Source: Nymphaea colorata (Eukaryota; Streptophyta; Magnoliopsida; Nymphaeales; Nymphaeaceae). From it: 64,000 nucleotides of DNA. The notes beneath the pieces are model-generated. The model was not told where the DNA came from. It ran no database searches and was given only the letters and a program-made list of their open reading frames with translations. Location: the NCBI RefSeq assembly GCF_008831285.2, contig NC_045142.1, positions 26,983,876-27,047,875 on the forward strand. Direction: 5' to 3'. The position numbers were made by a program, and so were the translations under genes. Shown here one piece after another: positions 1 to 64,000 of this stretch (position 1 is its first letter; each line of letters opens with the position of its first letter).

Positions 1-423
1 AGGGGGAAAAGGAAAAAAAAAGCTAAGATTATGAACGACAACGCTATTATTTCTATGGTACTGGAAGTCAAATTACATAGAAAATGTGCCCGCCAAAATG
101 GAGCAAAGAATCCTCTTGTCACTATTAATAAACAACGAACGAGTCTTGTTGGGCAGGACAAGGTCATCTGCCTAAGACAGCCATTTTTTCTCATCAGGCA
201 ATCCCCATAGAATGATTGATTGGATGGTGCACCCACCGGGCTGATGATCTACACCAACACAAGCATGGGAATTCTTGAGGGAACCATAGACCTTCCCATG
301 CAATTGTGATTCAGATGTTAGCAGCACGTACTCCTTTGCTGGAACCTTCATTCCCATGTTCCTCCAGACAGGATATGTTTTTGTATTTTAACCTTTGAGT
401 AATAAAATGTTACGTTGGCGTTA
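1..423 (-). other. 3' flank of the PP1 gene (probable 3' UTR)
   Basis: This lies directly downstream of the PP1 stop codon on the minus strand. It is moderately AT-rich. A 61-codon open stretch (172-357) has no recognisable motif and is most simply read as 3' UTR. No second gene is visible. Confidence 0.45.
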
Positions 424-1690
424 TCATCCTGACTTCGACGAGTTGGAAGAGGATCCAGTCTTTCCCTTACCGGGCTTAAGAATCTGGAAGGAACAGAGCA
501 GGTTAGTATCCACCAGCATCATGGCACCGGCATTATTGAATTCTCCACAGTAATTGGGTGCAGAAAATATGGTGACCAGCTGCCTATCTGCAAAGAACTC
601 GTACCCGTCTTCCACGACCTGAATAGTTGGCATCGTTAGAATGTAAGTTTAAGACGCCTGGAGTTTAATTTTGGTACAATTACCGGGCAAAAAGAAAACA
701 AACTGATCGGAACGACGAACTATTACCTGATGCGCCCTACAGATGAGATCCAAGTCATGCTTCTTCAAAAACTCGGTCACCTTGTCTGCCCCAAAGATGA
801 ACGACACTCCCCTGTCATTGTCCCCCCACCCAACGATTTCCTTGTCTGGATCTGCCCACAGCAGATCACACAACAACCCTTGATCGGGCACATCTATGGG
901 CCGTTCGATCGACTTTATCTGCTCCAGGCTTTCCATTTCTGGTGACAAACCACCATGCATGCATAGAATCTTATCGTCTATGATAGCTGCAACGGGCAGA
1001 CAATTGAAACAATCTGTGAAGGTCCTCCAGAGTCGGACGCTGAACCGGCGTTTGCATTCATCGTAGAAGCCATAGATCCGGTTAATGGATGCACATTCAT
1101 GGTTTCCTCGCAAGAGGAAAAAGTTCTCAGGGTACTTGATCTTGTATGCCAACAGTAGGCAAATGGTCTCTATGCTTTGCTTCCCTCTGTCTACGTAATC
1201 ACCAAGAAAGAGGTAGTTGGCCCTTGGGGGGTAGCCGCCGTACTCGAACAAACGAAGGAGGTCAGCATATTGACCGTGAATATCACCTGCAGGGAACATA
1301 GGACAATTGTCATTGATAGCTTAAGAATCTTGGAAGGAACAGAACAGCAGTCTCAGTTGAGAAATCGGAATATAGAAAACACGACCATTCTTCAGCATCG
1401 AGAATGAATGACAATGGTGGAGATCGAGAGAGAGAGAGAGTACCGCAGATGTTGATAGGAGCCTCCAACTCAAGGAGATTGGGTTGGCTGAGGAAGATAT
1501 CCTTCGACGCGTAACAGAGCTGAAGGATCTCCGATTCCATCAACTGAACGCGTTTCACCGCAGGCTTGTTGCTGTTGTTGTTGTTATTGTTGTTGCTGCT
1601 GCTGCTGGGGGTGGTGCTGGTGGTGGCATTCTTTCTCGCCTCCAACAAGCGATTTATCAATTCATCCACCAACCTCTCTTCCATGCCCAT
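424..1690 (-). CDS. TOPP: Serine/threonine protein phosphatase PP1 catalytic subunit (TOPP type)
   Basis: Type-one protein phosphatase catalytic subunit, a metallophosphatase that removes phosphate from Ser/Thr and is directed by regulatory subunits in nucleus and cytosol. The coding exons are 1690-1444, 1286-727 and 618-424. All junctions are GT-AG and the frame is kept across them, giving 333 residues, slightly above the usual plant length. Visible signatures are GDIHG (from residue 83), GDYVDRG (111-117), RGNHE (142-146), HGGLSP, a WADPD variant of the usual WSDP, RAHQ and SAPNYCGEF; together these supply the two-metal site. The start at 1690 is chosen because an in-frame TGA (1697-1699) sits just upstream and the only codon between is GTG; a second ATG at 1684 is possible. 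The N-terminus carries an unusual Ser/Thr/Asn-rich insert at residues 22-41. Intron 1 holds a near copy of exon 3 sequence. The family call is firm; the choice among paralogues is not. Confidence 0.96.
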
Positions 1691-2270
1691 CACCACTCAC
1701 AGATCCCTCGCCCCGCCTGATCGATCTTCAGAAGCTCAAGCGCTCTCTTTCTGTCTCTCGCGGGCTGCGATCGTTCTCTCTCTCTCCCAGATGGGACAGA
1801 GTAGAGGATTGGGGTTGGGAGAGAAGGGGAGGAGGAGGAAGAGGGTGTGGTTGTTCCGTTACTTGCGTGGCTTTCAGCCTCTTCCCACGTTTGCCGCCGT
1901 TTTCGGTTATTGTTCTTTGAAAGAAAGAAACAAGTTGGCACGATCGTTCTTCCTGGCCGACGGACGGACCACAACAAAGCGAGGGGAGAGAGGAAACAGG
2001 CCGGCGGTTGCCTTCACTCTCTCTCTCTCTCTCTTGGCCACGTGGTGGGCAGAACAGCCGAATCCATTTGGCAATTGGCATCTTTCCCTCCGGAACCGCT
2101 CCTCTTCGTCGACAGACGAATAGACGATTGCACAGAGAGAGGAGAGCCAGAGAGCGTTTTGACCGTCCGACGACGGCGATATAGTCCAGATCATTGCCAC
2201 TTAATTTTCTTTGTGGTTTTCCATGGTCAAGAAAACCACGTCCATGACATGCATTCTAACGTCTCCTAGA
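1691..2270 (-). promoter_or_regulatory. Upstream region of the PP1 gene (leader and promoter, undelimited)
   Basis: About 580 bp immediately upstream of the PP1 start. It is rich in CT/GA runs (for example near 1770-1790 and 2020-2035), as is common in plant leaders and core promoters. No TATA box is convincing. Open frames on both strands here are low-complexity and show no domain, so I do not call a gene. Confidence 0.4.
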
Positions 2271-2423
2271 CTTGTTTTTTTCTTTCCTAGCAAAGCCAAG
2301 TGTGCTAACTTATGCTCCCATCAAGAAACATCATATTTTTTTTTCCTTACCCCATTGTATCCCTGACCTGATGAACATCATACAAGTACAAAAATAAACT
2401 ACCAGGATTTCAATCAGGTTCGC

Positions 2424-2600
2424 CTAAGCCCAAAAGCCGGATCGATGTAACATATCCTGATTAATCTTTTCCTGGCATTGGGACAAATGGACGTAAGTTC
2501 TGACAAAATTGCCGGGATTGAATTCCAGATCAAATTGAAACAATTTTTTCTGCCGATTATCATCTGAGTGCTGGACCCACGATAACCTGACATCTTGCCT
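2424..2600 (-). CDS. Possible 3'-terminal exon of an unidentified gene
   Basis: On the minus strand a pyrimidine-containing TTTGCAG acceptor precedes a 58-codon open frame ending in TAG at 2424. The translation is polar and amphipathic (it begins RQDVRLSWVQHSDDN and ends RSGFWA) and reads more like protein than noise. I do not recognise the family. No upstream partner exon was found in the 1.4 kb before the mutase gene, so this could be a relic exon or chance. Confidence 0.25.
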   Translation of the reverse strand, partial: RQDVRLSWVQHSDDNRQKKLFQFDLEFNPGNFVRTYVHLSQCQEKINQDMLHRSGFWA

Positions 2601-3025
2601 CTGCAAACAGTGTTCTTCTTTGGCATAGCCAACCCGTTAGTCCAATACATGTAATATTTAGTATTTGCTCGTAAATCTTTCTCTGCACCTCTCTCCCCAC
2701 TGTGGCAACGGGGAAGGAATAACTCAAGTACTGATAAACAGCCTCAACTTAAAGATTAAGCAGATCCGACAAAGGCTATCAGGCTGCAATGGCCGGAAAG
2801 ATATATGAAAGTTGGTCATGCCGATCTCCACATTGTTGTTTTGCAATAAAGGTCGCTACCCCTTTTATTGGAAGTCATGCGGTATCTCCAGTAGAAGCCG
2901 GAGATGCATTAATAGTATTGTTCATGACAAGGTGCAAGGCTTCTAAGATAACTCGTACGACGTGATGTGTTGCGGCAAGGGTCATTCTTCCTGTACCAAC
3001 CTCAAGTCACGTAAGAAGGCAGCAG

Positions 3026-3075
3026 TAACACGGTACAAAAATGCTACCAATAACACGGTACAAAAATGCTACCAA
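3026..3075. repeat. Perfect tandem duplication, 25-bp unit, two copies
   Basis: Units 3026-3050 and 3051-3075 are identical; each begins TAACACGGTACAAAAATG. It is a local duplication in noncoding DNA with no evident function. Confidence 0.9.
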
Positions 3076-4024
3076 AAAGCAGGAGCGGGGAAATAAGATA
3101 CAACCATGACATTTCTGGCAACATAACGACTTGTTCTACCACGGATTTTAGCCAACCTTATGTATAACAAAGGATCACCACCTGACGAAATCAATCGGTC
3201 TAAAGGTTGCTAACGAAGAGTAAGATCTAATAGACAGCTTGAATACCATCGCCACAACGGAGGATTTTGGCTAGAGCTCACAGTTGAACAATTTCCCAGG
3301 TTCCTGTAAGGCAACAAATAACTGTCAATTTAAAGAAGGCATTTAAGAAAATGACTCGCGCAGCGGCAGATTCGACAGACGAAACTTGCGATGTGACACC
3401 ATTGCCCAGTGACCAAATGACCTTTCAATCATCACGACGATTCGCTTGACATGTTAGGATCAATAAGCGTTTGATCCAACGATATAGATGAAGAGGTCGC
3501 ATTTCCCCAAAGAATGCACGCATCGAGAGTTATATCCCATTGGTGCTGGTGCTGGTGACGAAATGAAGTTTGCCGGGGTTGGTGATGAAACCTGTTTGGT
3601 TGCCCACAATGGAAAATTTGAATAAACGAAAGTATTACTCTCATCATTTGCGGATCAAAGGTGGTTTTTGCATATGGCCGGTGGAACGAATGATTTAACA
3701 AACACATACACCCTCCCAAAGCAATTACCACAGAAAAGAAAAATAAAAAAAAAACAGTTAACGGGAAAATGAATCACGCAGAGGAGACTTAATTTTGACA
3801 AACTTTAATCTATTCCTCAAGAATCTGCATCGATACAAAATCAACTTTATCCTGATGAGTAGATATATGTTGGTGAATCAACTTTATCCTGACGGATAGC
3901 AAGTCAAAATTATTTTAGCCTCTTGTATCAAGGCCGGTACAAAATGTCTCAATGAAAATCAAAACTGAGAAACATTACTAAGTTAAATCAATATATGGGC
4001 TCGATATCGCTCTTCACTATCCTT

Positions 4025-7000
4025 CTAATTATCAACGACCTCGATGAGAGTAGGTTCATAATCACTCGGTGCCTCCAGACCGTGAAGGTTCATCACTGTA
4101 GCAGCAACATTGGCCAGCCCACCACTCGGCAAATCATTCCTGAATCTCACTCCCTTCGCCAAGCCCGGGCCACCAATAGCAATGGGTACCTGCACAAGTG
4201 GTGCGAGGAGCAGAAATTGAACACCAGCAACAATGTAGACGCAGATATAATCTCGTAAAAGAGTGTTGGTAACAAGACTATGGAAAAAACCAAGGTAACG
4301 TGGTGAATGCGTACAGGTGATAAGGTATGAGATGTAAGGATCTGGAGATTTCCGCTTTTATCAAACATAGGTTGGCCAGTCTTGCTTCTCTTCACCATGT
4401 CCTCAGCATTCCCATGATCAGCAGTGATCACAAAGATCCCACCAACTCTTTCCACAGCCTCAAGCATCATCTGCAGGAACATTTTCAGCTTAGCATCAGT
4501 TTACGACTCGTGGTAAAAAAAAAGATGGTCACAGGCAGACACACTCCGCCTTGTAAAATGAATGAGACCAACAACCACGGATTGCAAGGGCGAGATGCCA
4601 GTTTCACAATCATAAGTGTTAAGTTCGGTTCATTCAATTTCCTTGTCGACAAAAATCAAGGAAGCCTTGAGAGAACAGCCCTCTGGGCAATGCGTAGTGT
4701 GTAAAGAAGCCCCTCTCACACTATGAACTTTTCAAGATATAGCACACACTGAACTATTTCCCTATCCAAGAGGATGGATGGTCTTACACATCAAGCCAAA
4801 TAACTCAACCGAGGAAGATCAAAATGGATCTACTCGCTAAAGTTGATCATGGACCGAGTAATTCAGCAGCACATCAGATAAAGACCGCAAAATACAGAGG
4901 GAAAACTAAAAAATATCATCCCCAGCCCCATATTTATGCCAGGATAGTAGACAATGGAAACCCGACTCATATTCCGTCCACCAGTAAACAATAATCTATA
5001 TGTTGTTGTTCATTACTAACGTTTTGCTCGAAAAGTGCCTACAAGTTATCATGAAAACCAGATTATGATTGCCCAAAGGATTATGTTCACACCATCCAGC
5101 AGACCAGACACTCTAAAATCATTTATATAGAAGACACGATGGTAGAACTTATAAATAATATGCTTAGATTCTCAAAAGAACTGAATCAAAGAATAAAAAA
5201 GGAACTCATTCCTCCCAACCTGATGGCTAATACAAAGTTACAAACACTGAACACGATTTTCTCAAACAAGGAACTTAGTGCAGCTTAATAGCCTCCACTA
5301 CTTTCATGTTATTATATTTCTTTAGTGGGACAACTTATCCGAGGCAAAAATCAAATCCCAGTGAAAGAGGGAGAACCCTAGAAGAGCAGTCTTCACAACG
5401 TCCATCAGCTAGCGACGGGAATGCATAAAAGACATATTATAAATCAGTGCAGTGCTTTCGTTAAAAATACAACAAAGAATGTCGTAAATTACCTTAATAG
5501 CATCATCAGCAGCTTTGCAAGCCACGACCGTAGCCTCAATATCACCGGTATGACCCACCATATCACCATTGGGTAGGTTGACACGAATCTTTCAAAGTTA
5601 AAAGAGAATAATTAGCAATCGAGATAAGAGAATAGTTAAACCAGAATTCCAAGAGCAACCATACCTGGTCATACTTTCCACTGAGAATGGCATCCCTGGC
5701 CTTCTCAGCTATCTCGATGGCCTTCATCTTGGGTTTGACATTAAATGTAATGCCACTATCACTTGGAATTTCCACGTACTCCTCCATATCAGCATTGAAA
5801 TAGCCAGACCGGTTTCCATTCCAGAAAAATGTCACATGACCAAACTTCACAGTTTCACTGCCATTACAGTGGTACATTAGATGCACGGCGGATAATAAGT
5901 ATGAAATAAACACACAAAGGGAACAAAATAGTACAAGGCAACCATCTTGATACAGAGGAGTTGTTTACACACTTAAAAAATTCACCTATGACAAGTAAAA
6001 AAAAAAAAAAATCACTTGTTGGTCACATTTTCCATCATTAAGTCCGTACATATAAGCTAAGCATCGAGGAAAAATAGACATGCACACAGACCATCACTTC
6101 ATGAAATTTCCATACAAAGGCAACCAGAAAATATCGTGTAAAGAAAGTGAACATGCCCATACTTCTATAACAAGCAAGTTTGTGTTCATGTCAGACATCG
6201 ATGTATAGAAAGTACACAATGGGCAAACCACACGCACCAGACAGGTCATAAAACACACAGAACATTATAGAATTCGATGAAAACAGCCATAAAACTCATG
6301 AGTTACCTGCAGGCAAAAGTACGAACACCATTATGCACCAGATATTCGCCAGATGTCCTCTCTATTTCTGGAGGTGAGACCAGATAGTGACTGGGAAGTT
6401 TCAATTCTCCATCATATTGAAGCATACCAGCATAACGAATTTTAGGAACACGGACCCGGTCAAATTTGTCAAAATCTTCATATTCAAAAGCTTTTGCAAC
6501 CATAACCATGCGATCAGCTCTGAAGTTAACTGTGACCACAGCATCACCATCTACAATAGGTCCAACGGCTTTTCCATTCTCATCAACAATGACAAACGGA
6601 GGCAGATACTGGTCGCTTGCCTTGGGCTCTTCTCTGAGCTTTTTGACAGCTTCCACAGCATTCCGAAACTTGAAAGGTGCTTCGCCCAAAACCTGGGCAT
6701 CCCACCCACGCTTAACAACACCCCAGTCATTCTGCAAAATAAGCAAGAAATTTAGTCCAAACACCAAACAAAGGAGGGACATAGAAGATGAAAGTAAATT
6801 GCTGGACATAATAAATAACTACGAGTTACCATCCAACAATTTCTATTCTGGGTGCCTTACACTCATTTGCATTACATGGACAAATGGTAATCCCATCTAT
6901 CAAGGCAAACTTAAGGACTTATGAAAGAACAAAGAAAACAAATTATCAGTCTTGGTTCTCTCTCCCAGGAAAGCATATAATAAAGTGCCTAAAAAACTTA

Positions 7001-10000
7001 ATTGGGAATTGGAATTTGGAACTAAAAGAAAAGGCAGAATAAAGGTATAGATATGACCACCTAAAAAAAAAAATCAACTTTAAAATTAAAATCAGTACAT
7101 ACATGAAATAAATTTCTATTCATGCACTTCATGAAATGCACCAAAAGAGTGCACAAGTGGTTCACAATTCACAAGCGTAAACTATTAATATCATTTGTGG
7201 AACATACAAGGGCCTGATCCATGCAGATGAGCAAACATAAATTCTATTGTTCTACATCAACTATTCAAATTTCAAAGGCAGGCTATCTTCCTTTTTATGT
7301 GAGAAACACAAAATACGCAGATCACCTCTCCCATTCATATTTCAAATCTCATTCCGTTGGGCTCATTGTATTTTTCCAATGCATTAATCACCTTTATATT
7401 TCACACTCGGCTGAATTATAAACACAGACAAGATACTAAAGCAATCTAGCAACAATACAGAAATATAAAATTAGCATTTTACCATCCCAAGCAAATAACC
7501 TAAGTATCTTCAAAAAAGTTGCTGGCTTGCCCCCTGCAGATGCGGTGATGGTGTGGCAACTGATCGTTCTTTGGTTTTCATTAGACAATTGATAGAATCA
7601 GAGATGGTTAACTGTTAGTTTTATTTTTTGTAGGCAACCAGTACACACACACACACCCCATGCCCGGCATCTGTGTGACATGGAAAATAAATTGAAGCAC
7701 ACCTCCTCCACTTTAATCTGTCTCATTATTCCACTTTCACTTTGTTATTTATCAGTAAACTAGAAAATAAGATTGATGCATGGGGAAGAGAACAGTAGAA
7801 TTTGCAAGTCATGGCTGATTATTAGTCACCAGAAGTGACAGAACAGAAACTTACTAAACCTTTTGAACATACTTCACTGAGAACAACAGTAAAAATATCA
7901 GTAATTTATCTAACCAAAACCATACACATGTTCCAACATAAAAAAAGCCTCAAATAGAATTATCATGTTCACAACATGAAGGAGATAGTCAAGCTTACTA
8001 CAGAAGACAATAGTCAAGATCCACAAGTTTAATCCCAGCATGAAAATATTAAAAACAAAGAAGGAAAATAGTTACCTCATAACGGTCCATTGTGACATAC
8101 ATACGTCCTCCACCTGATGCAATCTGTGCATCAACTCCTTTTTCGCGCAATTTTGCAAGGTCACTCTCTAGAGTTTCTACAAATCCTACACTTGACCCAT
8201 CCAACACATCCCGACCATCAGTGAGCACATGCACACGGATTCTCTTAGCACCATTCTCACTAGCACCTTTCAGTAATAACTGCAGTGGAGAAAGAGAAAA
8301 GAAAAAAGAGATGATAATCCTGCTATATTCAAGAACGAAAAAATAACCCAAAAAAAAAAGCTTAAAATTCCAAAAAAAAAAAAAATTACCTGCAACTGAT
8401 CAAGCCGTGAGTGAACTCCTCCATCACTCAACAACCCAATAAGATGCAAAGTTCCTTGATCAAAACATTCTTTTATGTACTTAAACCCTTCCCCTTCATA
8501 AATCTTCCCAGATGCAAGTGCAAGATCCACCAACTGAGCACTGCAAGCGTACACATGTCATATGGCGTATGTGAAATTAGTTCGCAAATAATACACGCTA
8601 AAAATGAGTTCATGCCAAGTATGCATCACTCTGTACATGGAAAAGTTAGGATACAAGTTTGTTCGTGCATTATATCCCATAAAAAAACGGCCAGGATGCA
8701 GTAAAAACTGAAATTGAGTTCAGAGCAGCTGCAAAGATGATCGGTGAAGAAAAACCCCTTGAAACATTGATCTCCTTTCCAAGGAAAGCATATCATGAGT
8801 ATTTCAAAAGAACAAATAGCAAATACATTTATAATTAACATTTACAATTTTATTAAAATGACCAAGGTGATCACAATCTAGAACTATATGGGCTACATAT
8901 ATAGAAGTGTGCCACTCCTAGACAGACACAGAATGGTTCCCTTCAGCCACTAGCCTGCCTGCATTGATCCCCGGCTCTATATTTAAGAAAACGGGACATC
9001 AAATTTTTCAATCTTGGTGAGGCAATCTCTGGCATTAAGCTGGAAAACCTAAGACCCTCTCCCTCTCACCCAAAAAAAAAAAAAGGGAAAACAGCACAAT
9101 GAACATGAACAGGGTTGAAACAATACCAGAAGGTTAAAATACTAGAAGCGCTTTTTATTTGGAAAACATGATAGTATCAATTCCCGGATAAAATGATAAT
9201 AATGCTGTATATTTGGTAAAAGTTCACAGCAAACCATTCGAAAAACCATATTTCATGATTTTACCATGACATTTCCTATGGATACTGTAATCAGAACTCT
9301 TTCTGAGAAGCTTTGGAGATATACAAGTATCCAAATGCCACTTCCAAACATGGCATGAATTATCATCACAATCAGTACAAATGCAAGAAGTTAGTAGGCT
9401 ACAGAAAATGTCCATCCCAAATAATCAGAGTAAGGAACCCTATCAAAAGCAGGGTGGAGTAGTCGCCATTAATCCCACCTCATAGTTATTTCAATAATAT
9501 CACCATGGATTACGATAGGGTAAAACATCTACGCAGAACACTAGGAGTTAGAACATGATCCGCAGCATATAAACAGTGCATATAATTTGCAAGGCTCACA
9601 AAAGTATGCTTTTACAGGCCTTTCATGGTTTTAACGTCCAAAGTCTCACCCTTGGGCATAAATACGACCAGCACCCAGGGCATTATGGCCGACTTCACTG
9701 TTCCCCATATCATCTTCTGTAGGAAGCCCCACAGCCTTACCATGTGCTCTAATCAGCCTCCACCTCTCCGGTGCGGTCTGAGAAAGACAAGAACAGTATC
9801 AATAAAGCGGAACTTAAAGAAAATATGCAACTACAGAGCATCCATATCATAGCATATGCAATTGAGAACAAATGATTATCTGCCTTCACTTCACCCGAAG
9901 AGTAAATCCAGATAGCACAATAACATGATCTTAGACAACAAGACCCCAACAAAAACTAGTCTGTATACATATCACATATTTTTCACCACAGAAGCATGAT

Positions 10001-10476
10001 GGTGAAATAAAAAGCATTTACAAAGATCATCGAACAAACTTGTTCGCATGAACTATGACCTATATGTTGTTCAACAACCCCTCGAGAATACCAAACTAAA
10101 TGTTGATGCCATGAGATCAAAAAAAGCTCTTCAGGGAACCCAGATTGCTAAGGGTAAGTTAATGTCCAGATATGAGTGGTCGAGAATAACAAAAATTCCC
10201 AAAAGACCATATCAGAAAAGAAAGTCAGGATACAGAGAATCCATGTGGCAAAGCAGTTGATTATCTGGAAAGCAACAATCCTGTGAGAGATCAAGATAAT
10301 GAAGATGAAGGCACGGAAGGTTTGACTGGGAGAATGAAAAAGCTACGCAACAGAAAAAAGATATGCAATTCTACTGCAAACATAGCAGCAAACAAGCAAA
10401 AGCAGTATGCGAACCAGAAGCCATTGAGCATCAGAAGTCGAGTTGTTTCAAGACTAATCGATCTGGAGAAATGGAG

Positions 10477-10511
<35 letters not shown>

Positions 10512-10684
10512 ATATGAATTACCTGCTTCAGGGAGTCCATGACGGGAGTTTCGGCAACATGGATGCAGTTATATTCGTCCGGCTTGGACTCGCCCCATCC
10601 ATCCAAAACAATGAGGGCTATCGGCTTCCCCTTCGGGAGCTTAGGGTGATCCGGCAATTTCCACGAGAATCCAGAACTACCCAT
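4025..10684 (-). CDS. iPGAM: 2,3-bisphosphoglycerate-independent phosphoglycerate mutase (cytosolic)
   Basis: Interconverts 3-phosphoglycerate and 2-phosphoglycerate in cytosolic glycolysis through a phosphoserine intermediate at a di-metal centre. Nine coding exons join in frame: 10684-10523, 9777-9650, 8540-8390, 8279-8076, 6731-6307, 5857-5665, 5588-5493, 4470-4315 and 4189-4025, giving 559 residues, the usual plant length. Visible motifs are LDGWGES (Asp28), GNSEVGH with the catalytic Ser81, [50 protein letters not shown]-equivalent TSHT, and a C-terminus ending LIEVVDN. There is no transit peptide. All introns are GT-AG; the largest are 6732-8075, 8541-9649 and 4471-5492. Every key motif is intact, so the gene looks functional. 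A probable leader intron lies just upstream. Confidence 0.97.
10480..10507. repeat. (GA)n microsatellite in intron 1 of the mutase gene
   Basis: Fourteen GA dinucleotides, 16 bp inside intron 1 from the exon 1 donor. On the transcribed strand it is a CU tract. It is not coding in the deduced transcript. Confidence 0.95.
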
Positions 10685-10693
10685 TTCTCAAAT

Positions 10694-10973
10694 CTACACA
10701 AAATAAAAACAGATTATTAAAAAGAAATCGGATCACCTGAAGAGTTGAAACAAGAACCAGGTTTCCGCCTCATAAACAAGGGCAAATCCAGACAAGAAAC
10801 GATGAAATCGTGGACGACCGCCATAGCAACGAAATGGAAAAAAAAAAAAAAGCGGAAGACAAAGAAAAACACGAGGAACCAGTATCAGATGAGACGAAGA
10901 AACAGCGGGGAGAATAAAGATCGGAGGGCGAAAGACATCGATCTGCAAGTAGGAGAGAAGATGAGTTATTTAC
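10694..10973 (-). other. Probable 5' UTR intron of the mutase gene
   Basis: On the minus strand a CAG/GTAAAT donor at 10973 and a pyrimidine-rich TTTTGTGTAG acceptor at 10694 bracket 280 bp. This leaves a 9-nt leader exon portion before the ATG at 10684. The upstream leader exon would run from 10974 to about 11090. Leader introns are common in plant glycolytic genes; this one is inferred from sites alone. Confidence 0.6.
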
Positions 10974-11164
10974 CTGAAATCGGATGAACACTTACACGGG
11001 AGAAGAAAAGAGGAAGGTGAAGAAGGGACGGCAAGCAACGAAAGACAGAGGGTGGTGCGGTCTGATTTTATAGAAGCGGAGGGACGCTTTGAGGAAGAGA
11101 AGATGCGGTCCTCCGTTGGAATCGGTCGATACCATATACGATTGATTTGCTTAAACACGGCTAA

Positions 11165-11850
11165 CATTTATGTGCAAATTACAAAGAGACGCTCAAAGGC
11201 TTAAAGGAAAAAAAAAAATAAAGGCACTCAACGTTTCACAATTACATATTTACCCTTAACGACTGAGATTATGCCTAAAAAAACAGCGAACTAAATAAAA
11301 AGGGAAAAGGAAAATCACTGTACTGTTTTCTCTTCCGCTCGCTCAGTGTTCTTCTCCATCTCCATGAATATTCGGTGTAGCAAAAAAGGGAAAGGAGAAA
11401 TCGAGTAGAAAGAAACGAACAGGAATTCAGCGATGGTACCTTTCAGAAATTAAAAATCAAGCGTTCGTTCCCTTCGCCGTGGTACCTTTGAGAACGAAAG
11501 GGACCAAGAAGAAGGGTCTGTATGTTGTGAAGGTTCTGCTAATCACAATCGAAGAGGGACAAGCAGGAGCAGAACTTCAGGAATGAAGAAGAAAGGGAGA
11601 GGGAAACGCAGAATGAGGAAGGAAGAAAACTAGTGGATGCCCAAATCAAGAAAACGGGCGGTCGAGGCAGGCGATGGTTGCTGTTGCAGCGAAGAAGAAG
11701 GAGGCCAGATCTGATGCGCGAGTTCACCTTCTGTTTTCTAAACGATAATTTTAATGGTTAAGGGCAAATTTGTAACTAGCGCAACGGCAGCAAGCCTGTT
11801 CCGTGAATTCTTTAGAAAAGTTGAGCGCCCATTTGTGGTATTCCCAAAAG
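11165..11850. mobile_element. Possible degenerate long-inverted-repeat element (MULE or MITE like)
   Basis: The left part (about 11185-11275) and the reverse complement of the right part (about 11745-11850) share imperfect blocks around CGCTCAA and TTACCCTTAAC / TTGCCCTTAACC with matching spacing. The ~450 bp between are unrelated, transcribed-looking GA/CT-rich DNA. No target duplication could be read with confidence and no transposase is present. Termini are approximate. Confidence 0.3.
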
Positions 11851-12907
11851 TAAGGGTTCTGTTTGTTATCTTTGTATTTGTTCTACGTTTGCAATACATA
11901 TACTTATTTCATCTGATGTAAGGCTTCCTTTAGAAGGAGCACACCACGCCTGTAGAAGAACGAAAGTGGTGACGCCAAACCCTATAGTAAATAAATACCC
12001 CATCATGACATGTCGTGACTTGTGATGGATCTAATATTTTATCGAATTGGACTTTGGAAATTCCGAGTAATCATCCAATTCGTTCCAATCAAAAGATTTT
12101 ACGTTGTGAAACTTGAATTCAGATTAAAACCTTACTTCCATTCATGAATTTAGCGGTTGAAGGTGTGATATAATTCTGTGAACACGGGGAATGGCGAAAG
12201 AAGGTGAGTGGCGGGTGGTAGTTTTTGGAGGCAAAGGTCTGTCTGAGAGAAGCAGCAGCAGAAAGCAAAAGAAGGAAAAGGGCTTCCGCTCTCGGAATAA
12301 ATTCCAAGGAATATCCGATTCCGCTTAAACGTCGCTGCCATCGTACTTTTTTTCTGGTTTTGAAGAGGCTGGCTGGATCGGAATCTGATGGCGGTGGGGA
12401 AGGATTAAGGAAGGAAACGGAGAAGAGAAGGGCAGCTATTAGAGAAGCTGTGTGCTGGGCTGGTGCGCTGCACCTTGAATGGCGGGGTCTCCAAGCTTTG
12501 ACCCGCCGTCGGTTGGCTCCTTTCTCCGACGATCCGCTGTTTCCTTCCCCTGTCTCCCGTCCTGGTGTTCGGCCGCCATTAGTTTTAGAAGCGGGATTTG
12601 GAAACCGCCTTTATCCTCCCCAACCCATAGCAATTACCAAAGTTTCTGTTTGTTTTTCCAGCTGCCGGTCATTATGGCAACACCTGAAACCCTAGCTACC
12701 GCAGAGAACAGAAGGGTGAGTGTGTATGGTTCGATTCATTAGCTCTTCCCCAAGTGTTCGAGGATCGAGAAAACTACCGCTGTAGTGTGGGGGCGACGCC
12801 TGTCTGAGATGCACCAATGGCTAGCGTCCCGCCCTCCATGTCTCTTCCACCCATGCATCTTTTTTGGTTTGATTGTCACGTTGTCCAAAGACAAATCCCT
12901 TCATCAA
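11851..12907. other. Intergenic interval upstream of the tRNA gene, with one possible orphan first exon
   Basis: At 12674-12715 (plus) an ATG opens 14 codons (MATPETLATAENRR) followed by a good GTGAGT donor at 12716; no downstream partner exon was found. The preceding 400 bp are GC-richer than the surroundings, as a leader would be. No other coding signal was recognised. Confidence 0.3.
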
Positions 12908-12980
12908 GGGGATGTAGCTCAGATGGTAGAGCGCTCGCTTAGCATGCGAGAGGTACGGGGATCGATACCCCGCATCTCCA
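12908..12980 (+). tRNA. tRNA-Ala (anticodon AGC)
   Basis: A 73-nt intronless cloverleaf. The acceptor stem GGGGATG (12908-12914) pairs with CATCTCC (12973-12979), with discriminator A at 12980. The anticodon stem CTCGC/GCGAG encloses loop TTAGCAT with anticodon AGC at 12941-12943. The A box (TAGCTCAGATGG) and B box (GGATCGATACC) are intact. It is a cytosolic-type nuclear gene; a T-rich Pol III stop follows. Confidence 0.98.
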
Positions 12981-12992
12981 TTTCAATACTCG

Positions 12993-13012
12993 TTTTCCTT
13001 CATTTTTTTTTT
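12993..13012 (+). terminator. RNA polymerase III terminator of the tRNA-Ala gene
   Basis: A T4 tract (12993-12996) and then a T10 run (13003-13012) begin 13 nt after the mature tRNA end, as expected for Pol III termination. Confidence 0.85.
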
Positions 13013-16000
13013 CTTTTTGTTTCAGCTTGTTTAATTCATTCGTCTAATTCCTCGTATCGTCTCCTTTAAAGCTAATTTCTTACATCTTCCTTCTAACGCG
13101 ACCTCTTTCTGCTAGGGATAATACTCGATGGTGTTCCTTTTTTTAGTAACTGCGAATATCGGTATAAAAATTTAAATTTTCACCCCCTCAACTTATGGAG
13201 GCCGAACCCGAATTAAAGTTTCTAAATTAAATTGATATAATATAGGATGCAAATGCAATCAACATACTGACAGTGACCAAGTTAATGCAAATTTTGTATC
13301 CTATATACAAAACAGTACAAAAAAAAAATCGCAAAAAACAAAAAATGAAGGGCGCACTTATTGCCAGATGAAATCGTATCAATTTCTGTTGATAATTTTA
13401 TGGAAAATATTTTATCACATTATACTATGCATTAAATACCTGATCAAACATGAGTTCATGTGCTTGTCAAATGCTGAAAAATGAAATAATGAGAGGCGTA
13501 AGAAAAGGTATTTAATGCACGGATAAGGGAACGTCTTGGCTAGAACCAGAGCAAATTAATTTGCCAATAAAATGTGCTTTATAGCTTTGTTTAAACAAAT
13601 GAAATCAAATAAAATGGTCATGGAAGAAAACTTTTTCCTTCCATTAACTAATATCATCAATATCTCCAATGGATGGTTCCCGCATTTAGTAGGTATGAGA
13701 GAAAGTTATTTCTTGTAAGTATTGCATCCAAGAATCAAATCCTTCTCTTTACATTCGACCCTTGGATTCGAATTCCAATATATGAATTTCTTGTAAATCC
13801 AAATGAAGAATTTGATGCGTCCAGTTGATCGATACAAATAGATGTGCGTAATGGGCGGCGACGACCTGATCTTAATTGCGATAATAAAGAAATGAGAAAA
13901 AAAAAAAAGTTGGTTTCTTCATTTTAAAGAAAAGATGAACAGAGCTAATATAGGAAGCTCGCATCTTTTGAACACTAACGGGTGCGGACCTGCCGCCAAC
14001 GGCAAAGCATGATTCCACCTAAGGAGAAAATAAGATTAAAAAAAAAAAAAAAAAACAAAACCAAATAAAATAAAAGGATATTTGGTCGTCACATTTTTAA
14101 AATTTAAAACCGATGGAGACTTGTTAATGAAGTCGCATGCTCTAGTTTGCAAGCTCAGTCTATGCTGCGTCGACAAACAATCTAGCTGCTTCAAAATTTT
14201 ATTAACTAAAATCAGATGTATTTTTATGGGGGGAGGTGTCTCGGATGACAAGTCAGATGGATACGAACTCTATCTCATGATTTGGTCATGGAAATTAAAA
14301 TTCAAACCAGACATGGGCGTGCACGGAATTCGACTCTCACCAGTGGACGAGATTTTTCTAGCCTTGTGTTCCGGCCTAAATCTCGTGTTTAATTTGGGAC
14401 TCAACCAAAAAAATTAGTCAGAAATTTTTTATGAAAGGGGTCGAATCAAACCTTTTAAATTTTGATTAAGACGGAAATATCATTCAAATTTTTTATATAG
14501 AATAAGTGAAATTTTTGAAAATTTACATGTAATTTTTTTTTAAAAAAAATTGAAGTTGAACAGGATCCATGCAAGCCATACCTTAGCTCGGCCCCGAGTG
14601 CATTATTCATTATTCATGAAATGACAGCAACAACAACATTAAAGGATATGAGTTAAAAACTGTATTTAATAAAGTTACTTGGGGTTGAAAAAGAGCTAAA
14701 ACCTTGAAAGCATAAGGATATGGTTCTCATTAAAGGAGGTTTTTCTTAACCAAACATTGAGAGAGAGAGAGAAAGAGAGAGCGGGTGATGACAAAGTTGA
14801 AAATGGAAAAACAAATGGATCCAACGGTCGACCAGCTGGGCCCTTTTTACCTAATTGCTCCGATCTAAGGCTTATTTTGCTCAAATGGAAGCAATATATA
14901 CACTTCCAGGCACATGCTTCTCCCCTTGTCTTCAAACTCTTAATTTCCTTCCCATCTGGTTGTAGGTAGCAGTAGCAGCAGCTTTGAGGAATGGACGAAG
15001 CAGACCGAGGAAGGAAAAGACATGCACACATGGTTCAGTTTCATCTATGGATTGCCGTCCGTTTCTTTAGCTTTGATTCCATTCAATGGTCATCTATTTA
15101 TTATACAAGTTAAAATCCTCAGACATTGAGAAAGCCAATCTATAATAAGTATCATTAATGAAGACAATCCTAAGGATAGCTAGAGATTAGAGATCTCGTC
15201 TTATACATAATTAAACTTATCAAAAATTTCAGTTAACAATCTTGGTTGTTGTCTTTTCCACACCCAACATATGTTGTAGATTCCTTGAAGCGCTGATGAG
15301 GGTGATACCGTTGAAGGAAAATTTCAGGGAGAAACTCAAGTCAATTATGAAACGTCAGTGCCACGAAACGGAACACAGAAATTAATTTGCGCGACTATTT
15401 CTTTGTGGACTTAGTGGCTCGGGAGATGAAATCTTTGTCTCCGGCCGGCCGTCCAAATATTAATGGTGGTATGATTAGTATTCATTCAAACTTATGCGTC
15501 CGGCGATCGTTCATGAACATGGCAACATCTAGCGGCGAGAGCAGGTGGTGATTTGATAGCTTGCATGGAAATCTGTAGTCACCTTTCGCATCTTTTTTCC
15601 GGCGTCTCCTCTGAGGTGGCTCTGTGTTTCTCAAGTTCAACCAAGAACTGTCCCCTGGATGCTCAGATATGATCTCTTTGATTATCCACTGAGGTGGCTG
15701 CTCTGCTCACTCTGCCTTTCACTTCACTGAGGAACAGAAATTACGTTGAATCCTGCAAAATGGGAATTTTCCTTACGAACTGGTGAGATATTTTGGAGGG
15801 CAAGTCATGACAACGTCCTAAACGAATTCCATTTTTCATTCTTTAGATTACAAAATTCCACTTCTAGTTTTTATTGTCGCCATCTATTCAAAGAAAAATT
15901 TGTACATGGAACGAAGCAAGATTGCCTCAATTATTAAGCACAACGTTCTCGACACAAGCCCAAGGACAGGGAAATAGAAAAAAGGACCCTCTAGGGCGCT

Positions 16001-16395
16001 AATTGAAAACAGAACCACCACCAGAAGAGTCAAGACTCAAAAACTCTGAGAGGATGAAGAAGCTGGACTCCTGAAATGAAAAAAAAAAAAAAATACAAAA
16101 AGGAGAAAAAAGCACAAAAAGCCTGATCTTCAGCACCCCTTCTCTCCCTCTTACCACACACCGCCCAGCAAGCACCACGTAGTTTTAAGGAATGTACAGA
16201 AGAACCATGCCGACTCCCACAGTCTGCTTCTGCAGGGTTGAAGCAAGCGATGTTGGGTAGTATTAGTTAGGGCAGAGCACCCTTCAGCTTCGACCGGCGA
16301 TCAAGGATTCATTCGGTTCGGGAAGAAGAAGAAGAAGAGAGCCCATGACCATGAATCAGCTTGATCAGCGCCAGCGATGAAAGTACATGCGTTCG
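13013..16395. other. AT-rich intergenic interval, no gene recognised
   Basis: About 3.4 kb with short A/T runs, a GA-rich patch near 14757-14782 and no open frame with a recognisable domain. The last few hundred bases (from about 16100) probably include the 3' UTR of the LOR gene that ends at 16396. Confidence 0.5.
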
Positions 16396-17150
16396 TTAGA
16401 TTGGAACGGCGGCAGAGGACCACCTAGAAGTAAACATCTGGTCGAGCAGCAGAACCAGCGCCATGGCATCGGCGGCGTCCATCTCCGGCTGAACGATCAG
16501 CCGGAAGACGTCGGCACCAAAGGCCACCCCACCGGAGGCAGCCTCCTTCCGCTTGACCTCTGCCACCTTCCTCCGCTTCTCGTCGTATACGGTGCAACAT
16601 CGCTGCGCGTAGGACCCTTCGATGTCGTAGAAGGCAGCCTTGGAGTGGCAGCAGGAGACGTGGGCAAGGGACCTCGACCCCAGGAAGTTGCCCTGCTTCT
16701 TCACGTGAAACTTGGGCGGCCTCGTCGGCGACCCACCTCGCCTTCCTCTCCTTCCGACTCCCAGCGACACTTCCCCATCAAACACCAGCCATTGGTCCCC
16801 CAAGCTCAGTCTCTGCATCAACATTCAAATGATTGGTCAGGCCTACCTCCTAAAACTTCAAAAAATCCCTCTCTCTCTCAGATCTCTCTTACCTTTCGCC
16901 GGAGGGTGCGGAGCGGCTGACCGGAGGCGTCCATGAGGACCACCTCCCCCCGGTGGTCCGTCGCGTAGTTGTCCACCCGGAAGAGGAGACTTCCCTTGGA
17001 GTCGAACACAGTGAAGCCGCTGCAGTTGAACAGAAGCGATTTCTTCCACACTGTCAATGCCATCGACTCGGACCGACCGGAGGAGGAGGAGGACAGCGCT
17101 CCCCTGACCTCGTCGGCCGGCGCGGCTGCGTTCGGGTACACCTTCGTCAT
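16396..17150 (-). CDS. LOR: LURP-one-related (LOR, tubby-like barrel) protein, MTKVYPN subgroup
   Basis: Plant LOR/DUF567 protein; the fold is a closed beta barrel around a central helix, related to the tubby C-terminal domain. Some members act in basal defence, but the biochemical role is not settled. Exons 17150-16893 and 16812-16396 join at an 80-bp GT-AG intron to give 224 residues, typical for the family. Seen are the conserved start MTKVYPN, LTVWKKSLLFNC, GFTVFDSKGSLLFRVDNY, EVVLMDASGQPL, LRRKRLSLGDQWLVFDGE across the splice, and the C-terminal barrel strands ending at residue 224. The frame stays open upstream to 17366, but MTKVYP is the family start and a TATA box lies at 17261-17270, so the longer form is rejected. 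A second LOR gene lies 22 kb away on the same strand. Confidence 0.93.
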
Positions 17151-17260
17151 GGTGACTAACTGGGTGACGGCGTCCTCAGTGGCCGCTCCCTCGTCTCTCT
17201 CACTCTTAATTTCTCTGGCTTCCTCTCTCTGTGATGGAGCATCAGGTCTCCATGGAAGCC

Positions 17261-17270
17261 ATATATAAAG
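17261..17270 (-). promoter_or_regulatory. TATA box of the first LOR gene
   Basis: The minus strand reads CTTTATATAT about 110 bp before the ATG. Transcription from about 17235 would leave an ~85-nt leader and exclude the in-frame upstream ATG at 17366. Confidence 0.6.
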
Positions 17271-20200
17271 CACTTCGTCGCACGTGAGAATCTGGAAGCG
17301 TGCCATTGTCGGATCTCGCACGCATGGGTGGTAAATCCGATTCGTGTCGATGGGTTGGGCTGCCATTTCTTTATTCCCTGCACCATCATCACTTGTGGTT
17401 GCGCTTCATCTCTTCCCTTTCAAGCTGGACACGTGGTTGGTGAAACGGCCCTTCCCCTCCATAGAAAATTATCAGAGATAAAACACTACGACGTCAAGTA
17501 ACCTAAACTTCGCAACTATTCTGCTTTCTGTTCGCTCTAATCCTTTTTTTTATTGATCAAAAGCGATAGTGAAAGCAAAACTAAAGCTACGGAGAAGTGG
17601 GTTTTTATGATAGTTTATGTTCCATGGTCAACCTGTTTCTATTCGTGACAAGCACCTGCGTCTCGTATGATTATATAATACTGACGGTGATGAAAGAAAC
17701 CCCACTTTTTAATCTTGTTAACATCTTCTATTGTTTCTCCCATTTGACAAATTAAGATTTCGTGATTCTTCTTCACTTGTCGGCAAATTAAATCTTTTTT
17801 TCTTCCTAAAAGGCAATTAATGAACACTCGAAATTCAAGTTCGAGGTTAGCATCAAACGCAATGAAAAGGAAAGTAAGCATGACCATCGCACGCCCGGCA
17901 TATAGAAATCAAGACTGGTACTTGTTCAACGATAGTGGTTACGGACGTTGCGATGGCTGATCAGAGTCCTAGATATTAATTATGTAATATTATTCGTGTG
18001 GAGAATGAGATTTCAGCGGCTGAGAGGGACTTGTGAAGGGTCCACGCAGTCTGCCGCTGTAATTGCACTGTACAGCTTCCTTTCTTCTTCTTCTTCTTCC
18101 TCTTCTTCTTACGTGAGCCATGGTGTTACAGAGTCTTAGACTGAACATGAGTTGCCCTTGATGGTCTGCTGAACATTGCAAAAAAATAAAGAAAAAGGAA
18201 AGAAACAATTAGTTAAACGCAAATATAAAATAAGAAAAGTCCATCATCCATGCTAGCTCTTTGGTGGTCATGTAACAGTAGTACTTTTCGATTTGGAGAA
18301 ATTAATTAATGTTTTCGCGAGGGCAACCATGGCGGCCATGATGCCTCAATCTGGTGCGCATAAACGCATAAACTAAGGTCCGAATCAGGATCAATGGGTG
18401 CGCAGAATCATTTACAAGAAATCCAAAAACATCATGCTGTTCCACTACCAACAATATAAATTCCTTTCCGTTCCATCGTTTTCGTCCACCGCAATGCAGG
18501 ATTCTGAAGCCGGTCAGCTCCTAATAGATCGAACAAAAATATCAGCTGGGTACCGGCCGTAAATGAAGCCAACGAATCAAGAAGCCGTCGCCATGGTCGA
18601 CCAGCAGCGCCGGGACCATGCGGCCGTCCATCAAATCATGATTCTTTGCTCCACTCCACAGTATTGGTCCCAAGGGCGGTGGACCCAGTTTCTAGTGATG
18701 AGGTTGTGATCTGTGGTTAGCCATGGCCGCAAGGTCGACCGCAGCAGTCATGGTCACGGTCGCAACAGTGATGGCAGATAAGAATTCACATGTGCAGAAC
18801 GATGGAGGCGACCTCCAAAAGGATCTCCATGCGGATACTGCGGGGTCGCAGCGCAGTATAAGACACAGCCAACCCTCTGGCTGAGAGATTCCATGGCTCG
18901 CTGGATCCATTCCATGTGAGCGCAGCCGATTGTGCAAAGAGCATATCTTCTCCTTATGGAAGGATACCAGGACAAGACAAATTGAAAAGAGATCATTTGG
19001 GTCCCAGATTCCATTACCTAGCATCTAAACCTTCGCATTAGTAGTTTACCCATTTTATTGAAATGATCGATGGTCAACTTCTGATTGTGGTTTGTTAACA
19101 TTCAAGAATCCATAAGAGGACTCTGTATCCCCTCGTCTCCTTCTTCTTCTGACAGTCGTGCATTTTCTTGCCTAAATTTACTCTATGGCAACTTTAACAA
19201 ATTTTGTTGAATCCATCTCCTTGAATGTCTTGTTTTCGTGGAGCAATAATGCTAAATGTGAATTTCAAATTAAAACGATGCACATACCAAATATGACTTT
19301 CTGGGTTGAGACAAGTCAACTCAAAATTAACATGTTAAAAGCACATAAAATGTACAGGCACTATGTGAATTGGTTCTAAGTTATTTGGTGAATGAAATTG
19401 ATAATTAATTCATAAGGTGTTAAGCAGGAACATTAAAAAAAAAAGAAAGTTTCCGAGTAGCATATTCTGAACAATTTAGACGATTCATATATAAATCAAT
19501 CCAGTTTTTTCGTGAAATGCAAATGAATGTAGAAATGGAAGTGGATTTATCAATAACAACGAAATTATTGTAATATAAGAGGTATCTAAAAAGGATCTGA
19601 TGGAAATCGAAAACCAATATTCTTATTGATCCGGGCGTGGGTTGACAACCTCCCACACCTGAAAAATTGAAATGAATATTGTCAATAAATATATTCTTAG
19701 AAATCATAAACTGTCCATGTCCTGTAACATTCAAAAAATTTAGTCTCATATTGAAAATTGTGAGAAATATTCAAGAGAGGGTTATTGAATAAATGGTTGT
19801 CTGGTTTCTATCCTTTTTGGGGGTTGTAGTCGAAATTACTAAGTGGCAGGTTGGGATTCGTCAAAACAAAGGCTCGAAGTAGGTCAGATTGTTACATGTT
19901 CAGTACTCTTATCTCCTCCAAATTTAGGTTCTTAACTCTTAAATTAATATATTCTCAAATCTTTTTTTTTTTATAAAATTCTTTTAAGGGTGTGTTTGCA
20001 AGGATTTGTTGGGTATTTTAGACCCTTCCTTTTCTTTATAAGGATTTTATTTGTGGGAGATGCAAGGATTGATTGCATCATATATGGATTTGTATACCTT
20101 CATGCATCTTAAATTAATCCATGGATGTCACATCACGACCGCCCACCTGACTTGAGATGCATGGATTTAATTTAAAACAATAAATTAAATGTCACCAAAC

Positions 20201-21370
20201 TTCCCCAGATCAATATTTCTTCACCATAGAATTTTTCAATACATGGATGGGAGGTGAAAGCTTAATGGGAGTTGTAAAATGGGGAATGTTAACTTGTCCA
20301 ATTAGTGCCTAATGAAGACGGCCTGCTGGAGAAGGTGGGCGGGGCGGTTTGACATAATAAGTTGATGTAAGAAGGTGGAAGGCAGGGCCCAGGGCCGACC
20401 CACGCGCAAAGTATTGACCAAGGGAGGCAGAGAAAGATGCAAGTTAAAGGCATGAGATGGATCGAATTGGTTGAAGAGTGATTCCTTTTTCCTTACTCAA
20501 CACCAACAGGAAAAGCAAATTAACAATGTGAAAAGAAGGACGTGATGGTGACAAGCACAAGGGCCGACCATTTCCTTACAAAATGATGCAATATATTCCC
20601 ACCAACTCTCCTCAAATTAATGTCTTCATTTGTTACTCCCTTGCATTTATTTTTACCAAAAAAACACCAAAAATTTGGAGAATTCCCAATGACAGCCTTG
20701 ATCTGCTACCAGCATTGATCTTCTTATGCATGCCTCGGAAACTTACGAACCAAGTGAAGAAATTAGAAAAAAAGGAAAAATGCTAGCTGATCCTGAGTTT
20801 AGCTAGATCACCACGGTTGCGAATATATGAGAAGGGTCCCAGAAACAATATGAAAAGCTTGCCAACGACAAGCAAATATTTGATCATCTTAATTGGGCAA
20901 AGGTAAGTGAAGAAAGAACTAGAGTGAGAAATTGGCCAGTTTTAGAAAAAGCAAAGTCTTGTATTGGAAAGGAACCCTATTCTCCCGAAAAGTCAAAAAC
21001 ACTTTCGGCTTCCTCTTCATTAATTAGCATTCTATCCATTACATATACATAAAAGTATCTACCGATTACATATATATATTTGAAGACATGTAGATTAATT
21101 ACATATGCAAAGAGAAGCAACACTGTGAGAAACCATGTGTTGGAAAGGGAATCCTATTCGGATCACGAAAAGGTTAAACACTTTCGGTCTTCTGTATTCC
21201 CTCTTTATTAGCCCTTCTATCTGTTTATATATATGTATGGTCACACACACACAAATAAATGTGAAGATTATAAAGGCTAACTGTGAGTTGCCATTCAAGT
21301 CAATTGATTCTGAAGTGCTATATATATGAAAGATTGTTTTTTCTAAAAGATAAATGTCAACTTGCATAAA

Positions 21371-21662
<292 letters not shown>

Positions 21663-21851
21663 CAAGGTGAGTTTATTGGTGTTGACTACAGTAGCAAATG
21701 TTACATATGTATGACTAGATGCACCAATCCCACTAATGGGAGATAGGTGAAGGTAGTAGGATGGTAGATTTTTTTTTTGCCTTGATGAGAATTTTTCCTC
21801 CATAAAGGTATCTGGGATTAATTCTCACAATTTGAAAGCTCTGCTGACTAT

Positions 21852-22071
21852 CATGTCCACTATGAGGGCTGAGACCTGAATTTATGCTGAAAATATCGTC
21901 ACAAAAACTTGACAACACTAATCACAGGTAACTATCTTTACTTTTCATGATTTTTTCCTTTTTCCGAAATGTTCATGTCCACTATGGGCCGAGACCTGCA
22001 TTTATGCTGAGAACATCGTCACAAAAAATTGACAACACTAATTACAAGTAACTATCTTTGCTTTTCATGGG
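21852..22071. repeat. Imperfect tandem duplication, 122-bp period
   Basis: The blocks at 21852-21950 and 21974-22071 both begin CATGTCCACTATG and share most of their length by eye, including GACAACACTAAT. The differences show it is older than the 102-bp duplication nearby. Confidence 0.8.
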
Positions 22072-22865
22072 TTCCTCCTATCTCCAAAATTATGTAGCCA
22101 AAACAAAACAGAAAAGAACTTATCACCTTTTCTAGAACAATCGGCACGTACCCAAAATTCAAAGACCCTATTGCAAGTGATATATCATTCCCGTAACGCG
22201 GAAACTTGCAACTCACTCTCTCTTCATCCATGGATGCATTTGATTTCAGCAATATTCTTTTCCACTGTGATAAGTTTCCTCCCCTCTTAGACATCTTGTC
22301 GTGCTAGTTAGCTTTAGCCATCGAGAAGTGGTTACGTGCACATCGCGTAGAGCACACATCTATCTTATTCTTAAGGGTACACAAGCATGAGCATATAAAC
22401 AGGCTCGCTTTTATAGACAAATAGTTTCTGGTGGGGTGAGTAATGTTTCTCAAAGTTTATCTGTCTAGATAGAAAAAAGACACAAGGGTGAAGAAGAAGT
22501 CATTTCCACTTGTACAAGATGGTGGAGGGGGCCTTTAATTCATTACCACTTATGAATCTCCTCATGCTTTTGAAATTAACTGCACAACGGAATGGAAGCA
22601 ACGTTGGCAGCCACTGTGGTTGACCCAAATTCGGCGGCTCCTCCTCCATTTCCTTTCTCCTTTACAGCTTCGATTTGCCATGCAATATCTCCGCATGCAT
22701 CTCCTGTCCGCTTCTTCCAGACTTTTCTAGTTGAATCCCTTGTTGCAAAGGAACAGATAGTGATCAGATGCCTTTAAAGATCTTTCCTTTTTTGCATAGC
22801 TGACTTTCTCGACCTGAACTAGAAGGTGCAAGTCCACATACGTAAGCACCAACAAACGTCTGTAT

Positions 22866-22974
22866 TGTGTGCGTGCGCGCGCGTGTGTGAGAGAGAGAAA
22901 GTTTACTTCATACTGACATAAGAGGTAGCAACTTCAAACCAAAGACAAAATGAATAGAAGGAAGGAGGTCTGTG

Positions 22975-23036
<62 letters not shown>

Positions 23037-23155
23037 ACTTCATACAGAGATGAGAGGTTGTATCAGCTTCAACCAAAGATAAAATGAACAGAAGGACGTA
23101 CGTCTTTGCAGAGAGAGAGAGAGAGACAGAGAGAGAGAGAGAGTTGCTTCAAAAT
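22866..23155. repeat. Alternating TG/CG tract and two diverged repeat units separated by (GA)n
   Basis: An alternating purine-pyrimidine run (22866-22889) precedes two related units that begin GTTTACTTCATAC (about 22900-22965 and 23032-23100). The units are separated by a ~50-bp (GA)n array and followed by another (about 23110-23142). Confidence 0.8.
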
Positions 23156-26100
23156 TTTAATCATGACTGGGGTTCCATTACTTCCTACGTACTTTAAGTT
23201 CGCACTCCCTCAAAAGTCACGTGTAGCAAACTAATAACGGATTCTTCATAGACAACACTCCAATTTCCAATCATAGATTCATAGGTACTCTGTTCAGAAG
23301 AAGATATGAAAAAGTTATATTCTTATGATCAGGAACTACGCATGTTAATCAAATTTCGAGGTTTGAGTACCGATCATAAGTACATCCAAATGATCTAATC
23401 AGACTATTTGCTTGATATTGGAAAAAGAGAGAATTAGTTCTGGAGTGAAAACAAATTGAATGATATGACGGCCGGTTGCTTTGAACCCTCCATAAGGAAA
23501 ACGAATCTTTGTGGGTGACATATAAGTAAATCATAAAGAGCTTAAGCAAATAGTTAATACACACACGTGAGAACAGGTTAGGAGGTCGGCTTATTCTTGA
23601 AGCTTTATTAAATAGAGAAGCAATAACACCCTGTTGGTCTTCTTTCACGTTACGAGGTTCACTCAGATTTGACTTGTGAAAGGAAGGAGACTATCGTCAT
23701 CGAATAACTGCCCAGTGAATAAATATGAGAGAAAAATTAGTACATTCAAGCTAGCTTTTGCCTTCTCTAAGAATCACCTTGCCTTATTAGACATGATTTA
23801 TAGTAATTGTGGTTTCCTCGGTTCAATTCATGGGAATTTAGTCTTACATCAATTTAGATGCATCAATAGGATTTTACATCCAGGAGAATGATCTGAGAGT
23901 TCAAATAGTTAGTTTGTTCATCTGAACATGAGATCTTCGTCTTACATATTCATGGTTGAAACTTAATTAGATCCTGAAGACAGGAAAGCTGAAGATAATT
24001 ACGGTTTCGCATGCACATGAATTGCGTCCTTATTCCCAAGCTTTCCTTTAAAATGTCGAAGTGAAAAGATGGGTGGCGATGTTGGGACGTTGATATAGAA
24101 TGACAGGGCACTCACAAACCAGGCAGTTAAAAAGAGAAATTTGAAAGAAAGAAAGAAAGAGAGAAAGAAAGAGGAACTGATGATCAAAAGAAACTAAATT
24201 GAAACCCTAGTCACAAAAAAAAGTAAATCATTTACAATTAAAACAAAAAACTTTTTTTAAAAAAAACGCCAAAACGAAATTTTCTCATTTCTCCTCCCTC
24301 TTTTCATTCTTTTTTTCATTTTTTAATGTCAAACTACTTGTTTTAATTTTCTAATTTTTGTTTGATGCAAATTTACTTATTTTTTGATGTTTATGTTATT
24401 AGTTTCTCACTTATTTTATTTTTTCTTAATTTTTATTTTTTTTTGAAAAAATATCATATTTTTTCTATATTTTCAAGCTCACCATATCATGGTATGAGAA
24501 AAACATCACCGTTTAAAAGGTTAGAAAGTTTTTTGTGACCATGATCGAAACTGAACGGCAAATGCTTCTCAATTCAAACCACTAATAGTAGATGACAGTG
24601 TGGAGGAAGCACCACATACCTTACAAATTTGTTAGGTAAATAAAATGGAAAAGAGGAAAATGGACCAGACTCTTTGCTCCGACCAGTAGTTGGCCCGGCC
24701 GCAGCTACCGGAACCACACATGCATATTCTACGAAGGGCCGTCACCATCGATCTGCTGCGAGGTCCCTTCTCAACCCACCTTCCACCCACTGCCCAATGA
24801 TGATTGTGAGCTAATCATGATGCTCGTATGTACATTACATGGATCTATCCAGTGACGTATGTATCTGTTCCACTGAGGAAAATTTGGGTTTTCACATAAC
24901 ATAGTTGCAGCAGTTTGGTATGAGGAGTCATATCATGAGGTCGAAGATATCTTTAAGGGGGGACTAGACGCCGTTCGTCTCTAAGATGAAGATTGAAGGC
25001 GGGTACATGACAGCCATTAATAGCTTGAAAAAAAAACAGATTCTGTGGATCATCTCCTAGCTCGGTGGACATTACAGTTTCAGTTTTTTGCAGTCACTCG
25101 ATTTGTCAACGAATGGCATCAGGTCTTAATTTAAAAACGGGTGGCTGTCCATCTGTGGCGTGTTTTCTGCCCATAAGCCAAACCATTGTTTCTGTCACCT
25201 GTTCGATCTCCATGCCACTTCATTCACATGATCATCGGTTGTTAATTTAGACCCAAGAAGCAAGAAATATTTATCTATCCTCATGATCACCAGTTGTTAA
25301 TTTAGCCATACCATAATCAGATGAAGCAATCTTTACTAACAAAAGAAATGCAGTAATTAGAGGGGCTTCATTTATTTTCTTCAATTTGAAGATGTCAAGA
25401 TCCTAATATATATATATATATAGATATATATATATCTGAGCTACTTCTAATTGGAAAACTTTTAGCTATTGTAATTCCGACAAAATGATTCGTGAAATTG
25501 ATTGCTTTTCATCTGAAAGAACAACTGCCCATGTTCCCCGCGTTTATCAAAAATCCCGTCTGTGGGCGATTTGATTCCGGTGATTCGAACACTGGTACGA
25601 TGGAACTTATAAAAAGTCTGCGATGAATCCACCCAAGTGATGCCTGTTCAATGAATCAACGTACTGACATGATGAGTTCCACTGATGATGTCGTGAAAAG
25701 GAACCCGATTCCTTCATCGCTGCCCATGCATTAAGCAGGGGAAATGATCAAACTAGTGAAGATAAACATAACAGAGGAACAACCGACAAGCAAAAGTCTT
25801 CTCTTTGCCAATAATTAAGGAATTTATTTCAGATTTGGCGAAGATTGCTAGCCGAAATTTGATCTTTCTTTTTTGGAAAAAGAAAACGAAACGGAAAAGT
25901 GAAGATGCTTTGGGTCCTGGAGACGAAGGGATGTTAACTAACACGTACAAATTTTATATTTTCAAGCATTTGAGGAAGCTCATTGATTTTTTGAAAGCTT
26001 CGACAAAAGAAAAACATGTTTGCATGTTCATTTGATTACATACCACAGTTAATTTGAAGAAACGTACGGCAAAAAATGTGAAGATTAAACCATGTTGTTT

Positions 26101-26204
26101 GCAAATACTGGATAACTTGGAGACCAGTGTAGCTTGAAACAAATATTGGGAAGTCAGCCAAGTAATAGTTATTACAGTATAAGGTTGGACCACCGTGGAA
26201 CATC

Positions 26205-26316
26205 TACATCATGATATCAGAAACATTGGAGATATTGGTTACCCGAGAAAGAATTAAGAATACATCATGATATCAGAAACATTGGAGATATTGATTACCC
26301 GAGAAAGAATTAAGAA
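26205..26316. repeat. 56-bp tandem duplication present only in copy A
   Basis: Units 26205-26260 and 26261-26316 both begin TACATCATGATATCAG and differ by one base (GGTTACC versus GATTACC). The homologous segment at about 32375-32430 has a single unit, so this duplication arose after the segmental duplication or was lost in the other copy. Confidence 0.9.
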
Positions 26317-26871
26317 CGTACATGGGTGTAGCCCTATAAGTAAGAAGAAACCTACAGTGTCCATCACTAGACAAACCTGTGTTAGTTTTCTGCGTCGATT
26401 CTTTTGAATCCGAACTATTAATGACTTGATAACTACCACATATAGACCAACCAGAGCGGGGAGGTTAGGTACCAATGGTTAAGTCTATTAATTGAATATT
26501 CGATGGTTGCCCACTTTAATTACCAGATGCACTCTGTCCTCCAGCTGCCATTTCCCAAGGAAGAGATGAGAAAATACCCTTTTAGATCTAACATCCACGG
26601 AAGGAAGGGGGACAATTGAGTTACATTAGGCCGCACACAGACCAATCAAGTGCTGTTTCTTTTTTACTAAAAAACAGTAAACTAAAGAGAACTTTTTTGG
26701 ATAAGCGGCAGGTTAACCTGCCACCCAAATGAGCACACAGACCAATCAAGTGTTGTTTCTTTCCTCCCCTCTCCCTGGTCTCAAGGTCTAGAGTTGCATC
26801 CAGTGGAACAGGCCCATGATAACTTCAACTTGCATGCAGAGCCAACCCGTTTTTTGGTACATGAGCATAGC

Positions 26872-27533
26872 TGTTATTAGTTTTTGACTTGGCCATATGT
26901 AAGTCAACAGTGGGCATTTATGTCTTTCTTCTTAAACCCTTATTTTGCTTTATGGAAGGGCTCGACATCTTTCCCCTTTTTTTTGCCTCACGCCATCATC
27001 TTGTGGTTTGCTATTTTGGTGGAGAAACTCAAGGAGTGGCCTGCAATTTTGGTGGAGCGTCTCAAGGTGTCGTCGTCAACATGGAGACTCCACGACCAAC
27101 TCTCTCACTTGCTGAAATCTCTTGTGGGCAGTTATTCTATGTGTCGTCTCTAGAAGAAGAGGTATGTTTTTCAGTTTTAGGGTTATGTGAGGAACATACA
27201 GAAAACAGAGAGAGAAAGAGTTTTGGGGCTGAAGGTCACGCAGAGACATTGTTGTTTTGTAAGGGGATTTAGTATATTCTGGTTTCTTGGATCTCACTGT
27301 ATTTTTTATGCTTCATATAATATGAATCCTGCTGGTTTCTCCCCGTGGATGTAGGAAGACAAACAGTCTATCCGAACCATGTAATTTGGGTGTCTTCTGT
27401 GTGATTGCTTTTCTGTTTCGCTCTCTGGAGTTCATTCCACTATTCACTCTCTTGATATCACGAACACATATTTGTTTACAGAGTGGCTGTTTTTCACCTT
27501 ACTCTGTTTTTGCTTGCAATTTGGTCCTAACAT
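26872..27533 (+). mobile_element. Isolated copia LTR (duplicated copy of the LTR of the element at 32988-38393)
   Basis: Begins TGTTATTAGTTTTTGAC like the two LTRs at 32988 and 37729 and matches them across about 660 bp, but lacks the last ~10 bp and has no PBS or pol after it. Open frames within it are LTR sequence, not genes. Confidence 0.9.
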
Positions 27534-27861
27534 GCATAGTAGTAGTGGTGTTGAATTTGGATGAAATACTAGCTAACATATCTTTTGTTGTTGGACAGTC
27601 TTCAAACACTATGATCATATCATCTTCCATGAATGTTAACATGATGGTTCTGGCCATCAAGTCATCATTCTCAAAAGCCTCGTATTCCTTCTTTTCCTCA
27701 TCAGTAGGTTTGTCTCCTAAAGTAGGAAAGGGCTTGTTGATCACATAAATCAGTCTTTCTAAAGTTAAGGTCAACATCATCATACGTTTCCATGCATGAA
27801 AATTATTTCCACTGAGTTTTTCAGTCTTAGCTAGTTCAGAGGCTCCCACTCTTGAAGTCAT
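27534..27861 (-). pseudogene. Copia gag fragment (UBN2-type), 3' truncated
   Basis: Minus-strand frame from ATG 27861 reads MTSRVGASELAKTEKLSG, then NFHAWKRMMMLTL, and later FEDCPTTKDMLASISSKF. This is the pattern of the N-terminal gag domain of a different copia family from those nearby. It is cut at the junction with the LTR of copy A. There is no zinc knuckle, protease or pol on this side. Confidence 0.75.
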
Positions 27862-28639
27862 TTCTAAATTAGTTTTTAATAGCAAGCAAAGTACAATAAT
27901 CAAGAAGCAATATCATGTCAGGAAATCCCTAGTAGTAGCACTCTAAATTGATTTGAATATAGAGGGATAACAAATATCACAATATTATCGGATCCAAAAG
28001 GCAAATATGATAATATATAATTGAATCAATGTAAACTGGATATGATAATTTTAACCAATATTCAAACTATATGTCATGATTCAAACTGAATACAACTATG
28101 GATCTTAATCAGATCTAAAGCAAGAATCCAACTAATTATTTAGATTCAGACCTTACCAATGTGGATCCACACATAATGATATTACCACTCGAGATAATAT
28201 GTATTTAGACAAATAAAGATGATCCAAATTCAAATCCAATTAGAATATGTTCAACATACATGGATCCAAACCTCGACGACGTTCAACCATACAATAGATA
28301 TGGGTGCGCAATATGTAGAAGTTCAAAAAATGGATAATAGTCAAATCCAAAACCAAACCGTTATAGGTATCCACATCATAATTAACACGGATCTGAATAT
28401 AGTTGCACCCACAATATAGCCAGTATTGATTTAAATAAGAACCAGCTTTACTTCAAATAATATGAACATTCGACAAAAACATTCAAGTCATAACAAAATT
28501 CTGGTTAGTTAAAGAGAGATTGGCATTCTTTATCCAATTCATTTCATTTTTCTTTATATCAACACATCTGATATATCAATTCTTTCAAGTCAAGGCAGTA
28601 AGATGTATGTTTTTCAATTGATAAGTTGGAGTGGTACCT
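27862..28639. other. AT-rich repeat-like interval
   Basis: About 780 bp with many recurring short motifs (GATCCAAA, ATTCAAAC) and no open frame of note. It may be leader or LTR remains of the antisense gag copy; no PBS was found. Confidence 0.35.
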
Positions 28640-29875
28640 ATATGTAATTGTAGTAAAAACTTTATTTCCATCGAAATTGCAAAACAATTTTTCCGAACCC
28701 TCTTTCAAAAAATTATAAGAACTTTGAGGGTACCACCACGAAATTTCGTATGAAATTTCAGGTTTTTGCTCAAATTAATTTTCGCAAGCCTCCTTTTGAA
28801 AACTTTTCCGCAAAAAAATGTTGCGGCTTTAATTTTTGAGAAACATAATTTTAAGTAATGCATAAGTGGTGGACTGTTATTGTAATTTAAAAAGTTGCTA
28901 TAAATACCCCTCTGAACTGCATTTCCTCGGATTCATTCTCCCTCCTCTCGAGAACTTCTCTTTCCCCTTTTGCAGAAAACCCTTTAGGGTTTCGTCTGAT
29001 TTTCCCTCTCCTCTCGGCCGCCCTACAGCCAGCTCGTCTCTACCTAGTGCGCGAGGAAGACCTTGCTGCCGGCGAGGGAGACTCCAAAGATTCTCAATGT
29101 TCTGTCCTCCTTCTCGCGGAAGCAACACGAGCAGCGGCTCAAACTCTCACAGAGGTGTGAGAAGCTCTGGGGAGGAAGAGAAAGTAATAGCCTCAAGAAG
29201 ACCGGAAAGGTGAGACGATGGTGGAACAGAACCCTCATTTTCTTCTGGAAGTCTGGAAGATGAGGAGGAGGTTCGAGCCACGGACCTCATTAGTCTTCGT
29301 CCTATGACATCAGAGGGATCAAGCTTGGTGATGGTCCCTCGACCATCAGGGTGTGCCCCGCCCCGATTTATGGCTCGGTCGATGCGTTTCCTCGCTGGAG
29401 AAGCCTGCCGACACGCAGGGGAAGAGCAGCAGAAGATGGGGAATTCAATGTCCCGTATCTCAGCCTGAAGGAGTTCAACATGGACCCTTGTCGATTCTCT
29501 ACCCCCACGGCCTACCGCCCCTATCTACTTGGTCACTTAGCATATTAGGAAGAGAAATTGGACCCCCGTTCCCTCCCATCTATAAAATCTGATACCAGAA
29601 AAAAGAGGGACAGACTGCTGAACTAAAGGTGCTCTCAGGTCAAAAACAAAAAAAAGGAACGACGAGGGAGATGGCCAACAACTGAAGTAACTATCCAATA
29701 CTTTCTGCTATGGTTTTGGGTACTCCATGTCCTTGCGTGTCTGCTGAAACAAGTGCAGCCGTGGGTTTCCGGTTGTTCCAGAATGTCCGATTTACAGAAG
29801 AAGAAGTCGAAACAATTTATTAGAGGCTTCAAAACACAGATTACAACACGATGGTAATCCTGCCTCTCTGTCATA
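28640..29875 (+). other. Repeat-family segment with promoter-like features, no intact gene
   Basis: The part at 28640-28870 resembles the reverse complement of about 54580-54790 (CCTCTTT, GAAATTTCGTA and ATGTTGCGGC blocks in the same order). It is followed by a TATA-like GCTATAAATACC at about 28900 and a CT-rich leader-like stretch. From 28980 to 29600 the DNA is GC-richer with short frames in several phases and no recognised domain. It may be an LTR or captured promoter fragment. The last 240 bp before the truncated copia are unassigned. Confidence 0.35.
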
Positions 29876-31282
29876 GTGCGTGTGCCCTTTCTGTATAAAG
29901 CTGACGGAACAGTTGAAAAGTTTAAAGCAAGGCTGGTGGCGAAAGGTTTCTCCCAAAAGGAAGGAATTGATTACATGGAAACTTATTCTCCGGTAGCAAA
30001 ATTTGCATCAATCAGAATAATTTTGGCTATTACAGCCTTCTATGACCTGGATGTTCATCAGATGGATGTGAAAACTGCGTTCTTGAACGGTGAACTAAAG
30101 GAAACCATATATATGACACAGCCGCAGGGATATATCGTCAGAGGAAATGAAGACAAAGTATACAAGCTACATAAATCATTGTACGGATTGAAGCAGTCTC
30201 CAAGACAGTGGTATTTTGCTTTTTATAAAGCAATTACAAAGCTTGGATACATAGCAAATCAACTAGACTAGTGTGTATATGTTTGGAAAAGTGGGAGTCT
30301 ATTCTGTATCCTATCTTTATATGTCGATGATATTCTATTGACTGGAAACGATAATAGTATGATATCCAAAACAAAGACTTGGTTGAATAAGAATTTCGAA
30401 ATGAAGGACATGGGTGAAGCTTCCTATATATTAGGAATAAAGATCACTCGAGATAGAGACTCAAGAATTCTGAGTTTGAGCCAAGAACGATATATTGATT
30501 ATGTCTTAAAGAAATTTCGAATGCAAGATTGCAAACCAATTGGAACTCCGATAGCTAAAGGAGCAAATCTAAGTAGGAGCGATTGTCCTAGAGAAGAACA
30601 ACAAAAATTGCATGTTCCTTATGCACAGGCTGTTGGTAGTTTAATGTATCTAATGCTTTGTACAAGACCAGACATAAGCTTTCCTGTTGGTCTTGTGAGT
30701 CGTTACCAAAGTAATCCTGGTTGGCCTCACTGGCAAGCGGTTAAAAGAATTCTTCGGTATATAAAAGGAACTAAAGGACTGAAATTGTCTTATCAAACGA
30801 ATGAGCTTACTGTAGTTGGCTATACCGATGCAGATTTTGCTGGTTGTAAAGATGACAGTAAATCCACATCTGGATATGTATTTCTCTTTGGAGGTGGAGC
30901 AATAGCCTGGTCCTGTAAGAAACAAGGATGTGTTGCTCAACACACACAAGAAGCAGAATATGTAGCATGTAATGTTGCCACCACATTTGCTGTCTGGATA
31001 AATCGGTTCTTGAAAGACTTGAAATTAGGTCTTGATCATGAACCAGTTCAACTATATTGTGATAATCAGGCAGCGATATCACTTATGAAAAATGGAGTTG
31101 TGAGCTCAAAGAGTAAACATATAATGGTGAAATACCATTATGTCCATGAAATGATTGAGAAAAATGAAATCTCAGTTGAATACATGCCTACCAATGACAT
31201 GATAGCAGATCCCCTGACCAAGAGAATATCAGAAGACTTGTTTACCAAGCATGTAGCTCATATGGGGCTGAGATATATTTGA
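29876..31282 (+). pseudogene. Copia pol fragment: reverse transcriptase and RNase H
   Basis: One frame runs from 29876 to 31282 with a single in-frame TAG at 30269-30271 (after ANQLD, before CVYVW). RT motifs are KARLVAKGFSQKEGIDY, MDVKTAFLNGEL (motif A Asp intact), KSLYGLKQSPRQWY and LYVDDILLTG. RNase H shows YTDADFAG, EAEYVA and CDNQAAISLMKN, ending LTKRISEDL. The RT start is missing. The catalytic residues survive, but truncation and the stop make it non-autonomous. Confidence 0.9.
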
Positions 31283-31443
31283 AAGGTTGCGATGAAAGAA
31301 CCTTGAATGGAAAACCTCGCTACAAACCTTGAGTTAAATTCAAGTTACGATGGACAAACCAATTAAGGAAAACCTCGTAACTTAAGAAAAGAAAACCCAC
31401 ATGTAGTGGAAGCAAACTGGCGGTCTCATGGCCAAGTGGGAGA

Positions 31444-31823
31444 TGTTGGATAGTGGCCCTGAGCCCTATCCTTCCTTTGTAACTGAAAAAGAAGATTCTG
31501 CAGTTACGCAATTAAAATGGAAAATAAGTTTACAAATTTAATGTTTCCGTTTTCATTCTTACCATAACTCTCCATGCCATAACCATAGCTGGGACTGGGG
31601 AAATCCTGAGAGGCAGTCTATAAAACCCAGCTTTTATTCATCTACCGTATGATGGTTGTGTAATCAACCTGCGCCTCTCAGAAGCAAACCCCCAAAACGA
31701 TTTCTCTCTTGCTTCTTCTTTTTTCTTCTTCTTCTCTTCTCTTTTATTTTGTCACAGGTGCTGCTATTGCTGAGTCGTAGCTGAAGGATCTCTGAAGTTT
31801 CCGCTGCATACTCTATATCAACA
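31444..31823 (+). repeat. 3' LTR of the truncated copia
   Basis: 380 bp bounded by TGTTGGATAG and ATCAACA, directly after a purine-rich tract. No partner 5' LTR was found in the window, so its ends rest on TG/CA termini and the duplicated flank. Confidence 0.8.
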
Positions 31824-32987
31824 GAGTTCCACTGATGATGTCGTGAAAAGGAACCCGATTCCTTCATCGCTGCCCATGCATTAAGCAGGGGAAATGATCA
31901 AACTAGTGAAGATAAACATAACAAAGGAACAACCGACAAGCAAAAGTCTTCTCTTTGCCAATAAGTAAGGAATTTATTTCGGATTTGGTGAAGATTCCTA
32001 GCCGAAATTTGATTTTTCTTTTTTGGAAAATGAAAACGAAACGGAAAAGTGAAGATGCTTTGGGCCCTGGAGACTAAGGGATGTTAACTAACACGTACAA
32101 ATTTTTTATTTTCAATTATTTGAGGAAGCTCATTGATTTTTTGAAAGCTTCGACAGAAGAAAAACATGTTTGCATGTTCATTTGATTACATACTCTTTCT
32201 AGTTACATATACCCACAGTTAAATTGAAGAAACGTACGGCAAAAAATGTGAAGATTAAACCATGTTGTTTGCAAATACTGGATAACTTGGAGACCACTGT
32301 AGCTTGAAACAAATATTGGGAAGTCAGCCAAGTAATAGTTATTACAGTATAAGGTTGGACCACGGTGGAACATCTACATCATGATATCAGAAACATTGGA
32401 GATATTGGTTACCCGAGAAAGAATTAAGAACGTACATGGGTGTAGCCCTATAAGCAAGAAGAAACCTACAGTGTCCATCACTCTGGACAAACCTGTGTTA
32501 GTTTTCTGCGTCGATTCTTTTGAATCCGAACTATTAATGACTTGATAACTACCACATATAGACCGACCAGAGCGGGGAGGTTAGGTACCAATGGTTAAGT
32601 CTATTAATTGAATATTCGACGGTTGCCCACTTTAATTACCAGATGCACTCTGTCCTCCAGCTGCCATTTCCCAAGGAAGAGATGAGAAAATAACCTTTTA
32701 GATCTAACATCCACGGAAGGAAGGGGGACAATTGAGTTACATTAGGCCGCACACAGACCAATCAAGTGCTGTTTCTTTTTTACTAAAAAATAGTAAACTA
32801 AAGAGAACTTTTTTGGATAAGCGGCAGGTTAACCTGCCACCCAAATGAGCACACAGACCAATCAAGTGCTGTTTCTTTCCTCCCCTCTCCTTGGTCTCAA
32901 GGTCTAGAGTTGCATCCAGTGGAACAGGCCCATGATAACTTCAACTTGCATGCAGAGCCAACCCGTTTTTTGGTACATGAGCATAGC
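31824..32987. repeat. Segmental duplication copy B (flank part), homologous to 25674-26871
   Basis: Noncoding flank shared with copy A. It includes a perfect palindrome GGCAGGTTAACCTGCC (about 32823) and a repeated CACACAGACCAATCAAG motif. It has a single 56-bp unit where copy A has two, and an extra ~20 bp near 32193. It leads directly into the 5' LTR of the complete copia. Confidence 0.85.
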
Positions 32988-33658
32988 TGTTATTAGTTTT
33001 TGACTTGGCCATATGTAAGTCAACAGTGGGCATTTATGTCTTTCTTCTTAAAACCCTTATTTTGCTTTATGGAAGGGCTCGACATCTTTCCCCCTTTTTT
33101 TGCCTCACGCCATCATCTTATGGTATGCTATTTTGGTGGAGAAACTCAAGGAGTGGCCTGCGATTTTGGTGGAGCGTCTCAAGGTGTCGTTGTCAACATG
33201 GAGACTCCACGACCAACTCTCTCACTTGCTGAAATCTCTTGTGGGCAGTTATTCTCTGTGTCGTCTCTAGAAGAAGAGGTATGTTTTTCAGTTTTGGGGT
33301 TATGTGAGGAACATACATAAAACAGAGAGAAAGAGTTTTGGGGCTGAAGGTCACGCAGAGACATTGTTGTTTTGTAAGGGGATTTAGTATATTCTGGTTT
33401 CTTGGATCTCACTGTATTTTTGATGCTTCATATAATATGAATCCTGCTGGTTTCTCCCCGTGGATGTAGGAAGACAAACAGTCTATCCGAACCACGTAAT
33501 TTTGGTGTCTTCTGTGTGATTGCTTTTCTGTTTCGCTCTCTACAGTTCATTTCACTATTCACTCTCTTGATATCACGAACACATATTTGTTTACAGAGTA
33601 GCTGTTTTTCACCTTACTCTGTTTTTCCTTGCAATTTGGTCCTAACATACGCAACATC

Positions 33659-33670
33659 TGGTATCAGAGC
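33659..33670 (+). other. Primer-binding site, initiator tRNA-Met
   Basis: TGGTATCAGAGC, two bases after the 5' LTR end, is the standard complement to the 3' end of plant initiator tRNA-Met. Confidence 0.93.
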
Positions 33671-33714
33671 CAGGTTGCAAGATTTGTGTTTGTGATAGTT
33701 GTTTTTTGTTGACT

Positions 33715-36700
33715 ATGACGTCAAATATGTCGATGACTAAGTTTGAGGTGGATAAGTTTGACGGCAAAATTGATTTTGGTTTGTGGCAAAAACGTGTAAA
33801 AGCTATTTTGGTTCAGAACAACTTGCATAAAGCCTTGCTTGGAAAAGAGAAATCAGGGATTAAAGATGCTGATTGGGATGAGTTAGACCTGAAGGCGATG
33901 AGTACAATTCAGCTTTGCCTAGCTGATGAAGTGATGTATAATGTTGTAGATGTAGATACTACGACTGATTTATGGGCCAAATTAGAAAAAATGTATATGT
34001 CAAAGTCTCTCACAAATAAGTTGTATTTGAAAAAGCAGCTTTATAGTTTACGTATGACTGATGGGACAAATTTGCTTGAGCATCTGAATACTTTCAATAA
34101 ATTGATTGCTCAACTTCGTAGTATTGGTGTTAAGGTAGATGAAGAAGACCAGGCCCTTCTTCTTCTTTCATCGATGCCTAAATTGTATGATCATCTTGTG
34201 ACTACTATCCTTTATGGAAAAGACACTTTAAAGCTGAAAGAAGTCAGGACTATTTTGCTTTCAAATGAAGCCAGACATAAGCCAAATCATGGAGAAAATT
34301 TAAATGTAAAGGAACATGGTCACGAGAGAGGCCGTCAAAAGCATAAATTCAGCAAGAAGTTCAGATCTCGATCCAAGTCCAAAGGTAAAGACAACAGATG
34401 CAAGTATTGCAAAGAAGAGGGTCATTGGAAAGTTGATTGTCCAAAGCTTAAAGAAAAATACAAACAAAAAAAGAAAGCAGCCGAAGAAGCAAGTGTACCA
34501 TCAGATGTCGATGGAGATGTGCAAGCCATTTCCTCAGGTAATAATCTCAAATCTGATGTACGGATTTTAGATTCTAGATGTTCATACCATATGTGTCCTC
34601 ATAAGTCATGGTTTGATTCTTATACATTATGTGATATTGGAAAAATGTTGATGGGAAATAATACAAAATGTAAATCAGTTGGAATTGAAACCATAAACGT
34701 AAAAATGTTTGATGGTGTCATTAAAACTCTAACAGAAGTTAGACACGTTCCAGATTTAAGAAAAAGTCTTATTTCTCTTGGTACACTTGTTATTAATGGT
34801 TTTACTTTTAGTGGTGTTAATGGCATATTGAAAGTGAAGCGAGAAGCTTTAGTTGTCATGAAAGGAGAGAAAGTTGGATCTCTATACTGGTTGATTGGAG
34901 AAACAATAACAGAGACTGCCGCCATCTCATCTTCTTCATCCCTTTTTGATGATGATACTGCATATTTGTGGCATGCTAGGTTAGGCCATATGAGTGAAAG
35001 AGGGATTCAAGAGTTGCATAATAAAAAGCTACTCAAGGGCATCAAATCATGTAAACTTGAATTCTGTGAATGTTGTGTTCTTGAAAAACAGTGCAGAGTT
35101 AAATTCTCAACCTCTACAAAAAGAAGTAAAGACATTCTTGAATATATCCATTCAGATGTATGGGGGCCTGCACCAGTTACATCTAAAGGAGGAGCTAGAT
35201 TTTTTGTTACATTCATTGATGACTACTCACAAAAAGTTTGGGTATATTTCCTCAAGTATAAGTCTAAAGTATTTGAGACTTTTAAAGAATGGAAAGCGAG
35301 AGTGGAAAATCAAACAGGTAAAAAGTTAAAAGTGCTAAGAAGTGACAATGGTGGTGAGTATACGTCTTCTCAGTTTGAAAAGTTTTGCAAAGTTGAAGGG
35401 ATTACTCGACATTTCACTATTTCAGGTACACCACAGCAGAATGGTGTGGCAGAGAGAATGAACAGAACTTTGATTGAGAGGGCTCGTTGTATGAGGTTGT
35501 TTGCAGGTTTACCAAAACAGTTTTGAGCAGAAGCTGTTAATACTGCATGTTTTTTAGTAAATAGATCTCCTTCTACAGCATTAAATCTGAAAGTGCCAGA
35601 AGAAGTATGGTATGGTAAGCCAGTTGATTACTCTGACATACATATATTTGGTTGTCCTATTTATGTGTTATTGCAGGAAGGAGAAAGAAGCAAACTTGAT
35701 GCTAAATCAAAGAAATGCATCTTTCTTAGATACAAATCAGGCGTGAAAGGGTATAAAGTTTGGAACCCCGACACACAGAAAGTGGAGATTAGCAGAAATG
35801 TAGTTTTTGATGAAGCATCATTGTTAAAGAAAATTCAAGATTGTGATAAAGACATTGAAAAGACAAGAAATCAAATTCAACTTGAGTGGAGTAATGATAA
35901 GAACAACCAAATCTTGGAAGAACCATCACAAGAAAGTGAGGAAGAAGAACAACCACTTGAAGAACCTTATTCTATTGCAAAGGGTAGAGAAAGAAGGGAA
36001 GTTAGATTACCTTTAAAATTTCAAGATACAGTAGCATATGCATTTCCAGTTATGTCTACTAACTCACTGACTTTTCAGGAAGCAATAGAAAGCAAGGATA
36101 GTGGAAAATGGATGGTTGCTATGGAAGATGAAATGAAGTCTCTTCAAAAGAATCAGACATGGGAATTGGTAAGTCTTCCAGAAAGAAAGAAAGTGATTGG
36201 CTGCAAGTGGGTGTTTAGAATAAAAGAATCTTCGAGTGCAGGAGAACCACCAAAGTACAAGGCCAGACTGGTAGCCAAGGGCTATGCTCAGAAAAAAGGA
36301 GTGGATTTTTCAGAAATTTTTTCTCTAGTGGTGAAACATTGCTCAATTAGAGTTTTGTTAGCCATAGTAGCTATTGATGATTTGGAACTTGAACAACTAT
36401 ATGTTAAAACTGCATTTTTACATGGTAGCCTAGAAGAAGAAATATATATGCAGCAACCAGAATGATTTATTCAAGCAAAAAATGAAAAGTTAGTGTGCAA
36501 ATTGAAAAGGTCACTCTATGACTTGAAGCAAGCACCACGACAGTGGTACAAAAGATTTGACACATTTATGTTGGCACAAGGCTACAATAAAAGCAGGTAT
36601 GACAGTTGTGTTTACTTTCATTTTTTGAATGATGGTTCTATTATTATTTTGATGCTCTATGTGGATGACATGCTTATAGCATGCAAACACATGTTAGAAA

Positions 36701-37632
36701 TTGCTAAGTTGAAATATGAACTTAGAAATGAATTTGAAATGAAATATTTGGGGGCAGCCAAAAGAATTTTAGGTATGGAAATTCATAGAGATCGAGAGAA
36801 CAAGAAACTATGGTTGACACAAAAGGAGTATGTAAACAAAGTGTTGGCTAAATTCAATATGAAGAATGCAAAATTAGTTTCTACTCCACTTGCTCAACAC
36901 TTTAAGTTATCTTTGAAAGATTGTTCCAAATCTGAAAAAGAGAGCAACATTATGAGCAAAATACCATATGCAAATGCAGTTGGATGTCTTATGTATGCTA
37001 TGGTCTGTACTAGGCCTGATTTATCTCATGTTGTAAGTAATGTTAGCAGATATATGGCAAATCCAGGTCAAAGACATTGGGAGGCAGTAAAATGGATTCT
37101 ACGATATTTGAAGGGCTCATCAGATGTTGGTTTACTATTTCAGACATGTATAAATATTTCTGATACTCTGATTGGCTATGTTGATTCAGATTATGCAGGT
37201 GACTTAGATAAAAGAAGATCTACAACAGGGTATATATTTACTCTAGGTGGAGGCCCAATCAGTTGGAAAGCTACATTACAAGATATTGTTGCTTTATCAA
37301 CAACTGAATCAGAGTATATTGTCGCAGTAGAAGCTGCTAAAGAAGCAGTTTGGTTAAGGGGACTTGTTAATGAACTGGGTATTATGCAGGAAAATGTCAA
37401 ATTATATTGTGACAATCAAAGCGCAATATGTTTGGCTAAAGATCCAGTTTATCATGGAAGAACTAAACATATAGATGTCAAATATCATAAAATCAGGGAG
37501 TTTGTGGCAAATGGTGAAATTCAACTGCAAAAGGTGGAGTCGCAACATAATGTGACAGACATGTTGACGAAACCTCTCACCACAACTAAATTTCACTATT
37601 GTCTGAGCTTGGCTCAGATTTGTGCATGTTAA
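33715..37632 (+). pseudogene. Copia gag-pol polyprotein, inactivated
   Basis: A single frame of 1306 codons from ATG 33715. Gag is followed by a zinc knuckle CKYCKEEGHWKVDC near residue 229. The protease reads LDSR at residues 285-288 where the family has DSG (AGA at 34576-34578). Integrase has LWHARLGHM, HSDVWGP, RSDNGGEY and GVAERMNRT, so its D,D,E are present. In RT motif A, LEQLYVKTAF has Tyr (TAT at 36400-36402) in place of the catalytic Asp; YVDD is intact. RNase H shows DSDYAGD, ESEYI and CDNQSAICLAKD. Premature stops are TGA 35524-35526 (a Trp position before AEAVNTA) and TGA 36463-36465 (a Gly position in QPEGF). No frameshifts were seen. An enzyme from this copy could not be active. 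Confidence 0.93.
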
Positions 37633-38399
37633 ACATGGTTGGAGTCCAAGGGAGAATGGACATTCATATTGAACAGGATTGATCTTATATATTTTCTAGA
37701 TTATGACCAAGCCCAAAAGGTGGAGTTTTGTTATTAGTTTTTGACTTGGCCATATGTAAGTCAACAGTGGGCATTTATGTCTTTCTTCTTAAAACCCTTA
37801 TTTTGCTTTATGGAAGGGCTCGACATCTTTCCCCTTTTTTTTGCCTCATGCCATCATCTTGTGGTATGCTATTTTGGTGGAGAAACTCAAGGAGTGGCCT
37901 GCGATTTTGGTGGAGCGTCTCAAGGTGTCATCGTCAACATGGAGACTCCACGACCAACTCTCTCACTTGCTGAAATCTCTTGTGGGCAGTTATTCTCTGT
38001 GTCGTCTCTAGAAGAAGAGGTATGTTTTTCAGTTTTGGGGTTATGTGAGGAACATACAAAAAACAGAGAGAAAGAGTTTTGGAGCTGAAGGTCACGCATA
38101 GACATTGTTGTTTTGTAAGGGGATTTAGTATATTCTGGTTTCTTGGATCTCACTGTATTTTTGATGCTTCATATAATATGAATCCTGCTGGTTTCTCCCC
38201 GTGGATGTAGGAAGACAAACAGTCTATCCGAATCACGTAAGGTGTCTTCTGTGTGATTGCTTTTCTGTTTCGCTCTCTGCAGTTCATTTCACTATTCACT
38301 CTCTTGATATCACGAACACATATTTGTTTACAGAGTGGCTGTTTTTCACCTTACTTTGTTTTTGCTTGCAATCTGGTCCTAACATACGCAACACATAGC

Positions 38400-39531
38400 C
38401 TCTTGCAGGTCAAACTGGGGATGTGGATGTGCCGCGTACATGCAACTCCCTGCCCGCCAGTTTGAGCTATGCCCCTTGAGGTGCAAAAATTTTCTGTTTT
38501 TAAAACCCTATAAGCCTTATGTCTGAGTTCATGTCCTCGAAAAATTGATAGCAGCCGTTCGCACTTGAATTTCGTCTTCTATCACTATGTCATCAAAAAA
38601 TTAAGCATCTTAATTTGATAATGCTTTCTGCAGTAATGTCCGTTAAAAGTATGCATCTGATACAGTTCAACATTATGTTATGCGCAGATCACGTTTCTTG
38701 TAATTGCCAGTCATTTACAGACCAATATAAACTGGGTATTAGTTAGAAGGGGCCACTAATGTAATTCATAATCTAAAGATATTTGTTGCAGTGGTTCGTC
38801 CCTGTAACAAATCTCCTCATGTAAGTTTGTAATCAAATAATGAAGACATCAAATGATAGAAGCTTCTTTTCTCTCTGTTTCTATCCCGCGTATCCTCTGT
38901 TTCGTACCCTGCGTATACACTGTTCTGTTTGTGACCCTTTGCGTCGATCAGGTTTTGCGCTGTATCACTTTCTTTGCAGGCTCTTACAGTGTCGATGGAG
39001 GTTACTGTATTTAAATCCAACCACAACCCAGTTATACACTGCCCGAGTGCAGGTCAAAGTTATAAATTAAGGCCTCCCGATGCGTATATGTCTTTCGTAA
39101 AGAAACCCGCAAAATGGGCCCAGCAATTCGCGGTAATCTGTTGACCATATTTTATTTCAAATATTTCTCTGCAGATGCAAGACACGATGCAACCTTTACG
39201 TGATTCAGAGACAGAATTGGTTGTGTTGTTTCGTGAGATGAAACCACCTGCGGCAATTGTTGCAAACTACCTCGCCTTACAAAAAGAGTTTTTAATGGAT
39301 CGATGAACTTAATCCTCGACATAACTAACTAAGGAATTGTTATTGGCACTGAATGCTTTGATATCTCAGTAACACTAGCTGCTAACAAGAGAACGAGAAC
39401 ATTGGACATCAAGCTCTCTTCTCTGCATCTCCAAAACGGCGTAAAAACGAAAATGGAGATACCAACTAAATTAACAGCTAATTACTAATGCATGGGGATC
39501 TTATGCCAACGAAGTATAATTTGTCGATGCC
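38400..39531. other. Intergenic interval between the copia element and the second LOR gene
   Basis: About 1.1 kb of low-complexity-free, moderately AT-rich DNA with no recognisable coding domain. The stretch after about 39300 probably includes the 3' UTR of the LOR gene. Confidence 0.45.
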
Positions 39532-42147
39532 TCAATGGAATAATGCAGGGATGAAATATTTCCAGCTTATCCGATCCATGGCGACGACAAATGCCATCAC
39601 CAGCTCGCTGTCAAAACCGGGATTAATGGTAAGGCTGAAGACATCGGTTCCCAACAAAACTGCATCCGATGTGCTGGCCTGTTTCCTGCATATCTCCGCT
39701 ACCACTTCACCGGTGACGCGTCGGATCTTGCAGCACCTTTTGCTGTAGTTGCCCTCGATGTAAAAGTCGGGCACCGAGAAATCGTCACCAATATTGACTA
39801 CCGCTTGGCCCTTGTGGTTCGCCATGTGACGCTTCCTGATCGAGAAAACGCGCCGTCCTCTGCCTGTCTTCCTTGGACTTCCTTCTCCTTCAAATCCGTC
39901 CCACTGTTCATGCATGCTGGTGATCTGCAAAAAATGGTCGACCAAGAAAATAATATAAGGGCTCCAAACAGGAACTTTGCAAGGGATATATTGACCTGCA
40001 TTAATCTGTTTATCTCAGCCATTGAATGGCAGATGAGCATACGTTCGTATGATCAGCTGAAACGAATCAGACACAGCTAAAATGCACTACCACCGATCCG
40101 TTTAGACCGAGTTAATTGCGTATCATAACGAAGACGTGCAGCAATTAAAATTCTGCTACAAACATTCACCACATATAACAACAGTTTCGGTATTTTTCTT
40201 TTCCCACTTTCTCTTGGATTTTTCTCAAAGTTCTAGCTGAATTAGTGGCCCCACCGTTTCTTTTCTAGAATGGATCGTTCCGGTGACACTGAGACCTCAT
40301 CATGACTTACGTTATACGTTCAATTTCTGAAGAATGTCGAATGACTGGTGGAGGCCACCTCATGCAGGGCGGCTGTCGGTGGCGCGATTCCATCGGTTGC
40401 AAAACGAAAGCATAAATCCAAAGTGGCATCATTCCTTCCGAATCCAGCCGCATTTTCCCGTCGCCCGGGTGCCCGCTCCAGTTTCTTTCGATGATCTATT
40501 GAGTTTTTATTCTTTTCTTCGTAGAAGCCTAACAACATGTGAAGAGATTTTAATGATTTAAAATCCTTTAGAGTGTGCGTCCTAGACAAAAAAGAGAACC
40601 TTCCGCTAGAATATCAGAGTACTAGGCAACTCGATTTTCTGCTGGAATTAGCTTAAAAAGAACCATAGCCCTCCATGATCAATATCAGGTAAAAGAGGCA
40701 GACTTCGAAAGCCTAAGAAGTTGAAATTAAGAAAGTAAAAAGTATCATGAAAAGCCCTTTTTGTCTATGCGTATGGATTCTTCGGGAGATTATGGCTTTT
40801 CCCAATGTAACAGCTAGTTTGAGAATTCTATTACGTTACTCGTAATGTCCGTTTCCGATGGTTGATGTGGCTAGGACACTACCAGTTTTTGACCAAACTC
40901 TGATCGGAGCCCGTCTGCAAGTTGGCGAAGAGGCCAGTTAAACAAAAGAGCTTTTCTTTGGGAATTAGTGTGTGACTCAGAATCCAAAAGACAAAGTTGG
41001 AGAAAGAAAAGAAAGCGAAAGCTGCTGCTACACCCACGACTCCACCAGCATCTTCCCTTGATTTATTTTTAATTTGTTTGTTCTGGGCTTCCCTATCATG
41101 CAGCCTGGTAGCGGTTTCTCACTTCTTCTTCTTTAAAAAAAGAAAAGGAAGCAATTGAAAAAAGGAACAGCAGTAGAAGACGTACATGTGAAAAGAAAAC
41201 TTTTGTATAATCTTAATGCCCGCAGAAAAGTAGATCCATCTCAAGATTTTCATGGTAGGACATGTTCTGTTTCAGAAAATTTAACACTGTATAATCTATA
41301 TCTTGTGGGTACAGATGAAGCCACGCGACTTAGGAACGTAGAACTTAGGAATCCAGGAGGGCCCCCTCTTCCTACGACTGGGATCGTTGACCTGACCCAA
41401 GAATAGTCCCTTGTTTGAAATGGCAGCTCTGTTGATCTAAATTGTGACGTTTCACCTACCCACGATCTTTAGGACATACGTGCAAAGAGAAAGAGATAAG
41501 CCAAGACTGTCAGGTCTTCAGTTAGAGGAATTAATAATGGAACCCAGCTAATTATGCAGCTTTCTGGTATTATGAGGCCCGACGGCGCTCTATACTGCGG
41601 CGCATGGTTTTATGTCAAGAATCTGCCCTAATTGAATTCATTAATAGGCTTGGCTCTTCACGATTAAGGGATCCTCAGGTAATGATAGGATCACTTTCCG
41701 CCCTCTCAATTGCGCGAATAGATGGTCCTTTTTGGCGTATGTAAGAGGGCGTTTGACAAGCTAGAATTAGAATTCTAGAACAAAATGCTACTCCAAACTA
41801 GAATTGAAATGAAAATTCATGTTCTAGCTTCCATTTGTATTTGATAGTCTGAAATTTTGATTTCAGAATTGAATAACATATCTAATAGAACATGGATTAA
41901 AATTCTAGAATCGATGAATTTAAACCATCGTGTCATGAAAAATTTTCTCAAATTATGGAATCACAATTCCACCCCCTAGGATAGAACTATAATTTATAAA
42001 TTCTCATTCAAGAGATACACATGAGTACTCTCTTTCATGTGAACCCCACTGGAGCTGCGTGTACTTCTCTCATGGTCCGGGAGGATGGACCTAATAGAGA
42101 TTTGCAGGTTCTTCAGAATTTTCCCTCCTTTAACCCAAAAAAAAAAG

Positions 42148-42238
<91 letters not shown>

Positions 42239-43475
42239 TTCTGCTGTAGATCTATTTTTCTTATGAACTTTGCCGATCGAGAAGACAACAAAATTCCCAT
42301 ATCTGTAGCTTCTCTAGCTTTTCCCCGCTATAACGGCATTAACACCCCTCCTCAGCTGATTCCGATCCTAACCACAATTGCTATGCAAAGACCACACCAA
42401 CTTGCGTTCACTGATCAGTTTCTCACCACCACCATTTTTATTGTTTGCCGCTAGTAATGCCGCTCTCGCAGAACGCCACCTAGACGGCACCGACAACAAT
42501 AACAAAGATGATGGTTGCCGCCAACTTGACTTCCCACGGCCACCAAACAAAACATGCTGCTTTCGCTTTGAAGTTTTCTATGCCACCACCAAGACTACCA
42601 GCAACTGTTAGAGGCAGTACCTGAGCTACCATGGGGCTGGTGTACACAACTACTCATCCTAGCATGTGTAAACCTTTGTAAATTTTTATTTATCATGTGT
42701 TGAGCTCAGGCCTAGACATATGGGGTGCCCACATCAGGCCCAGGTCAATGCCATGTAGCTTTACATATACCCAATCAATTACAATAATAAAATAAATTAG
42801 TGCCCTAAGCTAAAACCTGGTTAGAAGGGATGAGATCCATGTCGGCTATAACACTGAGTGTGGTGTGCTTTCCGCAGATCTCTCCCATGAAACCATAGGG
42901 AGATCCTTTCAACCGAGTAATAAGATAATATTTCACTTGTTGATCAACTTAGTTAGGTGGTGCATAGTTGGCCTCTATATGGGACTCTCATCTGGACATC
43001 TCATGCCCTTTGTATGCATCTTTCACGCCAACAAGTATGTTTTTTGGCAGACGTACTCGCTTCTGGATCGTAGTCGCCGGAGATCATGCATAGACAATTT
43101 TTTTATTTTTCTTCATGCATTACACCACTTGGATTGCTGATCCTTTATTTATTTTTAGTTTTTGTTTGTCATAGTATATATGAAGGTATACTTACGTACC
43201 TTGGGACGTAAAGCCATGATCGGACTGCCTTCGCCGTCCATAAGCACTAGATCCTGGGTCAGCCATCGGCAGCTTCGGCTGTAGTTGTCGACCCTGAACG
43301 CCAACCTTCCTCTGCTATCGAACACCGTGAATCCGTCCATGCAATCAAAAGACATGCTGGATTTCTTCCACACAGTAAAAGTGGAAGGGAAGATCATTGA
43401 TTCCGCCGGCGGTGGCGATGTCGAGGATGGAGATTGCACCTTGTCGTCATCACCCCGCGGGAAAACCCGAGACAT
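39532..43475 (-). CDS. LOR: LURP-one-related (LOR) protein, MSRVFP subgroup, with a 3.3-kb intron
   Basis: Second tubby-like LOR protein, a different subgroup from the one at 16396-17150. Exon 1 is 43475-43200 and exon 2 is 39924-39532, joined in frame by GT-AG sites to give 222 residues. Visible blocks are the start MSRVFPRGD, FTVWKKSSMSFDC, GFTVFDSRGRLAFRVDNY, DLVLMDGEGSPIMALRPK, then SMHEQWDGFEGE after the splice, YIEGNYSKRCCKIRR and a C-terminal strand region ending PALFH. The frame is open upstream to 43604, but that ATG would fall at or above the start of transcription set by the TATA box at 43611-43619. The 3275-bp intron (39925-43199) is very large for this family and carries a (TA)40 array; it has no recognisable gene inside. 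Confidence 0.9.
42150..42230. repeat. (TA)40 microsatellite inside the LOR intron
   Basis: An uninterrupted TA array of about 81 bp followed by (CA)4. Open frames through it are artefacts of the repeat. Confidence 0.97.
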
Positions 43476-43610
43476 TGATTGCTTCTTCGGAATTTGGGTT
43501 GTATCAAGATGATGAACAAGAGGTAGATTGGAGGAAACGACGACGGGAAGTGCAAAGCTCAAGAAACGGAAGACTCGACCTGGGGGTTTGAAAAGGTCGG
43601 CCACGAACCC

Positions 43611-43619
43611 TCTTTTATA
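43611..43619 (-). promoter_or_regulatory. TATA box of the second LOR gene
   Basis: The minus strand reads TATAAAAGA about 136 bp before the ATG at 43475, implying a leader of roughly 110 nt. Confidence 0.65.
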
Positions 43620-44527
43620 AGGAACGATTGCGCGCCGTAGATGAGCAGTGAAAGATGATCTTATGGCATACAGACGTGGAAAGCTTCACTTTCGGACGTG
43701 GACTCTACGTCTCTGGCTCTCTCTCTCCCTCTGATCTGTTGACTGTAGAGGACGGCTTCCGTTCACTGTGTAGGCCGGAATGCGGACGGTAGGCCACGTC
43801 TGTTAGGCACCCCTTTAAACGCGATCGATCGAGAAAGGAAGCCCGCCAATCGTGAATGAACCAACCAGAGGAGTCACATACTATGAAATGGTATGCACAA
43901 GTAACTGCACCAGTACACCAGATTCTCTTGGAAACTTTCTTGACTTTTACGGCTCATAAATCCACAGACAAACACATCCGAGTGGGCTCCAGTTTGGAGC
44001 TATGGGGGCCATGCATATCTCACGCCCGATTGGCTCCTTTCTCTTCCATCTTTCCACGCGCTTCTTCTTCATCTTCCCTTGATCATGCGAGATTCAGCGC
44101 GAGCTCTCTGCAACAAATGTTAATGTTTGCCGATGCATTTGCCGACCAATATTGGCCGGCACGGCCTATGACCCAAAGAACGTCATACCATCCAGATATC
44201 GACAAAACAATAGTCCTTCCTCATAACACAATCAGTTATAGTGATCGTCTTTTAGAACGTCAAGTTCATGCATAGGAAATCACGCATAGGAAATCCGGAA
44301 GTTTTTATGTGCGTAGGCATTAGCTGGGCAACAGTCGGGAAGAGGGGAAATGCAAAAATTAATTAGTGACATCAGATTCCGCAACTCTACATATGCGTAC
44401 GTACAGACCTCTCATCGTCCGACAAAGATCACAATTTGATCAAGCCACGTGCCTCCATGTTTAATTGTCTCTGCACTACTGCTGCATAATCTGTAGTTAC
44501 ATGGTTTCCACAGAGAGAGAGAAAAGA

Positions 44528-44562
<35 letters not shown>

Positions 44563-46986
44563 GTGCATCATTATTTGCCTACATCTTTTTCAAACATTAG
44601 AGAAGGGAAAATATCTATTTACGAAGAGAAAAGAAAGCAAGAGCGAGAAAGAGAGAGAATTAACAAGAAGAAACCAACGGCCATCACTTCATGATGACTC
44701 CACATAGTCTCCTCCTTCCAATAATTTATGAAAAATATATATTATAATAATACAAAAATAGCCGCAAAATGTGAGGTTACGACATTCAAAATTGGTGGCC
44801 TGTCCTGGCCTTTCCCGTTTATGCTTTCACCGGCCCACCGAATTAAACCCGACATCGTCCTCCCCCTTGCAACAGCCATGGCCGGCCATGGACAAGTCTC
44901 GATCCTTTCTGTGATCACTCGACTGAAAAGGCTTGTCACGACATCAAAGTAATGAAATCTGCTCTGTGGGTTCCAGTTATGATTTTCTTTCGGCTTCTTT
45001 CGGAGTAGCAAGGGCGTTAAAGAAAATTAATTAAGGAAGATCCATCGTTGTCAACATGCTCCTCTCATTCGCCTGATCTGGTCTTAAATCTTAATTTGAA
45101 TTGAGAGATTTTGATCAACTTGAAAAAGGTCCACTCGACAGCAGTACTATAAACTTGACTGGGTTCCTATTGGCAAGTCAGCTTGCCTAGCTAGTTATAT
45201 ATAAAGAGATTTCTAGGATATCACCACGAAAATGAACACACATTGTACATGACGAGTGCAGTAACGTCAGTGTTTTGAAGGATTGCAGGTCCCAATGAAC
45301 AGACTCTCAATAGCCCCTGGAGCTCGGGCTGGGAGAAAGAAGGGCGGTTTCGACGTCTCAACGAATCGCCAATATTGGTCATATTCGAAGAGTTCCTTAA
45401 ACACGGCTTAATTTGAAAAGTTGTACCCAGCCCCTTGCACCAACCGACGAGAGCGCCTGTTTAGGCAGCACTGTTTTATTTGTACGTAAGATCAGAGACA
45501 AAGAAGTCTATATAATCGATCCGGCTTTTTGTTAGATTGAGTTGTTCTTTTTACAATGGTTTCCCTTTTGTCGCTTTCACCGTAAAGAAATGAAATTGAA
45601 TGTAAAGATTAGAAACACCAAGCGTTCCAATTAAATGGACCAGCCACAGATCTCCATAGGTCTAATGGAGTGAATCTCACCCGGGTGACGAGACTAAGGG
45701 CAATCTTTTGTCCTTACAACAAATTGATTTATGCAGGATGAAAAATGAGCGTGTGTATGAAGTCTGTTTCGGTTTGTTTGCGCATGCAAAAGCCAAAAAA
45801 TACCAAACCAACCATATGTTCTCTACTCACAAGCTTGAAACCAAGGTGTTTCAAGCTTCACTCAAATAGAGAATTCTGGTCCTCCTGGTCTTTGGAGGGA
45901 AGCATCTATATATTAATAAACTAATCAGAGGGCGTTTGGTAACAGGAACATGGCATTCCATTATACTTCCCCTTGCAAATGCAATGGATGTATAGTTGGT
46001 GGGAATGGCCTGCAATACCTGCTGGGCCAATCAATGTGTCAAACCACTCTGTCAGATTATTGTAACCTCTTCCTGGACAATGGCATCACAGTCATTGTCC
46101 ATTGATGGATCTAATTGTCTTAAAGTCAGCAGTGATCTATACGTGTTCTTTATCTTTTCGTGAAAAATTGGCAACAAAATCAGATAGGTGACGACTGAAC
46201 CATATTGTGCATCAACAAACCAACAATATTCGTGTCAAACCTACACTTCAATCCCCCTCACATTTTCCTTTCATACCAAAGTCCATGAACTTGGAGCTGT
46301 GTCACTATGTGGGAAATTTTTTACTCAAGAAGACCTTTAAAACTTTTATCAGCAATCTACACGCATACCCTTTCCGTGCAAAGTTCTCTAGCTAGCTGTT
46401 CCCTCGACTGTACCAGCCGGACTTTTCTTGTCTCTCTCACCCTACAACCATATTGCTGGCTTAGCCAATAATGCAAAGGAAGATCCAAACGCAAGATATA
46501 TTGTAAGATTGTGATTCCAATTCCCAAGCAGTTGTTAGCTATGCCTTGGGGAAGAAGAAACAAGTGAACATTTGCTTTAATTGGTACTATCGTCCAATTA
46601 GATAGCACCTCCACCCAACACTATGGCATTCTCCTGAGGTACTTGTTAGGACACATTCACTCATCCAAGACATCATAATAGGGCCCGATCGATTCGCCGT
46701 TGCTTTTCCAAAGGGGCCGTCTATATGATGTATATGGCTTATCACGATATGGTGGGAGCTTTGGTGTGCTAGGAGGAATGCATTTTATCATGGGATAAAG
46801 GTTAATACAAGGCGGGTCACAAACAAACTGTTCTCTTATGCTGCTTTCATGTTAAAGGCTTTCAAACCAAATCTAGGTGGAAATTTTGGGTTCATACCGA
46901 TCGCTTCTCGATCGCTAATGTTTTCAACCTTCCTAACAGCTTGTTAGGAGGCCTCTGCTTTCTGCTCTTTCGTTTTCTCACCTACT

Positions 46987-47040
<54 letters not shown>

Positions 47041-49364
47041 CCCTCTTTCTTTCTTAGTTTTTTCCTTTTCGACATCCATCATCCCCATCGTAGGTATTGG
47101 GGATTCAAACGAGACAAGGAGACTTGAAAAGTCAGGTTCAAAATAAAACTGATTTAACTCGTTTCATACGTGTGTGCGCGCGCGTGTGTTGTACTCACCA
47201 TTTTGTAATTTATTTTTTGGATCTTATATAGATGTTTGAACATGTGAAGCCCATTCCTGCTGTTGCGTTTGGTACAAACGTATTTTCAGATGTCAGAATC
47301 TAATTACCATATACATGCTAGAATATTCAGTTGGTTGTCAGATTCTGTAGATGTTCAAAATATTATTCAATAGCGTACATAGATAAACTTTACTCTTTAC
47401 GGATGATCGATATCGTGATCCTGTTTCAAGATAAAGTTCTTGTCAAATGAAAAAGCAGTACTACCTGATAGGACATTCGTTTCTACCCGCAATTTATTTG
47501 ACTTACGGTAGCTTTGTTTTCACCATTTTCTTCCAAAAGAAAAGCATGAAGGCAGGGAGGAGAGGATCGGGAAGGCACAGATCACTAGAAAAGCTTTATT
47601 TTAAATTGACCAAAGTTTTCTGCCGACACAATATGCGCCGTTCTTTTTTTTCAACTTTTTTCTTTTTGGCTATTTGAACACAGAAGAACTTTGTAATTAG
47701 CGGAGGCAAGCTGTTTTAATACAGAAACGCTACTAAGTAGAGAGATGACTAAATGGAAGATTAAGCCAAAAAAATTGCGTTCAATTATATCTCTTTTAGA
47801 CGCAGTGCAAGCCCCCAGTACTTTTCATTATGCTGCGGCAGTAGTGGGAGGTGTAGGTGACAGAGGAGGTCAGCATCGGTGCCAAAGTAGACAAACTGAG
47901 AATGCCATGACTATGACCTATCTTGCACGTCCACCTCTTCGCTCATGAACACTAATGTGAATTCATGCACGCTTTGATGGATCGTGTTTCCCACAGATAA
48001 TATTCAAAGTTGATGATGACCGTCTGTAGGCACATCCATGAAGAGGTGGATCCATGTTAAAGTGGGGGTTTTCATTAATCTTTTGCTGAGAAAGATGAGT
48101 TTTTCAATTTGCCGGCTGATGAAGCAAAACCTCTGCCCGACGATTTGCTATGCTTGAGACGTCATTCCCTTGGCTAGCTGATCGTGCTTAGACCACATAT
48201 GGTTGTGATTTTGGTCATATATGTACGTAGTAAAAGTTTACTGAAAACAATTAAGCAATACTGTGTTAGTATTCCATAAGTCTAATGTTCCATCATTAAT
48301 TAGCTGCCCCAATCTCTGGGACAGAATGTTCCATGAATTAACTGTCCTAATCTAATCTTAGGACAGTTAATTCATGGAACACTAATAAAGTGGACCCTTT
48401 ATAAATCATTCCCTCAAGAACCTTGAAAAACCAGCAGTTAGCAAATAGCTGTATATATATCTCCAATTTTTGTTTAAATTGAGAACATGTTCAAAGCGTA
48501 TTCCCAACAAATGGCCGTCCAGATATATCTACCAAGTTTAATCTGGCAACATGCACTGCAAAATAACATGGTCTGAGCTTTCCCTCGTTAGTTCGAATTT
48601 GCCATGGCAAGGGGAGGAGATCAGAAGTGTAAGACCCCTGATTTTATTTTGTTTTCATAAATTACTGAAACGTTAAAATTAAGAAGGAATTATAAGCGGT
48701 AGATTTAATTGACTGTTACATAGAATGGAAACTGTCAATTAAATCATAGAGGGAGCCATTATGGAAAGAAATAAATGAGAAACACTGACTGTCCTATTCC
48801 TTTCCATGAGAGAGGCGGACAGATTAATCATTTCTTCCTTAATGCTGCAGCCATAGACGAGAGGATCTAGCAACAAGGGGGATTCAAGAGAGAGGGAGAA
48901 AGAGAGAGAGGGACGTCCTCATTCTTGTTCTCTTGTTGGGATTGAGATTGAAGTAGGAGGCTGCTGGAAAAGAACCTCACTCAAAGGGAAGGAGTTGCTG
49001 CCAAGAATTTATTTCAGATTTTCAAAGGTATGGTGATTTTCGGTTATGTTTGTAGCATGAAATCTAAGTATTTTTTATTTTGCATAGAAACATATAAATG
49101 TAGATATATGTATGCATATGCCTAGAAATGAATCCAAGCATGAGGTTCTAGAAATAAAGCATGCTAGATTCAGATATATAATGTTGGGCATGTCCGTTCC
49201 ACTTATGTTTTGAAATACTTGAATTTCTTGTATCATGGTGTGTGTGATTTCATTTTATCCGTGAGGAATCGAGACCATAGGCAACACTAAAACCTAATGT
49301 ATCATCAAACAAGAAAAAAAAAAAAAAAAAAGAGAGCAGTCCCAAACAACGTCGACAGAGGGCA
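43620..49364. other. Intergenic interval upstream of the second LOR gene
   Basis: About 5.7 kb. It has a short TA tract near 44529-44560, a (CT)n array at about 46985-47038 and an alternating GT/GC run at 47168-47189. A perfect hairpin lies at 48327-48381 and a leader-like GA-rich stretch at 48830-49030. Open frames (for example 43856-44275) have no recognised domain. No RNA gene was seen. Confidence 0.5.
48327..48381. repeat. Perfect 24-bp inverted repeat with a 7-nt loop
   Basis: The left arm 48327-48350 begins TGTTCCATGAATTAAC and its exact reverse complement lies at 48358-48381, with loop TCTAATC. An RNA from either strand would fold into a stable hairpin. No flanking target duplication was recognised, and it is too short to be a usual miRNA precursor. 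Confidence 0.9.
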
Positions 49365-49450
49365 AGGCCTGCTCTGCTCGACTTGGGGTAAACAAAAATC
49401 AGCAAGCTTTAAATCAACGCCCAAATGAGAGAGAAATAAAGTGAAAGACC
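49365..49450. repeat. 86-bp direct repeat, left copy, flanking the copia at 49451-54168
   Basis: Matches 54169-54254 over 86 bp with two mismatches by eye (starts AGGCCTGCTCTGCTCG, ends GTGAAAGACC). It abuts the left end of the element. It behaves as an exceptionally long target-site duplication. Confidence 0.88.
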
Positions 49451-49633
49451 TGTCTGCACTTTCTCTTCTTATGCCTCTGTGAATGACACAACACAAGAAC
49501 ACAACACACTAATCGAGCACTTGTTTCTACAAGTGATCACAAAGGCATGACACGTGATAAGAGTACACAACACTAAAAATTTGGGGCACACTTGAAATGT
49601 TTTCTCTCACACATTTAGCCAACCCAAAGGGCC

Positions 49634-49642
49634 ATATATATA
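49634..49642 (-). promoter_or_regulatory. TATA box in U3 of the copia copy
   Basis: TATATATAT on the minus strand, 29-30 bp before 49613, the first base of the repeated block R. This places the transcription start exactly where the repeated block begins. Confidence 0.65.
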
Positions 49643-49865
49643 CATGTAAAGAAAAACTGAAAAATAAATGACATTGACTCTTGGTAACTCTACTATGGTC
49701 ATTATGGACATATTAAAAACAAAAAACTCAAAATATAATGACTATATTAAAAACAAAAAACTGAAAATTAAAATAGGGCACAAGTCTTGGAACGATAGAA
49801 CTTTTGGAGAACCCAAAAGTTAAACCGTTCACCTTCTTCATAAAGGCAACTGCATTAATATTGCA

Positions 49866-52800
49866 TTAACTTTCATCACTCCCCCTTAATGCAAAGTATG
49901 AAACACCAAGGTGAGACCCAAACTTCATATATTTTGGGTATGAAAGTGCCTTTGTAAATCTATCTGCAACTTGGTTGAGCAATACTTCAACACAATTTGA
50001 CCTTTACCAAAAATCTCACGAATGAAATGATGACGAAGTTCAATATGTTTTGTCCGTCCATGGTAAATTGGATTTCTTGTCGTTGCTATAGTTGCCTTGT
50101 TGTCACAATGAATTGGTGTTCCTTCAGTTTGACTTTGACCAAGGTCTTCCAAAACTCGACGCATCCAAATTGCCTGACAAGTAGCTGCAGATGCAGCAAT
50201 ATACTCTGCTTCTAAAGATGATAATGCCGTCGTACTTTGCTTCTTTGAACACCATGATATAGCACCTGATCCAAGTGTAAAGACATAACCGCTTGTGTTC
50301 CTTCGATCATCTACAGCTCCTGTCCAGTCACTATCAGTGTAACCAAATAAGTTAAAACAAACATCTGATTTATACCAAATTCCATATTCAGTAGTTTCAC
50401 GGATGTAACGCAAAACACGTTTTGCTGCCCCCAAATGGTGTAATGATGGATTGTGCATGAATCTGGATAACAAGCTGACAGCAAATAAAATATCTGGTCG
50501 TGTATGAGTCAAATATAACAAGCCACCAACTAGACCTCTAAACAATGTTTCATTGGCTTTAGCAGTCCCATCAGACAAAGTCAACTTTTCACCTGCATTC
50601 ATAGGAGTAGAGCACGATTTGCAATCTAACATTTTATACTTCTTAAATAGGCTTAATGCATATTTTTCTTGAGAAATAAAAATACCATTATTTGTTTGGA
50701 CAACTTGAAGACAAAAAAAATGCAATAAACCCAAATCTGTCATTTCAAACTCACTTATCATACTGTTCTTGAATTTTTGAATGAGCACATCACTTGATCC
50801 CATGTAGATAATGTCATCTACATAAACACATACCACAAGCATATCAATGTCTTCATTTTTCAAGTATAATGTGGGTTCAGTCTCACAACGTCGAAATCCA
50901 TTTTTGTAAAGATATGTGTCAAGCCTCCCATACCATGCTCTTGGTGCTTGCCTGATGCCATAAAGGGCCTTCTTCAACTTATACACTTTCTTCTCATATT
51001 CACTTATGACAAAGCCCTGTGATTGATGTACATATACATCTTCTTTTAAAGCACCATTCAAAAAAACAGATTTGACATCAAATTGAAATACCTTCCATTT
51101 TAAGTGAGCTGCAAGTACCAATACTAGCCTAATAGTCTCAAAACGAGCAACAGGAGAAAAAGTTTCAAAATAATCAATGTCATATTTTTGTACATACCCT
51201 CTGACGACTAGTCTGGCCTTGTATTTTTGCACATCTCCATCAACATTATATTTCAATTTGCAAACACATTTCACACTTATAGGTTCCTTTCCTTGTGGCA
51301 AATCTACTAGCTGCTATGTATCATTTCTCTTAATTGTATCGATATCTTTTTGCATTTTTTTTTCTCATTCTTCTTTACCACATGCTTCCTCATAACATGA
51401 TGGTTCAGTTACCATAAAAGCAAATGAACAAGAAGCATATATGTCATCTAGAGATCGTACCTTTCTTGGTGGAGAAGACCCATCTGTAATTATTTCAACA
51501 TCTTCTTCATGATCTGAATTGGTCTCTTTTGAATGAGTAGCACTTGACGTTGATGCATTTGAGTGAGAAGTTGAATCAACAAATGGAATCTGTTGATCTT
51601 CTATTGTTGTCACGATCCATTCTCATCAAAAATGATATCACGCCGAATAATTAAAGACTTTGTTACTGGATTGTATAGTCTATAACCTTTTGAGTTATTA
51701 CTATAACCCACAAAAATACATTTCTCACTCTTTTTATCTATTTTGTCTCGACTACTAGAATCAAGCAGAGAGTAGACAATGCATCCAAAAACTTTCAAAA
51801 TACTTACATCAGGTTTTTTATTCCACCATGCTTCATATGAAGTCATATTGCAGACTGCTTTGGTTGGTGATATGTTGAGAAGATACACAGCTGTAGCTTC
51901 TGCTTCAGCCCAAAACTCATTTGGAAGATGCTTCTCATTCAGCATGCTACGAGCCATCTCTACCACTGTACGGTTTTTTCTTTCAGCTACTCCATTTTGT
52001 TGAGGAGTTTTTCTTACTGTCAACTGTCTACGTATGCCATGTAATTTGCAAAAATTGTCAAAATCATTTGACAAAAATTCTCCCCCTCTATCAGTACGAA
52101 ATTTTTTTATAGGTCGCCCACATTCTTTTTCTGCAAACACTTTAAATTCCTTGAATTTTTCAAAGGCTTCGGATTTTTCAACAAGAAAAAACACCCAACT
52201 CATGCGAGAAAAATCGTCAGTGAATAGTAGAAAATATCTACTATTATTTAGAGATGGAGTTCTTGGTGGTCCACAAATGTCAGCATGCACTAATTCTAAT
52301 GGAGTTTTTGCTCTCCATGCTTTCCCAACTGAAAATGGAAGACGATGTTGTTTTCCATACACACATGCTTCACAAATATCTTCATTATTGGTAAGACGAG
52401 GTAAACCAACAACTAATTTTTTCTGCCTCAATAACTTCAGTCCATTGTAGTGCAAGTGTCCATATCTTAAGTGTCATAATTTAGACACTTTATTCATGTC
52501 TGCTACTAAGGCATATGCATCAAAGTGTGAAAGCTCGATTGAAAACATTTTGTTCTTTGTCATGTGCACTACTATAGGTGGCATGGTAGAACATTTCTTT
52601 TTTTATTTCACATACATCATCATGAAATGAAATCAAATATCCTTTTTGTGCTAACTGTCCAACGCTTAGTAAGTTATATGTTAATTCAGGTATATAATAA
52701 ATATCATGTACCAACCTTTTAGTACCACTTTTAATTGATATCTCAATTGTGCCTTTACCATCAATTTGCACCTTTTTATTGTCTCCAAGTCGAACTTGTT

Positions 52801-53860
52801 GCTTCACCGATTCATCAATGTCACAAAACAAGCCTCTCTTTCCTGCCATATGTTTACTGCATCCACTATCTAAAAACCATACATGATCAATATTTTCATT
52901 TGACTCTGTATGAGTAAAAAATAAGTTACCATCTTCTGCTTTCTCTTCCACTACATTAGCTTGTTGTTTTGCTTTATCCCAACAGTACGCTTCAGTATGA
53001 CCATTTCTTTTGCAAAAAACATAATACCTGTTTTTGTGGGCATGTTTTTTATTGTTAGTGTCACCTCCTTCTGACTTGTTTCTGACTGCCTCAAATCTTC
53101 CTCGTCCACGTCCACGATAGTTACCTCTACCTCGCCCGCGATATGCATTCTTTCGTACAGTTGCTCCCTTTCTCTCTTTGCTAAAGTCATCCAACTTGAG
53201 TTGAGCTTGGAATGCTTGTTCAACACTTTTCTCAGTTGACCTGTTCATTCTTTGTTCATGGGCTAAAAGAGAACCCAATAATTCATTAGCAGAGTATGCA
53301 GTCAAATCCTTAGACTCTTCTATAGCCATAACCACATGATCAAATTTAAGCAGTAAGCCCCTCAATATTTTTTCTACAATTTTCTGGTTGCTAACAACCT
53401 CTCCAAAGATTTTCATCTCATTTATAATTATGAAAGCTCTTGAAAAAAAATCTTGGACTGGTTCATTGTTTTTCATAAACAATGTCTCAAACTCTTTACG
53501 GAGGATTTGGAGTTTCACTGTCATTACCTTCTTATCACCATGATATTCTTGTTTGAGAATAGTCGAAGCTTCATTTGAACTAATAGCACCAGCAATTCGA
53601 GGAAAGATAGTCTCACTTACAGCTTGTTGAATAACAAGCAAGGCTTTTGAATCCTTCTTTCGTTGCTCTCTTGATTCAACTGTCTTTTCTCCTTGTTTTG
53701 AGCTCTCTGCACTTTCTATATAACCATTTTCAACTAAATCCCAAAGATCTTGTGACAAAAAGAAGGTCTTCATTTTTATGCTCAAAAAACAATAATTATC
53801 ACAACTAAATACCGGTATGAGCGATTGAAAAATATTTGAAGTGGACATGCCATTAGCCAT
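49866..53860 (-). pseudogene. Copia gag-pol polyprotein, multiply disrupted
   Basis: From ATG 53860: gag, an RG-rich stretch (RGRGRGNYRGRGRGR), a zinc knuckle lacking its first Cys (CKRNGHTEAYC) and protease LDSGCSKHM. GAG-pre-integrase HLRYGHLHYNGL and integrase HADICGP, RTDRGGEF and GVAERKNRT follow. RT shows QFDVKSVFLNG and VYVDDII; RNase H shows YTDSDWTG, EAEYIAA and CDNKATIATTRN. Damage: a frameshift near 52600 in an A run, TGA 52474-52476 at the Trp of LWHLRYGH, a frame change near 51610, TGA 51365-51367 and TAG 51314-51316 at Trp positions, and a frameshift near 49970. After that shift the frame reads FTKALSYPKYMKFG and ends at TAA 49866-49868. It is a different family from the element at 32988-38393. 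Confidence 0.9.
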
Positions 53861-53971
53861 AATGAACAAAAATTTCTCACAGAAATTTTGTCGAACAAGT
53901 TATGTGCAGACTTTACCTTGCAGGCATCTCTTTTGCACTTTTACCAACAATCACGACAACAAAATCGACAT

Positions 53972-53984
53972 GTCTCTAATACCA
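53972..53984 (-). other. Primer-binding site of the copia copy
   Basis: The minus strand reads TGGTATTAGAGAC one base after the U5 end (GCTAACA). It matches the initiator tRNA-Met primer sequence except for one C-to-T change, itself a deamination-type change. Confidence 0.8.
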
Positions 53985-54168
53985 CTGTTAGCAACAGGAA
54001 TGACATGTCTGCACTTTCTCTTCTTATGCTCATGTGAATGACACAACATAAGAACACAACACACTAATGGAGCACTTGTTTCTACAAGTGATCACAAAGG
54101 CATGACACGTGATAAGAGTACACAATACTAAAAATTTGGAGCACACTTGAAATGCTTTCTCTCACACA

Positions 54169-54254
54169 AGGCCTGCTCTGCTCGACTTGGGGTAAACCAA
54201 AATCAGCAAGCTTTAAATCAACGCCCAAATGAGAGAGGAATAAAGTGAAAGACC
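54169..54254. repeat. 86-bp direct repeat, right copy, flanking the copia at 49451-54168
   Basis: Right-hand partner of 49365-49450; the host sequence continues after it (CAGGAAAAG) as it would in an empty site. A translation of the minus strand contains LADFG, but there is no kinase context and this is chance. Confidence 0.88.
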
Positions 54255-57200
54255 AGGAAAAGAAAAGAGTAGGGAAGGAATTGCCACAACTCCATCTACC
54301 CCTCACAGAAGCATGCTGGAAGAATAATGGCAGAAGAGGCAACGGTCGCTGAGAGCGTCGGACGGTCGATGGGGCGGCGGAAAACCGTGGCGTCGAAGCC
54401 CACAGGAGGAAGACGTTCTCTTCTCCCCCATCGTGCTGGTTTTGGGTAGTTGAAGAAGTAGGGAAAGCCATCGCCCACCAGCAGTCGAGTGAGAGGAATG
54501 AGGTGCTCTCATGAAGAGAGAGAAAATCAGGCGAGAAATGAAGAAAAACTTAGATTAGAATACAAAATTGGTCCACCTTATTAGCTACATTCTTGGATAA
54601 GCTGTTATAATTTTTATAAATGCACGCCGCAACGTTTTTGCTAAAAACATCTTCAAAAAGGGGTCCATGAAAGTTATTTTCCATAAGAACGGAAGAAGTC
54701 TTACGAAATTCTGAATCAGTACCCTTCAAGTTCTTCAAATTTTCAAAAGAGGGTTTTTATAGATTTATTTGTAATTTCAGTAGAAAACCGAAATGTTATG
54801 TATTATTGCTTCTTGGTACCCTGAGTTTGCTTCAAAATTTCAGAAAAAAGGTTCTGAAATCTCTTGTTTCTATATGATTATCACAATATTATTATTTAAG
54901 ATTTCTGAACGTGATATGTTGTGTATTGATGCATGTCCATTCGACTTTGTTCGGTTGCCATTAAATCAAGTTATAGAATGACTTATTTTTGTTGTTTGGA
55001 AAACCGAGCCTAAGGGTTGTTTCTGTGAGAGATAATAGACGATGTCTAATGATGAGAAACCCTCACATTTGAAATTTGAAGGCGAAATGTGGACTGTGTT
55101 CAATGGTTTATGCGAGTGCGAGCATGTGTTTTTGCCCAGTGTTTGGTTTTGTTTCGGGAGGTAGTAGCGTGCGTAAGCTTACTGTTGCCGCACACTCCTC
55201 TGTCTGTATTGGAGGGCCCACAGGGTATTGGGCGGCACAAGGGTCCGGGGTTCTGTTTTGTTTTTGTTAGAGAGTGAGGCGTCTGTTGGTCCCTCAAACT
55301 GGGTTCCTAGAGGGGCCATGTTACTGCAGTGACGATCTTGATATCTCAGGTGGCTTCACTGTAGGTACTCTTAATCTGTTAGATTGCCTAGTGAAGTTAT
55401 GCTCTATTCTACTCGTGAGTTGTGTTCACGGGGATTTCTATCGTTGCGCGGTCCGATGACCATGACCTTGTCAGAGAACCACAGTTGGAAGCTTACGAAA
55501 TTTTGAAGGTTGTGCACACCTTGTTTTTTTTTTCTGATAATATGACGTAACTTTTCGTGTGTTAAGATTTGGGTACTTATGGCTGTTGATCATATGGTCT
55601 CATTCGTTTTTGTTTGAAGAGATAAAATATTATTTTGTTGGGTCATGTTCTATTCATGGCTGAATTTTTCCATATTCAGAAGAATTCTGACCCTTTTTTC
55701 TATCTGTACAGGTAGTTCTTGAAGATTTGTGGCTATTAGATCGACCTTCTCATGCTTGTGATGGACGAGCATTGACAATATAGACACTGCGTCGGTTTTG
55801 AGATTTGTAGTTATTTTTGTTTGGATCCAAGTATTTTTATTGTTGAAATCAATAAAAGTTTGATTTGATTCGGTTTTGATCATTACTCAATGTTACTTTC
55901 GTTATTATTTATATTAAAAAAAATTAGTGTAAAAATTGAGTCGTGACAGAAGTCAGACAGACAAAACACAAACTTTTAACGTGGTGGTTCGGTGGCAACA
56001 CCAACGTCCACCACAATGTCAACTCTCGTCAACGCATCTTCATGAGTGTTGAGGTTTCTTTATATGTTTTTTCACTCGGTCGCACAACTTAGATCCTCTA
56101 TCATCTGTGAGGATTTTGTTTATATTTACTTCAATATTATCGTTCGGAAAGACAGCCAACTCATCTTCAACAGATCTGCCGTGACCAGCATTAGCACCGC
56201 ATTCCTTAGCAACCGCACCTTATGAATAGAAGTGTAGAGATAAAGTTCTCTTGACTCATTCGTCAAGTAAACGAAGCAAGAAACAACCAGTAATTAATTT
56301 GGATTTAGTACGTTGCAATTTGTGACGCAATGAACTTGATATGAAGGATTCAAATGTTGTAACTAAATACAGGATTCGAGTGAACCAGAATTCCTAAAAA
56401 TCGAATAGGTATCGACCCCATGCATCGGCCTGTGTTTATCTATGTATCAACCATTAAAAAATTAATTACAACTAAAATTTCATTCATATTATGTTTATGA
56501 ATATATCTGATAATTAATACGCGGTTGAATGAGCAGCCGACATAGGCCAATTTGCTGATATACGGGCCTGACATAGGCCGATATTTTAAAAGGACAATGT
56601 GGAACCCCACACTGCTTGGCTTTGCTTGCGATAGGCACAGATAATACATATATGAGAGAGAACGTTAAGGAGACTAGTTCAGGGGTGGGAACGGCCGGCC
56701 GGGGCTTTGGATGCTCTCCGGTTGGTGGCCCAGCCCGTCTGCCATTCCTCTTAGATTGTTGCAGGGATGATGATTGGTTCCTGCGGGGATCGTGGGCCGT
56801 TGGTGCCCGTGAGATGCGACAATTCTGGGTGCGGATTCGAGGTGGTGGCAACGCCAGCGTCCAACAGCGAGGCCTGCCCCCCTCTTCGCCGGCCTCCACA
56901 GTCGAAGCATGTGCCACCAGCGTATCGCACACACAGGCCGGTGCAGTAGTCCGCAATCGACGCCATCCATCCATCCCATGTTTAAGATGTATCTCCATGA
57001 TCAGGACCACAGCGGATGGAGTATGGACCTGTCATTCCTTTTCGAAAGGAGAGAGCAGTGCACAAATCCTCATACATCCCCGCCATCCGCCATTATTGGC
57101 ACCAGTTAACTTTTGCCTGCAATAAACAGTAAATTGGGGAAGGGAGGAAAAACAATAGAACCGATTAACCAGGATCCTGTGTTTCCCGGTGGCAGGAAAA

Positions 57201-57732
57201 AAAGCAGCAATTCTCTTTCGTGTTCAGGGCACCCCGTTCTATATGGTCTTCTGTTTTGTGATCCGAGAGAGAGAGAGAGAGAGAGCGAGAGAGTGTGTGT
57301 GTCTGCAGTTACTAGATGGACTAATGGCACAACCATGAATCTACCGCACTTCGCGTATTACTCGTGAACCAACAATGGTAGCTAGGGAACCATCATATAT
57401 AAGATCGATTTAATTTTTTGGGCACCGCATCGCTTTATACAATATGAATGAAATTGACAAGTTACCTACATCATCAATCTAAATCAATCCGCAATGTGCA
57501 ACTTGCGAAAGCTTGCACAGGGTTCTGTATATGATCACCGCAAACAAACATTACACCTTTTCCTATTTCTGCACGGCCGTTTCGCCGTCGCTCCGATGGT
57601 TTTAACCTTCTCCTGTATCCCACTATTTCTTGCGTCCGACGTCACGCTTGCCAAGAATACGAAGTAACAGTCTACGGCATCACGATGGGATACGGCTGAA
57701 GGAAGAGGAAAGTAGCAGAGGCATTTCACCGG
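54255..57732. other. Interval between the RNA-form copia and the cysteine-rich protein gene
   Basis: The part at 54580-54790 resembles, in reverse complement, the repeat segment at 28640-28870, so the copia sits in or beside another repeat. 55000-56490 is AT-rich with no domain. A GC-rich island at 56690-56960 has open frames in several phases, none recognised. (GA)n lies near 57268-57292. The last part up to 57732 may be the 3' UTR of the following gene. Confidence 0.45.
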
Positions 57733-58134
57733 TCACATACCACAAGCCGTGCAGTTGCAGGATTTAGGGACGAAGGCGCAGACGCCGTAAGGCTTGTCGG
57801 GCAGAGAGCAGTCGATGCCAAAGCAACAAGGCAAGGTAGCGCAGAGGCTGGGGTCTGTGCCACCGCCGCTGCAACACCGGCAGGCTAAGCAGAGCTGAAA
57901 CGGCGCCAGACGACGGCGGCCATCGGACGGAGCAAACACCCGGTACTGCACGTCCTCAATTGGCCGGTATTCGAACGCCGGCGCTCCATGACCTGATGAC
58001 TCCTCAGATATGCCCGAGTAAGGAGTTGTGTATTCGACACTGCTGTTATTGAAGGCGGCTAATATGATAGGTGCCAACAAGATGATAACTGTAGTGATCA
58101 AGGCCATGTGGTTCTGATATCCTATGGCACCCAT
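57733..58134 (-). CDS. Small secreted or membrane-anchored cysteine-rich protein (DUF7866-like)
   Basis: A single-exon frame of 133 residues. The N-terminus (about residues 10-28, MALITTVIILLAPIILAAF) is a hydrophobic segment that could be a signal peptide or anchor. A spacer with Ser/Glu/Gly follows, then a compact C-terminal domain with twelve cysteines: FQLCLACRCC, a lone Cys, LPCCFGIDC, GVCAFVPKSC and NCTACGM. The even count suggests six disulphides in an extracellular domain. From memory this matches a conserved plant family of unknown function (DUF7866); that identification is not checked. A TATA-like box lies upstream and a CT-rich leader precedes the ATG. There is no frameshift or truncation, so it looks intact. 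No function is assigned. Confidence 0.82.
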   Translation of the reverse strand: MGAIGYQNHMALITTVIILLAPIILAAFNNSSVEYTTPYSGISEESSGHGAPAFEYRPIEDVQYRVFAPSDGRRRLAPFQLCLACRCCSGGGTDPSLCATLPCCFGIDCSLPDKPYGVCAFVPKSCNCTACGM

Positions 58135-58228
58135 ATTGGTGTTTGTGTGCGTGTGTGTGCGTCTGGGGAGGGAAAGGAAGAGGGAGAGAGAGAGAGAATT
58201 CTGCCGCAGATGAGAAAAGTATGAACGA

Positions 58229-58240
58229 CAGGCTTTTTAT
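58229..58240 (-). promoter_or_regulatory. Possible TATA box of the cysteine-rich protein gene
   Basis: The minus strand reads ATCATAAAAAG about 100 bp before the ATG, followed by a CT-rich leader. The match to the TATA consensus is partial. Confidence 0.4.
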
Positions 58241-59455
58241 GATACTCCTTGTGTTTCTTTCATAAGTGGGTTTAGTGCGGTGAGGGCAGGCACTATGAAA
58301 CTTCCTCCCTCTCTCTCCCTTTCTCCCTCTTGGTATGGTTCCTTGAAGAAATCAATCCTTCTTTTTAAATGGTGATCACTCGCTCGATCAGCCACTGGTT
58401 CGCTCTTCCAAAGCTGACCGTTGGCCGGCCGCAGTCCCTTTGCTCGATAGATTGGTTGAGTGGGCTTCATGGATTGAGTGAAAGCCCCACCAATAACGTG
58501 AGATGTTCATCTTGGTAGCGTGCATCATCAGCACTCCCATCTTTACCCTCCGACTCTGCTTCCGTCCATCGCGGTAGCTGCGGAGCCCACCGGCCACCTC
58601 CATCAACGCACCAATGATGTCACCCGCAGCTCCGCCGCACAATGGTGGCCCTTGATCACCGCCCCGCGACACACCATCTCGTTCTCACCCACCCCCACTC
58701 CACTCCACTGATTAATGGGAAAAACTGTGTTAAGAGTCTTCTTCCATTGACTTAGATGACTCATGCCTTCTCTTCCTCCATCTGTCAAAGTTGCAAAGCT
58801 ACTACTATTACCTTTGTAAGCACATGGCGCCTCCTCAGATGGAAATAAATAAAACTGAAAACTCATTTAGTCAGCGGTCACAACTGTGATTAATGAAATA
58901 GGAAGAAGAAAAAGAAACTGGTAATGTATATCTGGAGAACATGACAAGAGAGAATGTGGAAGCTGGAAGTGATGTTGAGTGGGGACTTCTATTTTCAATT
59001 TGAATGCAGTTTGTCGTCGTTGGCCTTCGGCAGCACCTTCCCTCCGCCGGTCCCATACATAATAAAGACAGAAGCCGCCAGCACCGTCTTCTTTGTCAAC
59101 ACCCCACAAGTGAGAGAGACCCTTCTGGCCTTCTCTCCAGTTGCATTTCTGTGGCTGCGAATTCGTGCCCAAAATGAGATCGCCTTATCATCATCACGGC
59201 CATGGGACCCTCCCCCTTTCTTAATCACCACTTAATTAGAACCGTATTCGACTACTTGCGTGCTCTGAAACGCAATCATAATGCAAAATTATAATAAATG
59301 ATTCTCGAAAATCTCATGTTCTACAAACGTTTCGGTTTTACGACCGAAAGGAGAGTGAGAACCCATAAAATGGAAAAATCCATTGCCAACATGCGTTTTG
59401 GCTAGGATTGGAAAGAGAGAGTGAGAGAAAGAGACCTGATTATCTAACCATCCCC

Positions 59456-59519
<64 letters not shown>

Positions 59520-60170
59520 GTGTGTGTGTGTGTAATGAGAGATATGGCAATAAAATTGAATGAAGAACAGGATGGGATGGAAGATACTAATGTGGTCAAA
59601 GGTATTAAGGCGACTACTAGCAAGGAGGAGTGAGGGTAAGCTAAGTAGCAGAGAGGTGGAAGGCAAAACAGCAATAGATTTAATTTGGAGGTAAAGATCC
59701 CATACTAAGAAGCCTAAAGGTAAAGTTACCATGAAAAACTAACTGATGACTTATCCTCTACCTGCCCACCAACCAGGCCGGCTGCGATCAAACTTACGCA
59801 AATTACTTATTACCATGGGATTTCTATGCGTATACAAAGTATATTTGTTTTGTGTGTGGAGTGTCTAGCACATTATTGATTTCCTGATAGCTTGACTTGT
59901 TCGTGCGAACATGCAAAGGACGAGGTACATCATGTGCAAATTAATGAGAAGAACGCGGCTCCGCCTGCCCTACATCTCTTCAAATCCCTAGCAAACAAGT
60001 CATGGCAGGTGCTAGCTAGCTCCTTGAGCTACAAAATTTCGCCGTACAACGGCTTCGGCTGTAGTCCAATATATTGATCGAGTTTCGTTGGGATGATAGT
60101 GTTTGACCGCAGTAATTGAATTGGCCTCGATATCCTTTTTTAAGCAAATGTAGCCACTATCCTTCTTGTT

Positions 60171-60209
<39 letters not shown>

Positions 60210-62098
60210 CAGTTCCGTATCGGTCAGCCTATATCGGCTATTCATGCAGCATGCTTTAAGAAAAGCCGATTAAAAAAAAAAGCATCTAAAGCAGTCAAAT
60301 GCATAAGGAAGAAAATAAGAAAGGAAAATTGCCGACGATTCGCTAATAGGGAACGGAGTCCCTTCTCGGAAAAGGTGATCGGTAAACGGTGGGTGGTCGG
60401 ACTCTCACGACCACCACCGTTTCCCGATCCCTTGAAAATCGAGGATAAGCGTTAGGAAGATCGGATGGCGATCTCTCTCACCATGGGGGCCCGGCAGTTG
60501 GACCTCAATAATTCTTTAAATGGACTTCCCTCGATTCCTACTCCGATGTCGACGGCCCCCCCGCATTAATCTCTGCGATCCGGAGAATAGGAGTGGTTTC
60601 CGTTTTATATGGCCGGTTGTTCAAAAATGTTTCTCCTCTTCCGCTACCCACATCTGCAAAGTCCTCGAGCTTTGGACACGCGCCTTAGAATGGCACACCC
60701 AACAGCCCAACCATTTTTGTCTTCTTAGTTTAGTGACCACTGATCTGCGATCCCGCACGCAGTACCAGAGTCGGGGGAAGTTCAACCAGAGTCTATAATG
60801 TAGTTCTTCCCCCAGTGAACGGCATCTTACGTTGTAAAGTTCTCTGCAGGAATCGTGTGGTTCTTTTGAGTCCTTTGTCTGCGTAGTCTTTTTCCTTTTT
60901 TAATTTTTTAAGTTATCTGCTTAGCAGAACAAGGTATTGCTTAGCAGGGCTGGAAAGCAATGCTTTCTAGTGTATGCTAGAATATGAGAAAAATAAAGGA
61001 ATAGCTTCTTTTGTGGTTGGATTGGTGACTGAGAAAGCAAAAGATGAGGGATGAAACTTGCCAAGGCTCAGATTACTGATTATTTACGCTCTACGGAGTG
61101 TTAATCTAACGCTAAGGCGACAAGTGCCCATTTTTTATTAACCCACGCCAATAACTTATCCGCCATTATGGAGAAAATGGGGGAAAAAAAAAGGTTCCCC
61201 ATTGAACCAGTAAAAGCATCTGAGATAGATAAATATTGAGCCCACCAACCTCCCCACTAGAGAACAAAACAAATAAAGAGAGAGAGAAAGTGTGTGTGAG
61301 AGATGGGCACATCATGCCTTGCTCCTGCTCTGCAATCTAAGTTTAATTCCGTTGAATTATTGACACCGGAAGAAGAACAGTGGCCATTGGCAAAAAGAAG
61401 AAATCAATATGGCTCTGGCTGTTTCTTCGTCAACCGACGCCATTTTCCAATTCCAAGGAAAATTGGTTACAGGACGAAGTAATCTTTATCCAATCTAACA
61501 AATCTTTAGACAATTCAACGGTCATTAGAGAAACAAACATACTAAGTGGCTTGGTTTTTGGAGGGTTGCTTGTCAATCCAAACAAGAGAAAAGTTAAAAG
61601 CTGTATTGCTTGGCGTTGGTATTCGTTTTTCTTGCAGTTTAACTCAGTGAGAAACTCCGTTGGCATCCCACTGTGGGTTTTGGACCCGATAGCCAGTAGA
61701 AAAAAATGAATAAACAAAGCGTAATACAATATTTTGCTCCGGTGCTATATCATCACCTCATCAACGACCAAGGAGAACGACAAGAACGTCCAAATCTAAC
61801 GAAGAGACGTTGCTTTTTAGGTAGTTTGTTTCTGAGCCTTAGTTCATTAAGCGTGCACGAAGATCTCTCTCCTTGGGTCGCAAACATGAAGTTTGTCCAC
61901 CATTACGCATTCTTGAATCCATGAATCTAATGTGATGTTTTTCCACATGTGGCAAGAGATCCACACTAAAATCTGAGATTCATCAAACTAGAAATCCTGA
62001 CCTAAGCTCCACACTTGTGATCCTAGTTTTACTTTTTTCATTGAGAAAAAATCTAATTTAAAATCAAAGAGGAAAGGCTCTTCTATCTTATGTCCAAG
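58241..62098. other. Interval with possible gene remains and microsatellites
   Basis: GC-richer patches occur at 58400-58700 and 58990-59230. The second has a minus-strand frame ending near 58995 with a weak resemblance to plant DUF1218 membrane proteins, too weak to call. TA arrays lie at about 59455-59516 (followed by (TG)n) and 60170-60208. The frames at 60520-60798 and 61380-61709 are open but carry no recognised domain. Confidence 0.4.
59455..59532. repeat. (TA)n / (TG)n compound microsatellite
   Basis: A TA array with one CA interruption, followed by GTACG and a (TG)n run. Frames through it are artefacts. Confidence 0.93.
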
Positions 62099-62106
62099 GA
62101 TCTTAA

Positions 62107-62638
62107 TAGGGGTGAACAACACGAGCTCGACTCGTTAAAGCTCGGCTCGTGAACGAGTTTAAGCTGAGTCATTTGCTTAACGAGTCGAGCTCGATTTCAT
62201 GAGTCGACTCGTTCAAATAATCGAGTTGAGTTTGAACTCAACCCGTAGCTGCCAAGTCGAGCTTAATCGAGTTTGTCGAGCCTTAATCAAGTCGATATAC
62301 TCAAAGAGTTTACGAGTTTGTCAAGCCTTCTTAATCGAGTAAGCTCGAGCTTAACACGTAACGATGAATATCAATTCTGTTCAAACGAGTTTGTCGAGCT
62401 TTAATCGAGTTGAGCTCGAACTCAACACGTAACGATGAATATCAATTATATTCAAACGAGTTTGTCGAGCCTCCAATGAGTGGAGATCGAGCTCAACGTG
62501 TAACTGCCGAGTCGAGCTCGAGCTACTTCCGTCGAGCTATTCTCGAGCTTGAACCGAGTCGAGCTCAAAGTTTTTCATTAGTCAAGCCAAGCTCTAGCTA
62601 ATTGAACTTGAGCTCGACTCGGCTCATGTTCACCCCTA
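62107..62638. mobile_element. Non-autonomous hAT-type element (MITE) with 8-bp target duplication
   Basis: A 532-bp element with perfect 12-bp inverted ends TAGGGGTGAACA / TGTTCACCCCTA. It is flanked by the direct 8-bp repeat GATCTTAA (62099-62106 and 62639-62646), the duplication length of the hAT superfamily. The interior is built from recurring GAGCTCGA, TCGAGCTC and CGAGTTTGTCGAGC motifs and has no transposase. It would need a transposase in trans. Confidence 0.92.
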
Positions 62639-62646
62639 GATCTTAA

Positions 62647-64000
62647 TTCCTGGGAATTTAGATCAAAGTAATAAATAAAAGGCAATCAAACATCTGCAAA
62701 GTGAAACAACTTATGACCCAACTTGTTAGTTACTGAGGTTTCTACCTTGTCATGCCGAAATGGCAGGGCCCAGTCTAGTATTAATTGACTTCTTCCATCT
62801 TAGAAGCCTAACTTTATTCCCTAGTAGGTACAAGGAGAACTTGTTGGACACTATTAATATAATGGCCCGGGCATGGTTGGTGGATTTTGACCAAAATGTC
62901 TCCCCGGCTATATGTACCCGTGCGTGCAAGCATTGTTTTGCCGTTTCCATGTCAAAAACACAAGCCGCAAGGTAACGGCGCACCAATTTTGAAGGCTATT
63001 GCATTTTATAAAATGCATGCAACAAGAGGGGTCTTTGACCCCCTCAACGCCTCGTCCCCAAGATCAACATGAAAGGGTAATCCTTGATGAATCTGTATCC
63101 ACCGCAAAAACATTTGTCACAATTAAAGCTAACCTTAACACCAAACACAAGGGAAAGTACTTGATTCATAAACTACGTGTGGGCCTCTTGTAAAATTCAG
63201 ACAACCACTTAGTTTGAAGCTTCAGCGGCAGTTCTGGAGGAAACAATCGGCGCACCCACAGTTTCCATGGTATATGTATGAGCACCTCAAATATGTTTTA
63301 CATTAGAAATACATGGAGATCAGGCTGTCGCGTGCCCACAAATTTCAGATAACCATGGAGGAAGGCATCTCAAATGCAAGGGTGGTCAGAGATCCAGAAA
63401 AAAATAGACTCAAACCCGAGTAACAGTAGCCAAAAATCGAAGCCCAACATCTCAGTGGTCATCAGGGCCTACTTGGGGAACCACTGACCTACGGGAGAAG
63501 TTAGGGTTTGATGGAGGACGTGGCCTTAGATTAATGGAGTATTAGCAAGTCCGACCCGTTTTCCCTCCATTATAGGACAATAAAGTCTTCGGGAATACTC
63601 TTCTATCTGATTCGTTGAGGACAGTCTGAACCAGAAGCGTTGTCCCCGTGCTCTTTCCATGCCTACATCGGAGGAGCCCTTTAACGGTGAGACACTGAGG
63701 GCATCCACCTATGGTTGGAGCTTTTATTGTCTTTTCATGGCAGAGTTGCAACGGCTGCTGTGGGGGAGGGGACTACCCCAAGTTAGGTCAATCACACAAG
63801 CAGAAGCGTTGGAAGTCATTTGCATGAAACAACGGAAGAGAGATTCCTAAACCCACACACACTTGGAAGCTTTTCAAGAACAAGAAAAAGCATGTGCAAC
63901 CCTAAGAATAACCATCTCAGAAACAAAGACAGACACAAACATGCACGCTTTGCATATGGTCATGCATGTTATTGTGGCATATATATTAATTACATACAGG
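62647..64000. other. Right-hand end of the window, no gene recognised
   Basis: About 1.35 kb. Short open frames on both strands (for example 63526-63850) have no recognised domain. A palindrome GCATTTTATAAAATGC lies near 63001. It could be the flank of a gene beyond the window. Confidence 0.45.

Follow-up and report, generated by a model that had tools for sequence, protein, structure and literature searches.

The window analyzed here is a 64,000-nt stretch of Nymphaea colorata DNA, and positions 49451-54168 are occupied by a copy of a Copia retrotransposon (hereafter the window copy). Read on the minus strand, its parts follow one another in the order R, U5, primer-binding site, gag-pol pieces, polypurine tract, U3 and R (Table 1). 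The features that define a Ty1/Copia LTR retrotransposon are present, with gag, integrase and then reverse transcriptase, together with a primer-binding site and a polypurine tract; the three coding pieces are separate open stretches, which were searched for domains one by one. The primer-binding-site region at 53974..53985 is presumably similar to a plant initiator tRNA-Met primer site. A normal Copia insertion would have a complete U3-R-U5 at both ends and a 5-bp target duplication, and the window copy has neither; in place of the latter there is an 88-bp repeat. U3 is present a single time, adjoining the purine tract. The two R blocks match at 94% over 171 nt, with 155 of 163 aligned R sites identical.

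Table 1. Features of the window copy, its flanks and two other family copies from the same genome
Feature	Position	Strand	Evidence or remark
Left copy of the 88-bp target duplication	49363..49450	.	86/88 identical to 54167-54254
GGTC (element sense), common to target and usual family U5 start	49447..49450	.	Possible 4-bp microhomology at the aberrant end
R, 3' end of copy	49451..49613	-	U5 missing
U3, 265 bp	49614..49878	-	Sole U3 in the window copy
TATA box	49635..49642	-	First T 29 nt before R start
Polypurine tract TTAAGGGGGAG	49879..49889	-	U3 adjoins directly; same or nearly same tract before the 3' LTR of other copies shown
Reverse transcriptase frame	49925..51313	-	PF07727 1.8e-69
Integrase frame	51610..52473	-	PF00665, PF13976, PF25597
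Gag frame with Pol beta-barrel domain	52520..53899	-	PF14223 8e-24, PF22936 8e-29
One spacer base and primer-binding-site region TGGTATTAGAG	53974..53985	-	
U5, 20 bp	53986..54005	-	Ends CTAACA, as do most other family LTRs shown
R, 5' end of copy	54006..54168	-	No U3 upstream; sequence comparison with family copies
Right copy of the target duplication	54167..54254	.	54167-54168 also fit the element (2-bp microhomology)
C5b, second copy	C5:4807246-4812255		Complete 5' LTR starting TGATAAAAG; U5-less 3' LTR
C9	C9:6957602-6960997		No 5' LTR; first base is the spacer preceding the primer-binding site; complete 3' LTR

Family copies were gathered from the genome of the window copy itself (407.8 Mb in 783 contigs). 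Searches with R-U5 and with U3 each returned at least 40 places (40 of 109 and 40 of 123 candidates scored, respectively), and 32 sites in the genome match a 31-base pattern from R with no more than 3 mismatches. A related leader is found at 42 places, 20 of which were examined. The family LTR is about 448 bp long and has TG...CA ends; it starts with TGATGAAAG or a slight variant of it and finishes with either TTGCTAACA or TTGCTAATA. The primer-binding site was inspected in 18 other copies, and in 16 of these the 5' R is preceded by U3 (C1, C2, C3, C4, C5b, C5c, C6, C7, C8a, C8b, C10a, C10b, C13a, C13b, C13c and C14). The two exceptions are C9, which lacks a 5' LTR, and a copy at C9:18724431 that starts inside R and whose 3' part was not found within the 1.2 kb of sequence inspected. 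A further copy, C3b, resembles by eye a 5'-truncated copy with an internal deletion. Perfect 5-bp target duplications were detected by script in 8 of 13 two-ended copies; C13a matches at 4 of 5 positions, and C1, C8a, C14 and C5b have none by this measure, although C1 is flanked on either side by ATAT, offset by one base, the script having misplaced its boundary. At solo LTR loci, the duplication is perfect in five of six cases and matches at 4 of 5 positions in the other. Two of the five perfect cases, L028 and L029, share an identical immediate flank, and thus probably lie in one duplicated segment.

These comparisons, which the preliminary description of the locus had proposed, bear out its account of the ends. 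Family members have LTRs of the expected length and mostly perfect 5-bp duplications, and by comparison the window copy is missing U3 from its 5' end and U5 from its 3' end. The competing possibility that the intact LTR consists of the 183-bp R-U5 block alone is rejected, because the other 5' LTRs inspected have U3 before R and the 5-bp duplications lie outside U3 and U5; in other copies, U3 can be seen between the purine tract and R. Nor is there a U3 match just beyond position 54168, where a missed segment might have lain. The length of the missing 3' portion needs qualification. The value of 20 bp given earlier is correct by the letters, but the shortfall relative to the family LTR end may be 16 bp, since the GGTC that comes next could belong either to the target or to U5, which usually starts with these four bases in the family.

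The 88-bp direct repeat abuts both ends of the element, and because the order is repeat-R...R-repeat, it can be taken as a target duplication, with the two ends as original junctions. The same order rules out the repeat as a part of the LTR. The left junction is ambiguous by 2 bp. At the right end, the 4-bp microhomology depends on the U5 of the lost parent, since the window copy's own 5' U5 starts with TGTC and not with GGTC. The 3' junction lacks poly(A), and no TT/AAAA target motif was found at the ends of the copy. A run of A residues (49314-49331) is located beyond the left duplication copy, away from the junction. Divergence between the R blocks (8/163) does not differ from that between the duplication copies (2/88; p=0.50), which gives no support to the idea that the R copies are older than the duplication, as would follow from a parent with diverged LTRs. 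Neither the 88-bp duplication nor the signature of the second copy described below figured in the preliminary description.

That second copy, C5b, has the same defect at its right end. The last R/U5 position of its 3' LTR is 167, and as TC is common to element and target, the end falls at 165-167; in the numbering of the 183-bp R-U5 block, the window copy ends at 163-167, so that the two U5-less ends are within 4 bp of each other. The right end of C5b thus has a 2-bp microhomology with the target, and the TG start of U3 is intact at the other end. C5b is also flanked by an abutting direct duplication (325 bp upstream and 346 bp downstream); across 325 aligned sites its two copies differ by 9 substitutions, and the alignment has one 21-bp gap. 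The divergence of its LTR pair (16/443) is not different from that of the duplication (9/325; p=0.55), and the two may therefore have been made at the same time. An abutting long duplication is present in both of the U5-less two-ended copies and in none of the 13 other two-ended copies tested, C4, C2 and C13c among them; C1, C3 and C13c have short repeats only, away from the junction. The absence of a 5-bp duplication is by itself not special, since C14 and C8a also lack one and have no long duplication either. The combined signature of a U5-less 3' end and a long abutting target duplication thus occurs in 2 of the 15 two-ended family copies examined; of the 42 related-leader places, 20 were considered.

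A different kind of defect is found in C9, which shows neither a visible 5-bp duplication nor, within the flanks tested, a long one. The spacer and primer-binding site mark the point at which minus-strand DNA stops before second-strand transfer. It is possible that C9 is a third aberrant entry, stopped before that transfer, and its start at the primer-binding site may instead be due to a later deletion.

The left end of the window copy appears, from the comparison of LTR sequences, to coincide with the 5' end of the genomic RNA, i.e., with the start of R, as the preliminary description had proposed. The TATA box starts 29 nt upstream of this point. In 39 aligned LTR rows, the U3 side of the border is a nearly constant GGCYAAA, and the first R bases are variable, including TGTGTG, GGAGTG, GGTGTG, GTAGTG and TATGTG. 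Mean entropy over 10 columns is 0.53 at the border versus 0.22 overall; elsewhere, one U3 stretch reaches up to 1.06, and a value of 0.52 is found about 20 columns into R. The U3/R border is thus a variable spot, though not the sole one. In C5c, a short tandem repeat starts at this border. Such variation would be the expected trace of errors at RNA starts or during first-strand transfer. For an end placed uniformly, the chance of falling within 2 bp of the R start is about 5/448, or roughly 1%. The R block at the left end of the window copy reads TG at its outer edge, but this is not an LTR end.

The best reading of this case is a break-repair insertion of unfinished LTR-retrotransposon cDNA, and the aberrant end recurs in a second family copy. 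On balance, we favor, without great assurance, an incomplete Copia cDNA for which host break repair, and not normal two-ended integration, made the junction at the U5 end at least. In such a model, minus-strand synthesis would have passed through the primer-binding site and run out at the 5' terminus of a genomic RNA; because it ended there, the left end would be the start of R and would never have received a U3. The template may have been a second packaged RNA in which R-U5 was undegraded. The right end would have lost its last 16-20 bp, corresponding to U5, and joining there could have made use of the possible 4-bp microhomology and produced the 88-bp tandem target duplication. The left (R) end has CA at the end of its 3' strand; it may have been joined by integrase, or both ends may have been joined by host repair. 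The preliminary description had suggested that either the RNA or a cDNA that never completed strand transfer was inserted. The second of these is close to the reading preferred here, but the first is weakened by C5b, which combines a U5-less right end and a long duplication with a complete, cDNA-type 5' LTR, and, beginning as it does with U3, is no plain RNA copy.

One observation above all counts against the incomplete-cDNA reading. The near coincidence of the two U5-less ends is not what random trimming would produce, and a real RNA 3' end would predict it; the chance of two trimmed ends falling within 4 bp of each other is about 0.18 if they are distributed uniformly over 50 bp, and about 0.02 over 448 bp. 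It may be, therefore, that an RNA was copied directly at a chromosome break, with a broken ...GACC-3' end pairing with an RNA 3' end ...GGUC and reverse transcriptase copying the RNA from end to end. The R-U5...U3-R structure is collinear with RNA, and the possible microhomologies at the 3' end (4 bp in the window copy and 2 bp in C5b) are also compatible with priming of this kind. However, poly(A) is absent from the junction, and C5b, with the same right end, has U3 on the left and is not a simple RNA copy. We regard priming at the poly(A) site as rather unlikely but worth retaining, because the U5-less ends are so close together. A version that would account for both copies has the broken DNA end prime at the poly(A) site, on the last genomic RNA bases, with the RNA then copied from end to end by the reverse transcriptase of the element itself, the window copy being the direct product and C5b the product after an extra R-to-R strand transfer; this fuller scheme seems less likely again.

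The insertion could also be filler, copied during break repair from a chromosomal donor between the R of its 5' LTR and the R of its 3' LTR. Natural rice insertions of 10-1000 bp include tandem duplications, which were ascribed to asymmetrical nicks (work of Vaughn and Bennetzen 2014 summarized in PMC7407515). However, copying from a donor predicts neither a left end at the RNA start, which would be met within 2 bp only by the small chance given above, nor a nearly identical right end in two copies, and this origin is improbable. It is very unlikely that the element integrated normally and then lost U3 from one end and U5 from the other by deletion. Truncated LTR copies are common in plants, according to PMC11899658, but with the 88-bp direct repeat abutting them both ends look like original junctions, and deletions would have erased the 5-bp duplication and could not have created one of 88 bp. 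Finally, LINE-mediated retroposition of the genomic RNA in the manner of HERV-W processed pseudogenes, to which the preliminary description had likened the copy, agrees with the R-U5...U3-R arrangement alone and can be set aside as the least credible account, given the absent poly(A), a duplication of 88 bp versus 5-15 bp and the lack of a TT/AAAA target at the ends.

If an incomplete cDNA was indeed inserted here, intermediates of plant retrotransposon reverse transcription are kept as genomic fossils, and it would seem that host repair can finish work that integrase has left undone. The position of the left end, read from genomic sequence, would further hint at where the RNA starts without recourse to transcript data. 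Any plant genome can easily be scanned for the signature of a U5-less 3' end with a long target duplication abutting the element, so that the rate of non-canonical insertion could be measured.

None of the open-literature matches listed, judged by title and the beginning of the abstract, describes an LTR copy from a plant with R-U5...U3-R termini, although this is not proof of absence. HERV-W processed pseudogenes begin with R-U5 and end with U3-R, as the window copy does, but according to PMC5016936 they have target duplications of 5-15 bp, a TT/AAAA motif and poly(A), and none of these three is found in the window copy. The complex LTR retrotransposons produced by template switching in the Triticeae are likewise abnormal reverse-transcription products kept in plant genomes, although those described in PMC1950507 have three LTRs and normal 5-bp duplications, unlike the window copy. 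In yeast, Ty1 cDNA intermediates also enter double-strand breaks by end joining; the inserted pieces come from all Ty1 regions, according to a preprint (PMC10802722), whereas the window copy is a nearly full-length plant element. Insertion without full integrase action is also known from Tf1, whose integrase-independent retrotransposition (Li et al. 2022) is cited in PMC12786077 and PMC11899658. However, that route is said in the former to use homology with element-like sequences (Rad52, single-strand annealing), and the window copy and C5b share only 2-4 bp with their targets.

A close parallel is offered by one-ended integration in HIV-1 and ASLV, in which, as laid out in PMC5041404, integrase inserts one end only and host enzymes join the other. 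The products have a normal end and an often truncated one with short homology, and host duplications, normally 4-6 bp, commonly reach up to hundreds or thousands of bp. The window copy likewise has a truncated end, a short homology (which depends on the parent's U5) and a duplication far longer than normal. The viral cases described there arose with impaired integrase or mutated ends, and in the window copy the opposite end is abnormal as well, having no U3. One-ended integration fits C5b at both ends, and the window copy shares its right end only.

Two further copies of the Copia family in the same genome lack a complete 5' LTR. The copy at C9:6957602-6960997 (L040 3603-6998) begins at the primer-binding site and lacks a 5' LTR; a target duplication was sought for this copy and none was found. 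In a related copy on the same contig (C9:18724700-18725500, L079), the 5' end lies inside R, and the sequence beside it looks, by eye, like a reversed peroxidase coding sequence. The 3' part of this copy was looked for in stretch L080 and was not found there. At C5:4687809-4688658 (L046), the first bases of R are duplicated in a short tandem at the U3/R border of the 5' LTR.

In stretch L048 (C5:4805000-4814000), the target duplication flanking the C5b copy resembles, again on visual reading, sequence that encodes a malectin-like receptor kinase.

The family copy at C7:16920592-16927112 (L021, L024, L038) is in tandem, in the order LTR-internal-LTR-internal-LTR, and is bounded by an outer 5-bp duplication, GCAGC. 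Two solo LTRs on contig C4, L028 (near 4.09 Mb) and L029 (near 3.81 Mb), have an identical immediate flank and both carry the duplication ATTGT; they probably represent one segmental duplication.

The window also contains a second LTR element, the LTRs of which are 669 bp each and 97% alike, with CATAGC found at both sides of the full element. Next to it lies a duplicated block, which contains the flank of this element and an LTR without its last 8 bp.

Second LTR element and duplicated block in the window
Feature	Positions	Strand	Remarks
Second LTR element	32988-38393	+	Paired LTRs
Duplicated block	25674-27533 and 31824-33648		Adjoins element 32988-38393
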